Positions 1 through 64,000 of a stretch of DNA of 64,000 nucleotides are shown one piece after another. The stretch comes from Prolixibacter sp. NT017 (GTDB lineage Bacteria > Bacteroidota > Bacteroidia > Bacteroidales > Prolixibacteraceae): positions 1,984,001 to 2,048,000 of the forward strand of contig NZ_BLAV01000001.1 of the NCBI RefSeq assembly GCF_009617875.1, written 5' to 3'. Position 1 is the first letter of the stretch; every line of letters begins with the position of its first letter. Made by a program: the position numbers and the translations under genes. A model generated the notes under the pieces. The model had not been told where the DNA came from. It did not search any database and was given only the letters and a program-made list of their open reading frames with translations.

Positions 1-8252: not shown

Positions 8253-8768
8253 ATGGAACCAACCTTCATCGAGCGGGTAACTCGTATAACAGAAGAAAAC
8301 CTGACGAACGAGCAGTTTAGCGTAGAGGAGCTTGCCAACGCGATGGGGATGAGTTATGCCACACTCTACCGTCAGCTTAAGGGAAATACACACAAAACCG
8401 TCAGCCAGTTTGTGCGGGAAATTCGTCTGAAAAAGGCCAATGAAATTCTTTTACAAGAAGATATTACCGCATCGGAAGTAGCGTACCGGGTTGGCTTTGG
8501 AAGTCCAACCTATTTCAGTAAATGCTTTCACAATTATTTTGGCTATGCCCCCGGAGAATTCCGAAAAAGAAATCTCAGAAACAAACGAAAACGCTCGTTA
8601 AAATTGTTCCGAATGAACAAGAAGCAAAGAAACATTGTCATCGTTCTCGCTCTTATTTTTATTGCTGCTCTATCCATCCTACTTACCCGAAACAATCGTT
8701 CTCCCCAATGGCAGGAAAGCCCGACTCAAAACAAACCCGGATTCGCCGTCGACTTGTCGGTGACTTGA
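8253..8768 (+). CDS. Membrane-anchored AraC-type HTH regulator, copy 2
   Basis: 171 residues from ATG 8253. The in-frame TTG at 8232 is less likely, because the alignment with copy 1 starts at this methionine (MEPTFIERVTRITEENLTNE against MNQIFLQRLTEITEENLTNE). The double AraC HTH occupies ~5-105 (SVEELANAMGMSYATLYRQL; TASEVAYRVGFGSPTYFSKC; YFGYAPGEFRK). A basic stretch (RNKRKRSLK) precedes one TM segment (IVIVLALIFIAALSILL) and a ~25-residue periplasmic tail. It is clearly a duplicate of 3661-4212 and again precedes a TonB-C/TPR gene. The target promoter is unknown; the conserved elements upstream of the TonB-C genes are the obvious candidates. Confidence 0.85.
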   Translation: MEPTFIERVTRITEENLTNEQFSVEELANAMGMSYATLYRQLKGNTHKTVSQFVREIRLKKANEILLQEDITASEVAYRVGFGSPTYFSKCFHNYFGYAPGEFRKRNLRNKRKRSLKLFRMNKKQRNIVIVLALIFIAALSILLTRNNRSPQWQESPTQNKPGFAVDLSVT

Positions 8769-8790
8769 AACACATTGGTTCCTACCACCA

Positions 8791-8815
8791 TTGACTTTGC
8801 TTTTTCCAAAGTCAA
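8791..8815. other. Hairpin after AraC-TM copy 2; 8769-9117 otherwise empty
   Basis: Perfect 9-bp inverted repeat TTGACTTTG/CAAAGTCAA with a 7-nt loop. There is no T run on either strand, so it is not a classical terminator. The rest of 8769-9117 holds only the upstream element of the next gene. Confidence 0.45.
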
Positions 8816-9030
8816 GCAAATTCTGATAAAAGTGATGAAAAACCTGTTCTTTTTTCGAACCGTTCATCCCTAATTTTTCTGATCAATCTACGTCTCGCCT
8901 TAGTTTTAACACTATTTAGACCAATTTAAAATAGAAACAGATAACAACCTTTTGAAGTTATTACAATTAATTAGTCCCTCCAAACTTGAATTTCCGAAGG
9001 GAGAAATTCACCAGATATTGAAAGATGCGT

Positions 9031-9064
9031 GCTATTTCTCCGTAGGTATTTCGTCAGAAATTTG
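9031..9064 (+). promoter_or_regulatory. Upstream element of TonB-C/TPR copy 2
   Basis: GTGCTATTTCTCC (from 9029) and TTTCGTCAGAAATTTG (ending 9064) are nearly identical to the stretch before copy 3, and are followed by TTCTTAGTATTCATTAAAAC before the ATG. Conservation outside the coding region suggests a promoter plus regulator site. Confidence 0.55.
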
Positions 9065-9117
9065 CCTAGTGACAGATAAAACATTCCTATTCTTAGTATT
9101 CATTAAAACCATTTACT

Positions 9118-9852
9118 ATGAAAAAGTTTCTGCTTTTAGTATTGTGTCTGGTCATTTCGGGACTTGCCTACAGTCAGCAAGAAAAAGACCACAAAACTCT
9201 GAACCAGGTGGAAGTTGCACCTCCTGAGTTTGTTGGCGTTCATAACGCAGCTATCTTTCTTAATGAAAAAACTACCCATTCCTCGCTGCTGATGGATTAC
9301 ATGAAAACAAAAGTTCAGTACCCGGCAATTGATATTGACCGTACCAATGAAGGGAAAGAAATCATCCGGTTTGTTGTTAATCGAGACGGTACACTGAGCA
9401 ATTTTAAAGTAATCAACAGCGTATCATCAAGTATCGATGCCGAGGTGATTAATGCATTGAAAACAACTGACGGCATGTGGAAACCGGGATACAACAACGA
9501 AAACATTGTGCCGATGGAAAAAGAGTTCAGCATGGTCTTCAAAATTATTGGCACCAATGATTTGTTTAGCAGGGCAACCGTGCAGTTCAAACGCGGAAAT
9601 AAATTGCTGTTGATTAAAGAGAAACCGAAGCGGGCTCTTCAGCATTTCGATCAAGGGCTGGTTTATGTTCCGGAAAGCAAACCACTGCTATTCCTGCGCG
9701 GTTTGACCCGTTATGAACTAGGCGACAAAGACGGTGCTTACCTGGATTGGAAACGGGTAAAATCACTGGGAGGAATTGAAGCCGACGGATGGCTCGATAA
9801 ATATAGTGAAATGGAAGGCTATGCCGAAATGTTGAAAACCGTTAATGAATGA
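9118..9852 (+). CDS. Periplasmic TonB-C domain / TPR protein, copy 2
   Basis: 244 residues with the same architecture as 4351-5085: signal peptide ending AYSQ, TonB-C fold at ~58-142 (VQYPAIDIDRTNEGKEIIRF, DGMWKPGYNNENIVPMEKEF) and TPR at ~160-218 (GNKLLLIKEKPKRALQHFDQ). There is no membrane anchor or proline-rich linker. It is more similar to copy 3 than to copy 1 by eye, both in coding sequence and upstream region, so copies 2 and 3 are probably the younger duplicates. It follows AraC-TM copy 2 by about 350 bp with a putative promoter in between, so it is likely transcribed separately. Function unknown; periplasmic binding or scaffolding is a guess. Confidence 0.8.
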   Translation: MKKFLLLVLCLVISGLAYSQQEKDHKTLNQVEVAPPEFVGVHNAAIFLNEKTTHSSLLMDYMKTKVQYPAIDIDRTNEGKEIIRFVVNRDGTLSNFKVINSVSSSIDAEVINALKTTDGMWKPGYNNENIVPMEKEFSMVFKIIGTNDLFSRATVQFKRGNKLLLIKEKPKRALQHFDQGLVYVPESKPLLFLRGLTRYELGDKDGAYLDWKRVKSLGGIEADGWLDKYSEMEGYAEMLKTVNE

Positions 9853-9892
9853 TGAAACACACAAATAAAAATCAATTAACCAGGACAGAGTT

Positions 9893-9929
9893 AAAGAGGA
9901 TTCAAAGCCTATTTGAGTCCTCTTTTTTG
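9893..9929 (+). terminator. Terminator after TonB-C/TPR copy 2
   Basis: 14-bp stem AAAGAGGATTCAAA (9893-9906) with TTTGAGTCCTCTTT (9912-9925), one wobble, then TTTG. Confidence 0.85.
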
Positions 9930-10085
9930 TTCGACATAATTTTCCCAAAAAAATAGTACGGTTGTCCACAATAGGTTATTTAGATTCATTTAGTTTTAAC
10001 CTGTCTATTCCGAACATCCAATACTTTTCATCCCTTTTTAACTCGTATTATGGGACAGAAATAGACAACACAATGACAAATAAGT

Positions 10086-10119
10086 GCTATTTCTCCCGAT
10101 TTTTTTCGTCAGAAATTTG
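10086..10119 (+). promoter_or_regulatory. Upstream element of TonB-C/TPR copy 3
   Basis: GTGCTATTTCTCC (10084-10096 region) and TTTCGTCAGAAATTTG (ending 10119), 57 nt before the ATG, match the element of copy 2. CCTAGTATTCATTAAACC follows. Because the element is shared, the start at 10177 is preferred over the in-frame upstream ATG at 10084, which would translate through the element. Confidence 0.55.
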
Positions 10120-10176
10120 TATCGCGACAGAGCACAGAGTAAACTCCAATTCCTAGTATTCATTAAACCGTTTTTT

Positions 10177-10914
10177 ATGAAAAAATTTCTGCTTTTAATT
10201 CTATGTCTGGCCATTTCCGGGCTGACTTTCAGTCAAAACGAAAAAGGCCGCAAGACGCTGGAAGAGGTGGAAGTTTCACCTCCAGAGTTTATGGGCGTTC
10301 AAAGCGCCACTCTCTACTTCAATAGTGACAAAACTATCGGAGCCTCTCTACTTTCAGAATATGTGAAGAATCGTGTCGAGTACCCGGCAGCGGATATCGA
10401 GGCTTTCAGAGAGGGAAAAGAAATCGTCCGGTTTACTGTACAGCCAGACGGTTCACTCACCAATTTCAAGGTAGTCAACAGCGTGTCTGCCAGCATCGAT
10501 GGCGAGGTTATCAATGCACTGAAAAGTACCGACGGCATGTGGAAACCGGGATACAACAACGAAAACATTGTGCCGATGGATAAAGAATTCAGTATGGTAT
10601 TCAAACTTATGGAAACAAATGACTTGATGACCAAGGCCACCGTCCAGTTTAAACGTGGAAATAAGTTGCTGTTGATTAAAGAGAGACCTAAGAGAGCCCT
10701 TCAGCATTTTGACCAGGGCCTGGTTTACGTACCAGATAGCAAACCCTTGTTATTCCTGCGCGGTTTGACCCGTTATCAACTGGGAGACGACGAAGGTGCT
10801 TGCCGGGATTGGAACCGCATTAAATCTCTTGGAGGTATTGAGGCTGATGGTTGGGTTGAAAATTACTGTGAAATGCCAGGTTACGCCGAAATGATGGAAA
10901 TAATAAACGAATAA
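10177..10914 (+). CDS. Periplasmic TonB-C domain / TPR protein, copy 3
   Basis: 245 residues from ATG 10177, where the signal peptide MKKFLLLILCLAISGLTFSQ begins. An in-frame ATG 31 codons upstream (10084) would place the signal peptide internally and is rejected. The TonB-C domain (~58-143: VEYPAADIEAFREGKEIVRF, DGMWKPGYNNENIVPMDKEF) and TPR region (GNKLLLIKERPKRALQHFDQ, ACRDWNRIKSLGG) match copies 1 and 2. This copy has no regulator of its own in front and directly follows copy 2, consistent with a tandem duplication. Its own terminator and upstream element suggest independent transcription. Confidence 0.82.
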   Translation: MKKFLLLILCLAISGLTFSQNEKGRKTLEEVEVSPPEFMGVQSATLYFNSDKTIGASLLSEYVKNRVEYPAADIEAFREGKEIVRFTVQPDGSLTNFKVVNSVSASIDGEVINALKSTDGMWKPGYNNENIVPMDKEFSMVFKLMETNDLMTKATVQFKRGNKLLLIKERPKRALQHFDQGLVYVPDSKPLLFLRGLTRYQLGDDEGACRDWNRIKSLGGIEADGWVENYCEMPGYAEMMEIINE

Positions 10915-10960
10915 TGGAACAAACGAAAGAGAATCAATTTTTCAGGACAGTTTTTTAAGA

Positions 10961-10996
10961 GAGAGGAGTCAAAAACCCTTTGATTCCTCTCTTTTC
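10961..10996 (+). terminator. Terminator after copy 3, overlapping the end of the convergent gene
   Basis: 13-bp stem GAGAGGAGTCAAA (10961-10973) with TTTGATTCCTCTC (10979-10991), one wobble, then TTTTC. The stem includes the stop codon and last seven codons of the minus-strand gene ending at 10969, so the same bases code on one strand and terminate on the other. Confidence 0.75.
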
Positions 10997-11532
10997 GTCT
11001 GCATCCATTGCAGTATCCGGGTAATATCGCCATTTTGCTTCTTCCCCTCTCGCCCCTGCCGAACAGTGTGATTCGCCATTGGGTAGCTGGCCACCTTAAC
11101 GACTTCCCGTTCCGGCTGCCAGCGAATAACCGAACAAGCGCCCCACGAACGCATTGTAAACCGGGAACGGATTTTAATGATATGGTCCTGTTTTCCTATA
11201 TAAGTCACCACGTACCGGGCCGCCAATTCATCCCGCAGCCGCTCAAGCGGAAAACCTTCCTTCTTCCATTCCACCTCGTTCATCATTACTTCAGGAAAGT
11301 TCGGAAATTCCGTTTCCGGCCCTTCGATATAATCCAAACGGGGTTTAAATCGCTTGACCAGGTACGCCCAATAAACGGCAGTGAAAACGATGATCCAAAG
11401 GGTACCGGTTGCCAACACCGAAAAATCGACCACTTCACCGGTGAACGCAGCTCTCAATATCCGATAGACCACAAAAATTCCCCACAGGATAAGGAAGTAG
11501 ACAACAATGAGTTTTCGATAAGGTTTTAGCAT
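10969..11532 (-). CDS. Two-TM membrane protein of unknown function, paralogue A
   Basis: 187 residues. Two transmembrane segments lie at ~8-28 (LIVVYFLILWGIFVVYRIL) and ~40-60 (LATGTLWIIVFTAVYWAYLV), then FKPRLDYIE and a soluble domain of ~110 residues. The soluble part has motifs shared with the next two genes: R-x-F-T-M-R-SWGAC, a beta strand pair, then ASYPM with a late EGKKQN. With two TMs and a short N terminus, the soluble domain is predicted to be cytoplasmic. I do not recognise the family; the strand pattern could be a PH-like or small beta-barrel domain, but this is speculative. It lies in a run of three paralogues on the same strand. Confidence 0.75.
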   Translation of the reverse strand: MLKPYRKLIVVYFLILWGIFVVYRILRAAFTGEVVDFSVLATGTLWIIVFTAVYWAYLVKRFKPRLDYIEGPETEFPNFPEVMMNEVEWKKEGFPLERLRDELAARYVVTYIGKQDHIIKIRSRFTMRSWGACSVIRWQPEREVVKVASYPMANHTVRQGREGKKQNGDITRILQWMQTKREESKGF

Positions 11533-11571
11533 ACTTCCCCGCTGTTTCTACATGGCAACGAATGACCCAGG

Positions 11572-12108
11572 CTACAGGTTCATATCGCGAATGAGCAATG
11601 CAATGGACTCATTCTGCTTTCGTCCGGCTCCTCCCTGTTTCATTGTCCGGTTCGACATCGGGTAGCTGGCTAGTAGCAAAATTCCTTCATTCTCTTGATA
11701 ATGAATAAATGTACAGGCCCCCCACGACGACATGGAAAAACGATCCCGAAGCTTCATGATTCGCTCTCCTTCATCAACGTACGTTACTTCGTAAAAACGA
11801 ACCAGTTCTTTATGAAGCTTTTGAAATGAAAAACTGTTATTGGAGATTTCGACCTCTTTGGTAACCGTTGCCTTGAAAACAGGTGGTTGTGTCCCGGGGC
11901 TTTGAATGTAATCCAACCGCGGTTTAAATTCCCGGATAAGGACTCCCCAGTAAATCAAACTGAACAGGATAATCCAAACAATCCCGGTGACCAGCACCGG
12001 CGCGTCCATCGGCCGCCCAAGCAGCCACACAGCCAACAGGCGCAGCAGGAGAAACATTCCCAGCAGCACAAAGAAGTAGGTCACAATTAGTTTCACATAA
12101 GGTTTCAT
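11572..12108 (-). CDS. Two-TM membrane protein of unknown function, paralogue B
   Basis: 178 residues, same plan as its neighbour: TMs at ~8-28 (LIVTYFFVLLGMFLLLRLLA) and ~38-58 (LVTGIVWIILFSLIYWGVLI), FKPRLDYIQ, then a soluble domain with DRFSMSSWGACTFIHYQ and LASYPMSNRTMKQGG. The 39-bp gap to paralogue A suggests one transcript. Similarity to A is clear along the whole length. Function unknown. Confidence 0.75.
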   Translation of the reverse strand: MKPYVKLIVTYFFVLLGMFLLLRLLAVWLLGRPMDAPVLVTGIVWIILFSLIYWGVLIREFKPRLDYIQSPGTQPPVFKATVTKEVEISNNSFSFQKLHKELVRFYEVTYVDEGERIMKLRDRFSMSSWGACTFIHYQENEGILLLASYPMSNRTMKQGGAGRKQNESIALLIRDMNL

Positions 12109-12126
12109 TCGGTTAGTTATGATTTG

Positions 12127-12331
12127 TTATTGTATATCCCCTATGGAGAAATTCATCCTTTTCTATTCTGTTCTCTACAATACGGCAACCGCTACGCGGT
12201 ATTCGGGCGCTATTATTAGCATTTCACTCGGGGTTCATCGGATTACCTACCTATGGGAACCTTTGCCCGTAGGGCATCCGGTATTGTAGCAACAGTGACC
12301 GCGGGCGCCACATTTACGCCGTAGGCGTTAC
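12127..12331. repeat. Hairpin-array module M1, copy 1
   Basis: A series of short palindromes: CCCCTATGGGG-like (here degenerate), CCGCTACGCGG, GCCCGTAGGGC and CGCCGTAGGCG, each with a 1-5 nt centre and spaced by 50-80 nt. The same order recurs at 13107, 13775 and 14281. This copy separates paralogues B and C, and its last palindrome overlaps the TAA stop of paralogue C (12328-12330). No reading frame is supported inside. Confidence 0.75.
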
Positions 12332-12876
12332 ACGTCTTCCTGCTCATCTAATACCTGAACCAATTGAGCGAGCGCTTCGTTTTGTTCTTTTGCTTTCCGT
12401 GTGGCAGTCTTTGTGTATCCCGACATCGGAAAACTGGACAGAACCACCGTACCACTCCCCTGCTGCCAGGCTACATGGGTCAGAATTCCCCAGGCCTTAC
12501 GGTTATACGGTGTCCGGAACTTCATCACTCCGGCTTCTTCGTCCATATGCGTCACATGCACATGTGGCGGCAGGATTTCGCGCAAACGCGTCACACTGAA
12601 ACCGGCATCCGGCACCGCCACTTCCAGGGTTTGGGTATCCCGGAACTCCGGCTTGGCATTGGAAGCCGCCTCGATGTACCTGAGTTTCGGTTTGAAGGTA
12701 AACCAGAGCAGGCCCCAGTATATCACCTCGAAAAATACCGCCGAAACCAAACCGGTCCAAACGACCGATTTATCAAACGTCATATGACCAAACAGGCTGA
12801 ACAGATATATCGCACCGATGTATCCGCCCCAGTATATGAAAAAAGTAATGATGATGATTTTGCGAAAAGATTTCAT
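12328..12876 (-). CDS. Two-TM membrane protein of unknown function, paralogue C
   Basis: 182 residues from ATG 12876. An in-frame ATG at 12903 adds nine residues, but the paralogues begin at the equivalent of MKSFRKIII. Two TMs (~6-28 IIIITFFIYWGGYIGAIYLF; ~38-58 VVWTGLVSAVFFEVIYWGLL) are followed by FKPKLRYIE and the soluble domain with YNRKAWGILTHVAWQQ and LSSFPMSGYTKTATRKAKEQ. It is the most diverged of the three and is separated from paralogue B by a repeat module. Function unknown. Confidence 0.75.
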   Translation of the reverse strand: MKSFRKIIIITFFIYWGGYIGAIYLFSLFGHMTFDKSVVWTGLVSAVFFEVIYWGLLWFTFKPKLRYIEAASNAKPEFRDTQTLEVAVPDAGFSVTRLREILPPHVHVTHMDEEAGVMKFRTPYNRKAWGILTHVAWQQGSGTVVLSSFPMSGYTKTATRKAKEQNEALAQLVQVLDEQEDV

Positions 12877-12903
12877 AAGTAAGTTCGTTTTTGTTCGTTC
12901 CAA

Positions 12904-13106
12904 TATATTACCATAAACAAGTCAGTCATCAACAACACATCTGACCTATCTCCTGCTGTTCTAGCCTGTGATTTTAAGGGTTGCAATAACATGGTAAAAG
13001 GGAACAATTTAGCTCTCTTGTTTTTTTAACTTTATCGAAAATAGCTATTTCATTTTACAATATATTCCTGTTCGCTACACTTTTTATCCGTTTCCACCGG
13101 AAATAT
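12904..13106. other. Intergenic, no gene seen
   Basis: AT-rich sequence between paralogue C and the repeat array. It may contain the promoter of paralogue C, but I cannot place one. Confidence 0.5.
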
Positions 13107-13265
13107 GGGTATATCCCCTACGGGGAAAATGTTATCTTGACTACATTCCGTTCTACAATACTACAACCGCTACGCGGTATTCGAATCTCATTGTTAGCAT
13201 TTCATTCAATTTTCACTAAATCTCCAACGAACGCGAACCATTGCCCGTAGGGCATCCACTATTGC
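13107..13265. repeat. Hairpin-array module M1, copy 2 (partial)
   Basis: Contains CCCCTACGGGG, CCGCTACGCGG and GCCCGTAGGGC in the same order as copy 1. It lacks the CGCCGTAGGCG element and runs straight into module M2. Confidence 0.75.
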
Positions 13266-13504
13266 AGAATAGATAAGAGAGAAAAGCGTCCCAAACCCCG
13301 AAGGGGGTTGAAGTTCAATAACGCCGGGTGTAACCCGGTGCTACATGCGAAGCGAAAAAGCGGCGGCGCAATGCAGCAGATTGAAAAGCCAATCAGGTTC
13401 CGACCGCAAGGGTGACGGCGTCTTTTTTTCGCCACCGGCAGCACGTTTATCAGCAAAAGCTCCGGATTGTTTTTGTCGATACGTATCTGCCCCGATTTGT
13501 TTGT
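13266..13504. repeat. Repeat module M2, copy 1
   Basis: A ~240-bp unit starting AGAATAGATAAGA. It contains the palindromes CCCCGAAGGGG and CCGGGTGTAACCCGG, then AAAGCGGCGGCGCAATGCAG, the segment CCGACCGCAAGGGTGACGG, a T run and CGCCACCGGC, ending in TTTGTTTGT. Copies 2 and 3 are nearly identical. An 83-codon minus-strand frame spans each copy, but the frame is broken between copies and I regard it as non-coding. Confidence 0.85.
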
Positions 13505-13534
13505 AACCATTGCCCGTAGGGCACCCAGTATTGT

Positions 13535-13774
13535 AGAATAGATAAGAGAGAAAAGCGTTCCAAACCCCGAAGGGGGTTGAAGTTCAATAACGCCGGGTGT
13601 AACCCGGTGCTACATGCGAAGCGAAAAAGCGGCGGCGCAATGCAGCAAATTGAAAAGCCAACCAGGTTCCGACCGCAAGGGTGACGGCGTTGTTTTTTTC
13701 GCCACCGGCAGCACGTTTATCAGCAAAAGCTCCGGATTGTTTTTGTCGATACGTATCTGCCCCGATTTGTTTGT
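13535..13774. repeat. Repeat module M2, copy 2
   Basis: Same unit as 13266-13504, offset by 269-270 bp. The T run before CGCCACCGGC differs in length (G-T7 against C-T7), and this breaks the long minus-strand frame, which argues against a conserved protein. Confidence 0.85.
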
Positions 13775-14043
13775 AACCATTGCCCGTAGGGCATACACTA
13801 TTGTAGCTTAACATTGCCACCAGCGATATTTTTACGCCGTAGGCGTTACACAAATTGATTCGTAAACCGCCAGGCATCCGTATATCCGTGTAACCCCTAC
13901 GGGGAAATTCATCCGTTTCTATTCTGCTCTCTACAATACTGGAACCGCTACGCGGTATTCGAACGCCATTGTTAGCATTTCATTCGGGTTTCATCGGATT
14001 ACCTACCTACGCGAACCATTGCCCGTAAGGCATACACTATTGT
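13775..14043. repeat. Hairpin-array module M1, copy 3
   Basis: Carries GCCCGTAGGGC, CGCCGTAGGCG, CCCCTACGGGG, CCGCTACGCGG and a mutated GCCCGTAAGGC, so it is the longest M1 copy. It joins the second and third M2 copies. Confidence 0.8.
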
Positions 14044-14280
14044 AGAATAGATAAGAAAGAAAAGCGTTCCAAACCCCGAAGGGGGTTGAAGTTCAATAAC
14101 GCCGGGTGTAACCCGGTGCTACATGCGAAGCGAAAAAGCGGCGGCGCAATGCAGCAGATTGAAAAGCCAACCAGGTTCCGACCGCAAGGGTGACGGCGTT
14201 GTTTTTTCGCCACCGGCAGCACGTTTATCAGCAAAAGCTTCGGATTGTTTTTGTCGATACGTATCTGCCCCGATTTGTTT
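14044..14280. repeat. Repeat module M2, copy 3
   Basis: Near-identical to the other two M2 copies, with a shorter T run (T6) before CGCCACCGGC. Confidence 0.85.
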
Positions 14281-14520
14281 GTAACCATTGCCCGTAGGGC
14301 ATACAGTATTGTAGCTTAACATTGCCACCAGCGATATTTTTACGCCGTAGGTGTTACACAAATTGATTCGTAAACCGCCAGGCATCCGTATATCCATGTA
14401 TCCCCTACGGGGAAGATTCATCCGTTTCTATTCTGCTCTCTACAATACGGCAACCGCTACGCGGTATTCGAATGCCACTGCCGGCATTTCACTGGTCTCG
14501 CATCAAATTACCAACATACG
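14281..14520. repeat. Hairpin-array module M1, copy 4
   Basis: GCCCGTAGGGC, CGCCGTAGGTG (one change), CCCCTACGGGG and CCGCTACGCGG in order. After ~14480 the sequence diverges and leads into the 42-bp tandem repeat. Confidence 0.78.
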
Positions 14521-14546
14521 TTGTACCGGAGCAAAAAACCGGGCGC

Positions 14547-14760
14547 GTTCTCTCATGTCCGGGAGCGCGGGCGTCAAAAAACGCGTACGTTCTCTCATGC
14601 CCTGCCACACGGGCACCAAAATCCGCCTACGTTCTCTCACGCCCTGACGCACGGGCACCAAAAAACGCGTGCGTTCTCTCATGCCCTGGCGCGCTGGCAC
14701 CAAAAAACAAGCGCGTTCTCTTGTGCCCTGGCGCGCGGGCGCCAAAATCCGCGCTCGTTT
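14547..14760. repeat. 42-bp tandem repeat, five units plus a partial sixth
   Basis: GTTCTCTCATGCCCTG recurs at 14547, 14589, 14631, 14673 and 14715, with a truncated start (GTTTTTTG) at 14757, an exact period of 42. Each unit has a TGCCC...GGGCA inverted repeat around a GC-rich centre and ends CCAAAAAACGCG or CCAAAATCCGC. Because 42 is a multiple of 3, several frames stay open through the array and would give 14-residue repeats. None has a credible start, signal or family, so I call it non-coding. Confidence 0.85.
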
Positions 14761-14998
14761 TTTGCGAATTACCACGGGGTAAGCTGGCTCGTCACTGTGG
14801 TTTTTCATTCGACAACGATAATCCCGTTGCATCTAAAAATTATTTAGATTATGTCTAAATCACAGCCACAAAATGGATATTCAACGCCTGCATGCTCTTT
14901 TATACCTTATTATATGATCATAAACATGTTTTTTTCTGTTGCCTCATAAAACAGATAGCCGTAACTTCTATCTTATTTTATCACCAAGAACAAAAATT

Positions 14999-15739
14999 AT
15001 GGAACAAATTATTGATTTTACGTTGCGCTACCTGCGCAACAAGGAACACTTCCAGTTCATGTCCGATTTGAGTAAAATGATTACGGCGACCACTCCCGAA
15101 GCCCTTGGCGTGGTTAACCAGTTTCCCGCTTTTACTGACGTGCTAAGTAAAGAGGCTATCGCTATCGGGGTTGAAGACGGCAGCAGCCTGTCAAAAAAGA
15201 TGAGCCTGCTGGATATTCGCCGCGATAATACCTGGAGCGCCATTAACTTCCGTATCAAGTCGACGTTGACGAGCCCCATCGATGAAGAGGTGGAAAGCGC
15301 GGCCTTACTGGAACGGCTGATGAACCAGCACGGAAATGTGCGCGAACTTCCCTACAACGAAGAAACCGCTGCTGTGCAAAGTCTCGTGAATGATTTGCAG
15401 GGTGAAACGTATGCACCCCATGTAGCCCAAATCGGACTGACCTCTTGGGTGGAAGCACTGAAGACTCAAAATGAGGAATTTGCCACGACTTTCAATCTGC
15501 GTAACAGCGAAATGGCCGGCCGCCCCAATGGTAATGTTAAATCAGTACGTCAGGAACTGGACCCGCTGTACGACAAAATCGTCGACCGCATTAACGCAGC
15601 TATTACGCTGGAGATAGCTGCCGATGGCGTGGAAAAGTTTGTGAGCGAGTTGAACGAAAAAATCAGGTACTACCAGAATACCCTGGCCATTCGCAGCGGC
15701 CGCAGTCAAAAGGATGAAGCCGAGGCAGAAGAAGCCTGA
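14999..15739 (+). CDS. DUF6261 family protein
   Basis: 246 residues from ATG 14999; an in-frame ATG at 14939 adds 20 residues rich in non-conserved polar sequence and is less likely. The protein is soluble, mostly helical and without a signal peptide. It has motifs I associate with the Bacteroidota-restricted DUF6261 family: an early LRNKEHFQFM, a central LTSWVEALKTQNEEF, NSEMAGRP, and a C-terminal long helix VEKFVSELNEKIRYYQNT. The tail is strongly acidic (DEAEAEEA). Function is unknown. It stands alone between the repeat array and a histidine kinase and has its own terminator. In Bacteroidota such genes often occur near repeats and are themselves multicopy; that is from memory. Confidence 0.7.
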   Translation: MEQIIDFTLRYLRNKEHFQFMSDLSKMITATTPEALGVVNQFPAFTDVLSKEAIAIGVEDGSSLSKKMSLLDIRRDNTWSAINFRIKSTLTSPIDEEVESAALLERLMNQHGNVRELPYNEETAAVQSLVNDLQGETYAPHVAQIGLTSWVEALKTQNEEFATTFNLRNSEMAGRPNGNVKSVRQELDPLYDKIVDRINAAITLEIAADGVEKFVSELNEKIRYYQNTLAIRSGRSQKDEAEAEEA

Positions 15740-15798
15740 TGTGTAAAATTGTTGTTGTTTTGGCATTGCCATATGCCATATGGATTTAAGGTTAATAA

Positions 15799-15836
15799 AA
15801 AGCCGCAACGAGTTACCCGCTGCGGCTTTCTTTTTC
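15799..15836 (+). terminator. Terminator of the DUF6261 gene
   Basis: Stem AAAGCCGCA (15799-15807) with TGCGGCTTT (15821-15829), then CTTTTTC. Confidence 0.85.
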
Positions 15837-15839
15837 TAT

Positions 15840-16342
15840 CGTATTGCTCCGAAGGAGGAGACTTCCAGACATCAGCAACCGAACACATTGAATAGTTATT
15901 CGTTTGTCAATCCCAGGCTCCTTATTTAGAAAGATTATTTTTAAAATAAAAACACGCCCTGCCATTCACCTTCATACCGTCGAAAAACAGAGCGATTGCT
16001 GCTTGTAAAGTTTAAGCTGCACCTCTTCGCTATTTCGACCAATAATAACTAAACACACTGATTTATTGATTTTTCTTTAGTTTTGCCACTTCATTTTTGG
16101 AGCTATTTTAAGGACGTTGAGCCTTCACCGTGTATTTTTAGCCGTTTGCGGTAACGTAGTAATTACCCCAACAGAAAAATTGTTTCCAAAGCACCGCCGG
16201 TAAATTCGGCTATCGACGTAATAGTTGTGATTGCTGCTAACGTGATAAGAGGTGCAATGAAATTGTAATAAAAAGCGGTGGCTTTGCGTTCTGTTTTAAG
16301 AGAGAACATAAAAATATTGAGAAGTAGAAAAGTGGAGTGTTT
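15840..16342. other. Intergenic region before the OB-fold histidine kinase
   Basis: About 500 bp without a supported gene. A 199-codon minus-strand frame (16163-16762) crosses into the kinase and has no recognisable content. No clear TTTG/TAnnTTTG pair was found. Confidence 0.5.
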
Positions 16343-19300
16343 ATGAGTAGGAGGATGTGGCTGGGGGTATATGTTGTGCTTTACCTGGTATGTTTGGTAC
16401 CATTGAATAGCGTTGCGGACAACACGCAAAACCGGGGCTTGATTTCCATCGCAAACGCCAAAATTGACATCGATAGTAATTACATACCCGACCGTTTGGG
16501 GAATGTGGTCACCGTAGCCGGACGGGTAACGGTTGGCTCCGGAGTGTTGCGTACCCAAGACCTGTTTATTGCCCTTCAGGACCATTCGGCAGGTATTTTT
16601 ATCTACCAACCAGAATACAATGGCCCGAAGATTCATGCCGGCGACAGCCTCCGGGTAACCGGGCGTATTTACCAATATCACGGGCTCACGGAGATAATCC
16701 ATCCAATATTTACCTTTTGCGATACCATTAACCGACGAGTACCCAAAGCCGTTTCTCTGCAAAGTGCTACTTATGAACAGCTGGAAGGAAGCCTGGTAAA
16801 AATTTCAGGACGAATCATTAATACAGGCGTGAACGACGCGGGACATTATTTGCTCATCGCCCCCGGTGAGGGAAGCAACAATACCCTATTTGTTTTCAAA
16901 GACTGGAAACATCGCGATACATCGTTGTTCGACAAGTACAAAGCTGGAGAGGTAATCGAGGTCACAGGCCTGCTTTCTCAGTTCGATAGCCGCTCTGAAC
17001 CCGATGATGTGTACCAGATACTCCCCCGCAATAAAGACGATTTACAAATCACACAGCGTGGCCCCCATTATTACAGTCAGGTAGCATTGGTTATTGGGTG
17101 CATCGCATTGACCATACTAGCCTTTAACCTGATTCTGCAAAAGAAGGTGCGGCAACGGACCCGCAAACTGAAGGCCTCCGAAAGCCGGTTTGCGAAGCTG
17201 ACTGAAACCACCACCTCAGCGATACTAATCTACCAGGATGGACAATTCCTCTATCAAAACCCCGTGATGGCGTCGATTACCACCGGAGGTGACCTGAACC
17301 GGCTCCTGGATCAATGGATTGAAGAACTGAAAGAACCCGGCAGGACAACCAACACTCCATCCGAATTTCGCTACACCTCCATCGATGGTCAAACGGTATG
17401 GTTTACTTACACATCAGTACCCATTGTCTGGAACGACCGGGATGCACTGATTATCACCGCAACCAATATTACCCAGCGAAAACAAACAGAAGAAGAACTT
17501 AAACGTAGTGAGGAGCGCTTCCATTCGATGGCGCAGGCGGCTACCGTTGGAATCTTCCGCACCCGTCCGGATGGCTATACCACCTATGTAAACCCTAAAT
17601 GGAGCGAACTTTCCGGGCTGCCGTTAAATCAAGCTACCGGATACGGCTGGATGGAAGCCGTTCATCCTGATGATCGCGACTGGTTGTTGCGCCGCTGGTC
17701 GGACGATAGTGAATCCTCGCATGAGTCGGTTGCCGAATACCGTTTTCTGCGGCCTGACGGACAGGTGGTATGGGTTTTGGGCGATGCCGTTCCTGAATGT
17801 GATAGTCACGGGAAGCTTTTAAGTTTTGTCGGTACCATTACCGACATTACCCATCAGAAAAACGCTCAGCAGGAAATTCGCCAAAGGGAAAAACAGTACA
17901 GATATCTTTTTCAGAACAATCCCCAACCGATGGTCATTTTTGATGAAGAAACCCTCCGCTTCCTGGAAGTGAACGAAGCCATCGTCCGCCAGTATGGTTA
18001 CTCCCGGGAAGAGCTTCTGAACATGACTATTGCAGATATTCGGCCGGAAGCAGATATCGAAAATGTCATTGAAGCAGTGAAGAACCAGCACCAGAGATAC
18101 AACAAAGCTGGGATCTGGCGTCACCGAAAGAAAAACGGAGAGATTATCGATGTTGATATAACCAATCATCAAGTCAAATACAACAACCGCAATGCCAAGC
18201 TCGCCCTCATCAACGATGTAACAGAACGGTTAAAAGCGCAACAGCAGGTCGAGGAAAGTGAAAAATCTCTAAACAAAGCGCAGGAAATTGCCCGTATGGG
18301 CGACTGGGAATACGATATGGTAAAGAACAAAACGACCTGGTCGGAAAACAATTTCCGCTTGTTCGATTTAGTTCCGGGAGAAATAGCGCCTACGTTTGAA
18401 TATTTCATGAATCGAATGCATCCGGAAGACCGGAAACTGGTTGAATTGGCCAATCAGGAAATGATGGAAACCCATCAACCCACAGATTTTGATTTTAGAA
18501 TAACCGATAAAGACGGACAAACAATTTGGTTATCCAATAATATCGTTCCCTACTTTAAAGATGGTCAACTGGCCCGTCTGAAAGGGGTCAATATCGATAT
18601 TACCGAACGGAAACAAATTCTGGAACGGTTAAAGTTACTCAACACCTCCATCGAACAGAGTCCGATTAGTATCGTCATTACCGATCCAGAAGGAGTGATC
18701 GAATTTGTCAACCCGAACTTCACCCGGAAAACAGGATATCTATCCAACGAAGCGGTGGGCAAAACGATGCGTATTATCAAATCGGGTGCTCATACCAATC
18801 AGTTCTACCGTGAGATGTGGGAAACCATCAAAAGCGGGAAAGTCTGGAACGGGGAGATTCAAAACCGGAAAAAAAGCGGCGAGCTGTTTTGGGATAAAGT
18901 ACTGATATCACCGGTTAAGGATGACCTTAACCAAATAACACATTTCGTTTCCATTAAAGAAGACATCACCGAGAAAAAGCGGATGTTTGACGAATTGGTA
19001 GAAGCCAAGGAGAAGGCGGAAGAAAGTAACCGCCTGAAAAGTGCTTTTCTGGCCAACATCAGTCACGAAATCCGTACCCCGATGAACAGCATTCTTGGAT
19101 TTTCCGAATTGCTGCAATCGTCCGATTTATCCAGGGAAGAGAAAGAGGAGTTTTTCGATATCATCGAGCAAAGCGGCAAACGGATGTTGAAGACCATCAC
19201 GAAAATCGTGGAGATTTCCCGGCTCGACACCAACCAGGTTGAATTAGTTGCTTCAACAGTCCCCGTTAATTTAATGCTTCGAAAGCTGGAGCAACGGTTT

Positions 19301-19714
19301 AAAAAACGCGCATCGGAAAGACAACTTGCTCTATCGCTCGAACCCGGCTTGTCTGATGAACAGGCATTGGTGCAAACCGATGAAGAGAAGCTGGAAACCG
19401 TGGTCAGATATTTGCTCAACAATGCCTTTAAATATACCCATAGCGGTTCGGTGCGATTTGGTTACCGCCCGAATGGCAAAATGCTTCATTTTTTTGTAGA
19501 AGATACCGGCATTGGCATGAATGAAAGTGCGTGCCGGAAGATTTTTCGTCCCTTCGTACAGACGGACGGCACTTATACCCGCAGTTACGAAGGGCTTGGA
19601 CTGGGCCTGGTAATCGCCAAGGGGTATGTCGAAAAACTCGGTGGAACAATTGAACTGGAATCGGAATTTAAGAAGGGAACGACCGTTACCTTCACCCTTC
19701 CCTTTCGAACCTGA
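16343..19714 (+). CDS. Sensor histidine kinase with OB-fold-like periplasmic domain and five PAS domains
   Basis: 1123 residues from ATG 16343 (an in-frame GTG lies two codons upstream). A signal/TM segment (~7-25) is followed by a ~215-residue periplasmic region that reads as two OB-fold-like halves: VVTVAGRVTVGSGVL, FIALQDHSAGIFIYQP, GDSLRVTGRIYQYHG; then SLVKISGRIIN, EVIEVTGLLSQFD. A second TM lies at ~245-266. Five PAS modules follow at about 280-385, 391-505, 517-630, 641-760 and 765-880, with the PAC-like linkers DITHQK, DVTERL, DITERK and DITEKK. HisKA has the H-box SHEIRTP (His908), and the HATPase has NNAFKYT, DTGIGM and GLGLGL. There is no receiver domain and no adjacent response regulator, so it is an orphan kinase. 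Confidence 0.92.
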   Translation: MSRRMWLGVYVVLYLVCLVPLNSVADNTQNRGLISIANAKIDIDSNYIPDRLGNVVTVAGRVTVGSGVLRTQDLFIALQDHSAGIFIYQPEYNGPKIHAGDSLRVTGRIYQYHGLTEIIHPIFTFCDTINRRVPKAVSLQSATYEQLEGSLVKISGRIINTGVNDAGHYLLIAPGEGSNNTLFVFKDWKHRDTSLFDKYKAGEVIEVTGLLSQFDSRSEPDDVYQILPRNKDDLQITQRGPHYYSQVALVIGCIALTILAFNLILQKKVRQRTRKLKASESRFAKLTETTTSAILIYQDGQFLYQNPVMASITTGGDLNRLLDQWIEELKEPGRTTNTPSEFRYTSIDGQTVWFTYTSVPIVWNDRDALIITATNITQRKQTEEELKRSEERFHSMAQAATVGIFRTRPDGYTTYVNPKWSELSGLPLNQATGYGWMEAVHPDDRDWLLRRWSDDSESSHESVAEYRFLRPDGQVVWVLGDAVPECDSHGKLLSFVGTITDITHQKNAQQEIRQREKQYRYLFQNNPQPMVIFDEETLRFLEVNEAIVRQYGYSREELLNMTIADIRPEADIENVIEAVKNQHQRYNKAGIWRHRKKNGEIIDVDITNHQVKYNNRNAKLALINDVTERLKAQQQVEESEKSLNKAQEIARMGDWEYDMVKNKTTWSENNFRLFDLVPGEIAPTFEYFMNRMHPEDRKLVELANQEMMETHQPTDFDFRITDKDGQTIWLSNNIVPYFKDGQLARLKGVNIDITERKQILERLKLLNTSIEQSPISIVITDPEGVIEFVNPNFTRKTGYLSNEAVGKTMRIIKSGAHTNQFYREMWETIKSGKVWNGEIQNRKKSGELFWDKVLISPVKDDLNQITHFVSIKEDITEKKRMFDELVEAKEKAEESNRLKSAFLANISHEIRTPMNSILGFSELLQSSDLSREEKEEFFDIIEQSGKRMLKTITKIVEISRLDTNQVELVASTVPVNLMLRKLEQRFKKRASERQLALSLEPGLSDEQALVQTDEEKLETVVRYLLNNAFKYTHSGSVRFGYRPNGKMLHFFVEDTGIGMNESACRKIFRPFVQTDGTYTRSYEGLGLGLVIAKGYVEKLGGTIELESEFKKGTTVTFTLPFRT

Positions 19715-20218
19715 CCGGGAAACGAAGGAACATTACAGAAAAATGCTTTTTTTTTCACAGCGTAACACAATTGCCACAAGAAAGTTACAACAGCGACGAT
19801 ATTTCTGGGGGGCTTTGACTGGTAAACAACGGCAATATTCTTTCAAACTGTCCGTTGTTTTTTCAGGTAGCATGTGATCATCCCGATTGCAATTTTGTTT
19901 TTCGATGGGTTAACGTGCTCCTAATTGCCTTTTATTTCCATGGGGGCCCAGCATTACCGCATGAATATTCGGAAATATTGAAACCTTTTTGCTCCTCAAT
20001 ATCTACTGAATTTCAATACCTTCCCGGGCCCCCTTCTTTTCTTTGTTCAGCGATATCCACCAAGTGCTATAGGTAACTAAAATATTTGTCACAAATCAGC
20101 GTTTTTTTACAAAAAATATTTTTCCTTTGCAGCCGACTTAAAATTTAGATGTAGCCCCAATTATTTAGCCTCCATACATTTTCAACTATTAACGGCCCAC
20201 TCATTAGCTTGTAGAAAA
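19715..20218. other. Intergenic region between two histidine kinases
   Basis: About 500 bp with no supported gene. It holds an 8-bp inverted repeat, GGGGGCCC (19942-19949) and GGGCCCCC (20026-20033), with a 76-nt loop. No terminator is clear after the first kinase. Confidence 0.5.
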
Positions 20219-21946
20219 ATGAATTTGCGTCCCCCCGGACTTAAAAAACGGTTTAATTTCTTCGCTTTAGGAAAAACCGGTCTGACATTGATCGTCTTCT
20301 TACTAATCGACATCTACTGGATATTTACCACACGCGACTACGTGGAGGCCTCGAAGCTTGAGCCTTATACACATCATATTATGGCATCCATGGCTCGCGC
20401 GCAATCGCAATTAACGGCTGCCCGGAATCATTATTTCGAATTTTACCTCTCGAAGGATTCACTCGCACGCGATTCCGCCGCCGAACACATCGCGAACTTT
20501 GAACAGCTACTGAACAGCGTCCGTCGGATGGCGAAAGATTCGGAACAGATTCGAAGGCTGCAGGATATTACTGTGCTATTAAACGATTCGCTCAAAAAAG
20601 CATCATTGCCGGATGGATACCAGCCCGGCCAGTTGAACGGAAACCAACTGCATATTGTCATTCCGGAATTGAGATACCTGAAAATGCTGGATGATAGCAT
20701 CGTTGCGTTTCACAGCCGGGAAAAAGAGATCCTGCAAGGCCGTCTGGAGATTTTTACCAGAACCTTCCATCGCGCGATGGCGGTAAGTATCCTGGTTTTA
20801 CTGACCAACTTATTCCTGATTTTCTTTTTTGCCTGGCAAGTCCGGAGGAAAATTCTGGAACGCCAAAATGCAAATGAGGAGTTAGCCCGCCGGAAGGAGA
20901 GTTACAAGGTCATCCTGGAGAATATACCGTCGGCAGTGGCTCTCGCAGTCCCGCACACAGGTGAGATTACCTATGTCAATCAAACGTTCCGCCGTCAATT
21001 TGGTATTTTGCTCCCCAACGAGGCCAGGTCAATACTTGAAAAATTACGCATAAACAGTTCAGCACCCACTAATGGGGACTACGAAGAGAAAGCGACGGAA
21101 CATTGCTACGAAATAGAAAATGAAAAACGCTATTGCTTCCTCTATAAAGGAATACCGATAAATATATCGGGTGAAAAACTGATACTACACACTCTGCTCG
21201 ATATTACACCCCGTAAGCTATATGAGAAAGAGCTTAAAAAATCCCGGGAGAAACTACAGGATACACTCGCTGCAAAAGATCGTTTTATTTCTATCCTTTC
21301 ACACGACATTCGGTCTCCGCTGAGTTCGGTGATTGGTTTTGCCGACTTACTGGTCGAAGAGACCGACCATCCCTATGCAAAAACCATCTACGAAACGGCT
21401 CAAAATCTTATTTCGCTTCTGAATAATGTGCTACAGTGGTCAAAAGTAGAGTCAGGAACAATGCCATTTCACCCGGAAGAGGTTGAAGTTCACCCAATGG
21501 TAGAAAAAGTTTACTCGGTTTATCAAAGTGTCGCGAGTGAAAAAGGCATCCTTCTATCCAACCAGGTAGAAGACGATGTAAAATGGACCGCTGACCCGTA
21601 TATGCTTGAAACTGTAATAAGGAACTTGGTTTCCAATGCCATGAAGTTTACCAGTAAGGATGATTCTATCACCATTTCCGCCAGGAAGAATTATGGTTTT
21701 CTGGAAATTCATGTCAAAGATACAGGAGCAGGAATACCTCCGGAAAAACTCTCTACATTGTTTTCTCTCCCCCAAAATAATGAGAATAGCCGGCACACAG
21801 GAAACAAAGGCCTGGGACTATTGCTGTGCAAGGAGCTGGTTAAACGCCATGGCGGAACTATTTCAGTGGAGAGCAATCTGAAAAAGGGTACGATTTTTAA
21901 AGTCAGCCTACCCGAAATATCAAAGATATCGCCTGCCGCTTATTAA
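20219..21946 (+). CDS. Sensor histidine kinase with periplasmic helical domain and PAS
   Basis: 575 residues. TM1 (~20-38) and TM2 (~185-205) flank a ~145-residue helical periplasmic domain (ARAQSQLTAARNHYFEFYLS, AAEHIANFEQLLNSVRRMAK), similar in plan to four-helix-bundle or CHASE3 sensors. A PAS domain (~225-335) begins YKVILENIPSAVALAVPHTG. HisKA has ILSHDIRSPLSSVIGF (His362). The HATPase has NLVSNAMKFTS, DTGAGI and GLGLLLCKELV. It would autophosphorylate and pass the phosphate to an unlinked response regulator, as none is nearby. It follows another orphan kinase by 500 bp, but the two are not obviously related by duplication. Confidence 0.92.
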   Translation: MNLRPPGLKKRFNFFALGKTGLTLIVFLLIDIYWIFTTRDYVEASKLEPYTHHIMASMARAQSQLTAARNHYFEFYLSKDSLARDSAAEHIANFEQLLNSVRRMAKDSEQIRRLQDITVLLNDSLKKASLPDGYQPGQLNGNQLHIVIPELRYLKMLDDSIVAFHSREKEILQGRLEIFTRTFHRAMAVSILVLLTNLFLIFFFAWQVRRKILERQNANEELARRKESYKVILENIPSAVALAVPHTGEITYVNQTFRRQFGILLPNEARSILEKLRINSSAPTNGDYEEKATEHCYEIENEKRYCFLYKGIPINISGEKLILHTLLDITPRKLYEKELKKSREKLQDTLAAKDRFISILSHDIRSPLSSVIGFADLLVEETDHPYAKTIYETAQNLISLLNNVLQWSKVESGTMPFHPEEVEVHPMVEKVYSVYQSVASEKGILLSNQVEDDVKWTADPYMLETVIRNLVSNAMKFTSKDDSITISARKNYGFLEIHVKDTGAGIPPEKLSTLFSLPQNNENSRHTGNKGLGLLLCKELVKRHGGTISVESNLKKGTIFKVSLPEISKISPAAY

Positions 21947-21987
21947 AGAACCGACAGGCGACATGCAATTGTTTTACCGTTACTGGC

Positions 21988-22989
21988 TTATTTCGATGCC
22001 TGGTCGGCCAGTTTTTTGCTGTACCGGGCACCAATATCGGGATACTGTTTCAGCAGTGCTTCAATCGCGTTTAAATCAGCGCCGGAAAGTTCGACATCCA
22101 CGGCACCGGCATTGTCTTCCAGGTATTTGATACGTTTCGTTCCCGGAATCGGGATGATATCGTCGCCCTGAGCCAACACCCAGGCAAGCGCCAGCTGAGC
22201 AGGCGTACATCCCTTCTCTCCAGCCAATTCGGCAAAAGCTGCTGCCAGTTTCTGGTTGTTGTCCCAGTGCTTTCCGCTATAGCGGGGCAATGACTTCCGG
22301 AAGTCGGTATCGGTCAAACCGGAAACATCCAGTTTGTTAGTCATCAGTCCACGGGCCAGCGGCGAGAAGGGAATCAACGAGATTCCTAATTCACGAATAG
22401 TCGGTAATATCTCTTTCTCCACATCGCGGGTTAACAGTGAATATTCGCTTTGCAGCGCCTGAATGGGATGTACTGCGTTCGCCTTGCGTATCGATTCAGC
22501 GGAAGCTTCACTAAGACCGAGGTAACGGACCTTTCCCTCTTTCACCAGCTCAGCCATTGCTCCTACCGTCTCTTCGACGGGCACATTCGGATCGACCCGG
22601 TGCGCATAGTACAAATCGATGGTGTCGATGCCCAGTCTTGTCAGGCTTTTCTCTACCGCCTGCTTGATCCACCTTGGGGAACAATCGATGTAGGCTCCGT
22701 TGGCATTCGGCACATAGCCGGTTCCTTCCGGAAAACGAAATCCGAACTTGGTCGCTAAAAAGACTTTGTCACGCTTATTCTTCAATAATTTAGAAAGCAA
22801 TTCTTCATTGGCCCCGTTGCCGTATACATCGGCCGTGTCCAGGAAGTTGATTCCTAATTCCAATGCCCTGTCCAGCGTAGCCAAACTCTCTTTTTCATTG
22901 GCAGGTCCGTAGGCAAAGCTCATTCCCATGCAGCCCAGTCCCACTGCCGATAGTTTCTCTTCTGTTTTTCCGAGTTTTCTGTATTTCAT
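21988..22989 (-). CDS. Aldo/keto reductase
   Basis: 333 residues from ATG 22989, the start of the conserved [20 protein letters not shown]; an upstream in-frame start at 23061 would add 24 unrelated residues. It is a TIM barrel with the AKR catalytic tetrad Asp51, Tyr56, Lys81 and His130 ([22 protein letters not shown]). The NADPH site is at the C terminus ([20 protein letters not shown]). The pattern fits the YajO/AKR13-like group that reduces small aldehydes. It is the last gene of a minus-strand group with an MFS exporter and a YciI protein, possibly a small detoxification operon (gaps 97 and 34 bp). Confidence 0.93.
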
Positions 22990-23086
22990 AGTGTACTTTT
23001 TTTTGGGTCGTTTATTCAGGTAGTCATCGTTAAAACAGTCGGCCAAACCTTTTGTTTCCACTTGCGGGAAGTAGAACAGAAGGGAT

Positions 23087-24283
23087 TCAGCTTCGCTTAA
23101 ACAACAGGTAAAACAAGTTGGCCAGTAGTGACAAGCTAAACATGACCACGCCGATAGGAACCAGGTCTCCGGATTGAAATAACGCCGGAATGGTTCCTGC
23201 TATGAAACTCAAAATGAACCGGGACACCCCAATGGTGGCATTGGCCGAGCCGCTAATCTCCGGCATCAGATTTAGAATTACTGCCGTACCATTACCGAAT
23301 ATCAATCCCAGGCTGCCCACAAACAAAACAATAGCTCCGAAAACAAGCGCGAAAGGCGGATGATGAAGCGAAACACCAACCAGCATCAGAACACCGCCAA
23401 CTAATTGAATGACCAGCCCCAACTTCATCATTTGCTCGGGCTCCTTATTTTTTAACCGCCAATTATTGAGCAACGACAACGCGATGTACAAAACCACATT
23501 CGAACCAAAAAGCAGCGGAAACACACGATGGGTGAAACCGTAGTATTCAATATAAATAAATGACGAACTGGTAATGAAGGTGAACATACCTGCCGTAGCA
23601 AAACTAATGGTCATGAGCATCAGAACCGGCCGCCGATGGCTGAAGAATATCCGGTATTTCCCGATCAATTGTTCTTTGGTTACCCTGTGTGTCAAATGGG
23701 TATGATGACGTGATTCGGGCATCACCGCGAGGAAAATGAAAAACAATACCAACGCATAACTGGCCAGGAAGAAAAAGATGGAATGCCAGCCTCCCCAGTC
23801 GAGCAGAAACGAACCAATGACGGGAGCAAACAACGGAGCCAGCATCATGATCATCCCTATAAGAGTCGCCAGCTTAGCCACTTGCTTTCCCTCAAACCAG
23901 TCGCGCACAAAAACCATGGCAGTCACCGAGGCAAAACCTCCACCGAATGCCTGTGTTGCTCTTAACAGCCATACCATCTCAACATTGGGAGCGAACGGTA
24001 TGCCGGCTGATGATAATCCGTATAGTAAAACGCCGGTTAACGCTATTTTTTTTCGACCGAAAGAATCAGACAAGGGTCCACCGAATACATTCCCGGTAGC
24101 AAATCCCAGAAAGTATACCGTCAGCGTAATCTCAATCAGGTGAATGCTAACACCAAACGATTTGGCCATGACCGGCATGGCAGACAAATATGTATCAATA
24201 CCAAATGGAGAGAGAGCTGTCAGGAAAGCCAGTAACACAGAGGTGACAGCGATGAAGTATTTGCTTGATTTGTGGATCGTCAT
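23087..24283 (-). CDS. Bcr/CflA-type MFS drug exporter
   Basis: 398 residues from ATG 24283; a TTG at 24313 is possible but would add ten unconserved residues. Twelve hydrophobic segments are visible. The early [20 protein letters not shown] is characteristic of the Bcr/CflA group, and the MFS motif A is [12 protein letters not shown] after TM2. Members export bicyclomycin, chloramphenicol or sulfonamides with proton antiport across the inner membrane. The actual substrate is not predictable. It sits between a YciI-like gene and an aldo/keto reductase on the same strand. Confidence 0.9.
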
Positions 24284-24317
24284 AAATCTGTTCTGAATTT
24301 TAAATTCTTCCAAAGAA

Positions 24318-24623
24318 CTAGCTGAACCAGGATTTCACCCCTTCCTGGCCGTCGTGAAAGCGAAACTCGACTACATCATATTCTTGTACTCCTGCTTTGA
24401 CAAACGGATCACCTTCCAGAAAATCATCGACTTCCGTCCTCGATTCCGCTTTCATCAGAATAACGCCTCCGCCGGAATGCACTTTGGGTCCCGAGAAAAG
24501 TATCCAGCCTTGGTCGAATCCTTTTCGCAAATAAGCCAGGTGTTCTTTGATTAACTTTTGCAACTCTTCCTGTTCAACCGGAAGCGGGTCGCAAAACGTC
24601 CCTTCAATCATGAAATAAAGCAT
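24318..24623 (-). CDS. YciI-like protein
   Basis: 101 residues, the normal length for the YCII family (ferredoxin-like alpha/beta fold). Landmarks are the early HLAYLRKGFDQGWILFSGP, a central GGVILMKAES, and DPFVKAGVQEYDVVEF, matching the family's H-x-x-YL, GP and DPF-x-x-aG positions. The conserved His/Asp pair suggests hydrolase or dehalogenase-like chemistry, but the substrate is unknown. It lies 34 bp upstream of the MFS exporter start and is probably co-transcribed. Confidence 0.85.
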   Translation of the reverse strand: MLYFMIEGTFCDPLPVEQEELQKLIKEHLAYLRKGFDQGWILFSGPKVHSGGGVILMKAESRTEVDDFLEGDPFVKAGVQEYDVVEFRFHDGQEGVKSWFS

Positions 24624-24892
24624 ATTATTCTATTTTGATAAGTTTGAACCTGGAGCACACGTTCATCCTGCGGAATGAAATAAGGTTCCTGTAACTGGCT
24701 ATCAGGCAATCGAAAAATCTTCAATTTGCGCTGAAGATAAAACAGAAAAGCCCGTTGTCAAATACTGATGAATCCGCCAACCGAACGATGATATTTCATA
24801 ATCGTCAAATTATGTCCGGGGGACAAAAGTAATGTACTTCGTTGGAGTTTCAACCTTGTTTAAAAACACTTGTAATCGCTCCTACTGTACTA
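24624..24892. other. Intergenic, no gene seen
   Basis: Short region between two minus-strand units. It probably holds the promoter of the YciI-MFS-AKR group; no consensus element was identified. Confidence 0.4.
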
Positions 24893-26128
24893 CTATTTCT
24901 GACAGTTAATCTTGTAAACAAAGAAGAGCGAGAAAAAAACAATGGCCATAAACAAACTGAAGAATACCGTGAATCCGAATTGACTGATGAGCCACCCGCC
25001 AACTATGGGAAACAAAGCGGGAATGATATTACCAGCACCGGCAAATCCTGCATACAACGCCCGGTTATCATTGCCCGATACTTCCAGCAATACGCCATTC
25101 ATGGCAATGGAATACATGGCGTACACTACCCCGCCGATGATAAATACCGGGAAGAATGACGGTCTTCCACCAGGCAGCATGATGAGCAATGGCATCACTA
25201 GAGCCAGGATAACATTGGAATAGAGCAGATACCGGTAACGAACGTGTTTCCGGAAAGCAAATACCAGCATCGAGACAGCCACGCTGCCCAGCACTTTACT
25301 AATTAAAAAGAAGCCGGTATCGCTGCTTTCGGTACCGTAAATATCTTTTGCGTACAGAATGACAAAAGGGAGAAAACCAATGGCAATGCCTTGTGTATTG
25401 ATGAAACCGAGAAAGTACTTTAACCGTGGATTGGTCTTCAGTTCCTGCTTCATTACATCAATAAACTCACGTACTCCTGATATCCGTGTTTGTGAGGGAA
25501 CTGTTTCACGGATCGACCAGAATCCCAGCGAAGCGATAAACAGCGCTGCAAATCCAATGAAAAACATAAACGCATAGTTTACCGGGTATGGCCTCGACAC
25601 GAGCACTTGCCGGGCCGCCACAACCGATAAGAGTACAATGGTCCCGTTGATGATTTGCTTGGATGAAAAGAAAGACTTTCGGGCAACCGGTTCGATGGAT
25701 TTGCCCAGAATATCGGTGTAACTAATGTTGGCAAAAGCTCCACCCAACGCGAACAACGTAATGAAAAGGAATATCATCCATAAAATGGGAAAACCACTGC
25801 CCGCTTGCCAGAAGTAAAGTATCAGGCCCAGCCCCAGCAATGACAATATTCGCGAGTTGATTCCTAACAGCAGAAACTTCTTCTTGTGTGCTTGATTGCT
25901 CAGGTAAGGGGCGAAAATAATCTGCGTAAAGCTCGAACCTCCGAGCAAAATGGCCGACATGATACCGACATGGACCGAATTTCCACCTGCTTCAATCAGC
26001 ATGGCGGGAATTACCGTGTCGATGTCCATAAAATTTTGGGCGAACGCCAGAAACGCCGCATGCCAAAGAAAAGCGGTGAAATTATGTTGAGACGTTGTGA
26101 AGCGGTCTCCCGTAAGATTTTTTTTCAT
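24893..26128 (-). CDS. MFS transporter
   Basis: 411 residues with twelve hydrophobic segments and no soluble domain. The N terminus (TSQHNFTAFLWHAAFLAFAQ NFMDID, split here for length) and the first loop (NQAHKKKFLLLGINSRIL) fit a Bacteroidota MFS group of unknown substrate, not the drug-exporter groups; motif A is degenerate. The ATG at 26128 is followed by a polar 15-residue head, and I see no better start. The gene is monocistronic, with about 370 bp to the next gene upstream. Function beyond transport is not predictable. Confidence 0.82.
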   Translation of the reverse strand: MKKNLTGDRFTTSQHNFTAFLWHAAFLAFAQNFMDIDTVIPAMLIEAGGNSVHVGIMSAILLGGSSFTQIIFAPYLSNQAHKKKFLLLGINSRILSLLGLGLILYFWQAGSGFPILWMIFLFITLFALGGAFANISYTDILGKSIEPVARKSFFSSKQIINGTIVLLSVVAARQVLVSRPYPVNYAFMFFIGFAALFIASLGFWSIRETVPSQTRISGVREFIDVMKQELKTNPRLKYFLGFINTQGIAIGFLPFVILYAKDIYGTESSDTGFFLISKVLGSVAVSMLVFAFRKHVRYRYLLYSNVILALVMPLLIMLPGGRPSFFPVFIIGGVVYAMYSIAMNGVLLEVSGNDNRALYAGFAGAGNIIPALFPIVGGWLISQFGFTVFFSLFMAIVFFSLFFVYKINCQK

Positions 26129-26224
26129 TCTGTTTAGTGCGTGGCAGAAAGAGTTTAGGTTCCTTTCTCAACACAAAAATAACAGAAAGCAGCAATTATC
26201 CGCTTAATGAGCAAAAGCCGTAAA

Positions 26225-26258
26225 ACAAAAGGGAGCCCGCCTATTCAGCAGGGCTCCC
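26225..26258 (-). terminator. Terminator downstream of the peroxiredoxin gene
   Basis: 8-bp GC-rich stem GGGAGCCC (26231-26238) with GGGCTCCC (26251-26258), followed on the minus strand by TTTTGTTTTA. It lies about 240 nt past the peroxiredoxin stop. The intervening stretch has a GGTGAAAA/TTTTCACC hairpin (26457-26480) and no supported gene. Confidence 0.7.
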
Positions 26259-26497
26259 GGGCACACAAGGAGTGTTTTAGGTCGATACATAGTTTACCTG
26301 TAATCTCTCTATCAAGACCGTCACAGGGATTAATTGAAATGAAATGCCAAAAGTTTTGCTGTGGGAATCACCGGATATTTTCCTGTCCTGGAAAACAAAC
26401 TCCTTAAAAACCGGTATTGTCAGGGATAGTGGGAGTTTTTTGAGGGGAGAGATAACGGTGAAAAGATTCGAATTTTCACCGGTTTGATTTAATATAT

Positions 26498-27226
26498 TTA
26501 TTCCTTTCTGAAATGCATCAGATGACCAACGTTGTAAAACCTGTCGGCAATACTTGGGTTCTCCTTTAACTCCTTATCTGTATACGGAAAATAAGGAACG
26601 AGAACGTCATCACCGGGGTGCCAATTGGCCGGAGTGTACACCTTCTCTTTATCGGTTGTCTGGAGGGCCATAACGGTGCGTTTGATTTCGTCCATATTAC
26701 GACCTATACTATGAGGATAAAAGAACACAGCGCGAACAATATTCTTTCCGTCGATAACAAACACACCGCGCACAAATTCCGAAGTACTGACAGGTCGATG
26801 CAACATCCCGTACTTCCGGGCAATGACATAGCGATTGTCTTCAATCAACGGAAAGTTGATTTTGGCCGGGGCCTGGTCTTTATACCGAAGCTCATTCATA
26901 GCTTCCACCCAATTATGGTGCTGCATGAGCGTGTCGGATGAAATCACCATCAACTTGACACCCAAATCCTCAAAATCCTTTTGCATCTGGGCCAGAACCA
27001 TAATCTCCGAAGAGCAAACCGGGGTAAAATCCCGGGGATGGCTGAAGATAATCTTCCAGTTTCTCCCAAAATCGCGTGGGAACTCGATCAATCCCTGTGT
27101 TGACTGTGCCGTAAAAGACGGTGCTTTCTCCCCTATCAGAGGAATCCTTACTGAATCTTCAGCCGGCAGATTCAGAGCTGCTAGTAGAAAACAAAGGAAC
27201 ATTGAAATGAACATGTACTTTTTCAT
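26498..27226 (-). CDS. Exported 1-Cys (Prx6-type) peroxiredoxin
   Basis: 242 residues from ATG 27226, where a signal peptide starts (MKKYMFISMFLCFLLAALNL, then PAED). An upstream in-frame start at 27310 would bury it. The thioredoxin-fold peroxidase has the peroxidatic motif P-R-D-F-T-P-V-C (Cys71 of the precursor) and the Prx6-type C-terminal half (PVSTSEFVRGVFVIDGKNIV, YTPANWHPGDDVLVPYFP). There is no second cysteine in the mature part, so it is a 1-Cys enzyme that needs an external thiol. Prx6-type enzymes are normally cytosolic; the signal peptide predicts a periplasmic one here. It would reduce hydrogen peroxide or lipid peroxides. Confidence 0.9.
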   Translation of the reverse strand: MKKYMFISMFLCFLLAALNLPAEDSVRIPLIGEKAPSFTAQSTQGLIEFPRDFGRNWKIIFSHPRDFTPVCSSEIMVLAQMQKDFEDLGVKLMVISSDTLMQHHNWVEAMNELRYKDQAPAKINFPLIEDNRYVIARKYGMLHRPVSTSEFVRGVFVIDGKNIVRAVFFYPHSIGRNMDEIKRTVMALQTTDKEKVYTPANWHPGDDVLVPYFPYTDKELKENPSIADRFYNVGHLMHFRKE

Positions 27227-27629
27227 AACTATTTTTATTTGGTTTAAATAACAATGAAATGTATGCCATTTCCACACCAAAAAAAATGGATTATTCCCAA
27301 AATCGATCAATTCTGTTAAAACTTTAACATATTGAAATTCTTATATTTATACAATAATTTCTTATCTGTTTAATACAACAAATCTCTTTAGCGCAGGTTG
27401 GCTGAAGGAATTCTGTATTGTTACCTCGGCAAATACCTGAAAACACAACAATACAAATATTAATGATTGATTTACAGAACTAAACAGGTATCCATTCATA
27501 ATTATTATTATCGCCTGATTCTTCAATAATTATGAATAAACTACTTAACACCAATTGCAACCAACTATATAACTGCACAATAGCATACTAACAGAATTAT
27601 TTCCACTGCTGCACAAAACCTCAACAGAT
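27227..27629. other. AT-rich intergenic region
   Basis: About 400 bp between two minus-strand units. No gene, strong hairpin or consensus promoter was identified. It must carry the promoter of the peroxiredoxin gene. Confidence 0.5.
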
Positions 27630-28970
27630 TCAGATTTCCTTTCTCCTGAAAAGGAAAAAAGCTGGGATGCCGATAAGAACGACTGCTATGGCTATAAAGG
27701 ATTCTAGAGGACGTTCGATAGCAGTCAGAACGAGCATACACAAGGCTGCCAAAGCATAAAAGACGGGAATAAAGGGATAACCGGGATGTCGGTAATCGGG
27801 TTGCTTCGTTTTACGTAAACGGAATACGCCTAATACAGCAATTATCGGAAAGATTCCGAGGGCAAATCCCATAAAGGTTAGTATTTGGTCGAATGTACCG
27901 GTTAAAACCATTATTACCGATACACTGCTCTGCAGAATGACAGAGCGTACCGACACATGGTATTTGGGACTCACACGGGCTGCAAAGCGGAAAAAGTAGC
28001 CCTCTTTTGCCATAGCATAGTAAACACGTGGCCCTAGAACAATGAAGGCGCTAATGGATGAAAACAAAGCGAAGGCAATCAGAATTGATAGAATGTATTT
28101 GGCACTATTGCCAAAAAGATGGATGACAGCCGTTGCTCCAACGGTTACCTCTCCCTGGAAATTTTCGAGAGGGATGGCATATATGAAAAGTGTGTTCAGG
28201 GAAAGGTACAGTAAAATGACGATAATCGTTCCAAAAATCAGCGAACGCGGTATGTTTTTCTGCGGATGAAATGCTTCGCCTCCCAGATAGGTGGCGGCGT
28301 TCCATCCGCTATAGGCGAACATAATCCATACAAGCGAAAGACCGATACTTCGCCAACCGGGACTATCTCCTGCTGTTTGTTCCAGTGAAAAATGACTCCA
28401 ACTCCCCTTTCCCCAGATGAAGCCAGCCAAAATCAACGCGGCAATCAATATGACTTTCAGACTAGTCAAAAAGTTTTGCCAGTGCGCACTGCCTTCTATT
28501 CCCCGGATATGAACCAATGTGAAAAGAAGAATGACCGCAACAGCAACTGCTTTTAGAAAAAGCAGCTGTGACAGATACTGTGCTACCGCCCATTCCGCCG
28601 GGATTGCTTCTACGATATATTCGCTAAAACCAATAGCAGAAGCGGCTATCGGGGCCGAAAAACCAACAACAAACGAAATCCAGCCGCTGAGAAATCCGGG
28701 CAACGGGTGGTAAAGACGGGAAATAAAGACGTATTCGCCTCCGGCTTCGGGCATGGCCGCGCCGAGTTCGCTATACACCAAAGCTCCACACAAAGCAATA
28801 AATCCTCCGAATGCCCACAGCAGGATGAGAAGATAAGGGTTTCGCAATTGGGCCATTATGATTCCGGAAGTCGTAAATATCCCGGCACCAATCATATTAG
28901 CGACCACCATACTCAATAAGGCCAACAATCCCAGTTTCCGTCGTAGCAAATGATTTTCCTGCGAAAGCAC
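27630..28970 (-). CDS. APC-superfamily amino acid permease
   Basis: 446 residues starting at GTG 28970; no ATG occurs before TM1, so this start is forced. About twelve TMs are visible. TM1 carries the consensus MVVANMIGAGIFTTSG, whose G-A-G unwinding site binds the amino-acid backbone, and TM6 has the segment VWIMFAYSGWNAATYLGGEA. This fits the APC/LAT-like group that exchanges or imports amino acids across the inner membrane. Only 3 nt separate it from the TAA of the O-methyltransferase gene upstream, so the two are probably translationally coupled. Confidence 0.92.
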   Translation of the reverse strand: MLSQENHLLRRKLGLLALLSMVVANMIGAGIFTTSGIIMAQLRNPYLLILLWAFGGFIALCGALVYSELGAAMPEAGGEYVFISRLYHPLPGFLSGWISFVVGFSAPIAASAIGFSEYIVEAIPAEWAVAQYLSQLLFLKAVAVAVILLFTLVHIRGIEGSAHWQNFLTSLKVILIAALILAGFIWGKGSWSHFSLEQTAGDSPGWRSIGLSLVWIMFAYSGWNAATYLGGEAFHPQKNIPRSLIFGTIIVILLYLSLNTLFIYAIPLENFQGEVTVGATAVIHLFGNSAKYILSILIAFALFSSISAFIVLGPRVYYAMAKEGYFFRFAARVSPKYHVSVRSVILQSSVSVIMVLTGTFDQILTFMGFALGIFPIIAVLGVFRLRKTKQPDYRHPGYPFIPVFYALAALCMLVLTAIERPLESFIAIAVVLIGIPAFFLFRRKEI

Positions 28971-28973
28971 TAT

Positions 28974-29626
28974 TTAAGGTTTTGCTGTTTTGTAACTGAT
29001 GGAAACACCTCCTCCGCCATCGTCTACCGAAGTTTTGAAATTGGGGAGGCTTTCTACATAGTGGAGAAATTCGCCTGTGCCGTAATATCCACCATGCTTA
29101 CTGATGTTGTGTGCAGTAAAACAACCGCCAATTTTCAGCTTTGGCGCCATCACCTTGAAATAATTGGTATACCAGTTTTTATCGGCATCGCTAAAAACGA
29201 AATCATATTCGCCTTTTAGTTTGGGCACCAATTCCCGCGCATTCCCCAACCGGGCTTCAACATAGTCTGATAAACCCGCAGCCTTAAAATTCTCGAGTGC
29301 CTGCCGATATCTTCGTTCATCAATTTCGAAAGTAATCAGCTTTCCTCCTGTCTTACTCAAAGCCCAGGCAATCCATATTCCGGAATGGCCGGTGGAAGTT
29401 CCTATTTCGACAGCATTTTTATAGTTATTGTCGACAATGAGTTTGAAAAGCAGTTTTCCGTCATATCGCGCCAACTATTCTTGTGCGCAATGAGAAACTC
29501 CTGGACTTTCCGGTCCAGTTCATTTTCGGGTTCTGTGTATAATCCCTGGCCACTTAATTGCTGAGGAATAAGAAAGAACCCTGCAAGGAAAATAAGCGCG
29601 AACCAATGCTTGAGTGGATGTTTCAT
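28974..29626 (-). pseudogene. Exported O-methyltransferase, frameshifted
   Basis: Two overlapping minus-strand frames make up one protein. The first (from ATG 29626) gives a signal peptide ending LSGQG and a segment up to AHKNSWRDM. The second, without a plausible start of its own (only TTG at 29474), continues with YDGKLLFKLIVDNNYKNAVE, the SAM motif EIGTSTGHSGIWIA, motif II FEIDERRY and DADKNW, as in catechol O-methyltransferase-like enzymes. The frame is lost near 29455-29465, where the linker is also shorter than I expect. It is either a real short deletion or a sequencing error. If repaired it would be about 210 residues and periplasmic, and coupled to the permease downstream. Confidence 0.75.
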
Positions 29627-29750
29627 TTCGGCGTTTTTTAGGTTTCAGGACCGAATTACAACAACGAATACACACTCCAGTCAATCTAAATTAGTTCATT
29701 TTCATGAAGATGAAAAGATACAACTTCCATCCTTGAAAATATCGCGGCAT

Positions 29751-29781
29751 AAAAAAAGGAGAGCCAAACGACTCTCCTTTT
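29751..29781 (-). terminator. Terminator of the diflavin reductase gene
   Basis: 10-bp stem AAAAGGAGAG (29754-29763) with CTCTCCTTTT (29772-29781), with seven T on the minus strand after it. It lies 35 nt past the stop. Confidence 0.92.
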
Positions 29782-29815
29782 CAAGACCAGCACCAGGCTG
29801 GCAGCAAAATATCAA

Positions 29816-31612
29816 TCAATAAACATCAATTTGGTATCTCTTCTGTTTCTTCAGTTCCTTTAGGAAGTCTTCTGCCTTTTCGGGCTCGAGACCGCCTTCT
29901 GAAGCCACTATTGCTTTAAGTGTTTCGTGAACATCATGGGCCATGTGCGTTTTATCACCACAAACGTACAGATAAGCACCTTTTTGCAGCCAATCGTATA
30001 GCTCTTTGCTCTTTTCTATCATTCGATGCTGAACGTACACTTTCTGCTCCTGATCGCGTGAGAACGCCAGTGAAAGCTCTGTCAGAATCCCTTGCTGTCT
30101 GTAGTTTTCCCAATCTTCGCGATACAGATAATCAGTTTTCTTGTGTTGATCGCCAAAGAATAACCAGGAATCACCAGGCGCATGGTCACCATTTCGCTGC
30201 TGAATAAAGCTTCGATACGGTGCAACTCCGGTTCCTGCTCCCACCATGATCATCGGTGCATCCAACTCTTCCGGCATTTTGAAGCCAAGATTGCGATCGA
30301 TGAAAATCGGGATCCAGCTTCCTTCTTCAATCCGGTCGGTCAGGAATGTTGAACACGTTCCCTTCCGGTCGCGATCACGGTTTCGGTAACGGACCGCTAC
30401 TACCGTAATATGGACTTCATCCGGATAAACTTTCTGACTAGATGCAATGGAGTACAAACGAGCTGACAACTCGGGCAAAACACTCACCAGCTGACTTGCG
30501 GTTAGCTTGGCCGGGAAATCCATCAACATATCCAGCACATCATGGCCATATAAATATTCATCCAGCTCATTCTCATCAGCCAGCAAATCACCTAACGCTT
30601 TATTGTTGGTCAGCTCATGATAGCTGGCCAGCATGTGACTTGTGAGAACATTTATCTCCAACCGATTGCGCAACGCTGTTTCCAGCGGAAGCGACCAGTC
30701 TTTTAAAGCGACCTCTGTCTGACCATCCAGACCGGTATGCTCCAGAATACCTTTTACCAATTCAGCCGGATTATTTCCAAAGACCCCAACATTATCACCT
30801 GGCTCGTATGTGAATCCGGAATCGGCAATATCGAGCTCTACGTGATAAACGTCCTTCAGCGAGTCTTCGCCTGTTAAGCGTACTTTCCGCTTCACACGGG
30901 CGAAATAAGGGTTCTGCCTTGAATATCCTGTATCTTTTGCGTTGGTATCCTCGGCTACTTCGGCCACAGACTCTCCACCTGATGCACCGTTAACCTCCCT
31001 GACAACCTGCAATACTGTATTAATCCAATTAGAGGCGTCTTCTTCATAATCCACATCACACTTTACGATGGGCAAAATGTTGTTGGCACCCCGCTCTTTC
31101 ATCACCTCATCGAAATCGACTCCGGCCTTGCAGTAGCTTTTATAAATTTTGTCGCCCAATGCCAACACAGCATAGTTAACACCATCCAGTGATGGACATT
31201 CATCGCTTCTCAGGTACGCCAGCATATCAACCGAGTTCACCGGCGGATCGCCTTCACCATGCGTGGGAAGAATCATTAGCACATTTTGGGCATTGGCTAC
31301 TTCCGGGTAGCTATACTCTTCCATCAGGAAAATTTCCGCTTCGAAGCCTGAAGCTTCCGCCACGTCGAAAAGACGGTATGCAATATCCTCGCTATGTCCC
31401 GTATGGGTTCCATACAGGATGGTCACCGATATTTTTCCATCGCCTGAGCCTTTTTGTTGCTGCTCGGCATGCACGAAGTATTTTCCGGGAATAAAACTTT
31501 CCCCTTTTAAGTGGTTGTTTATCCAGTCCAGCTGTTTCTTTTGCTGTGTGACACTCTCACTATTCACAGCCCGAAACTCATTTTTCATTTCCGAACCAAA
31601 TGTATTACTCAT
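29816..31612 (-). CDS. Diflavin reductase, sulfite reductase flavoprotein (CysJ)-like
   Basis: 598 residues from ATG 31612; a TTG at 31645 would add 11 residues. The flavodoxin domain (~60-205) has the FMN P-loop LYGTHTGHSE, then LPTHGEGDPP and ALGDKIYKSYC. The FAD domain has RLYSIASS and GTCSTFLTDR. The NADPH domain has MVGAGTGVAPYRSFIQ and the C-terminal YVCGDKTHMAHDVHETL. The protein ends with an aromatic residue near the C terminus (YQIDVY), as in CysJ. It would pass electrons from NADPH through FAD and FMN to a partner. The usual hemoprotein partner gene cysI is not adjacent, so either it is elsewhere or the partner is another heme or iron protein. Confidence 0.9.
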   Translation of the reverse strand: MSNTFGSEMKNEFRAVNSESVTQQKKQLDWINNHLKGESFIPGKYFVHAEQQQKGSGDGKISVTILYGTHTGHSEDIAYRLFDVAEASGFEAEIFLMEEYSYPEVANAQNVLMILPTHGEGDPPVNSVDMLAYLRSDECPSLDGVNYAVLALGDKIYKSYCKAGVDFDEVMKERGANNILPIVKCDVDYEEDASNWINTVLQVVREVNGASGGESVAEVAEDTNAKDTGYSRQNPYFARVKRKVRLTGEDSLKDVYHVELDIADSGFTYEPGDNVGVFGNNPAELVKGILEHTGLDGQTEVALKDWSLPLETALRNRLEINVLTSHMLASYHELTNNKALGDLLADENELDEYLYGHDVLDMLMDFPAKLTASQLVSVLPELSARLYSIASSQKVYPDEVHITVVAVRYRNRDRDRKGTCSTFLTDRIEEGSWIPIFIDRNLGFKMPEELDAPMIMVGAGTGVAPYRSFIQQRNGDHAPGDSWLFFGDQHKKTDYLYREDWENYRQQGILTELSLAFSRDQEQKVYVQHRMIEKSKELYDWLQKGAYLYVCGDKTHMAHDVHETLKAIVASEGGLEPEKAEDFLKELKKQKRYQIDVY

Positions 31613-31949
31613 AGTATCTTTAACTTGACAATTAAGGTCTTGCAAGCAATGACCTTTTTAATTTTCCGGTTCTCCAGACAATCAGATAAGGATGCTCATT
31701 AGAGATTCATTCTGCTGGTTATTAACACTTTTCACAACCAGCAATGATGCATCTGTCAACGTCCGGAAACCGCTTATTAATAATGCCTCAAAATTAGTGT
31801 AATATTTGTTAGAAGCATCTTTATTTAGAAAGAATTTAATCTACTGATAACAAACCACTCAAATCTCAGTTTGTTCATCCGCATTCCGGTAGTTGATTCA
31901 AGCTTCTAAAATTCGATTGATAAAGTGTACTTGATGAATATCCTGAGCA
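31613..31949. other. Intergenic, no gene seen
   Basis: AT-rich region upstream of the diflavin reductase. It probably holds its promoter; no clear consensus was found. Confidence 0.4.
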
Positions 31950-31976
31950 AAAAAAAATCCGGCATCAAAGCCGGAT
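31950..31976 (-). terminator. Terminator of the 32002-33156 lipoprotein gene
   Basis: 7-bp stem ATCCGGC (31957-31963) with GCCGGAT (31970-31976), followed on the minus strand by a run of eight T. Confidence 0.85.
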
Positions 31977-32001
31977 CTTTCAGTATCTATTTTATTGGAT
32001 A

Positions 32002-33156
32002 TTAATTGTCTTCCATTTTCATCTTATCGCGGAAGTAAACATTCCATGCGATGTAATTTACCAGGTGTGTGGCAAACTTCATTTCGTGCATAGATGTGAA
32101 CAACTGACTCATGGTGTCTCGCGTTGGACCGAGCAAGTCAGATAACAGTACTGTTGTGCTGTCGTCGAAAGTAATCTGGTAATCGCGATACTTGTTACAG
32201 AAAGTGGTGTATTCAGCGTCACTGTCATTCTCGCTACTGTTATTGTCTACAACAGTCACTGTAGCATTCTGCTGAAGCTCTCCGCCTTTGTATACTTCCA
32301 GCGAATCAGAGCCAGCTGTGCGGGTATGCACAATCTGCACATCTCCAATCGTCAGAGAGTGTACCTTCGTGTACGTGTCGGCACCTGTGTCTTTACTCCA
32401 CTTAACCATTTCGTCATAAATCGTCTGATCTCCGTCTGACAGGTTATAATCATAAAGCTTAGTGGTATCGGTCCTCTCAGCCTGCATACTTACTGCATAA
32501 CCGCTGGCGAAAGTAAAAGTCGACGCGTAATTGTACGGATGTCTGTGCATGCCATTCATCGACCACTCAATGTCGAGATTACCAACAGCAGTATCAGAAA
32601 CGGCAATGTCACTTCCGAGGCTGTAGTTCAAGCCACCTGGATAGGCGTATTTATACTTATATTTTGATGTCGTAATGACAAAGTTGTTTCCTAAAGAATC
32701 CGTGTCCTGCTTCGTTTTATAGAAGCAATATTCCGGATGATGGAGGGCCAATTTTTCAGGAAGTTTAATAATAAACAAAGAAGTATCGGCCGTCATTTTG
32801 AAGTGATTGTACATGTACGAGCTATAGCCCCAGTGCATTTCATTCAGCACAGAATCCTGGTATTCGTAAACTCCGGCTACATCAGCCAACGTGATGCTGT
32901 CTGAAAACATTTCGTCATCACTAACTGAAGCGTCTGCTGATTTCAAGTTACTGTTCCCTGAGGTAATTACTTTGTAGCCATCAGAACTACTAATGTCATT
33001 CATGGCAGTACTGACCTGATCTGCACTGTTGTTGATGGCTTCCTTTAATGATTGATTAGCGACGTCAGTAGCCCCTCCGCCGGAATTCTGAGTGCAACTC
33101 CACATTCCTACAGCTGCCAATGCAACAATTGCGGACAAAAATATCCGATTTTTCAT
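32002..33156 (-). CDS. Lipoprotein of unknown function
   Basis: 384 residues from ATG 33156 (MKNRIFLSAIVALAAVGMWS followed by Cys21). An ATG two codons upstream (33162) is equally possible; the more distant 33234 start is rejected because it would bury the lipobox WSC. The mature part begins with a low-complexity Ser/Asn/Gly/Asp-rich stretch (~22-75). The rest is rich in Tyr, Asp, Ser and Thr with alternating strands, as in many Bacteroidota surface lipoproteins. No domain is recognised. It has its own terminator and a long upstream intergenic region. Confidence 0.75.
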   Translation of the reverse strand: MKNRIFLSAIVALAAVGMWSCTQNSGGGATDVANQSLKEAINNSADQVSTAMNDISSSDGYKVITSGNSNLKSADASVSDDEMFSDSITLADVAGVYEYQDSVLNEMHWGYSSYMYNHFKMTADTSLFIIKLPEKLALHHPEYCFYKTKQDTDSLGNNFVITTSKYKYKYAYPGGLNYSLGSDIAVSDTAVGNLDIEWSMNGMHRHPYNYASTFTFASGYAVSMQAERTDTTKLYDYNLSDGDQTIYDEMVKWSKDTGADTYTKVHSLTIGDVQIVHTRTAGSDSLEVYKGGELQQNATVTVVDNNSSENDSDAEYTTFCNKYRDYQITFDDSTTVLLSDLLGPTRDTMSQLFTSMHEMKFATHLVNYIAWNVYFRDKMKMEDN

Positions 33157-33720
33157 AACCATAAGATTTTGTTTACAAGTGATTATTTTTAATACAAAGG
33201 GGATTTTGCTATTAAAAAAAAGAAACAGATGCATTAATGAATCACTGACTCGTATGCATTCAGGATAATGGTGGGGTTCCGGAATGACTCAAGCCTGCTA
33301 AACAAAATGCTCCGTCAATAATTCTTAAGGTTTTGAGTAGTTGCTTTCTCTAAGCAAAAATGCAAATTCCTCATTAACTTATAACGATGAAACTGCATAA
33401 TTTATTAGCAATCAACTGAAATTTAACGTTTTTTAACCACTAATACAAATATCTACAATTAAATATAGGTATTTATGACCGGTAATACTCACGATACATA
33501 AATCGATCGATATTACATAATATTTATTAACGAATAAAGAAAAAGATTATTGTATATTCCGAGATATTTCATTACTTTTATGATGGTTATTGCAATTTGC
33601 CAGAATTGAATAACCGGACCAAGGCATAATCAAGTGAAAATATTTATGAAGACATTGGATCATGCTCCTAAATTCGATCCAATTTTTGCCTTTTTATTCC
33701 TTAATCCAATACGGATTGTC
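33157..33720. other. Long AT-rich intergenic region, possible small-RNA locus on the plus strand
   Basis: About 560 bp without a supported protein gene. A promoter-like pair on the plus strand is ATTG (33549-33552), N20 and TACTTTTA (33573-33580), one base off TAnnTTTG. A strong plus-strand terminator follows at 33721. A transcript of about 160 nt (near 33587-33750) is therefore possible. Confidence 0.35.
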
Positions 33721-33750
33721 GGCAGCCTGTTTATCAGGCTGCCTTTTTTT
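33721..33750 (+). terminator. Orphan plus-strand terminator
   Basis: 9-bp GC-rich stem GGCAGCCTG (33721-33729) with CAGGCTGCC (33735-33743) and seven T. No plus-strand gene lies upstream (the nearest genes are on the minus strand), and on the minus strand there is no T run after the hairpin. Confidence 0.85.
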
Positions 33751-33786
33751 ATCCTACAGATAAAGTAGCGATGAAAACGCCAACAA

Positions 33787-34503
33787 CTATTTAAAAGGAT
33801 GGATAAACATAACAACCATTACAATTACCGCAGCGAACCACAATGACCGCTCCCAGCGTTGGCGTTTGTTTTTCGAAATCCGGTTGAAATAATGTCGTAT
33901 AACTGGCCCCATATACCGGATTGTGAAATAGGCACCAACGAAACCAAGGAGATTCCCGGCCAATACATCGCCCGGGAAATGAGCTCCAAGATAAATCCGG
34001 GTATAGGATACAACAACGGTCAGCCCCCCTAAAATAAAGGGCATAACCTTTCTTTTTCTGATGTGCCACGCAATTACTGTGAAGGCAGCTGCTGTGGTAG
34101 TACTGTGCCCTGATGGAAAACTGTACTTATGCAATATGTAATTCCCCACGTAATGCACCATATCCCTTCCTTCAAAAACTGTTAAAGGTCTGTCCCATTC
34201 GGAAAACACCCAATGCTTCAGGAGCTGCGCAATGAAGCCGGTAATAATCACACTGGCAATGGCAACAAGTACCATATTCATATCCTTTCGCATAAAAAGC
34301 AGCAACATTAGTGCTGAAAGGAAAAAGGAATCTCCCAGCCATGTCAAAATCAGCATAGGGTAATCGAGCCATTTGAAATAAACACCGTTCATAACGAGAA
34401 AACTGTCATGATAGCCATAAGCGAGTAACAAAAAGCCCAATATTATCCAAAACATTAGTAGTGGTGCAAGGAAATATTTGTTATCCCAAATAAAGTTTTT
34501 CAT
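33787..34503 (-). CDS. PAP2-family membrane phosphatase, first copy
   Basis: 238 residues with about six TMs and all three PAP2 signature motifs: K-x6-RP (KHWVFSEWDRP), PSGH (YSFPSGHSTT) and SR-x5-H-x3-D in the variant YTRIYLGAHFPGD. The catalytic His pair and Arg are in place. Members remove phosphate from phosphatidic acid, undecaprenyl diphosphate or lipid A at the periplasmic face. It lies 60 bp downstream of the phospholipase A-like gene on the same strand, probably in one operon under the TetR-type operator at 35579. Confidence 0.93.
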   Translation of the reverse strand: MKNFIWDNKYFLAPLLMFWIILGFLLLAYGYHDSFLVMNGVYFKWLDYPMLILTWLGDSFFLSALMLLLFMRKDMNMVLVAIASVIITGFIAQLLKHWVFSEWDRPLTVFEGRDMVHYVGNYILHKYSFPSGHSTTTAAAFTVIAWHIRKRKVMPFILGGLTVVVSYTRIYLGAHFPGDVLAGNLLGFVGAYFTIRYMGPVIRHYFNRISKNKRQRWERSLWFAAVIVMVVMFIHPFK

Positions 34504-34563
34504 ACCAAGTTACTAGTTTGTATCTGCTTTAATTTTTTATTTCCGGTTGCAATTTCTGCCTGC

Positions 34564-35529
34564 TTATCGAATACGAAAATTCGACGCCATCAGGCCAATT
34601 CTAAAAACCGATATTTCGTGATTGAAATAGATGTTGTAATAATCCTGTCCGTAGTAATATTCAGCAAACAATGATATATCATTCAGCAATTTGGGATGAT
34701 AAGCCACCCGAAACGAAAAATCAAATTGCTTTGATAAATCGTACCTCTTTTCCGGTGAACGATTGTCAATGATCCACGTGAAATGCATGTGGTACCTTAA
34801 TTGGCTCTGAGAGAAATAACTATCCGGTTTGCTTTCACGGTAGTCGTTGCCAGAAATCAGGCTTCTAACTGCTCCCAGATAATTCTTCAGTTCGGAGTCG
34901 AAATTGAGCCGGAAGAGACCGTAACCGTCTACCAGTCCTTCGGAATTAAGCAAATGAGTCTCAAATCCAAACTTGAAATATTCCGGGACCAATTGGTTGC
35001 CCCTCGACTGGTCGTCGATCAGTATCCATCCGGCCTTGACAAAATTCGTTGCAAAATTGCCGTTTTCAGTGTTGTAGGTCCCGTCAGAATTATACACTGG
35101 TCCGCTTTGCCCGTTGGAATGATGGCCGAGAGTTAAATACGAAAGCAATTCACCTTTATATACATCGGGGTTCCCCAAATTACGGTATACTGTCATACTG
35201 GGCATATAACTCGGCGTGGTTATCGGATAGGAACGCTCATCCCTCATCCGGATAACTCCTTTGAAAGAAATATCCATTGCCCACTTGCCGTCGTGTGACA
35301 AATTCACCAGGTAGTACGGAGCGATTACCGCTTCGAACAACAGCGAATTCAGGTTTCCAATTCCCTGCTTAAATGTTATATAACTAGGCGAATGGGCCAT
35401 TCCGATATATTCCGACATTAATTTTTGCGGCGATGGCGATTCCTGTGCCAATACTTTTGAATTAGTCAGCATGAACGCGATTCCGATAAAACCGAACGCA
35501 ATCAACCAGCTTTTAAACAGACTTTTCAT
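34564..35529 (-). CDS. Outer-membrane phospholipase A1 (OMPLA)-like protein
   Basis: 321 residues from ATG 35529 (GTG 35532 just before it). A signal peptide ends near KVLAQ. The motif LGHHSNGQSG (about residues 134-143) matches the catalytic HxSNG of OMPLA, where His and Ser form the active site. Alternating beta strands run to the C-terminal Arg-rich end (IGLMASNFRIR), consistent with a 12-stranded barrel. It would hydrolyse phospholipids that reach the outer leaflet. Pairing with a PAP2 phosphatase suggests a lipid turnover operon. A palindrome identical in core to the tetR operator lies 50 nt upstream. Confidence 0.85.
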   Translation of the reverse strand: MKSLFKSWLIAFGFIGIAFMLTNSKVLAQESPSPQKLMSEYIGMAHSPSYITFKQGIGNLNSLLFEAVIAPYYLVNLSHDGKWAMDISFKGVIRMRDERSYPITTPSYMPSMTVYRNLGNPDVYKGELLSYLTLGHHSNGQSGPVYNSDGTYNTENGNFATNFVKAGWILIDDQSRGNQLVPEYFKFGFETHLLNSEGLVDGYGLFRLNFDSELKNYLGAVRSLISGNDYRESKPDSYFSQSQLRYHMHFTWIIDNRSPEKRYDLSKQFDFSFRVAYHPKLLNDISLFAEYYYGQDYYNIYFNHEISVFRIGLMASNFRIR

Positions 35530-35578
35530 CACACAATCTCTTCGTCCTGTTCTGTCTGGAACTTCTTATATTTTAACA

Positions 35579-35596
35579 TTAGTTAATACTAACTAA
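35579..35596 (-). promoter_or_regulatory. Putative TetR-type operator upstream of the phospholipase-PAP2 operon
   Basis: TTAGTTAATACTAACTAA is a 7-bp inverted repeat (TTAGTTA/TAACTAA) with ATAC between. It differs by one base from the core of the palindrome in front of the tetR gene (36605-36622). It sits between the cupin stop and the phospholipase start. Confidence 0.7.
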
Positions 35597-35597
35597 C

Positions 35598-35957
35598 TTA
35601 CATTTCATAAAAAAACCGATTCCGGAAATGCTCCTTCTCTTCTCCCTTCGGTACCTTGATTCCCAGCACCTGGATAGTATCGCCCACGTTGCTGCTGATA
35701 CTATGTACCAGGTGTGCCGGACATTCGACCAACATCCCCTTGGTTCCAATCATTTTGTCTTCGGCTAACCGGATGGTAGGATTTCCTTCTACAACGTAGT
35801 AGAGCATGTCGCATGATAGAATTTTCGGCCCCATGCTTTCGCCTGGCTGTAAATCAAACTGCAGAATTTGCAGCGATTTGTTCTCATATAGATATTGCAA
35901 GTCCACTTCTTTTCCGCTAATGGACCTGAGCCACGGATTTCGATGTACTATTTTCAT
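35598..35957 (-). CDS. Small cupin-domain protein
   Basis: 119 residues forming a single cupin barrel: LQILQFDLQPGESMGPK (motif 1, with few of the usual metal-binding His), CDMLYYVVEGNPTIRL, GMLVECPAHLVHSISSN (motif 2, one His). The reduced set of histidines suggests a sensory or binding role more than an enzyme. It follows the tetR gene by 53 bp on the same strand, so the two are probably co-transcribed. The ligand is not predictable. Confidence 0.8.
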   Translation of the reverse strand: MKIVHRNPWLRSISGKEVDLQYLYENKSLQILQFDLQPGESMGPKILSCDMLYYVVEGNPTIRLAEDKMIGTKGMLVECPAHLVHSISSNVGDTIQVLGIKVPKGEEKEHFRNRFFYEM

Positions 35958-36010
35958 CCCTGTTACTTTTAAACCAATCCATCACTTGGTTAATTCATCC
36001 AATTGTTATT

Positions 36011-36598
36011 TCAACATTCTTTTCTTGAAATGAGCATCAACACGTTTTCCAGAATCTTTGAGCCTTCCTCTATGAGGTTTATTTTTTGCTCAAACAACTG
36101 CCACTTCATCATCATCATCCGCATCGCGCCCATTATCATGATGGTTATTTGTGAAGAAGGCACATCGTCCCGGATTTCTTTCTTCATCTGCCCCTCTTTG
36201 ACGATTTCTTCCAACTTTTCTGCGACCAAAAGCTTGATGTCTCTAATTTTTTCTTTCAGGTAATCTTCGCCATGGTAAATCTCCTCGGAGGAAATAACTG
36301 AAATCAAAGCCGGATTCTTCTGCAGCCGGCTAAACTGAAATTCAAAGGCCTGCCGCAACTTATCAAAGCTCGATAAATCACTTTGCGCAATCCTGGTAAT
36401 GCTTGATTCTGTTGACCCTGAAAAAAAGTCGATGATATTCACCAGGATTTCTTTCTTGTTTTTGTAATGCCGATAAATGGCCGGCTCCGAAATACCAATA
36501 GCGTTCGAAAGGTTTTTGATGGTCAAACCCTGCAGGCCTTTTTCGGCAATCAGCTTGATTCCCGTGTGTATAATCTCCAACTGTCTCTCGGTATACAT
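36011..36598 (-). CDS. TetR-family transcriptional regulator
   Basis: 195 residues. The N-terminal HTH is typical: ERQLEIIHTGIKLIAEKGLQ, then LTIKNLSNAIGISEPAIYRH and YKNKKEILVNI. The remaining ~140 residues are the helical ligand and dimer domain, which is unusually rich in Met near the end (ITIMIMGAMRMMMMKWQL). A 26-bp palindrome immediately before the start codon overlaps its own -7 box, and the same core occurs before the phospholipase-PAP2 genes. This indicates autorepression and control of that operon. The inducer could be a lipid or fatty acid; that is inference from the target genes. Confidence 0.92.
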   Translation of the reverse strand: MYTERQLEIIHTGIKLIAEKGLQGLTIKNLSNAIGISEPAIYRHYKNKKEILVNIIDFFSGSTESSITRIAQSDLSSFDKLRQAFEFQFSRLQKNPALISVISSEEIYHGEDYLKEKIRDIKLLVAEKLEEIVKEGQMKKEIRDDVPSSQITIMIMGAMRMMMMKWQLFEQKINLIEEGSKILENVLMLISRKEC

Positions 36599-36600
36599 GA

Positions 36601-36630
36601 TTTGTTAGTTAATACTCACTAACAAATGTA
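36601..36630 (-). promoter_or_regulatory. tetR promoter and operator
   Basis: Perfect palindrome TTTGTTAGT-N8-ACTAACAAA (36601-36626). On the minus strand the -7 box TACATTTG (36630-36623) overlaps the palindrome, and TATG lies 20 nt upstream in the -33 position. Binding here would block RNA polymerase directly. Confidence 0.75.
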
Positions 36631-36701
36631 CAACACTTCTGAGAACTGAGCATACTCGATTAAATATTTTTATATAAAGTTTACGTTAACTCGCTTTTCG
36701 T

Positions 36702-36731
36702 AAAAAAGAAAGGAGGCTAATTGCCTCCTTT
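36702..36731 (-). terminator. Terminator of the YncE-phosphoesterase gene
   Basis: 9-bp stem AAAGGAGGC (36709-36717) with GCCTCCTTT (36723-36731), followed on the minus strand by CTTTTTTA. Confidence 0.9.
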
Positions 36732-36753
36732 ACACTATATAATATTCTTCACA

Positions 36754-39393
36754 TTAATCGTCATCGTCATTATCCTCCCCGGCCAATTGGGCGGGATAGG
36801 GAACTTTTCCTTTTGCACTGAACCATAAAATGCGATTCAACAGGTCATCATCTCCCCCATCGATATGATCATATTGTGGCTCCATACTGATATTGGCGTA
36901 GTGCAACGCTTTTCCTCTCAGGGAAGAAAGTGCTGCATTCATCTCGTCAAGCGGAATCTGGTTTTTCACCGATTTGTATGGAGTGTAATCGGGCGTTTGA
37001 TCGAAACAGGCATCCATTGTCGGAGCTATGGCATCCTGAATATTCATCGGTGGAAGTCCCAGTATCTGTTCAATGGTTCGAACCATTGCAGGTTGGTTAT
37101 ATGCTGCATGAACTGCTTCATCTTTGTGGGAATACGGACTAATAACCGTTCCTACTGTCCGGTAAGCTGAAATGTGGTCCCAACCAGTCTGACTGTCATC
37201 TTCGGTAACGAAAATAACGGTATTCGACCAGAACCGACTATGACTCAACGCCTCTACAATCTGGCCCAACGCCAGGTCATTGTCCGCAACCATAGCCCTG
37301 GGCGTTGGATATCCGGGACGAGTTCCAGCAGTATGATCGGCCGGAAGTGCCATTACCATCAATTGCGGAAGAGAGTCTCCTTCCATGTTCTCGTACTTCT
37401 TCAAATCTTCAATGAAGGCATCAGCACGCATCACATCCGGTATGGCATGATGGTCATATCCTGGATAGGTTTTGCTCAAAATCGGTTCAACCGGTCCTAC
37501 CGTGGTCTTATTGGTGAAATGGAATGGTTCGCCATTCACAAACTTCTGATATATGTCTTTCCAGCCAAGTGACTTATCGAATTCGGGAACAGCTGCTTCA
37601 CCGTATATCTTTACTGATACTCCGTGTTTCATCGCGTTATCCCAAATAAATCCGGTGGGAGCATAAACTAACGCGTCATATTGAACATGCGGATAGCTCC
37701 GGAACCAGGCCCGCACATTTTTCTCCACATAATCGGTTACAATCGATGCATCCGTCCACTGGTGCCCTTCGGCTGAACATTTTCCGGAAGCCATGTAATT
37801 GTCCATCAGAACAAAATCGTTGACCAGCCGGTGCATATTCGGTGTTATCTTACGTCCGTATATACAGAGTGTCGAATCACCTCTACCCTTCTTTACATCA
37901 CCTAATACCTGATCGTAGGTCCGGTTCTCCTTGATAATATAGAGGACATGCTTAAATACCGATGGTTCTCCAATTCGGTCAGGGACAGGCTTCGGCTCAA
38001 CACCTTTACGGGGCGGTAATTCCGCTAACTTAACTCTTGCCAAATCGTTAACTGCAATTACCGTGTTGGTGTGCTCTGCCAGCTCCTTCTTGTCCGGCAT
38101 AGGAATTACAGAAACCGACGCCAGCATATGGTGCGAATTATACGCCAGCGTTTTCTCTGGTCCCTGCTCCAATCCCACATGAGCTCCCATCGCCTCAATA
38201 TTGGTGACGTACATTTTTTTCTTGTCGGAAATGGTAATTGATGAAGGATAAGCGCCTGTCGGAATAAATCCAACGACTTTGCTCTTCTGATCGATACCAC
38301 GCGCTGATGCATGTTTTCCCAGGTGTACAACTGCTACCGCATTGTCCATACCGTTTGCCACGTACATGTATTTTCCGTTTTTCGATACGGCTATACCTTC
38401 CGGCGAATCGCCCCAATATTTATTGAGGCCGGGCTGCAACCGAACCATAATGCTTTCAGTCACTTTATCGGCAACCGGATCGATAACTGACACGTCATCG
38501 CTGTTGGAATTGGTGACGTAAATATATTTTCCTCTCGGAGCAGCAACAATTTCATTAGGATGAAGGCCGGTAACTATTTCACGTATCAACTGGCCGCTAT
38601 TCGGATCGAACACAGAGATACTTCCTTCGCGCGTTGCTCCGGTATTCAATGTTACTTTTGCTTCTCCCCATGGCACACCGGCCACAACATCCTCGTCTCC
38701 CAGCGGCAATCGGCCTCCCCAGTTGGTCACAAAGAGTTTGCCTTTGGCCTCAGCAATACCATAAGGTGCTACTCCGGTATCTCTTCGCCATATGATGTTT
38801 CCGGTCTCCAGGTCCTGCTTTACCAGTTCGTTATTACCGTCCAGCACGACATACAGGTAGTCTCTTCCGTTTTCTTTCCGAATCAACAGTTCGTTAGGCA
38901 AAGCGGTTTTTGCCGGTGGTAACGGATCATATGAGAAATAGTCTGTAATTCCGGCCTTCCCGTTTTTCCAGCTTGCCCGAATGACATAAGACTTTCCTCC
39001 ACTTGTCGCTGCACTCCAAAATACCTCCAGTGAGTTGCCTGTTTGATGCCAAATAATACCTGAATACGTACTCATGGCCCCGGCTAATTCCGACCGCGAT
39101 TTTATGGGCAATGTATCAACTATTTCATCAGTTTTTGTGTCGATAAAAACCACGCTATACCGTTCTTCAACTGCCAGCCATTTACCATCCGGTGACAGGG
39201 CTGCATCGAGCGCGTGATTTTCCAGACCTTTATCGCCAAAGTAAATCTGCTTTCCGGCTGGCCTGAGTATTCTGTTCCAGGGAAGAACATCGTTACCCGA
39301 CTCATCGACTTTTTTCCCTTGCACCACGGTCTGGCTCCACGCCGGGGCAGCCATCAGGAACAACAGGACTAGCGTTAAATGTATTAGTTTCAT
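36754..39393 (-). CDS. YncE-type beta-propeller fused to alkaline-phosphatase-superfamily phosphoesterase
   Basis: 879 residues with a signal peptide ending APAWSQ. Residues ~40-420 are a YVTN propeller (GKYIYVTNSNSDDVSVIDPV, GKYMYVANGMDNAVAVVHLG). Residues ~480-860 are a phosphoesterase domain of the phospholipase C/acid phosphatase type: VLYIIKENRTYDQVLGD (metal Asn/Thr-Asp region), NYMASGKCSAEGHQW, VFVTEDDSQTGWDHIS with the late metal-binding Asp/His, then SPYSHK. The C terminus is an acidic tail (GEDNDDDD). It would hydrolyse a phosphate ester in the periplasm or at the surface. It neighbours OMPLA and PAP2 genes, but with its own terminator. Confidence 0.9.
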   Translation of the reverse strand: MKLIHLTLVLLFLMAAPAWSQTVVQGKKVDESGNDVLPWNRILRPAGKQIYFGDKGLENHALDAALSPDGKWLAVEERYSVVFIDTKTDEIVDTLPIKSRSELAGAMSTYSGIIWHQTGNSLEVFWSAATSGGKSYVIRASWKNGKAGITDYFSYDPLPPAKTALPNELLIRKENGRDYLYVVLDGNNELVKQDLETGNIIWRRDTGVAPYGIAEAKGKLFVTNWGGRLPLGDEDVVAGVPWGEAKVTLNTGATREGSISVFDPNSGQLIREIVTGLHPNEIVAAPRGKYIYVTNSNSDDVSVIDPVADKVTESIMVRLQPGLNKYWGDSPEGIAVSKNGKYMYVANGMDNAVAVVHLGKHASARGIDQKSKVVGFIPTGAYPSSITISDKKKMYVTNIEAMGAHVGLEQGPEKTLAYNSHHMLASVSVIPMPDKKELAEHTNTVIAVNDLARVKLAELPPRKGVEPKPVPDRIGEPSVFKHVLYIIKENRTYDQVLGDVKKGRGDSTLCIYGRKITPNMHRLVNDFVLMDNYMASGKCSAEGHQWTDASIVTDYVEKNVRAWFRSYPHVQYDALVYAPTGFIWDNAMKHGVSVKIYGEAAVPEFDKSLGWKDIYQKFVNGEPFHFTNKTTVGPVEPILSKTYPGYDHHAIPDVMRADAFIEDLKKYENMEGDSLPQLMVMALPADHTAGTRPGYPTPRAMVADNDLALGQIVEALSHSRFWSNTVIFVTEDDSQTGWDHISAYRTVGTVISPYSHKDEAVHAAYNQPAMVRTIEQILGLPPMNIQDAIAPTMDACFDQTPDYTPYKSVKNQIPLDEMNAALSSLRGKALHYANISMEPQYDHIDGGDDDLLNRILWFSAKGKVPYPAQLAGEDNDDDD

Positions 39394-39494
39394 GACAGGA
39401 ATTTTGATTTTATTAGGAAACTGAATTGTCGACTCTTTGTTCAGGAGTTTCCGATATTATTTGGAATTGACAATCCATATGCAGCAAAGCAAAA

Positions 39495-39532
39495 AGAAAA
39501 AATCCCTACCCGAAAGCATCAGGTAAGGATTT
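39495..39532 (-). terminator. Terminator of the DUF4412 gene
   Basis: Stem AATCCCTACCCGA (39501-39513) with TCAGGTAAGGATT, two mismatches, and TTTTTTCTTTTTG on the minus strand. Confidence 0.75.
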
Positions 39533-39563
39533 TATCATAAAAAAAGTTAAAAATATTACATAA

Positions 39564-40568
39564 TCATTTCTCCTCGTTCTCTTCAGTCTGAGGCATTTTG
39601 AATGACCCCATATTTGTTATCTGGTATTGCGACATCACAAATTTCTTATCTCGGTTTTTGTTCACCTCTGTCACCTTCAAAGATGTACGTTCACCGGTCT
39701 CTTTATCGAGCGAATTACTCTCCATCAGGAATCCCCAGGGCATACCGTTGGCATACATCGACGACTTGAATACCGAGGACATCAAATCACGTGTCTGCAA
39801 CTTTACATCCCGCGAGATCCAGAAGTCGGCTTTATCCATTTCATCTTCATACACGTATTCCTCGCATTTGTATCCTGCAATGGTTTTTGTACGTCCTGTT
39901 TTCTTCAGGTTAGGATTCATTGCAGACATATCTGCCGGCGCTGTCTCCATATCCGAACTGGCATTATATAATGAATCGATGTTCGTCATCAAATCAAGCC
40001 CATACACTATTCCGGTATGTTTTCCGTCCTGATCGGAAAGAATAATGGTAGCTTTATTCTTGTAGTCGAAAATGTATATCCCTTTTCCTTTTGAGTCTTC
40101 CCCCATGTCGCCGCCTTCAAATTCATAAGCAAAGTTATGCCTGCCGGGATTCATAAAAGTGACCAGCGTAGCATCGCTTTCCAAAGATCCGTCCTTTTTA
40201 TATGATTTAACGACCATCGTAGTAGAATACTGAAAATCATACGCTTTCTCTATTGGAACCGGTTCACCTGACATTCCCAGACTCTTCATCACCCGTTGCA
40301 TTCGCTGCTGTTGCCTGGCTTCCCGCGACATCTCCCCTTCTTCGTTGGCAGCACTATCTGTTTTATTTTTTTCCAACGAATCCTCTACCCTATCCAGCCC
40401 TTTGTCAATTTGTTCATCCATTTTATCTTCAGCACGCTGCTCGGCCTTTTCCTGAGTCTTTTTCAAGGCCTTGTTAGCCATTTTTTTTAGAAAGCCCTGT
40501 GCCTGCGTTGGCTGCGAAAAACAAAGGGCTCCGGCAATAACTAAAAGTAAAATCCATGTTTTTTTCAT
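39564..40568 (-). CDS. DUF4412-domain exported protein
   Basis: 334 residues. A signal peptide ends QPTQAQ. Residues ~25-95 are a highly charged helical stretch (KKTQEKAEQRAEDKMDEQID), likely a coiled coil. Residues ~105-330 form the DUF4412 region with KTIAGYKCEEYVYED, the conserved core of this family (G-Y-x-C-x-x-Y), and ADFWISRDVKL. The fold is related to the LolA/LolB-like beta sheet that shields hydrophobic ligands, so a periplasmic carrier role is possible; that is inference. It is monocistronic. Confidence 0.85.
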   Translation of the reverse strand: MKKTWILLLVIAGALCFSQPTQAQGFLKKMANKALKKTQEKAEQRAEDKMDEQIDKGLDRVEDSLEKNKTDSAANEEGEMSREARQQQRMQRVMKSLGMSGEPVPIEKAYDFQYSTTMVVKSYKKDGSLESDATLVTFMNPGRHNFAYEFEGGDMGEDSKGKGIYIFDYKNKATIILSDQDGKHTGIVYGLDLMTNIDSLYNASSDMETAPADMSAMNPNLKKTGRTKTIAGYKCEEYVYEDEMDKADFWISRDVKLQTRDLMSSVFKSSMYANGMPWGFLMESNSLDKETGERTSLKVTEVNKNRDKKFVMSQYQITNMGSFKMPQTEENEEK

Positions 40569-40844
40569 TGCTAAATCTCGATTTAAATTGGTTTATTTTT
40601 TGGTTGAGTGTTAATAAAATTAACACTTGTTTATCTGAAAACCAACAATTAAGATAAATATATAACTATCGTCAATTATTGGGTATACCACAGAAACACT
40701 GAACCTAACGGCGCGCATATGCGACAGAAAACCGGTTAACCAACATGCTTACTGCTCATTATCCGGTAATCAGATATTTATTCATCAAAGCATACGGTCT
40801 GATGAATTGAAAAAGTTACTTTTGTTGGGTAAAATTTTGAGCAT

Positions 40845-41396
40845 ATGAATACGTGGTTCGAGTGTAAAGCAAAATATGTAAAGATTGACGAAAACGGCCG
40901 GGAGAAAAAGGTCAACGAAGCCTATCTTCTGGATGCTGTATCGTTTAGTGAAGCAGAAAGCCGCATTTATAAAGAGCTGGAGACGATGGTGAGTGGTGAA
41001 TTCACGGTTACGAAAATTGCCAAGACCAATATCGCTGAAATTATTCCGTCGGAAGACGGCGACCGATGGTTTAAAGCAAAAGTATCGTTCATTACCATCG
41101 ATGAAGAGAAAGGTAAAGAAAAACGGACTGCACAATACGTTCTGATTTTAGCCAAAACCGTTAGGGATGCCTACGAAAAGGTCGTGGAAAACATGCAGGG
41201 AATGATGGCTGATTTTGAAATCAACGCAGTCAATGAAAGCCCCATCATGGATGTATTCCCCTATTTTGGACAGGAAGAGGAAATCCCGGATAATCTTCGC
41301 CCGCTGAATGACGATGAGCTACTGGCATCTAATAATGAAGCAGATGAAGACCAATCTGACGATCTGGAGCCACTCGAAGATGATGAAGAAGAATAA
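40845..41396 (+). CDS. DUF4494 family protein
   Basis: 183 residues, cytoplasmic (no signal or TM). The start MNTWFECKAKYVKIDENGRE, the central ETMVSGEFTVTKIAKTNIAE and the second half DRWFKAKVSFITIDEEKGKE show two related alpha/beta halves, as expected for DUF4494, a compact family conserved across Bacteroidota. The C-terminal ~35 residues are an acidic, disordered tail (SDDLEPLEDDEEE). The function is unknown; wide conservation suggests a housekeeping role. It has its own terminator, which touches the stop codon of the convergent gene. Confidence 0.88.
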   Translation: MNTWFECKAKYVKIDENGREKKVNEAYLLDAVSFSEAESRIYKELETMVSGEFTVTKIAKTNIAEIIPSEDGDRWFKAKVSFITIDEEKGKEKRTAQYVLILAKTVRDAYEKVVENMQGMMADFEINAVNESPIMDVFPYFGQEEEIPDNLRPLNDDELLASNNEADEDQSDDLEPLEDDEEE

Positions 41397-41422
41397 AAGC
41401 TTGGCTACACAATATTGAGTTC

Positions 41423-41450
41423 AGACTGTCCAGATCGGGCAGTCTTTTTT
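41423..41450 (+). terminator. Terminator of the DUF4494 gene
   Basis: 9-bp stem AGACTGTCC (41423-41431) with GGGCAGTCT (41437-41445), one wobble, then a T run that reaches the stop codon of the convergent PAP2 gene at 41449. Confidence 0.88.
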
Positions 41451-42066
41451 ATGCCCAAACGGGTTGTCCGGCTTTCGCCGAACACTTTTTAAAAGCCCAG
41501 TAAACTACCAGAGAACAACCGATTCCGACAATGGCACCCGCCAATACATCCGAAGGATAATGCACCCCCAGATCCATCCGTGAATAACCAACCAAACCTG
41601 CCCAAACAAACGAAGGAACAATGACGTACCAGCGCGGAAATATCAGGCTGAGAGCCATTGCCATGGCCATAGCATCGGACGTATGGCCCGATGGAAACGA
41701 CGGACTTCCGCCAGCCGACAGTTTTTCAATAAACGGATAACTAATAAAGGGGCGCGGCCGCTGAAATGTATATTTGAGAATATTAACAACAATGGCTGAC
41801 AGGAGCATGCTTCCTGCCATGTACCAACCTTTCTGCTTTAAAATCCGTTTCTTTACCCGGTAGCCCGCCATCAAGATCATCAACGGAATTCCATAAGAAA
41901 CCGGGAAAGCTGCTGCAGAAATAATTTTAAATGGCCAATCCAACGCGGTATTTCGGTTAAGATTGACAACCTTCAATATATCGATATCCGGATTTTGTCC
42001 GAAAGCAGTGGTATATACGAAAACCAAAGCAACCGTAAACAATATGGTCACTGAGTTTCTACTCAT
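41449..42066 (-). CDS. PAP2-family membrane phosphatase, second copy
   Basis: 205 residues. An N-terminal hydrophobic segment ending TTAFGQ could be a signal peptide. PAP2 motifs are complete: KYTFQRPRP, PSFPSGHTSD, YSRMDLGVHYPSDV. It has about five to six TMs. Differences from the 33787 copy (length, N terminus, motif flanks) show they are not recent duplicates. Likely substrates are lipid phosphates or diphosphates; an LpxE- or UppP-like role is possible but not decidable. It is convergent with the DUF4494 gene and divergent from the oxidoreductase. Confidence 0.92.
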   Translation of the reverse strand: MSRNSVTILFTVALVFVYTTAFGQNPDIDILKVVNLNRNTALDWPFKIISAAAFPVSYGIPLMILMAGYRVKKRILKQKGWYMAGSMLLSAIVVNILKYTFQRPRPFISYPFIEKLSAGGSPSFPSGHTSDAMAMAMALSLIFPRWYVIVPSFVWAGLVGYSRMDLGVHYPSDVLAGAIVGIGCSLVVYWAFKKCSAKAGQPVWA

Positions 42067-42369
42067 TTTCTAATTCTTTGAATAACGTAGCTGGCATCCT
42101 CTTTCATAAGTTCTTGCATCATCTGCCTGCGCTACCGGATGATGTTGCCGGTAACGAATCATAATCACATGACAAATTTATGATACTTAAAGTTCCTGAA
42201 TGTTACATCACTCTTAAGCTTTATGCTCCTGTTTAAGTGTAACACTTACGATTACAAACCTTAATTTTAGCAAAACTCTAATACGGTACCACCCGGTCTT
42301 TTACGCGAAACCGATATCATTCAATTTGAAATCTTTATATTTAATGTGCTAAACGAACAACACTAAACC
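42067..42369. other. Divergent promoter region
   Basis: About 300 bp between the PAP2 gene and the plus-strand oxidoreductase. It should hold both promoters; I could not assign convincing -33/-7 pairs. A short GTGTAA/TTACAC-type repeat is present near 42235-42255. Confidence 0.4.
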
Positions 42370-43851
42370 ATGAAAAAATCCAATGATGTTACGCGAAGAA
42401 AATTTATTGGAACGGCTGTCGGATCAGCTGCTGCATTCACAATTGTACCTAGTCATGCTATTTCCGGTCTTGGCCACATCGCGCCCAGCGATAAATTGAA
42501 TATTGCCGGCATAGGTATCGGGGGAAAAGGAAAGGTGAACCTGGAAAACATGGTCGGACAAAACGTTGTAGCCTTGTGCGATGTCGATTGGGATTATGCC
42601 ACTCCGGTTTTCGAAAAGTATCCGAAAGCCAAACGTTTTAAGGATTTCCGAAAAATGCTGGAACAGCAGAAGAATATTGATGCTGTCGTTGTAGCCACGC
42701 CTGACCATACACACGCAATTGCGGCAATGGCAGCGATGAAAGCAGGGAAACACGTCTATGTGCAAAAACCGTTGACGCATTCCGTCAGCGAGTCTCGTTT
42801 ACTAACAGAAACGGCCCGGCAAACAGGAGTAGTGACTCAAATGGGAAATGAGGGCCATTCTGATGATACCGTTTACGAAGTGGCTGAGATTATACAAAGT
42901 GGAATTCTGGGAGATATCCGGGAAGCACATGCCTGGACCAACCGCCCTATCTGGCCGCAGGGACTGGAACGCCCCAAACAGGCAGAAAAGATTCCGGAAA
43001 CGCTCGACTGGGATTTATTTATTGGACCGGCAGCTTTTCGTCCCTATCATTCTGAATATACGCCATGGAGTTGGCGTGCCTGGTGGGATTTTGGAACCGG
43101 CGCCCTGGGCGACATGGGCTGTCATATTCTGGATGTACCGTTTTATGCTCTTAAGCTAAAATATCCTGTTGTCGTTGAAGCCAGTTCAACCATTTGTAAT
43201 ACGGAAAGCGCACCGGAAGCGTCGCGGGTTGAGTATACTTTTCCCGCAAGGGAAAACACAGAATACTGCAACTTCCCGGAAGTGAAAGTAACCTGGCACG
43301 ACGGTGGATTAATGCCTCCCCGACCAAAAGAGCTACCTGACGGCAAGCCCATGGGTGGCTGGGGCGGTGGCAATTTGTTCATCGGCTCCAAAGGCAAACT
43401 GGTGTGCGATTATTACGGCCGCGACTGGAAACTGTTATTACCGGGAAATGAGAAACCGATTACAAAGGTTGATCTTCCGCGATACGCTGACGACCCGCTC
43501 GGCGGAGGTAGGCACGAAATGCAATGGGTACGTGCGTGTATGAAAGGCAAAGATGGTGCTGAACTAACATCATCGAATTTTGAATACGCCGGCCCCCTTT
43601 CGGAAATGGTTTTGATGGGGAACCTCGCCATCCGGTTGCAGGCACTCAACCGACCACTTCATTGGGATGGTGATGAAATGAAGTTTACCAATATCTCACC
43701 TGACGATAAATTTAAGATCATCACATCCCATCAGTACAAAAAGATTGACGGACAACCGCAGTTTCACACGGACTGGACGGACGAATTATCAGCTGCTGAA
43801 ATGGCAAATGAATGGGTAAAGCACACTTATCGTAAGGGATGGAAAATTTGA
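42370..43851 (+). CDS. Gfo/Idh/MocA-family oxidoreductase with Tat signal
   Basis: 493 residues. The N terminus has a twin-arginine motif (TRRKFIGTAVGSAAAF), so the folded, cofactor-loaded enzyme is predicted to be exported. The Rossmann domain (~40-170) has GIGIGGKGK, VVALCDVD, VVVATPDHTHA and the catalytic-lysine motif in the form HVYVQKPLTHS. The C-terminal domain includes WAWW-like residues (WSWRAWWDFGTGALGDMGCH), with the histidine typical of the active site. Such Bacteroidota enzymes oxidise or isomerise sugars or act as glycoside hydrolases by NAD-dependent chemistry (as in GH109). It is separate from, but next to, two other exported sugar genes. Confidence 0.9.
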   Translation: MKKSNDVTRRKFIGTAVGSAAAFTIVPSHAISGLGHIAPSDKLNIAGIGIGGKGKVNLENMVGQNVVALCDVDWDYATPVFEKYPKAKRFKDFRKMLEQQKNIDAVVVATPDHTHAIAAMAAMKAGKHVYVQKPLTHSVSESRLLTETARQTGVVTQMGNEGHSDDTVYEVAEIIQSGILGDIREAHAWTNRPIWPQGLERPKQAEKIPETLDWDLFIGPAAFRPYHSEYTPWSWRAWWDFGTGALGDMGCHILDVPFYALKLKYPVVVEASSTICNTESAPEASRVEYTFPARENTEYCNFPEVKVTWHDGGLMPPRPKELPDGKPMGGWGGGNLFIGSKGKLVCDYYGRDWKLLLPGNEKPITKVDLPRYADDPLGGGRHEMQWVRACMKGKDGAELTSSNFEYAGPLSEMVLMGNLAIRLQALNRPLHWDGDEMKFTNISPDDKFKIITSHQYKKIDGQPQFHTDWTDELSAAEMANEWVKHTYRKGWKI

Positions 43852-44015
43852 ATGAAAAAATATTTCCGTTCAATTTAACACATTAACAGGCAGTTTGGTA
43901 TCGACTCAATGTATTTTGTTAATAAAAAATCACATAAGAAAGCATACTAAGACAATATTGAAGGATAGGTACACGTTTTACCTATGCTTCTACAAATAAT
44001 TCTACCATTTTTTTG

Positions 44016-44048
44016 GGGTGCTGCTTCTTCGGGAGTCGCACCCTTTTT
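44016..44048 (+). terminator. Terminator after the oxidoreductase
   Basis: GGGTGC (44016-44021) pairs with GCACCC (44038-44043), with extra inner pairs, followed by TTTTTG. It lies 165 bp past the stop; the stretch between has no gene. Confidence 0.65.
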
Positions 44049-44069
44049 GCTTTTTACTCACACAAAATG

Positions 44070-45002
44070 TCAGGAGTGAAATGCTTCCCGAAGTAAGTAG
44101 ATACTCTTTGAAACCCCTTCGTCTGCAGGCTCTTTTCCTTCGAATTCGAGCGAAACATATCCCTGATAACCGACATTTTCCAATATCTCGGCAATCCGTT
44201 TGTAGTTTAAATCGAGAGTGTACCACTCGCCTCCCCCGAAATATGTTTTAGCCTGAACAAAAACAGTGTAAGGTGCTATCATTTCCAGTTTCTGATAAGG
44301 GTCTTCCAAAAAATTACCGGTGTCCATTAACAATCCCAGCCACGGTGAATCAATCGCTTTCTTAATGTGCAACATGCCTTCCGGAGTACTGGACAAGCCC
44401 CAGTGATTTTCCAGCGCCATCACTACGCCCAATTCTTCGGCCCGAGGCAAACACTTTTCAATGCTATCAATTGCCCAGCCAAATGCATTGTCTTCATCAT
44501 AGCCCGGAATCGGTTCTTCATGCCCCCGGTGAGCCATCAAATCGTCGAATGACTTACGCGTTCCCCACCTTCCGGAATTCAGCCGGATACTGGGAATTCC
44601 CATATCGGCAGCAATTTCAAGACAGCGAAGTGTATGTTGAATATTCTCTTCCCGCTCTTCTTCGTCGGGTGAAACAAAATCCTGATGGATGGACAAACAA
44701 ACCAAATCGATTCCGTTGACAAACGCATGGCGTTTCAGCTTATTGAGATAGGATTTGGATTCACTGTCCATTTGCCGGTGCAGCACGTCGACACCTTCAA
44801 TTCCTAACCGGGTCGCCTTGTCGATCACCGTATCGACTGACACTTTTGGCTCTTTAAAGTGCCAGTACGAATAGGTCGACACCGCCAGTTTAACTCTTGT
44901 TTTCTGCGGAATGGAAGGCATTCCCGGCTTCATGGATGGCAATAACAATCCTACGGATGCCAGTCCGGCGACCGATAGGAAGTTTCGTCGGTTTGTTTTC
45001 AT
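44070..45002 (-). CDS. Tat-exported sugar phosphate isomerase/epimerase-like TIM-barrel protein
   Basis: 310 residues. Twin-arginine start: MKTNRRNFLSVAGLASVGLL. The rest is an AP-endonuclease-2-type TIM barrel: LAVSTYSYWHF (strand 1), GIEGVDVL, PSIRLNSGRWG, and the metal site with VVMALENHWG (Glu), LLMDTGNF (Asp), FVQAKTYF and YVSLEFEG (Glu). Members isomerise or epimerise sugars such as xylose, hydroxypyruvate or inosose. Export implies a free sugar as substrate, not a sugar phosphate. It is 47 bp downstream of the GH110-like gene on the same strand, so it may act on that enzyme's product. Confidence 0.87.
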   Translation of the reverse strand: MKTNRRNFLSVAGLASVGLLLPSMKPGMPSIPQKTRVKLAVSTYSYWHFKEPKVSVDTVIDKATRLGIEGVDVLHRQMDSESKSYLNKLKRHAFVNGIDLVCLSIHQDFVSPDEEEREENIQHTLRCLEIAADMGIPSIRLNSGRWGTRKSFDDLMAHRGHEEPIPGYDEDNAFGWAIDSIEKCLPRAEELGVVMALENHWGLSSTPEGMLHIKKAIDSPWLGLLMDTGNFLEDPYQKLEMIAPYTVFVQAKTYFGGGEWYTLDLNYKRIAEILENVGYQGYVSLEFEGKEPADEGVSKSIYLLREAFHS

Positions 45003-45049
45003 GGTTTGGTTGATTCGTTAGTTAGAAATAAGCTTACAGAAACATATGA

Positions 45050-46864
45050 TTATGGAGACTTAATTCCTTCATTATTGAAGAATAGTAAATCCGTCACCTC
45101 TTCAGCTTGTATAAACGCTTCTTGCTTGTTCAGATACCGGTTCCCGACAACGCCGACCTTCTTGCAATGCAGTAAGCGTATTACCGGATAATTCATCTTC
45201 ACTGATTTTGGATCGAATACCGTATTTTGACGAATGACCAACCCGGCTGTGGAAGTAGCATCTAAAATACTTATGCCTTCGCTATAAAATGTATTTCCCT
45301 CCAGGGTGACATCCTGGTGGACAAAGGTAGTGTCAGCCGATGCATCTGAGAGAACCGGACCAATCAAAATCATGGCCCTATTGCCCTTTGCTGAATTGCA
45401 TCGTCTCAACGTATTGTTTTTAATAAACACCTGGTTCAATGTCACCGGCTGAAATGTCGACGCCAGTTCGCCTCCCAGTTGAATGCCATGTCTTCCCGAC
45501 CGAATGTGATTGCCCTCTACCGTAATTTTCCCCGAAGTCTGCAACCGAACACCGTCTTCTATCATATTATTCAACCGGTTCCCTCGCAGAATAACTTCCG
45601 GCTGTCGCGAAATATTCGTCAGTAACATTCCTTGCTTTACCGTTTCCGGAAGCGCCCGGTCGAACCATAATTCCTGGTATTGCTCATTCAGGTCTCGAAT
45701 CCGTGTTATAACTCGCTTATCGCGAATAGTGAGATCGGCTGGATTAACAAACCGAATAGTGTCTCCAACCTGTGCAAACTGACTGCCCCATTGCTTTTCA
45801 TTTACCTGCCGGACACCAAAAACACTGTTGCTTATTCGTTTAATAATTTTCAACGTCGGTCCGGATACCGATATGGCGGCTCCCATCATTCCCGAAAAAC
45901 GGCTATTGGTTACGGCAATCTCCTTTTGGCACCCAATAAAACGGATACCTCCGGCCAGTGACGACAATCTCTGTCCAGCCAGGCTATCGGGTAGCACATT
46001 CAGCCTGTCCAGCATAATATTTCCCGACTGCTCAGCAACCATTATTTTACCTGGCGCGTGAACTACCGAAACATTAGATAAGGTAACACCATTGGAACCA
46101 GTCAGATGAAATGCAGGCGAGATTTCAGTTTCCAATCGCTCGCTATCCGCTTTCCAAATTACTTTCCATCCTTCTTTGGGCATTTGATTCGGAGGGACTT
46201 CTATCCAAAAGTTCCCGTAACGCAACGGTTTTATTGACACATTAGCCGATGTTCCCAAGTCAGATGGCCAAAACGAGCAGTGACAGGAAGCATCAGTCCG
46301 GAGCCACCCCACAACTTTAACAGGCAGGTTTTCTCCGTTTCTTTTCATCGAAAGCCTTCCTTTCGCTATTTCCAGACTGTCGTCCCGGCTGGTTTCGACA
46401 GTGAAGAAATGCCCTTCCGTGTTTACTTCGTTGACTGTTCCTTCGCCCCAAACAGAGGACACAAACCGAATATTTATATTCCGGATACTGATATTCTTAC
46501 ATTCCTGAAGCTCGAAGGGCAACATCATCCCATGGATAATAAAAGTTGAACCCGAACCATCAATAATCAGGTCTTCGAAGTTGAACAGCGGGAAAGCAAT
46601 TCGTCTCAGTCCGTTAGAAGAGCCCGTCAAAGTCAGATACTCTTCCAGCGCATAATCGGGATAAAAATGATAAGTTCCTTTCGGAATGGTTAATCGAGAA
46701 GCACCCGATTCGTAACAAGCATCCAGGGCCTTCAGAATAACCGGTGTGGCATCTTTCTTTCCGGCGATTCCGAACTGATCTGCATTAATACCATTCCGGA
46801 CCTGCTGGCCGCGTACCGGAAGGATTGCTATCAGGATGAGGAAAAACAGTGTATTCTTTTTCAT
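45050..46864 (-). CDS. GH110-like alpha-1,3-galactosidase (parallel beta-helix)
   Basis: 604 residues with a signal peptide ending LPVRGQ. The N-terminal region reads DATPVILKALDACYESGASR, KGTYHFYPDYALEEYL, NGLRRIAFPLFN and DGSGSTFIIHGMMLPFELQ. This matches the pattern I remember from GH110 alpha-1,3-galactosidases (GlaA/GlaB) of Bacteroides. The remaining ~400 residues have the repeated short strands of a right-handed beta-helix (VTLSNVSVVHAPG, IAVTNSRFSGMMG, ITVEGNHIRSGRHGIQLGGE). Such enzymes remove terminal alpha-1,3-galactose from blood-group-B-like or red-algal glycans. Catalytic residues were not verified, so another beta-helix glycosidase remains possible. Confidence 0.7.
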   Translation of the reverse strand: MKKNTLFFLILIAILPVRGQQVRNGINADQFGIAGKKDATPVILKALDACYESGASRLTIPKGTYHFYPDYALEEYLTLTGSSNGLRRIAFPLFNFEDLIIDGSGSTFIIHGMMLPFELQECKNISIRNINIRFVSSVWGEGTVNEVNTEGHFFTVETSRDDSLEIAKGRLSMKRNGENLPVKVVGWLRTDASCHCSFWPSDLGTSANVSIKPLRYGNFWIEVPPNQMPKEGWKVIWKADSERLETEISPAFHLTGSNGVTLSNVSVVHAPGKIMVAEQSGNIMLDRLNVLPDSLAGQRLSSLAGGIRFIGCQKEIAVTNSRFSGMMGAAISVSGPTLKIIKRISNSVFGVRQVNEKQWGSQFAQVGDTIRFVNPADLTIRDKRVITRIRDLNEQYQELWFDRALPETVKQGMLLTNISRQPEVILRGNRLNNMIEDGVRLQTSGKITVEGNHIRSGRHGIQLGGELASTFQPVTLNQVFIKNNTLRRCNSAKGNRAMILIGPVLSDASADTTFVHQDVTLEGNTFYSEGISILDATSTAGLVIRQNTVFDPKSVKMNYPVIRLLHCKKVGVVGNRYLNKQEAFIQAEEVTDLLFFNNEGIKSP

Positions 46865-46991
46865 AATTTGGTTGATGGTCGTTCTGAATTTTTATTCAAG
46901 ATATAAAATTCGGATGACCCGGAGAAAGTGTTAACAGGCTTATTATGAAAAGTAACAAGTTAATAACGTAAATTTTCGAAAAGAGAGATTC

Positions 46992-48095
46992 TTACCCCTC
47001 GTTGGGAAGTTCGACTTCATCGACATTCTCTGTGGTAGCAATGGGTAACGAAAAGGAAAAAGAAGTTCCGTGACCGGGACGACTTGAACCTATTAATTTT
47101 CCTCCGTTTTTTTCAATGAACTCCGATATCAGACTAATACCCAGACCAGTTCCTGATTCGTTATCGGTGCCTTTTGTTGTGTATGCCATGTGCTGTTTGA
47201 GCATCAAATCGAGCTTGTCCTGCTCCATCCCCACACCATTGTCGCTGACCGTTACGATATGCTCATCTTTTATTTCGCGACTGGATACAGCTATGGTTCC
47301 ACCGCGGTTCGTAAATTTGATAGAGTTGCTGACAAGATTTCGCAAAACAGAACTAATCTGATTGTAATCGCAATGCACGCGGGCATTCCTGTCGATATCC
47401 AATTCAACTTTGATATCTTTTGCATTCGCAACCTGCTGCAGCAAACTAATGGCTTCTTCTCCCATGCTATGCAATGAATAATTCCCCGGAAACGACTCAA
47501 TCCCATCATGCTGATTCTTTGCCCAGAAGAGTAAATTCTCTGCCAGAAAATACACCGATCCCATTTGCTGGTAACACTCCTCGATGAAAACGTCCAACTC
47601 CTGTTTGTCGAGCTTCATGTCACCGGTGGCATAGGCTCGAAAGATTTCGTACATGCTGGACAACGGCCCTCGTAAATCGTGACCAATGATGGAAAGAATC
47701 CGGTTCTGAACCTGGTTCAAATGGCTCAATTCACGTTGTTTTTTCTGCTTATCAGCCAGTAACATTTCCTGTTCCGAACGCTGTTCCGCTAGAACAATGT
47801 TCATCGCCTTCAGCTTACGCCGCTGTTTATGCAACCATAGCGTAAGCAGAATGAAAAACAGAAGCAGGAAAATAACGACAATCAACGTGTCGTATAGCTG
47901 CTGTCTGTCAAGATTCGCAAGACCAAGAAAACTTAAAGGCGCCTCACTGACCGATGAGCCGGATTTTACAATACCTCCGGCAGTCGTGGGTAACATGCCA
48001 TAACTTGTGTCCAAACCAAAGCTGAACGCAATTATCAACATCAAAAAAAGCGATGCCAAAAACCGGTGGATATGAATGCGCCTGAAAATGTCCAT
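46992..48095 (-). CDS. Sensor histidine kinase
   Basis: 367 residues from ATG 48095; a TTG at 48137 would add 14 basic residues. Two TMs (~12-30 and ~70-88) enclose only ~40 periplasmic residues, so it may sense the membrane or a partner protein. A coiled-coil linker (~90-130) leads to HisKA with IIGHDLRGPLSSMY (His139) and an HATPase with NLVSNSIKFTN, DNGVGM and GTGLGISLISEF. There is no PAS or receiver domain and no response regulator nearby. Repair of HisKA is not needed; all boxes are intact. Confidence 0.92.
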   Translation of the reverse strand: MDIFRRIHIHRFLASLFLMLIIAFSFGLDTSYGMLPTTAGGIVKSGSSVSEAPLSFLGLANLDRQQLYDTLIVVIFLLLFFILLTLWLHKQRRKLKAMNIVLAEQRSEQEMLLADKQKKQRELSHLNQVQNRILSIIGHDLRGPLSSMYEIFRAYATGDMKLDKQELDVFIEECYQQMGSVYFLAENLLFWAKNQHDGIESFPGNYSLHSMGEEAISLLQQVANAKDIKVELDIDRNARVHCDYNQISSVLRNLVSNSIKFTNRGGTIAVSSREIKDEHIVTVSDNGVGMEQDKLDLMLKQHMAYTTKGTDNESGTGLGISLISEFIEKNGGKLIGSSRPGHGTSFSFSLPIATTENVDEVELPNEG

Positions 48096-48444
48096 TCGGG
48101 CAAATATTACTTCAACAAAATTCCGTCGAAAGACCAATTAGCTTCTACCATTAAATTTGGGCTGAAAATAACTGGTTTTACGTTTTCGACCAATAAATCT
48201 GATGACTTCCTGCTTAATAAAATGATTTTCCTGTACAAAATGTTTATTAACGACAACTGTTTTTTACCTGGAGAAAGAGATGAACCATTTCGAACCGTCT
48301 GGTTATCTATCCCAAAAGGTTCTGTGAACTTCCCCGGTACAGGCAATGCTTTGCTCCAGTGCCTCTAAAACACATTGTACGAATAAGGGTATTTTGCTAT
48401 TTTTCGGGCAAATTAACAGTATTAACAAATTAACCTTAACTAAC
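48096..48444. other. Intergenic region between the divergent kinase and peptidase genes
   Basis: About 350 bp. Open frames extend into it from both flanks, but no start, signal peptide or family supports coding. Confidence 0.45.
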
Positions 48445-50565
48445 GTGAAACGTAAAACGCTAATTCTGCTTGCGTCAGCAGTATTCCTGTTGTCGTGCTC
48501 AGCAAACAAACAACCCGTGCAGCGAGTGAATCCATTTTTCAAAACATTCGATACGCCTTTCCAGGTTCCTCCTTTCGAGCAGATTACCAATGCCGATTAT
48601 CTGCCTGCTTTCAAAAAAGGAATGGAAGAGCAAAATGCCGAGATAGATTTGATTGTCAACAATTCTGAAGCACCAACTTTTGCCAACACCATCGAGGCAT
48701 TTGAATACAGCGGCCAGCTATTGAACAAAGTTGCCAATGTATTTTTCAATGTGAAGGGCGCGAACACCAACGATTCGATTCAGGCAATTGCCAAAGAAGT
48801 CGCTCCGTTGCTCTCACAACACGGCGATGCAATCAACCTGAACGAAAAGCTTTTTGCCCGCATCAAGAGTGTTTACGGCCAGAAAGATGAACTCGATTTG
48901 TCGCCGGAACAGAAGAAACTTCTAGAAGAAACATACAAAGGTTTTGTCAGAGGCGGTGCCAACCTGGAACGCGAACAGAAAGAGCAGCTGAAGAAAATCA
49001 ATGAGGAATTGTCACTCCTTTCGCTGCAGTTCGGTGAAAACCTGCTGGCTGAAACAAACAACTTCCAACTGGTCATCGACAACCAGGACGACCTGGCCGG
49101 ATTACCGGAATCGGTTATTTCCGCTGCAGCGGAAGAAGCTAATGCAGCCGGCATGGATGGTAAGTGGGTATTTACCCTACAGAAGCCGAGTTGGATACCT
49201 TTCCTCACCTATTCAGAGCGTCGTGATTTGCGCGAAAAATTGTACAAAGCCATGTACAACCGCGGAAACAATGACAACGAGCACGACAACAAGGCCATCA
49301 TCAATAAAATGGTGAATCTGCGCCTGCAGAAAGCGAACCTGATGGGCTACGACAACTGGTCGGCCTTTTTGTTGGACGACCGCATGGCTAAGAAACCGGA
49401 GAATGTTTATACTTTGCTCGAAAAAGTATGGACACCGGCACTGAAACGCGCTGAAGAAGAACGTGCCGATATGCAGGCCATGATCAACAAAGAAGGTGAC
49501 GATTTCAAGCTGCAGAGTTGGGATTGGTGGTATTACTCCGAAAAAGTAAGAAAAGCCAAATACAACCTGGATGAAGAGCAGTTGCGTCCCTATTTCGAAC
49601 TGAATAATGTTCGTGAAGGAGCTTTCGCGGTAGCAAACAAGCTGTATGGTCTGACATTTACCGAGCTTACCGACATGCCGCTTTATCATACTGATTGCAA
49701 GGTATTCGAAGTAAAAGACAGAGACAATTCTGAAATTGGCGTTCTCTATATGGATTTCTATCCGCGTGCTTCCAAACGCGGTGGTGCCTGGATGACCAGC
49801 TACCGGAAACAACACTTTAACGAGGAAGGTAAAGACGTTCGTCCGGTTATCTCGATTGTTACCAACTTCTCGAAACCAACGGGTGATAAGCCGGCATTGT
49901 TGACTTACGATGAGGTTGAGACGCTTTTCCACGAATTTGGTCACGCTTTGCACGGACTCTTGTCACATTCACATTACAATTCGTTGTCCGGAACAGCCGT
50001 TGCACGCGATTTCGTTGAACTTCCATCGCAGGTTATGGAGCATTGGGCACCGCAACCCGAAGTGCTGAAGATGTATGCCCGTCATTACAAAACCGGAGAA
50101 GTGATTCCGCAGGAACTGGTTGACAAACTGGTGAAAGCCGGTAAATTCAACCAGGGATTTGCTACGGTTGAGTACCTGGCTGCTTCTTTCCTCGACATGG
50201 ATTATCATACCATTACGGAGCCACAGGATATTGATGTCAATAGTTTCCAGACGAAGTCGATGAATAAAATTGGTTTGATTGGTGAAATCATTCCGCGTTA
50301 TAAGTCAACGTACTTCGCTCACATTTTCTCAGGCGGATATTCAAGCGGCTACTACAGCTACATCTGGGCCGAAGTGCTCGATGCAGACGCTTTTGAAGCA
50401 TACAAAGAGGCTGGTAACATTTTTGACCAGACAGTTGCGACTGCCTTCCGCACACAAATTCTCGAACGTGGAGGAACGGACGAAGCGATGAATCTCTACG
50501 TCAACTTCCGTGGAAAAGAACCGGGAATTGAACCGCTGCTGAAGAACCGGGGATTACTCGATTAA
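48445..50565 (+). CDS. dcp: M3-family peptidase, Dcp-like dipeptidyl carboxypeptidase lipoprotein
   Basis: 706 residues from GTG 48445. This start is chosen because it begins a lipoprotein signal peptide (KRKTLILLASAVFLLSC, Cys near residue 18); the frame is open 33 codons further up, but that part has no signal character. The catalytic motif FHEFGHALHG (His496, Glu497, His500) is the HExxH of thermolysin-like M3 enzymes, with a third zinc ligand expected in DFVELPSQVMEHW. The C-terminal FSGGYSSGYYSYIWAEVLDA is characteristic of Dcp/oligopeptidase A. It cleaves dipeptides from the C terminus of short peptides. The lipobox places it in the periplasm or envelope. Confidence 0.94.
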   Translation: MKRKTLILLASAVFLLSCSANKQPVQRVNPFFKTFDTPFQVPPFEQITNADYLPAFKKGMEEQNAEIDLIVNNSEAPTFANTIEAFEYSGQLLNKVANVFFNVKGANTNDSIQAIAKEVAPLLSQHGDAINLNEKLFARIKSVYGQKDELDLSPEQKKLLEETYKGFVRGGANLEREQKEQLKKINEELSLLSLQFGENLLAETNNFQLVIDNQDDLAGLPESVISAAAEEANAAGMDGKWVFTLQKPSWIPFLTYSERRDLREKLYKAMYNRGNNDNEHDNKAIINKMVNLRLQKANLMGYDNWSAFLLDDRMAKKPENVYTLLEKVWTPALKRAEEERADMQAMINKEGDDFKLQSWDWWYYSEKVRKAKYNLDEEQLRPYFELNNVREGAFAVANKLYGLTFTELTDMPLYHTDCKVFEVKDRDNSEIGVLYMDFYPRASKRGGAWMTSYRKQHFNEEGKDVRPVISIVTNFSKPTGDKPALLTYDEVETLFHEFGHALHGLLSHSHYNSLSGTAVARDFVELPSQVMEHWAPQPEVLKMYARHYKTGEVIPQELVDKLVKAGKFNQGFATVEYLAASFLDMDYHTITEPQDIDVNSFQTKSMNKIGLIGEIIPRYKSTYFAHIFSGGYSSGYYSYIWAEVLDADAFEAYKEAGNIFDQTVATAFRTQILERGGTDEAMNLYVNFRGKEPGIEPLLKNRGLLD

Positions 50566-50590
50566 ACTCATTACGATATACGAAGTTAAG

Positions 50591-50617
50591 ACCCGGTTCC
50601 ATTGAGCCGGGTTTTTC
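50591..50617 (+). terminator. Terminator of the M3 peptidase gene
   Basis: 9-bp stem ACCCGGTTC (50591-50599) with GAGCCGGGT (50604-50612), loop CATT, then TTTTC. Confidence 0.9.
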
Positions 50618-50796
50618 GTTTTTTTCCTGCCAAGGAAGCGTCTTTAGTAAAAGATATCTTCGCAATATGCGATTTCCGATTTTTAATCTCACGCGTATTT
50701 ATTATATTAATCGGACTATTTGTGATGAGAATACCCCTCTGATGGAATTATTGGGTGTATGTAAATTGAGGATAGGTGAAAATAAAAAATTTGGGA

Positions 50797-51165
50797 ATGT
50801 CTCAAATCGAAAAAATCAATTTAGAAGAAAAATTCGCCAAGTTTAGCGACCATTGGAGCCCAAAGGTAATCGGTCAACTTAATCACCAACAGGTGAAGGT
50901 GGTTAAATTCCAGGGAGATTTCGTGTGGCATAGCCATGAAAACGAAGATGAGCTTTTCATGGTCATCAACGGCTCGTTTACCATGGAGCTTCGGGATAAA
51001 ACAATTGAGGTTCATGAAGGAGAACTGATTATCATCCCGCGTGGAGTTGAACACCGACCAATAGCAAAAGAAGAAGTCAGCATTCTGCTTTTCGAGCCCG
51101 GAACAATTGTCAATACCGGCGAAGTACGCAACCAGCTAACCGTGGAAAAACCCGACCACATATGA
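50797..51165 (+). CDS. Cupin-domain protein
   Basis: 122 residues from ATG 50797; a GTG at 50776 adds seven residues. The single cupin barrel has both motifs well preserved: FVWHSHENEDELFMVINGSF (motif 1, with His, His, Glu and the later Gly) and GELIIIPRGVEHRPIAKE (motif 2, His). A metal site with three His and one Glu is therefore likely, unlike the cupin at 35598. Possible roles are dioxygenase, isomerase or sugar binding. It is followed 63 bp later by a VOC-family gene on the same strand, a common arrangement of two small metal-binding proteins. Confidence 0.88.
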   Translation: MSQIEKINLEEKFAKFSDHWSPKVIGQLNHQQVKVVKFQGDFVWHSHENEDELFMVINGSFTMELRDKTIEVHEGELIIIPRGVEHRPIAKEEVSILLFEPGTIVNTGEVRNQLTVEKPDHI

Positions 51166-51228
51166 GATGAAAGCGAAAGCTGAAGATATTTGAAACAACC
51201 AATATTACACTAAATCATAACACATATC

Positions 51229-51648
51229 ATGGAACAAAGAATCTCGTATATAACGCTCGGCGTTAGAAATCTGAAAGAATCAGAGAATTTTTACAGCAAT
51301 CTGCTGGGATGGAAGAAAACAGAAGAAAGTACCGGAAATATTATTTTTTATAAACTGAACGGCCTCATCCTGGCGTTGTACCCGGTTGAAGCACTGGCCA
51401 GCGATGCTGAGACGGTACCCGGTGCAAAATGTTTCAGTAATTTTACCATATCGTATAATACCCGCACAAAAGCCGAAGTTGACGATGTGATATTCAAACT
51501 CGAGAAGCACGGAGTCAAAGTAGTCAGGGAGGCCGAGACCGTTTTTTGGGGCGGCTACCGTGGGTACGTTAGTGATCCGAATGGATTCATGATCGAAATT
51601 GTATATAACCCCAAAGCTGAAATGGACGAAGCGGGAAATATTCTGTAA
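51229..51648 (+). CDS. VOC-family (glyoxalase/bleomycin-resistance fold) protein
   Basis: 139 residues with two beta-alpha-beta-beta-beta units: YITLGVRNLKESENFYSNLL GW (first unit, split for length) and AEVDDVIFKLEKHGVKVVRE, then WGGYRGYVSDPNGFMIEIVY (second unit with the D-P-x-G and terminal Glu metal ligand). This is the standard single-chain VOC fold of glyoxalase I-like, extradiol dioxygenase-like and antibiotic-resistance proteins. The substrate is unknown. Likely co-transcribed with the upstream cupin; a terminator follows. Confidence 0.9.
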   Translation: MEQRISYITLGVRNLKESENFYSNLLGWKKTEESTGNIIFYKLNGLILALYPVEALASDAETVPGAKCFSNFTISYNTRTKAEVDDVIFKLEKHGVKVVREAETVFWGGYRGYVSDPNGFMIEIVYNPKAEMDEAGNIL

Positions 51649-51679
51649 TTTCCGGAAATATAATCCCATTGAATTGACT

Positions 51680-51710
51680 GCGGGCGGGAAAAATTCTTGC
51701 CCGCTTTTTT
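51680..51710 (+). terminator. Terminator after the VOC gene
   Basis: 6-bp GC stem GCGGGC (51680-51685) with GCCCGC (51699-51704), then six T. Confidence 0.85.
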
Positions 51711-51804
51711 GTGCTCATTCCTTCACCTTTTTTAACGAATTCCGGTCAACCTTTTTGAAAGCTTCAGGTTACTATAATATCACTCTACGATTAATAACGG
51801 AAAG

Positions 51805-52401
51805 ATGAGCAGTACGATGTGGGATCAGCGATATGCAGCTGAAGAATATGTTTATGGAACCAGCCCCAATGAGTTTTTCAGGGCAGCACTGGAAAAGCTA
51901 ACCCCGGGAAAACTTTTATTGCCGGCTGAAGGTGAAGGAAGGAATTCGGTTTATGCCGCATCGCAGGGATGGAAAGTAACTGCATTCGACACCAGTACCG
52001 AAGGCCGGAAAAAGGCAATGCGGTTAGCCGAACAGCAGGGTGTTCATATTCAATACCAACTTGCCGGATACAACCAGGTTTTGATGCCCGAAGAGCATTT
52101 CGACTGCGTTGCCATGGTGTATGCCCACGCTTCAGCTGCTGACAGAACGCAAAGGCACAGACGAATGCTGAGTTTTCTGAAACCTGGTGGCACATTTATT
52201 CTGGAAGGTTTCTCGAAAGAACAGATTCATAACCGCACAGGTGGTCCGCGAGATATCGAGATGCTTTTTTCGGAAGAAGAATTGAGAAATGATTTTCAGG
52301 AATTAGGCGAATTGAAAACATGGAAAGAAGAAATCGAATTGCAGGAAGGGCCGTTCCATAACGGATGTGCCAATGTAATTCGGTTAATCGGTGTAAAATA
52401 A
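51805..52401 (+). CDS. Class I SAM-dependent methyltransferase (TehB/thiol-methyltransferase-like)
   Basis: 198 residues. The start MWDQRYAAEEYVYGTSPNEF is typical of the TehB/TPMT-like group. SAM motif I is degenerate but recognisable (KLLLPAEGEGRNSVYAASQG), with the acidic residue of motif II in VTAFDTS. Motif IV reads FDCVAMVYAHASA, and the post-motif strand is LKPGGTFILEGFS. Members methylate small anions or thiols (tellurite, thiopurines, selenite), often as detoxification. The precise substrate is not predictable. It is monocistronic, with a terminator on each side. Confidence 0.9.
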   Translation: MSSTMWDQRYAAEEYVYGTSPNEFFRAALEKLTPGKLLLPAEGEGRNSVYAASQGWKVTAFDTSTEGRKKAMRLAEQQGVHIQYQLAGYNQVLMPEEHFDCVAMVYAHASAADRTQRHRRMLSFLKPGGTFILEGFSKEQIHNRTGGPRDIEMLFSEEELRNDFQELGELKTWKEEIELQEGPFHNGCANVIRLIGVK

Positions 52402-52460
52402 GCTGAAATTCAATTTTCAGCCATTAAGTTGCTACCCCATTATTATATTATTATACCTAA

Positions 52461-52505
52461 AACCCTCTGTAAGATAACTGGAGACTTACAGAGGGTTCCT
52501 TTTTA
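52461..52505 (+). terminator. Terminator of the methyltransferase gene
   Basis: 13-bp perfect stem AACCCTCTGTAAG (52461-52473) with CTTACAGAGGGTT (52485-52497), then CCTTTTTA. Confidence 0.9.
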
Positions 52506-52640
52506 TCCTGAATTGAAAATTTTAACCCGAAAAGAATCAGATTCAATCAAAAACTATTTTAACAAAGACTCGTCACTCTTTTTGCCTTTCCTTATATTCC
52601 TTTTAACTTTGATCGGGTCGAACTTAAATACCCGATAAGT

Positions 52641-53459
52641 ATGAGCATTGTATTAATGATTCTTGCCGGAATTGTTGTTTTGTCACTGTTGGTTATTCTC
52701 ACCGGTTCGCTGGTGTTCAGAGGAAAAATATCGCGGGAAGTAAACCGCTTGATGTCAGCCGATGAAAGCTCACTTCCAGGAGTGATTCGGGCCGACAAAC
52801 TTAATGGGCTTCCCGAACCTGTCAAACGCTATCTGAATTATGCCGGAGTTGTGAATAAAAGAGAGTTGCTGCGTCTGCGCATCAGCCAGAAGGGCGAAAT
52901 CAGGACGGACAAAGAACAGAAATGGATGCCGTTCAGAGCGGAGCAATTTGTCTCAACAACGAAGCCCGGATTTCTGTGGCGGGCCAATACATTTCCCATC
53001 CTGGTAAGAGATATGTTCGATGGTAAAAAAGGAAGTATGCGCATCAATTTCTTGGGCTTGCGCAATCTGGCCATTGCCGAAACCCGCGAAATCGATCAGG
53101 GTTCGCTTATGCGCTACCTGGGTGAAATGGTTTGGTATCCCACAGCTTTTTTGAGCGACAAAATAACCTGGCACCCAATGGACGAGAATTCAGCCATGGC
53201 AGTGATCAAAGCAGGTAATACAACTGCGGAGGGCGTATTTCATATTAATGCATTGGGGCAGGTAGAAATGTTTACTGCCAAACGCTACCGCGAAATACAC
53301 GGTCACTTCGAGCTGGATAAATGGATGGCTCAGATGGAAGAATACCGCGATGCAGCGGGTTTTATGATACCGTTTAAAGGAACCGTTTCGTGGAAACTTC
53401 CGGAAGGAGATTTGGATTATTTCCGGTTCGAACTGACTGGCTACCACCGAATTTCCTGA
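52641..53459 (+). CDS. DUF6544-like membrane-anchored protein
   Basis: 272 residues. One N-terminal TM (~3-25) is followed by a soluble domain of ~230 residues. LPEPVKRYLNYAGVV, WMPFRAEQFVST, FLWRANTF and YLGEMVWYPTAFLS are signatures I recall for the DUF6544 family (formerly annotated only as hypothetical). The domain is beta-rich and resembles a LolA/START-like cup. With the TM at the N terminus and no signal cleavage site, the domain faces the periplasm if the N terminus is inside. Function unknown. It is convergent with the ferritin-like gene. Confidence 0.7.
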   Translation: MSIVLMILAGIVVLSLLVILTGSLVFRGKISREVNRLMSADESSLPGVIRADKLNGLPEPVKRYLNYAGVVNKRELLRLRISQKGEIRTDKEQKWMPFRAEQFVSTTKPGFLWRANTFPILVRDMFDGKKGSMRINFLGLRNLAIAETREIDQGSLMRYLGEMVWYPTAFLSDKITWHPMDENSAMAVIKAGNTTAEGVFHINALGQVEMFTAKRYREIHGHFELDKWMAQMEEYRDAAGFMIPFKGTVSWKLPEGDLDYFRFELTGYHRIS

Positions 53460-53485
53460 CAAGAACTACTCATACCAGGATGACG

Positions 53486-53526
53486 TAAAAGAAAAATGGT
53501 CACTCTCCCGTAGGAAAATGACCACT
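53486..53526 (-). terminator. Terminator of the ferritin-like gene
   Basis: TGGTCA (53497-53502) pairs with TGACCA (53519-53524), with further weak pairs in the arms. On the minus strand it is followed by TTTTTCTTTT. Confidence 0.7.
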
Positions 53527-53552
53527 ATCTCAAGTTTGGGAAGTGTTTTCAG

Positions 53553-54065
53553 CTATTTACGTAACTTGAGAAAATCTTGTTTCATTCTTTCCAAATCGGC
53601 CAGCCAATCCTCAATCTCCTGCTCGTGCTCCAACTCTTCATTCAAAATCGTGGTGGCCATTTGATAGGTTGTATGGTCCTTCCCGTATGTAAAATCGGCT
53701 ATGTCCTTATACCGCTGAATGGCGCAACGCTCAGCATCGAGGTTCTGATTGAGCACCAATTCGATATACGGATCGGTCGGTTCTTCATATTTGCATTTGC
53801 TTAGCTTCACCCACTCCGCCGGGTTCAGCACCGGTGTTCCGCCTAATTGCACAATACGGTCGGCCACCATAACAGCATGATTCAATTCCTGGTCGGCATG
53901 AATCATCAGCTCCGGTTCTACCTCGCTACGCATGGGACCTTCTATCACCCGGGCTCCAATCCAATACTGATAATATGCCAGCCATTCTTCACTTAATGCT
54001 TCATTTAATGTTTTAATGAGTTTTTCTACATCCAGATTAAGGATGTCAATTCCACGTTTTCCCAT
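53553..54065 (-). CDS. Ferritin-like diiron protein, possibly Dps-like (DPSL/thioferritin)
   Basis: 170 residues forming a four-helix bundle. Diiron ligands are visible as Glu27, Glu60, His63, Glu112, Glu144 and His147 (ELNHAVM, NLDAERCAIQ, EELEHEQEIE). Two cysteines, Cys91 and Cys114, lie close to the bundle centre in sequence, with Cys114 two residues after a metal ligand. Such a pair is the hallmark I remember for Dps-like (DPSL) proteins of archaea and Bacteroides, which use peroxide to oxidise iron and protect DNA. A plain bacterioferritin is less likely because the heme-binding Met is not evident. It would store iron or detoxify peroxide. Confidence 0.75.
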   Translation of the reverse strand: MGKRGIDILNLDVEKLIKTLNEALSEEWLAYYQYWIGARVIEGPMRSEVEPELMIHADQELNHAVMVADRIVQLGGTPVLNPAEWVKLSKCKYEEPTDPYIELVLNQNLDAERCAIQRYKDIADFTYGKDHTTYQMATTILNEELEHEQEIEDWLADLERMKQDFLKLRK

Positions 54066-54179
54066 GATTTCAATCTGTTTTTTTTGGTTTGAATAGGCTT
54101 AAGTTAATGATTAAAACACAGATATCCGGTTAGAATCATTATAAAAACTGAGGTTCGGTCAACGGAATCCGGAAAAACA

Positions 54180-54205
54180 AAAAAAGGACGGCAAAAGCCG
54201 TCCTT
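54180..54205 (-). terminator. Terminator of the Sel1-repeat gene
   Basis: 9-bp perfect stem AAGGACGGC (54184-54192) with GCCGTCCTT (54197-54205), loop AAAA, then TTTTTGTTTTTC on the minus strand. Confidence 0.92.
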
Positions 54206-54228
54206 GAAGATTTATTAACCAATAATAT

Positions 54229-55239
54229 CTAAAAAAGCGAATTCTTTCGTGGTTTGTCTGCCCTTTTTTCCTTTTTTAAATCGATGTAACGCTCATCATT
54301 CTTACTCAGGAAGTCATCCAGTTTATATCGCTTCCAATATCTCAACGCTTCACTTTTGAGGAATTCATCATCACTTTCCCCATAATACTCATTGAAATAT
54401 TTCGCTGCTTGCTTCAGGTTCCGACGGACAACGTCACCCAACACGTAATTCACACCAATATAAAATTTGGCTACTACATCTCCATTTTCACTGGCTTTTC
54501 TATAATAGCTAAAGGCCCGCCGATGATTCTTCTCTACGCCCTCCCCTTTTTCATACATTGTACCTATGTTGTACAAGGCAGCATGTTCGTTTTGCTCCGC
54601 AGCCTTCTTGAACCAGTCCATCGCCTGTCCGAAATCTTTTTTCCGGCCGATTCCCATCAGGTATATATTTCCCATTTCGGTCTGCGCCAACCGGTACCCG
54701 GCTTCTGCCGACTTCAGATACCAGTTATACGATTCAGCATCCGCATCCTTTTCCCCAAACTTTTTGTCAGCGTATGCTTTCGCCAACAGGTACATGTATA
54801 CGCTGTCGCCGTTCTCGGCACATCTGCGCATCCAGTAAAGAGCGGCTTCCTGTTCCGGCTGTACTTTATCAAAATGATGAAACAGCTCCTTCTGGGCATC
54901 CAGGTTCCCATCGTATCCGGCTTTCTTCTGCCAGTACCTTGAACTGTCGATATTTTGCGAAAGACCAAGTTTACCGAACTGGTACAACTGGCTCAGCCGG
55001 TACTCCGCTTTTTCGTAACCGGCTTCCGCCGATTTGAAATACCAATACCGGGCTGCTTTCGCATTTCGATTTACTCCATGCCCCGCTTCGTAATACGTAG
55101 CCAGTGTAAATTGTGCTACCGGATCGTTGGAAACAGCCTTGCGCTGAAGTTGTGCAACATCCACTTCCTGAGCTTTTAGCAAGCCACTTAACCCCAGAAA
55201 TAAAGTGATGAGAGCTATTTTAAACTGAATTTTTTTCAT
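54229..55239 (-). CDS. Exported Sel1-like repeat protein
   Basis: 336 residues. A signal peptide ends LLKAQ. Seven or so Sel1-like repeats of ~36 residues follow, each with the A-x-x-x-L-G/A-x-x-Y and A-x-x-W/Y-x-x-K/R-A-A-E consensus: AQFTLATYYEAGHGVNRNAK, ARYWYFKSAEAGYEKAEYRL, QAMDWFKKAAEQNEHAALYN, AFSYYRKASENGDVVAKFYI. The C-terminal ~45 residues are basic and charged (LSKNDERYIDLKKEKRADKP). Sel1 proteins act as periplasmic or surface scaffolds in signalling or assembly. The partner is unknown. Confidence 0.88.
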   Translation of the reverse strand: MKKIQFKIALITLFLGLSGLLKAQEVDVAQLQRKAVSNDPVAQFTLATYYEAGHGVNRNAKAARYWYFKSAEAGYEKAEYRLSQLYQFGKLGLSQNIDSSRYWQKKAGYDGNLDAQKELFHHFDKVQPEQEAALYWMRRCAENGDSVYMYLLAKAYADKKFGEKDADAESYNWYLKSAEAGYRLAQTEMGNIYLMGIGRKKDFGQAMDWFKKAAEQNEHAALYNIGTMYEKGEGVEKNHRRAFSYYRKASENGDVVAKFYIGVNYVLGDVVRRNLKQAAKYFNEYYGESDDEFLKSEALRYWKRYKLDDFLSKNDERYIDLKKEKRADKPRKNSLF

Positions 55240-55410
55240 AATCGAATGGTTTTTCGGCGAAGAAGGATTTTAATTTCTCTCAAAGATATTACGTTTATTT
55301 GAATGTTTTATTGTTTAGTTTTCAGGATTTTTTTTTGAATCCTTTCTCATTTAATGGCAGTTAGCGTTATTCACTTCAAACTATCAATTCAAGATAACAT
55401 AAAAATATAC

Positions 55411-55446
55411 AAAAAAAGTCCGAGTTATAAAACTTGGACTTTTCTT
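55411..55446. terminator. Orphan hairpin with T runs on both sides
   Basis: 12-bp stem AAAGTCCGAGTT (55415-55426) with AACTTGGACTTT (55431-55442), one wobble, loop ATAA. T runs flank it in both directions. No gene is positioned to use it (minus gene upstream on the left, plus gene downstream on the right). The rest of 55240-55666 has no supported gene. Confidence 0.6.
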
Positions 55447-55589
55447 GAGCCAAATCCAGAAGCGCAGACCGATTTGCGATGAAATTTTCATTCTAATACT
55501 TAAGATACTCTAAAACGTCGCTAAACTTCGCCCTGAAGAACAACACATTACACTTACCGCACATATTATCTTTTCCATAAACAAAAAAA

Positions 55590-55620
55590 TTCCTTTTCGA
55601 TAGGGGGATTTTAAAAGGAA
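55590..55620. promoter_or_regulatory. Inverted repeat upstream of the surface-repeat gene
   Basis: TTCCTTTT (55590-55597) and AAAAGGAA (55613-55620) with a 15-nt spacer containing GGGGGA, ending 46 nt before the ATG at 55667. This is a possible operator or part of a sigma-dependent promoter. Confidence 0.35.
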
Positions 55621-55666
55621 GTTGTCACAGCATCGACAAAAGAATTAAAAACGTAAAAGGGAAAAA

Positions 55667-56812
55667 ATGAACAAGATTTATTTCTTATTAGCCACGATGC
55701 TGTTCTTTTTGATCGTTGCAAAAAAATCTGAAGCTCAGACCGAAAAGAAAGCTCAATTGACATTCTTCTACCCCATTGGCTCCTCTGGCCTCAGTTCAAC
55801 TGACCACAATTATAAATTTTCATTCAATACTATCTATGGAATGACTGGTGGTGTGAACGGCTTCGAATTAGGTTCTGTTGGGAATATTGTTAAAGGTAAT
55901 GTGAACGGCTTTCAATTGGCCGGGGTTTTCAACATCGTTGCTGCTAAAAGTACGACTGGAATAATCCAGGCCACGGCGGACACCAGCCAAACAATGAATG
56001 GAGTGCAACTTGCCGGAGTAAGTAATATGGTGAAGGGAAACCAAAAAGGATGGCAAATAGCCGGAGTTTGCAACACAACTACCGAAAACAGTTCCGGCGT
56101 TGTCGTTTCGGGCCTTTCAAACATCACCCGGAAAGATGTAAACGGAGCAATGGTTTCGGGTGTATTCAATTCCGCCAGAACGTTAAAAGGGTTGCAGCTA
56201 TCGACCATTAATATTGCTACGAAACGTGTAAAAGGAGCTCAAATTGGAGTGGTGAATATTACACCAAGAGGAAAGGGATTCCAGTTAGGCGTTGTCAATA
56301 TTGGACAGGCAGTGAGTGACTCCATTATACCTCTCGGGGTGATTAACATTTTTAGGGATGGTTATTATGCTTTCGAATTGTCGACAGATGAAAGATTGTT
56401 CAGCCAGATTTCTTACAAAATGGGAGTCGAAAAGCTATATACCATTTTTCAGTTTGGCGTTAACTTTCGTAACAGTACGCAGTTTTACAGTGCTGGGGCG
56501 GGCCTTGGAACCATCTTTAATATCACATCTAAGCACAAAATCAATCTCGAGCTCATTACTACTCAGTTCTTTGAGCATGATTTTAAATACATACCTGATT
56601 TCCTGAATCAAGCTAATCTGGATTATCAATACGATTTGACCAAACACATCGCGCTAAAAATCGGACCGACATTCAACTGTTATATTGAAAAGAACAGCAA
56701 AAAGACGACCGATCCGTTCCGGATCCCCTATTCGATTATTGAAGGCAAAGGCCGTTATCACACAACCTCCTTATGGATTGGCGCAAACGCGGGAGTAGTA
56801 ATCAAGTTATAA
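55667..56812 (+). CDS. LA_2272-type surface-repeat protein without STN domain
   Basis: 381 residues with a signal peptide ending KSEAQ. Residues ~60-225 contain about eight ~20-residue repeats of the form NGFQLAGVFNIV: GFELGSVGNIVKG, GVQLAGVSNMVKG, GWQIAGVCNTT, GVVVSGLSNITRK, GAMVSGVFNSA, GLQLSTINIAT, GAQIGVVNITP, GFQLGVVNIG. These are characteristic of a repeat family named after Leptospira LA_2272/LA_2273 surface proteins. Residues ~225-381 are beta-rich with strongly alternating strands, consistent with a small outer-membrane barrel or cap. It lies 105 bp before the ECF sigma gene, with no terminator between, and shares its repeat type with the STN protein of that operon. It may be a regulated partner. 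Function unknown. Confidence 0.78.
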   Translation: MNKIYFLLATMLFFLIVAKKSEAQTEKKAQLTFFYPIGSSGLSSTDHNYKFSFNTIYGMTGGVNGFELGSVGNIVKGNVNGFQLAGVFNIVAAKSTTGIIQATADTSQTMNGVQLAGVSNMVKGNQKGWQIAGVCNTTTENSSGVVVSGLSNITRKDVNGAMVSGVFNSARTLKGLQLSTINIATKRVKGAQIGVVNITPRGKGFQLGVVNIGQAVSDSIIPLGVINIFRDGYYAFELSTDERLFSQISYKMGVEKLYTIFQFGVNFRNSTQFYSAGAGLGTIFNITSKHKINLELITTQFFEHDFKYIPDFLNQANLDYQYDLTKHIALKIGPTFNCYIEKNSKKTTDPFRIPYSIIEGKGRYHTTSLWIGANAGVVIKL

Positions 56813-56917
56813 AAACCAAAATCATCATTGTTGCTGCGGATCGGTTTTTCTCATATTTTTATACAACAATTGCTATGTTTCAATATTGAGATCGATTCGC
56901 AGCTACAATCCTTTTGA

Positions 56918-57517
56918 ATGGAAGCTACCGGTACTAATTGGCAAACAAAATCTGGTTTCGAAATATTGTTTAAAAAACACTATTCAATTCTGTGTGCCTA
57001 TGCGTATGGTTTTGTAACGGACTACAGTCTGAGTGAGGATATTGTCCAGGAAGTGTTTTTCAAGTTGTGGACTGACAAAAAGAGAATTACCATAGCAACC
57101 TCCGTTAAGGCTTATCTGTATCAAATGGTACGTAATACGGCTCTTAATTATCTAAAACACAAAAACGTTATAAGACATTATGAAATAGCTAATAAAGATG
57201 AGATAAATTATGTTGGAGAGAGCCTGGATGAACTGCTGATCGGAAAAGAATTGAATGCTAAAATTCAAGCAGCGATTGAGAAATTACCGCCCGAACGCCG
57301 GAAAGTTTTTTTACTGAGCAGGATGGATGGATTGAAGTATAAGGAAATTGCTGAAAAGCTCGAAATATCGATAAAAACCGTCGAGAACCAAATGGGGAAA
57401 GCACTTTCCAGTTTAAGAACGGAACTGGCAGGAGAATCTCCGTTGGTTTTATTTGCCTTGTTTTACGGGGCGCAACCCACAATTGAAAAAACATTACATA
57501 GCCAAAAATGTGAATAA
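56918..57517 (+). CDS. ECF sigma factor (FecI-like, Bacteroidota type)
   Basis: 199 residues. Region 2 (~10-75) reads FEILFKKHYSILCAYAYGFV, then LSEDIVQEVFFKLW (the -10 recognition helix) and KAYLYQMVRNTALNYLK. Region 4 (~115-170) has LPPERRKVFLLSRMDGLKYK and an HTH EIAEKLEISIKTVENQMGKA. There is no region 1.1 or 3, as expected for ECF. It directs RNA polymerase to a small regulon when released from its anti-sigma partner. The start ATG 56918 gives a normal-length protein. Its stop (57515-57517) overlaps the anti-sigma start, indicating translational coupling. Confidence 0.95.
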   Translation: MEATGTNWQTKSGFEILFKKHYSILCAYAYGFVTDYSLSEDIVQEVFFKLWTDKKRITIATSVKAYLYQMVRNTALNYLKHKNVIRHYEIANKDEINYVGESLDELLIGKELNAKIQAAIEKLPPERRKVFLLSRMDGLKYKEIAEKLEISIKTVENQMGKALSSLRTELAGESPLVLFALFYGAQPTIEKTLHSQKCE

Positions 57518-58460
57518 CACGCCGAAACATATCGATGATGCTTTATTAGCCAAATTTCTGTCGGGCGAAGCAACTTTGACCGAAAAGGAAATGGTTTCCG
57601 TATGGATGGAAGAATCGGAGCAGAACCGGGCTTATTTTGAAAGTTTCGCGACCATTTGGTTGAACAGCACGACTGATGAAAGAAAGCGTCCAAACCCCGA
57701 TGTTGCATGGGAGAATGTAGAATCCAGGCTTCGTACACCGATGTACAAAATCATTCTGCCTTACGTGGGAGCGGTCGCTGCCATCCTAATTGTTGCTCTT
57801 TTCCTCTTCACTCCGGAAAAGTCTGACAAAGTAACATTTACAGCCGACAATCAGTCTCAAAAGGAAGTTCTGCCGGACGGAACGGAGGTCATTCTCAATC
57901 CTGGCTCAAAGCTTGACTACTTTTTTAATAAAAAATCAAATATCCGAACAGCCCGCCTGAGCGGAAAGGCCTTCTTTCATGTAAAAAGAGATACGATGCA
58001 TGCGTTTATCGTTGAAACTCTTTATGGCCAGGTAGAGGTTCTTGGGACACAGTTTAAGGTAAATGTAGTAAGAAATGACGGCGTTTATGTTGACGTCCTC
58101 TCCGGTGTTGTGAAGCTTACGAAACCTAAGGTCAATTTCATAACTCTCCGAAAAGGTGAAAGTGGCTTTATCCCTGCCAATGATTACCGGATTAGAGAAA
58201 CCAAGCAAAATCCTTCCGAATTCTTCAGCATCGACAAAACACTTATTTTTAATAATGTGCCGCTGAATAAAGTGTTTTCAAATCTTGAAGAATGTTACCC
58301 AGTCCGCTTTCGTATTGATGAAGGAGTGAATACAAATTTGCGCTTTACGTCTCAGTTTAAAGACAACAGCATTAACGAAATTCTGAATGTAATTGGGCAA
58401 ACCTACGGATTGAGGTATGAAAAATCGAATCATGAATATTATATTACCCTAAAAAAGTGA
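57510..58460 (+). CDS. FecR-family anti-sigma factor
   Basis: 316 residues from GTG 57510. The frame is open further upstream (TTG 57453), but this start overlaps the sigma stop by 8 bp and leaves an anti-sigma domain of the usual length. Order: cytoplasmic sigma-binding domain (~1-70: DDALLAKFLSGEATLTEKEM), one TM (~80-100: YVGAVAAILIVALFLF), FecR domain (~105-205: LPDGTEVILNPGSKLDYFFN, VEVLGTQFKVNV) and the C-terminal DUF4974/STN-like domain (~240-316: LIFNNVPLNKVFSNLEECYP, INEILNVIGQTYGLRYEK). It holds the sigma factor at the inner membrane and receives a signal in the periplasm from an outer-membrane STN domain. It ends in a GTGA overlap with the next gene. Confidence 0.95.
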   Translation: MNNTPKHIDDALLAKFLSGEATLTEKEMVSVWMEESEQNRAYFESFATIWLNSTTDERKRPNPDVAWENVESRLRTPMYKIILPYVGAVAAILIVALFLFTPEKSDKVTFTADNQSQKEVLPDGTEVILNPGSKLDYFFNKKSNIRTARLSGKAFFHVKRDTMHAFIVETLYGQVEVLGTQFKVNVVRNDGVYVDVLSGVVKLTKPKVNFITLRKGESGFIPANDYRIRETKQNPSEFFSIDKTLIFNNVPLNKVFSNLEECYPVRFRIDEGVNTNLRFTSQFKDNSINEILNVIGQTYGLRYEKSNHEYYITLKK

Positions 58461-60337
58461 AGATTAAGCATTTCATTCTGTTCTTTCTGAGTTTTTTGCT
58501 TATCAGTCAAGTGGCAAAAACGCAAAATCTGCTGAATCTTAGGATTACTATTAATGTTCAGAACACAACCGTTGGCGAGATACTCAAAGACATTGAAAAA
58601 CAGGGAAACTTTTTTTTTGCTTACAATCCCGACAATATCGACCAAACCAAAACGGTGTCTCTCTCAGCCCGGGATATCAAAGTCCGCGATGCGCTAAAGG
58701 AGCTGTTTCAACACGAGGCAACGTTCCAGCAAGTCGAGAATCATATCATCATCAACAGTACACCAAAAAGCGAAGCGAAAAATTCATTCCAAATCACTGG
58801 TCACATCGCCAATAGCTCAGACGCTCCGCTGGACTCTGCCATTGTTTATGACCCGGAAAATGAAAAGCTGGTCATTAGCCAAAAAGACGGCTCATTTGCC
58901 TTTGATTTTGACACAAATGATAAAAACATCAGCCTTTTTGTTAGACTTCGCTCGTATAAAGACACGATTATATATGTTACCCCGGGAAACCAGAGAATCG
59001 ATTTGAGATTGCAACGAAGGGAACCTTCTCCCACCGCCCTGACTCCCATCGGAACGGAAGATGCAGAACTGAAACTGAAAGACTTCGAAAACTTATCACT
59101 GGTGCAAAGACTCGTACCTCCGGAAGCAATTTATGCCTCCTCCAATCTTAATACCGAGAAAATAATGCCGGTGCAGTTTTCTTTTTTACCCAAAGCCGGA
59201 ACCAATTCTTTTGTCAAAGGATTAAGAGTCAACCATGCTTCTTTCAATATCCTGGCCGGTTATTCAAAAGGGCTAAGCGGGGCGGAGTTTGGTGGAATTG
59301 CCAATATTATCCAGAAAGAAGCCAAGGGTTTCCAGGCTGCGGGCATTGCCAACGTTGTTTTGGGTGATGTACATGGAACACAATTTTCGGGAATTTATAC
59401 CATGGACCTCAGCAATGTCGACGGTTTCCAGGTAAGTGGTGTATATAACTCCCTGCGGGGTACTATTTCCGGGGGGCAAATCAGTGGCGTTTCAAACACT
59501 GCTATGAAGACCGTCAATGGAGCCCAGGTTGCCGGTGTTTTTAATGTAGCCAAAGGAAAAGTGACCGGAGCTCAGGTAAGCGGTGTGATTAACATCGACA
59601 AGGATGATGTAGCAGGAGTTGAAATTACAGGGGTAGCCAACATTTCGAAAAAAACGGTCAGAGGATTACAACTCGCAGGACTATACAATGAGAGTTCAGA
59701 GATAAACGGTTTGCAGCTTTCCTCGCTAATTAACCTAAACCGAAATAAAACCCAGGGAGTTCAGATAACGACGATTCTAAACACAACGAAAGCTTTAAAC
59801 GGTCTGCAATTGGGGCTGGTTAATATCGCTGATACTATCAACACGGGCTTTCAGGTAGGTTTGATAAACATTGTGAAACACGGTAAATATTCACTTGAAT
59901 TCTCACACAACGAAACCTTCCCAATCGATTTCAATTTTAAGACCGGAAATCCCAGACTATACTCAATCATTAATCTGTCAGCAGGAAATAACAGGCTCGG
60001 ATTTGGATATGGGCTGGGAAGCAATTTTCCATTGAACAAGAAATTTACATTTTGGACTGATGCCAGCAGTACCTCAATACACGATTCTAAAAAACTGACA
60101 ACTCAAGGGCTTAAACTAACCATGAGATATGGATTAAATTATGACCTGTTTAAACATATCAGTCTCAGAGGTGGTATTTCCAAGAACTATTTCATCCCTC
60201 AAAAATCATTGAAAAAAACAACAGGAGAAATTCTGATCGCAAGCAATACCAACCACATTGAAAGAGCGCTTCAGAACGGCAAAAACAGCTTTTGGAGTGG
60301 GTGGTTCTTTGGAATACAGATATCAAACCTATTTTAA
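58457..60337 (+). CDS. STN-domain surface-repeat protein (LA_2272-type) with barrel-like C terminus
   Basis: 626 residues; GTG start 58457 overlaps the FecR stop (GTGA). After a signal peptide (ending AKTQ), residues ~28-100 are an STN domain: TVGEILKDIEKQGNFFFAYN, VSLSARDIKVRDALKELF, HIIINS. Residues ~110-195 form a carboxypeptidase-regulatory-like sandwich (FQITGHIANSSDAPLDSAIV, QKDGSFAFDF). Residues ~270-490 contain about eleven ~20-residue repeats (GFQAAGIANVVLG, GFQVSGVYNSLRG, GGQISGVSNTAMK, GAQVAGVFNVAKG, GLQLGLVNIA). The last ~135 residues alternate like an outer-membrane barrel and end in a terminal Phe (GWFFGIQISNLF). There is no plug domain and no TonB box with transporter barrel, unlike normal FecA/SusC-type partners of FecI/FecR. 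No terminator is visible on the plus strand after it. Confidence 0.85.
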   Translation: MKIKHFILFFLSFLLISQVAKTQNLLNLRITINVQNTTVGEILKDIEKQGNFFFAYNPDNIDQTKTVSLSARDIKVRDALKELFQHEATFQQVENHIIINSTPKSEAKNSFQITGHIANSSDAPLDSAIVYDPENEKLVISQKDGSFAFDFDTNDKNISLFVRLRSYKDTIIYVTPGNQRIDLRLQRREPSPTALTPIGTEDAELKLKDFENLSLVQRLVPPEAIYASSNLNTEKIMPVQFSFLPKAGTNSFVKGLRVNHASFNILAGYSKGLSGAEFGGIANIIQKEAKGFQAAGIANVVLGDVHGTQFSGIYTMDLSNVDGFQVSGVYNSLRGTISGGQISGVSNTAMKTVNGAQVAGVFNVAKGKVTGAQVSGVINIDKDDVAGVEITGVANISKKTVRGLQLAGLYNESSEINGLQLSSLINLNRNKTQGVQITTILNTTKALNGLQLGLVNIADTINTGFQVGLINIVKHGKYSLEFSHNETFPIDFNFKTGNPRLYSIINLSAGNNRLGFGYGLGSNFPLNKKFTFWTDASSTSIHDSKKLTTQGLKLTMRYGLNYDLFKHISLRGGISKNYFIPQKSLKKTTGEILIASNTNHIERALQNGKNSFWSGWFFGIQISNLF

Positions 60338-60373
60338 TGCTCCCGGTCGAATTTTACATCTAGGCTGATAAAA

Positions 60374-60407
60374 AACAAAAACTCCGCATCAATTAAGTTG
60401 CGAAGTT
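60374..60407 (-). terminator. Terminator of tRNA-Arg
   Basis: AACTCCGCA (60380-60388) with TGCGAAGTT (60399-60407), one mismatch, followed on the minus strand by TTTTGTTTTTTA. It starts 13 nt after the tRNA 3' end. Confidence 0.65.
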
Positions 60408-60419
60408 CTTAGGTTTCTG

Positions 60420-60493
60420 TGATCCAGGCGGGACTCGAACCCGCAACCGGCAGCTTAGAAGGCTGCTGCTCTATCCAGTTGAGCTACCAGACC
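60420..60493 (-). tRNA. tRNA-Arg (anticodon TCT)
   Basis: On the minus strand: acceptor GGTCTGG with CTGGATC (three G-T wobbles), D arm GCTC...GAGC, anticodon stem GCAGC/GCTGC with loop CTTCTAA (anticodon at 60457-60459), T arm GCGGG-TTCGAGT-CCCGC. The discriminator is A; no CCA is encoded. It reads AGA codons. Confidence 0.94.
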
Positions 60494-60574
60494 ATCCTTT
60501 ATTTTGCGCTGCAAATATATAAAATATCCCCGTTCTCTAAAGGGAAACAGGGATATTTTGTCTGATTTTATTCC

Positions 60575-61609
60575 TTAAACCAATACAATATTATGCTCAG
60601 CACACTGCTGCACCATATCTTCCGGCCACAAACTGGCCTGCACCTCACCGATATGCGCTTTCCGGAGGAAATACATGCACAACCGCGACTGCCCGATTCC
60701 GCCGCCAATGGAAAGTGGCAATCCACCCTTCAGCAGTTTTTGATGAAATAATAGTTGCTTGCGGTCTTCCGTGCCTGTCAGCTTTAGCTGTTTTTCAAGT
60801 GCTTTCTTATCGACCCGAATTCCCATCGACGACAATTCGAAGGAACGGTTGAGTATACTGTTCCAAACAATGATGTCACCATTTAGTCCTTTATATCCGT
60901 CTTCATTGGACGTGGACCAGTCATCATAATCCGGTGCTCTTCCATCGTGAACTTCACCATTCGCCATGGTTCCGCCAATCCCGATAATGAAAACCGCTCC
61001 GTAGGATTTGGCGGCTTCGTCTTCCCTCTCTTTGGGAGTCAAATCTGGGTAACGCTCCGCCAGTTCTTCTGCATGAATAAACGTAATCTCTTCGGGTAGC
61101 GACGGCTTCAGTTTGGGATAATTTTCATAAACCATAAACTCCGTCCGCAGCAACACAGCATAAATCTGCCGAACCACTTTTTTCAGAAAATTCAGCGACC
61201 GCTGTTCCGAGGTAATCACTTTCTCCCAATCCCACTGATCGACATACAGTGAATGCATATTCGAGAGTTCTTCATCTGCCCGGATGGCATTCATGTCGGT
61301 ATAAATTCCATAACCTACCGGGATGCCGTATTTCGCCAGCATCATGCGCTTCCATTTGGCGAGTGATTGGACAACCTCCGCCTCTTTATCGTCGAATTCC
61401 TTTACCGGAAACGAAACAGGTCGTTCAACGCCGTTTAGATCATCATTTACGCCGGTTCCCTTCAAAACAAAAAGCGGCGCCGTCACCCTCCGTAGTCTCA
61501 GTTCTGCAGACAGGTTCTCCTGGAAAAAATCTTTCACAAACTTGATAGCCTTCTCCGTGTTCTTCAAATCGAGAAGTGGCTTGTAGTTTTCAGGAAAATA
61601 TAGATTCAT
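60575..61609 (-). CDS. asnA: Aspartate-ammonia ligase (asparagine synthetase A)
   Basis: 344 residues, the normal length for AsnA. It is a class II aminoacyl-tRNA-synthetase-like fold: LRLRRVTAPLFVLKGTGVND, the dimer motif LAKWKRMMLAKYG, GIYTDMNAIRADEELSNMHS, VDQWDWEKVI, FIIGIGGTMANGEVHDGRAP, and the C-terminal PLSIGGGIGQSRLCMYFLRK (class II motif 3 with the ATP-binding Arg). It makes asparagine from aspartate, ammonia and ATP, using free ammonia, not glutamine. Monocistronic; a -7-like box lies upstream. Confidence 0.97.
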   Translation of the reverse strand: MNLYFPENYKPLLDLKNTEKAIKFVKDFFQENLSAELRLRRVTAPLFVLKGTGVNDDLNGVERPVSFPVKEFDDKEAEVVQSLAKWKRMMLAKYGIPVGYGIYTDMNAIRADEELSNMHSLYVDQWDWEKVITSEQRSLNFLKKVVRQIYAVLLRTEFMVYENYPKLKPSLPEEITFIHAEELAERYPDLTPKEREDEAAKSYGAVFIIGIGGTMANGEVHDGRAPDYDDWSTSNEDGYKGLNGDIIVWNSILNRSFELSSMGIRVDKKALEKQLKLTGTEDRKQLLFHQKLLKGGLPLSIGGGIGQSRLCMYFLRKAHIGEVQASLWPEDMVQQCAEHNIVLV

Positions 61610-61637
61610 GCCTTTGGATTTATTAGTTTAACATCGG

Positions 61638-61645
61638 CAAATGTA
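61638..61645 (-). promoter_or_regulatory. -7 element upstream of asnA
   Basis: TACATTTG on the minus strand matches TAnnTTTG exactly, 29 nt before the ATG. No clear TTTG lies 19-21 nt upstream, so this is a half-supported promoter. Confidence 0.5.
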
Positions 61646-61740
61646 ACAGATTTGAATATTCAGCCGTCTCAAAATATGAGTTTCAAAAACATGTTGTGAC
61701 ATTTGCTTATTATCAGAAAACTTTTCCGACAAACACTAAA

Positions 61741-62829
61741 TCAATCCATCTTCCCCATCGAATCGTACATGTAAACGGCGAAGGTAGCCAGCCAGTGCGA
61801 ACCAACATAGTTTTCCGACAACACATGTGGCAAGGCATCGGCGGCGTGTTGATGGGCCATTTGAATCAACTGACGAGCCATCACACTCTCCGGCGGAAAT
61901 TCCTTCGCTATGTCGAACATGCACCAGGCACGGCTCAGATTCAAACCATCGAGATGTACTCCTTTGGGATCGGCCCGATCGCTGACGACTGCCGGATGCT
62001 GCAACGATTCGGGGATTTGTGGCAGGAAAGTCCAGAACCACTTTTGAAAAGCTTCCCGATCGAGAACGCGCAGCATCAAATCGGCTTCGATAAGTGATGG
62101 CGAGAGGAAATCATCACCTCCCGGTTCCCAGGCCGCTGGTATATTTTTATCGTTCTCATAATAAAACAGCGCTCTTTCTTTCAGTAAGTTTTCGAATATC
62201 GAATCCCGGGTTACTTTGGCATAATCGAGCGCCAGCAACAATCCCAGTGCCGTGTTTTCATGAACACCTCTCCGAATGGGATAGTACAATCCCGGCAGGT
62301 AAAAATGGTAACGTTGAACGATCTCCTGCGCCAATGGCGCCAGTATATTCGCCCACTCTTTTCCGTTTGGATTGTCCCAGGTCAACAATTCGGCCTGAAG
62401 CTTGAGCAGCCATCCCCATCCGTAGGGCCGTTCGAAACTTTCACGCCCCGGTGCCTGAAAATAGGCAACCTCGGTTTGTATATTCTCTTTCGTAAAATGC
62501 CGGTTCAACACATCGATGATCTGCTTTCGCTGTGGTAAGTCGGGATACATTTTCAACAAACGAACAAGTAACCAATGACCGTGCACAGCTGAGTGCCAGT
62601 CGAAACAACCATAAAAAGCAGGATGCAACCGGTTAGGCGTTTGCGCATCCTGGGGCCCGTTCATGGTATGACTGATTTTATTCGGATAAATCTTATCGAC
62701 ATTCTTCAGGACCAGATCGGCAAACTGCGCTGCCTTTTCTTTTGTGAGTTCCGGCACCACCGGTGTTTGAGCTTTTGACATATTCATAAAACTGGAAAGA
62801 AACAGAAGAAGCAAAAATAATTTTCTCAT
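61741..62829 (-). CDS. DUF2891 family exported protein
   Basis: 362 residues. The signal peptide ends MSKAQ. NRLHPAFYGCFDWHSAVHGH (~66-85) is the signature of DUF2891. RPYGWGWLLKLQAEL, YPIRRGVHENTALGLLLALD, EPGGDDFLSPSLIEADLMLR, and the late ENYVGSHWLATFAVYMYDS complete the family pattern of an (alpha/alpha) toroid with conserved His and Trp, similar to glycan-processing enzymes. Activity is unknown; a glycoside hydrolase or lyase-like role is plausible. Monocistronic. Confidence 0.9.
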   Translation of the reverse strand: MRKLFLLLLFLSSFMNMSKAQTPVVPELTKEKAAQFADLVLKNVDKIYPNKISHTMNGPQDAQTPNRLHPAFYGCFDWHSAVHGHWLLVRLLKMYPDLPQRKQIIDVLNRHFTKENIQTEVAYFQAPGRESFERPYGWGWLLKLQAELLTWDNPNGKEWANILAPLAQEIVQRYHFYLPGLYYPIRRGVHENTALGLLLALDYAKVTRDSIFENLLKERALFYYENDKNIPAAWEPGGDDFLSPSLIEADLMLRVLDREAFQKWFWTFLPQIPESLQHPAVVSDRADPKGVHLDGLNLSRAWCMFDIAKEFPPESVMARQLIQMAHQHAADALPHVLSENYVGSHWLATFAVYMYDSMGKMD

Positions 62830-63122
62830 TATCTGAAGGTTTATATCGGTTAAATCAAATGAATTGTCCGGATGATGAACTTCTCGCCTGGTTTCCCGTA
62901 AAGGGAAAAAACGAAAAAGCGCGAAAAAAATTAAGCATTTTTATGGTAAGGGTAACGTAAAACACGCATGAAATCCAAAAAAAAGATTTATTTGCACCTG
63001 CAAATCAGTCGTTGGGAAACGACTATAAAAAACCAATTATCAATATGATGACGAGCGATATTCAGGCAAAAAATCTGAATTTACAGACTATATATGAATT
63101 GAATATCGAATGAAGATTTAAC
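62830..63122. other. Divergent intergenic region with a hairpin
   Basis: Contains a 7-bp hairpin, AGTCGTT (63007-63013) with AACGACT (63018-63024), about 100 nt before the RimB-RimK start and without a T run. It could be a leader structure. No gene is supported here. Confidence 0.45.
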
Positions 63123-64000
63123 ATGATAAACGAAAACAAGATTATTGTTGGAAGCGAAGAGTGGTGTTCTCTTCCTGATTTAAACATTCCGGCCATTAAA
63201 GCCCGGGTTGATTCCGGTGCTAAAACCTCTTCCATTCATGCCATCAACATTCAGCCTTTCAAGAAAGAGGGTATACCGTGGGTGAATTTCGACATTCCTC
63301 CTATTCAGAATGACGGAAAGACCTCCGTTCATTGTGAGGCAGAAATCGTCGACCGCCGTACGGTGAAGAGTTCCAGCGGCATCAGCGAGCGCAGATATGT
63401 GATTAAAACATCTGTAGCGTTGGGTGAGGCATCGTGGGAGATTGAACTGACGCTGGCCAACCGCGACTCAATGGGTTACCGCATGTTGCTCGGACGTGAG
63501 GCAATGAGCGGCCGTATGCTGGTCGACCCCGAAGCCCGCTTTTTGTTTGGTCAGAAATCAACGGCACACCTGAACGAGTTATACCAGCCAAATCAGCCGG
63601 CTCGACAAGGTTTGAAGATCGGGCTTTTGGCTTCTGATCCCAACCTCTACAGCAATCAGCGCATCATGGAAGCCGGCGAAGCGCGTGGCCACGAGATGCA
63701 TTTCCTGAACATTCGGCACTGTTATATGAAGCTCGATGCCACCAATCCGGAAATTCACTACAGGGGAGGACGGATTTTGAATGATTTGGATGCGGTTATT
63801 CCACGCATCCGGCCCAGCCAGACTTTCTACGGATGTGCGTTGACCCGCCAGTTCGAGGCGCTTAAGATATTTACGCTCAATTCGGCGGCAGCCATCAGTC
63901 AGTCGCGCGACAAGCTTTTCTCGCTGCAGTTGTTGCTGCAAAATGGTCTGGAAATTCCGACGACCGGTTTTGCCAACTCGCCGCTCGATACCTCTGATTT
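63123..64000 (+). CDS. RimB-RimK fusion: retropepsin-like protease plus ATP-grasp ligase (3' end off the window)
   Basis: The frame is open from ATG 63123 to the window edge (about 292 residues seen). Residues ~1-150 form a retropepsin-like domain with the catalytic Asp in ARVDSGAKTSSIHA (Asp30) and the closing RMLLGREAM. This domain corresponds to RimB, annotated as ATP-dependent zinc protease. From ~158 a RimK-type ATP-grasp begins: LKIGLLASDPNLYSNQRIME, VIPRIRPSQTFYGCALTRQF, SAAAISQSRDKLFSLQLLLQ. RimK adds glutamates to the C terminus of ribosomal protein S6, and RimB trims them. Joining the two in one chain puts both opposing activities together; the ATP-binding core of RimK is beyond the window. 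Confidence 0.88.
   Translation, partial: MINENKIIVGSEEWCSLPDLNIPAIKARVDSGAKTSSIHAINIQPFKKEGIPWVNFDIPPIQNDGKTSVHCEAEIVDRRTVKSSSGISERRYVIKTSVALGEASWEIELTLANRDSMGYRMLLGREAMSGRMLVDPEARFLFGQKSTAHLNELYQPNQPARQGLKIGLLASDPNLYSNQRIMEAGEARGHEMHFLNIRHCYMKLDATNPEIHYRGGRILNDLDAVIPRIRPSQTFYGCALTRQFEALKIFTLNSAAAISQSRDKLFSLQLLLQNGLEIPTTGFANSPLDTSD

Follow-up and report, generated by a model that had tools for sequence, protein, structure and literature searches.

A FecI/FecR-type gene unit of Bacteroidota with the STN domain on a non-transporter protein of predicted solenoid and small-barrel fold

Introduction

FecR-dependent cell-surface signaling usually goes together with a TonB transporter. In a stretch of 64,000 nucleotides of the Prolixibacter sp. 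NT017 genome (the window), a sigma/FecR gene pair is followed by an STN protein of a different kind, which raises the question of whether such signaling can operate without a transporter, and what it would then report on. An original prediction placed the sigma, FecR and STN genes in one unit and described the STN protein as covered with surface repeats that would sense, for instance, cell contact, adhesion or envelope stress. Here, the locus and its relatives in the phylum are analyzed computationally.

Organization of the gene unit

Positions 55601-60337 of the window comprise a promoter-like site, a repeat-protein gene (REP), and the genes for an ECF sigma factor, a FecR anti-sigma factor and a non-transporter STN protein, referred to below as the fusion (Table 1). 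The sigma factor is FecI-like (TIGR02985, 171.3 bits in a profile search against a cut-off of 126.4), and FecR exceeds the cut-offs for both PF04773 (56.3 bits) and PF16344 (52.7 bits), so that its periplasmic STN-like end is present. The gene overlaps are exactly as first described: 8 bp between sigma and FecR (GTG at 57510) and 4 bp between FecR and the STN gene (GTG at 58457). These three genes do form a unit, but the unit has a fourth member, REP, which had gone unmentioned even though it opens the span originally singled out. REP is a paralogue of the repeat and barrel part of the fusion and lacks STN.

Table 1. Features of the gene unit (positions in the window)
Feature	Positions	Strand	Remarks
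Promoter-like motif TAGGGGGA-N14-TGTC	55601..55626	+	40 bp from motif end to REP start codon
REP, 381 aa	55667..56812	+	LA_2272-type beta-solenoid and 8-stranded barrel after a signal peptide (by eye); STN absent
ECF sigma factor, 199 aa	56918..57517	+	TIGR02985, PF08281, PF04542
FecR anti-sigma factor, GTG start	57510..58460	+	FecR and FecR_C (STN-like) domains
STN-solenoid-barrel protein, 626 aa, GTG start	58457..60337	+	Overlaps FecR by 4 bp
STN domain, aa 26-101 of fusion	58532..58759	+	PF07660 24.7 bits; beta-alpha-beta in model
CarboxypepD_reg-like domain, aa 109-192 of fusion	58781..59032	+	
Beta-solenoid, aa 267-476 of fusion, ~12-13 coils of 16 residues	59255..59884	+	Predicted periplasmic
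8-stranded outer-membrane barrel, aa 477-626 of fusion, C-terminal Phe	59885..60334	+	Strands 7 and 8 joined by a long loop

The fusion protein and its predicted fold

The N-terminal domains of the window's fusion score below the Pfam cut-offs (STN, 24.7 against 28.4 bits; CarbopepD_reg_2, 20.5 against 32.2), and neither a Plug nor a TonB barrel appears among its domain matches up to E=1. In an alignment of 60 fusion proteins that includes the window's own, STN is matched in 48, CarbopepD_reg_2 in 49 and Plug in none. The family therefore has STN on an outer-membrane partner, as FecI/FecR systems do (48/60, the window member being below the cut-off), while the plug and 22-strand barrel of a TonB-dependent transporter are replaced in the model by an 8-stranded barrel. 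The proposal that this protein is not a transporter is borne out, and the barrel-like end ascribed to it is now predicted to be an 8-stranded outer-membrane barrel.

The repeats, originally read as about eleven units of about 20 residues, have a period of 16 residues in about 12-13 coils, which in the structure model form a solenoid ahead of an OmpA-like barrel. They directly precede strand 1, and the sole long outer loop, of about 29 residues, connects strands 7 and 8. If the barrel has the topology usual for its kind, this arrangement argues for periplasmic repeats and not for repeats on the surface as in the earlier description. Solenoid and barrel are common to the fusion and REP; the AlphaFold2 model of the latter has a mean pLDDT of 87, and its barrel (residues 229-381) resembles OprF (Z 14.4), NspA (Z 13.2) and OmpA (Z 13.0) in a fold search.

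Conservation of the unit

The unit is widespread in Bacteroidota, and the association of the fusion with sigma and FecR is far above chance. In 68 of the 71 named loci with 2.5 kb of upstream sequence, the fusion is preceded by both genes in the same orientation; in an evenly drawn sample of the phylum, FecR precedes all ten inspected fusions and sigma nine of them. The gene order, on whose conservation the original prediction depended, is kept in loci assigned to seven orders; together with the missing plug, this supports a non-canonical trans-envelope sigma/FecR circuit. Exceptions are three Chitinophaga loci, in which the fusion is accompanied by neither sigma nor FecR. Of 62 loci with 4 kb or more on either side, 44 have REP near the fusion and on its strand. 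None of 20 REP-only loci, which lack STN, contains sigma or FecR; the linkage thus follows STN and not the repeats, and REP is ruled out as its carrier.

A similar picture is given by the FecR tree, from which proteins under 250 aa were left out: 75 FecR of fusion units, the window's included, fall in one group of 77 rows, apart from 20 receptor-type FecR (support 96/92). Two FecR from non-fusion loci (L060_T and L119_T) also lie inside this group. Of the 18 remaining FecR loci in the Prolixibacter genome, all but one are next to a gene for a Plug-bearing protein (17 loci); the exception, L119, is next to one for an aspartyl protease/PDZ protein. Viral contigs contained no relative of REP. A literature search covering open-licence papers gave no account of a sigma/FecR/STN-solenoid-barrel circuit and none in which homologues are described as transporters. 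PMC12893687 has one mention of 'STN and carboxypeptidase', and LA_2272 is named in two papers.

A promoter-like motif of the fusion lineage

The unit is marked by the motif TAGGGGTA-N14-TGTC, which occurs in 47 of 80 loci, at 76 sites that are without exception on the locus strand. No sites were found in these loci at spacings of 9-13 or 15-21, and the reversed-pattern control gave none. The strict motif is missing from 33 of the 80 loci, 23 of which have no match to any of three patterns. The window contains one match against 0.01 expected, just upstream of REP, and this is one of only two in the 5.14-Mb genome. Sites are found before sigma, REP (19 of 55 same-strand genes with the strict motif), STN-less TonB receptors (17 of 30 same-strand linked genes) and sometimes a DUF2807 lipoprotein or a lipid A acyltransferase. 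In the genome of one locus (L118) that lacks both REP and DUF2807, a gene resembling REP and one for DUF2807 occur on a different contig, and a separate motif accompanies each of them.

Over the 85.8 kb of the 18 other FecR loci in the Prolixibacter genome, there is no strict match and one weak relaxed match, in L119. A generic FecI promoter was rejected on the basis of these zero strict matches, and the motif is tied to the fusion lineage. From this association, we infer that it is recognized by the sigma factor of the unit. Across 36 genomes there are 84 matches, 53 within the analyzed loci and 31 outside; the 31 are not much more numerous than the 20 given by the reversed pattern, and in ten genomes 28 matches compare with 14 for the reversed control. 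Since matches outside the loci are near control density, single targets there may be due to chance. For instance, one Niastella genome has an unlinked motif followed by LpxA (TIGR01852, 328 bits), which, as a single case, was not retained as a regulon target.

Neighboring genes

A lipid A acyltransferase is encoded in 8 of the 80 loci (0.34 expected), in about four lineages, and has its own motif in L043 and L057. DUF2807 proteins, whose Pfam title is 'Putative auto-transporter adhesin', occur in 28 of the 80 loci (0.77 expected). TonB-dependent receptors of one BLAST cluster (about 798 aa) are encoded on the same strand in 30 of the 80 loci, with 2 further copies on the opposite strand. Six such receptors were scanned (L095, L047, L097, L019, L134 and L136), three from the 80 loci and three from other loci: CarboxypepD_reg and Plug were matched, the latter over its cut-off in three, and STN in none. 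A search with the receptor profile gave no match at the loci most closely related to that of the window (L039, L040, L130, L131), nor at seven loci of Chitinophaga and four of Dyadobacter. The locus in the window itself consists of a single motif and the four genes; neither a TonB receptor nor a DUF2807 protein or acyltransferase is encoded alongside. Taken together, neighbors and motif-bearing genes suggest outer-membrane upkeep instead of the contact or adhesion sensing first proposed.

Of 20 REP loci in a family with no fusion in the sample (f23), 14 encode a PagL-type lipid A deacylase close by (for the one that was checked, PF09411 scores 35.1 bits); this adjacency may represent one inherited neighborhood.

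Proposed mechanism and alternative explanations

The unit is best read as a dedicated and probably TonB-independent circuit for outer-membrane surveillance. The form that we favor, somewhat ahead of even chances, is a self-amplifying cell-surface-signaling circuit whose transducer is a small barrel with a periplasmic solenoid rod, tipped by the CarboxypepD_reg-like and STN domains. STN protects the anti-sigma factor in the Fox system and stabilizes it in the Pup system; by analogy, at rest the STN domain would bind the periplasmic STN-like end of FecR, sparing it from proteolysis and so retaining sigma. A changed state of the outer membrane, for instance in the assembly of barrels or LPS, or the binding of a periplasmic ligand to the rod, would make STN release FecR, which would be cut and free the sigma factor. 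Free sigma would then read the motif-bearing promoters, so that more of the circuit, of REP and of other components of the outer membrane is made.

Several other readings were weighed. Transporter signaling might be divided over two proteins, the STN-less receptor sensing a ligand and signaling to the separate STN-solenoid protein. The frequent same-strand receptor, its CarboxypepD_reg and Plug domains without STN and the motif on 17 of 30 copies fit this idea, but the upstream motif gives the receptor the appearance of a target and not of a sensor, and its profile is negative at the window's closest kin and at the Chitinophaga and Dyadobacter loci mentioned above; we regard this division as unlikely. 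Somewhat less probable still is that the fusion and REP associate or compete with each other in the outer membrane, the circuit gauging the supply of REP or barrels as feedback on barrel assembly. In this sense, their common solenoid and barrel, their proximity in 44 of 62 loci and the motif on REP genes are suggestive; nonetheless, their coil numbers, taken from a rough pattern count, are uncorrelated (Spearman 0.11, n=55, p=0.44), giving no sign of matched stacking, and matched numbers were discarded as an indication of co-assembly.

A surface-exposed protein sensing contact, adhesion or an external ligand would agree with the NCBI family name 'surface repeat-containing protein', with the title of DUF2807 and with a report of a Porphyromonas gingivalis DUF2807 protein as an adhesin (PMC10949514). 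It is very improbable given the predicted periplasmic position of the repeats and the length, about 29 residues, of the one long outer loop; DUF2807 is also classed alongside Toastrack, a domain of PSP/Lia stress systems (PMC11237479). As for STN being a relic in a protein that no longer signals to FecR, the sub-threshold scores of the window's STN and CarboxypepD_reg domains and the three loci with a fusion and no FecR could be cited, but overlapping genes, an order kept across seven orders and STN in 48 of 60 members leave this scarcely credible.

Relation to known systems and significance

The unit resembles systems of the FecI/FecR/FecA type (FoxI/FoxR/FoxA and PupI/PupR/PupB) in its FecI-like sigma factor, its FecR with an STN-like C-terminus, the STN on an outer-membrane protein and the overlapping genes. 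It differs in that the STN carrier has a solenoid and an 8-stranded barrel, with no plug or 22-strand barrel, that its motif is not at the genome's 18 other FecR loci, and that most genes bearing the motif encode components of the outer membrane. The plug and transporter barrel that the fusion lacks are likewise present in SusC-type receptors with STN and NTE domains. The same 16-residue G-x-Q-x-x-G-x-x-N repeats are found in the LA_2272 surface-repeat/VC2662 family, to which REP belongs by score (NF047436, 38.2 bits, cut-off 25) and the fusion does not (21.0 bits); the NCBI model spans the repeat alone, while the fusion adds STN and the sigma/FecR pair.

The best reading is that the unit is a two-protein counterpart of the Dma anti-sigma factors, in which an ECF sigma factor is also controlled through an outer-membrane barrel reaching across the periplasm. 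Such single-polypeptide regulators are reported to be linked to envelope stress and O-antigen length (PMC9308784) and to vesicles (PMC13088901). Dma is one polypeptide with an intrinsically disordered tether, whereas here the proposed bridge would consist of FecR and the STN-solenoid-barrel protein, with a solenoid, and the FecR and barrel genes are separate in the window and in the fusion loci. A broader view, tentative and rather unlikely, is that a TonB-independent bridge is widespread in Bacteroidota, in which a rigid solenoid carries STN from the 8-stranded barrel through the periplasm to FecR and a private promoter code adjusts the outer membrane, including lipid A acylation; this would be the phylum's system of outer-membrane/LPS homeostasis, equivalent in role to the sigmaE pathway.

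The lineage uses the inner parts of FecR signaling with a non-transporter outer-membrane protein, and could thus help to tell the effects of STN-FecR contact from those of transport. How the signaling domain of a receptor can extend far enough to reach the anti-sigma factor is called unclear in a Fox study (PMC11637429); a rod of countable coils makes the reach of STN directly testable. The promoter motif offers a ready read-out of the regulon, and the genes that bear it suggest how Bacteroidota may monitor their outer membrane.

The Gene Unit and Its Sensor

Four genes stand in line in the window, the first encoding REP, an LA_2272-type repeat (solenoid) and barrel protein without STN, and the last the STN protein, a fusion of STN and CarboxypepD_reg-like domains with a predicted beta-solenoid rod and a predicted eight-stranded outer-membrane barrel. 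The gene coordinates give exactly the overlaps originally proposed, 8 bp for sigma/FecR and 4 bp for FecR/STN.

Features of the unit, of the sequence downstream and of a second FecR unit in the same genome
Feature	Position	Strand	Length	Characteristics
Unit	55667-60337			REP, ECF sigma, FecR, STN protein
REP	first gene of 55667-60337		381 aa
ECF sigma			199 aa	TIGR02985
FecR				GTG start; PF04773 + PF16344
STN protein			626 aa	STN and CarboxypepD_reg matches both below Pfam cut-offs; no Plug
tRNA-Arg	60419-60493	minus		downstream of unit
Open frame	downstream of unit	minus
L119	G000:C1:4336500-4342500			sigma, FecR, aspartyl protease with PDZ, 508-aa CarboxypepD_reg protein, MG2-domain protein

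The predicted STN carrier without a plug is borne out: a Pfam domain search found no Plug in the window's protein, nor in any of 60 aligned fusion members including it, among which STN was recognized in 48 and CarbopepD_reg_2 in 49. Individual members already carry database names such as 'STN domain-containing protein' and 'LA_2272 family surface repeat-containing protein'.

Conservation of the Gene Order

A scan of named genomes gave at least 529 confirmed loci, of which the best 80 were retained; this set is skewed to full fusions because only the best-scoring loci were kept. The gene order is conserved, as both sigma and FecR lie upstream on the same strand in 68 of the 71 loci from this set with at least 2.5 kb available upstream, and FecR is still visible in all 9 that are cut short (<2.5 kb). 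The exceptions (L070, L083, and L117) all belong to Chitinophaga; their STN-solenoid-barrel gene is complete, and sigma and FecR were not found within about 6 kb. In an evenly drawn phylum sample, 70 of 198 genomes match at E<=1e-20, many of them with STN-receptor or REP matches only; ten fusion loci outside the own genome, inspected from the 30 best loci of this sample, contain FecR in all cases and sigma in nine. At E<=1e-40, 14 of 41 genomes from the window's family give a match, in some cases to REP only.

Twenty REP-only loci were taken from f23, a family without the fusion in the phylum sample. In the flanks covered, about 5-6 kb per side and shorter where a contig ended, none of the 20 has sigma or FecR; therefore, the linkage tracks STN. 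In 14 of these 20, REP has a gene for a PagL-type lipid A 3-O-deacylase nearby (L139, L141-L145, L147, L149-L151, and L153-L156; one checked with Pfam). A FecR that almost equals one from a Bacteroidota locus is encoded on a contig labeled Azovibrio (Pseudomonadota), which is probably a mis-binned MAG (L101 and L063).

Neighboring Genes and FecR Lineage

The neighbors of the best 80 loci (of at least 529) were grouped by BLAST clusters. REP is found on the same strand in 44 of the 62 loci whose flanks both span 4 kb or more, a receptor of about 798 aa on the same strand in 30/80, DUF2807 in 28/80, and a lipid A acyltransferase in 8/80; two DUF2807 and three acyltransferase members checked with Pfam each score well above the cut-off. 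Fifteen genomes of the same class (58.5 Mb; 20 PF03279 and 45 PF10988 matches) set an expectation per 1.0 Mb of 0.34 acyltransferases and 0.77 DUF2807, the Poisson P for eight acyltransferases being 3e-9, or 4e-4 if these are counted as four lineages. In the literature, DUF2807 and the Toastrack domain found in PSP/Lia stress systems have been merged (PMC11237479), and one Porphyromonas gingivalis DUF2807 protein is described as an adhesin (PMC10949514).

The own genome has 19 FecR genes (as interpreted from 28 PF16344 matches): 17 adjoin Plug-domain proteins, one belongs to the window unit, and the last, in L119, precedes an aspartyl protease/PDZ protein which matches the STN+CarboxypepD_reg profile and gives no Pfam STN match. 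L119 is a second FecR unit with no adjoining TonB receptor, and its 508-aa protein matches the same profile. In a tree of 97 FecR sequences (those <250 aa left out), 75 fusion-unit FecR together with L060_T and L119_T separate from 20 other, receptor-type FecR with support 96/92; the tree has several long branches, and the position of L060_T and L119_T is unsure.

A Promoter-Like Motif

The motif was recognized by reading the upstream sequences of nine loci, so that its count in those nine is not independent. In its strict form, TAGGGG[TG]A-N13..15-TGTC, it occurs at 76 sites in the best-80 set, all on the locus strand, and the reversed control gives no match in the same loci. The spacing is 14 in all 76; on the locus strand, spacings of 9-13 and 15-21 give none and a spacing of 8 gives one. 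Sixty-five sites lie within 200 bp upstream of a gene (sigma 24, REP 19, receptor 17, DUF2807 3, acyltransferase 2); the other 11 comprise four in the front part of the sigma frame, five that lie between sigma and FecR, a single site by REP, and another after the fusion (L055). The 76 strict sites are spread over 47 of the 80 loci, leaving 33 with none; for 23 loci, none of three patterns gives a site. More noise comes with the relaxed pattern, which gives 97 matches versus 11 in the reversed control. Beyond the 80, the strict motif, always with N14, was found in five of eight phylum-sample and two of five window-family loci, a count that omits L124, L130, and L132 as repeats of L056, L039, and L047. 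It is absent from 240 kb of REP-only loci and from 86 kb around the own genome's 18 other FecR loci.

Genome-wide, a slightly looser spacing (N11-15) gave two matches in the 5.14 Mb of the own genome, one before REP and one at 723345 without a clear gene following, versus one reversed-control match. A first ten genomes gave 28 matches versus 14 (19 of the 28 being locus motif copies), and 36 genomes, one shared with the ten, gave 84 versus 20, with 53 of the 84 within fetched loci; 29 of the 31 outside matches were fetched. The L118 genome has a locus without REP and DUF2807, and both gene types sit on another contig, each bearing the motif (REP-like gene, 20.7 bits for NF047436, below cut-off; DUF2807 gene, 145 bits). 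Four off-locus matches in as many Chitinophaga genomes (L235, L239, L240, and L243) precede look-alike outer-membrane-like proteins, the one checked being DUF6268, and another (L251) precedes a Plug-bearing receptor. Many other off-locus matches may be due to chance. In a Niastella genome (L261, G240:C1:2641860), a single case, the motif sits 116 bp ahead of lpxA, counted to the first possible start codon.

Implications for Cell-Surface Signaling

The sigma/FecR/STN circuit of the original prediction is real, conserved, and better defined than claimed; the adhesion role suggested for its STN-repeat protein is judged unlikely. No published account of a sigma/FecR/STN-solenoid-barrel circuit was found in the open-licence literature, and we rate the unit as a variant of cell-surface signaling that is considered new. 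The closest analogue in role is Dma, a type of anti-sigma factor in which a single chain carries an outer-membrane barrel at its C terminus and which has been tied to vesicles (PMC13088901); a similar Phocaeicola protein has been linked with envelope stress and with a longer O-antigen (PMC9308784). By comparison, the window-type unit would be built of two chains and include a rod. Two reports on FecI/FecR-type signaling describe how the STN of the Fox outer-membrane protein binds the anti-sigma factor even in the absence of a signal and protects it against proteolysis (PMC11637429), and how the Pup complex, whose structure was solved, is proposed to assemble ahead of the signal (PMC7186176). 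Since the same parts are present here without a plug, the analogy suggests that release would be triggered by a change in the barrel or rod, and not by TonB-driven uptake.
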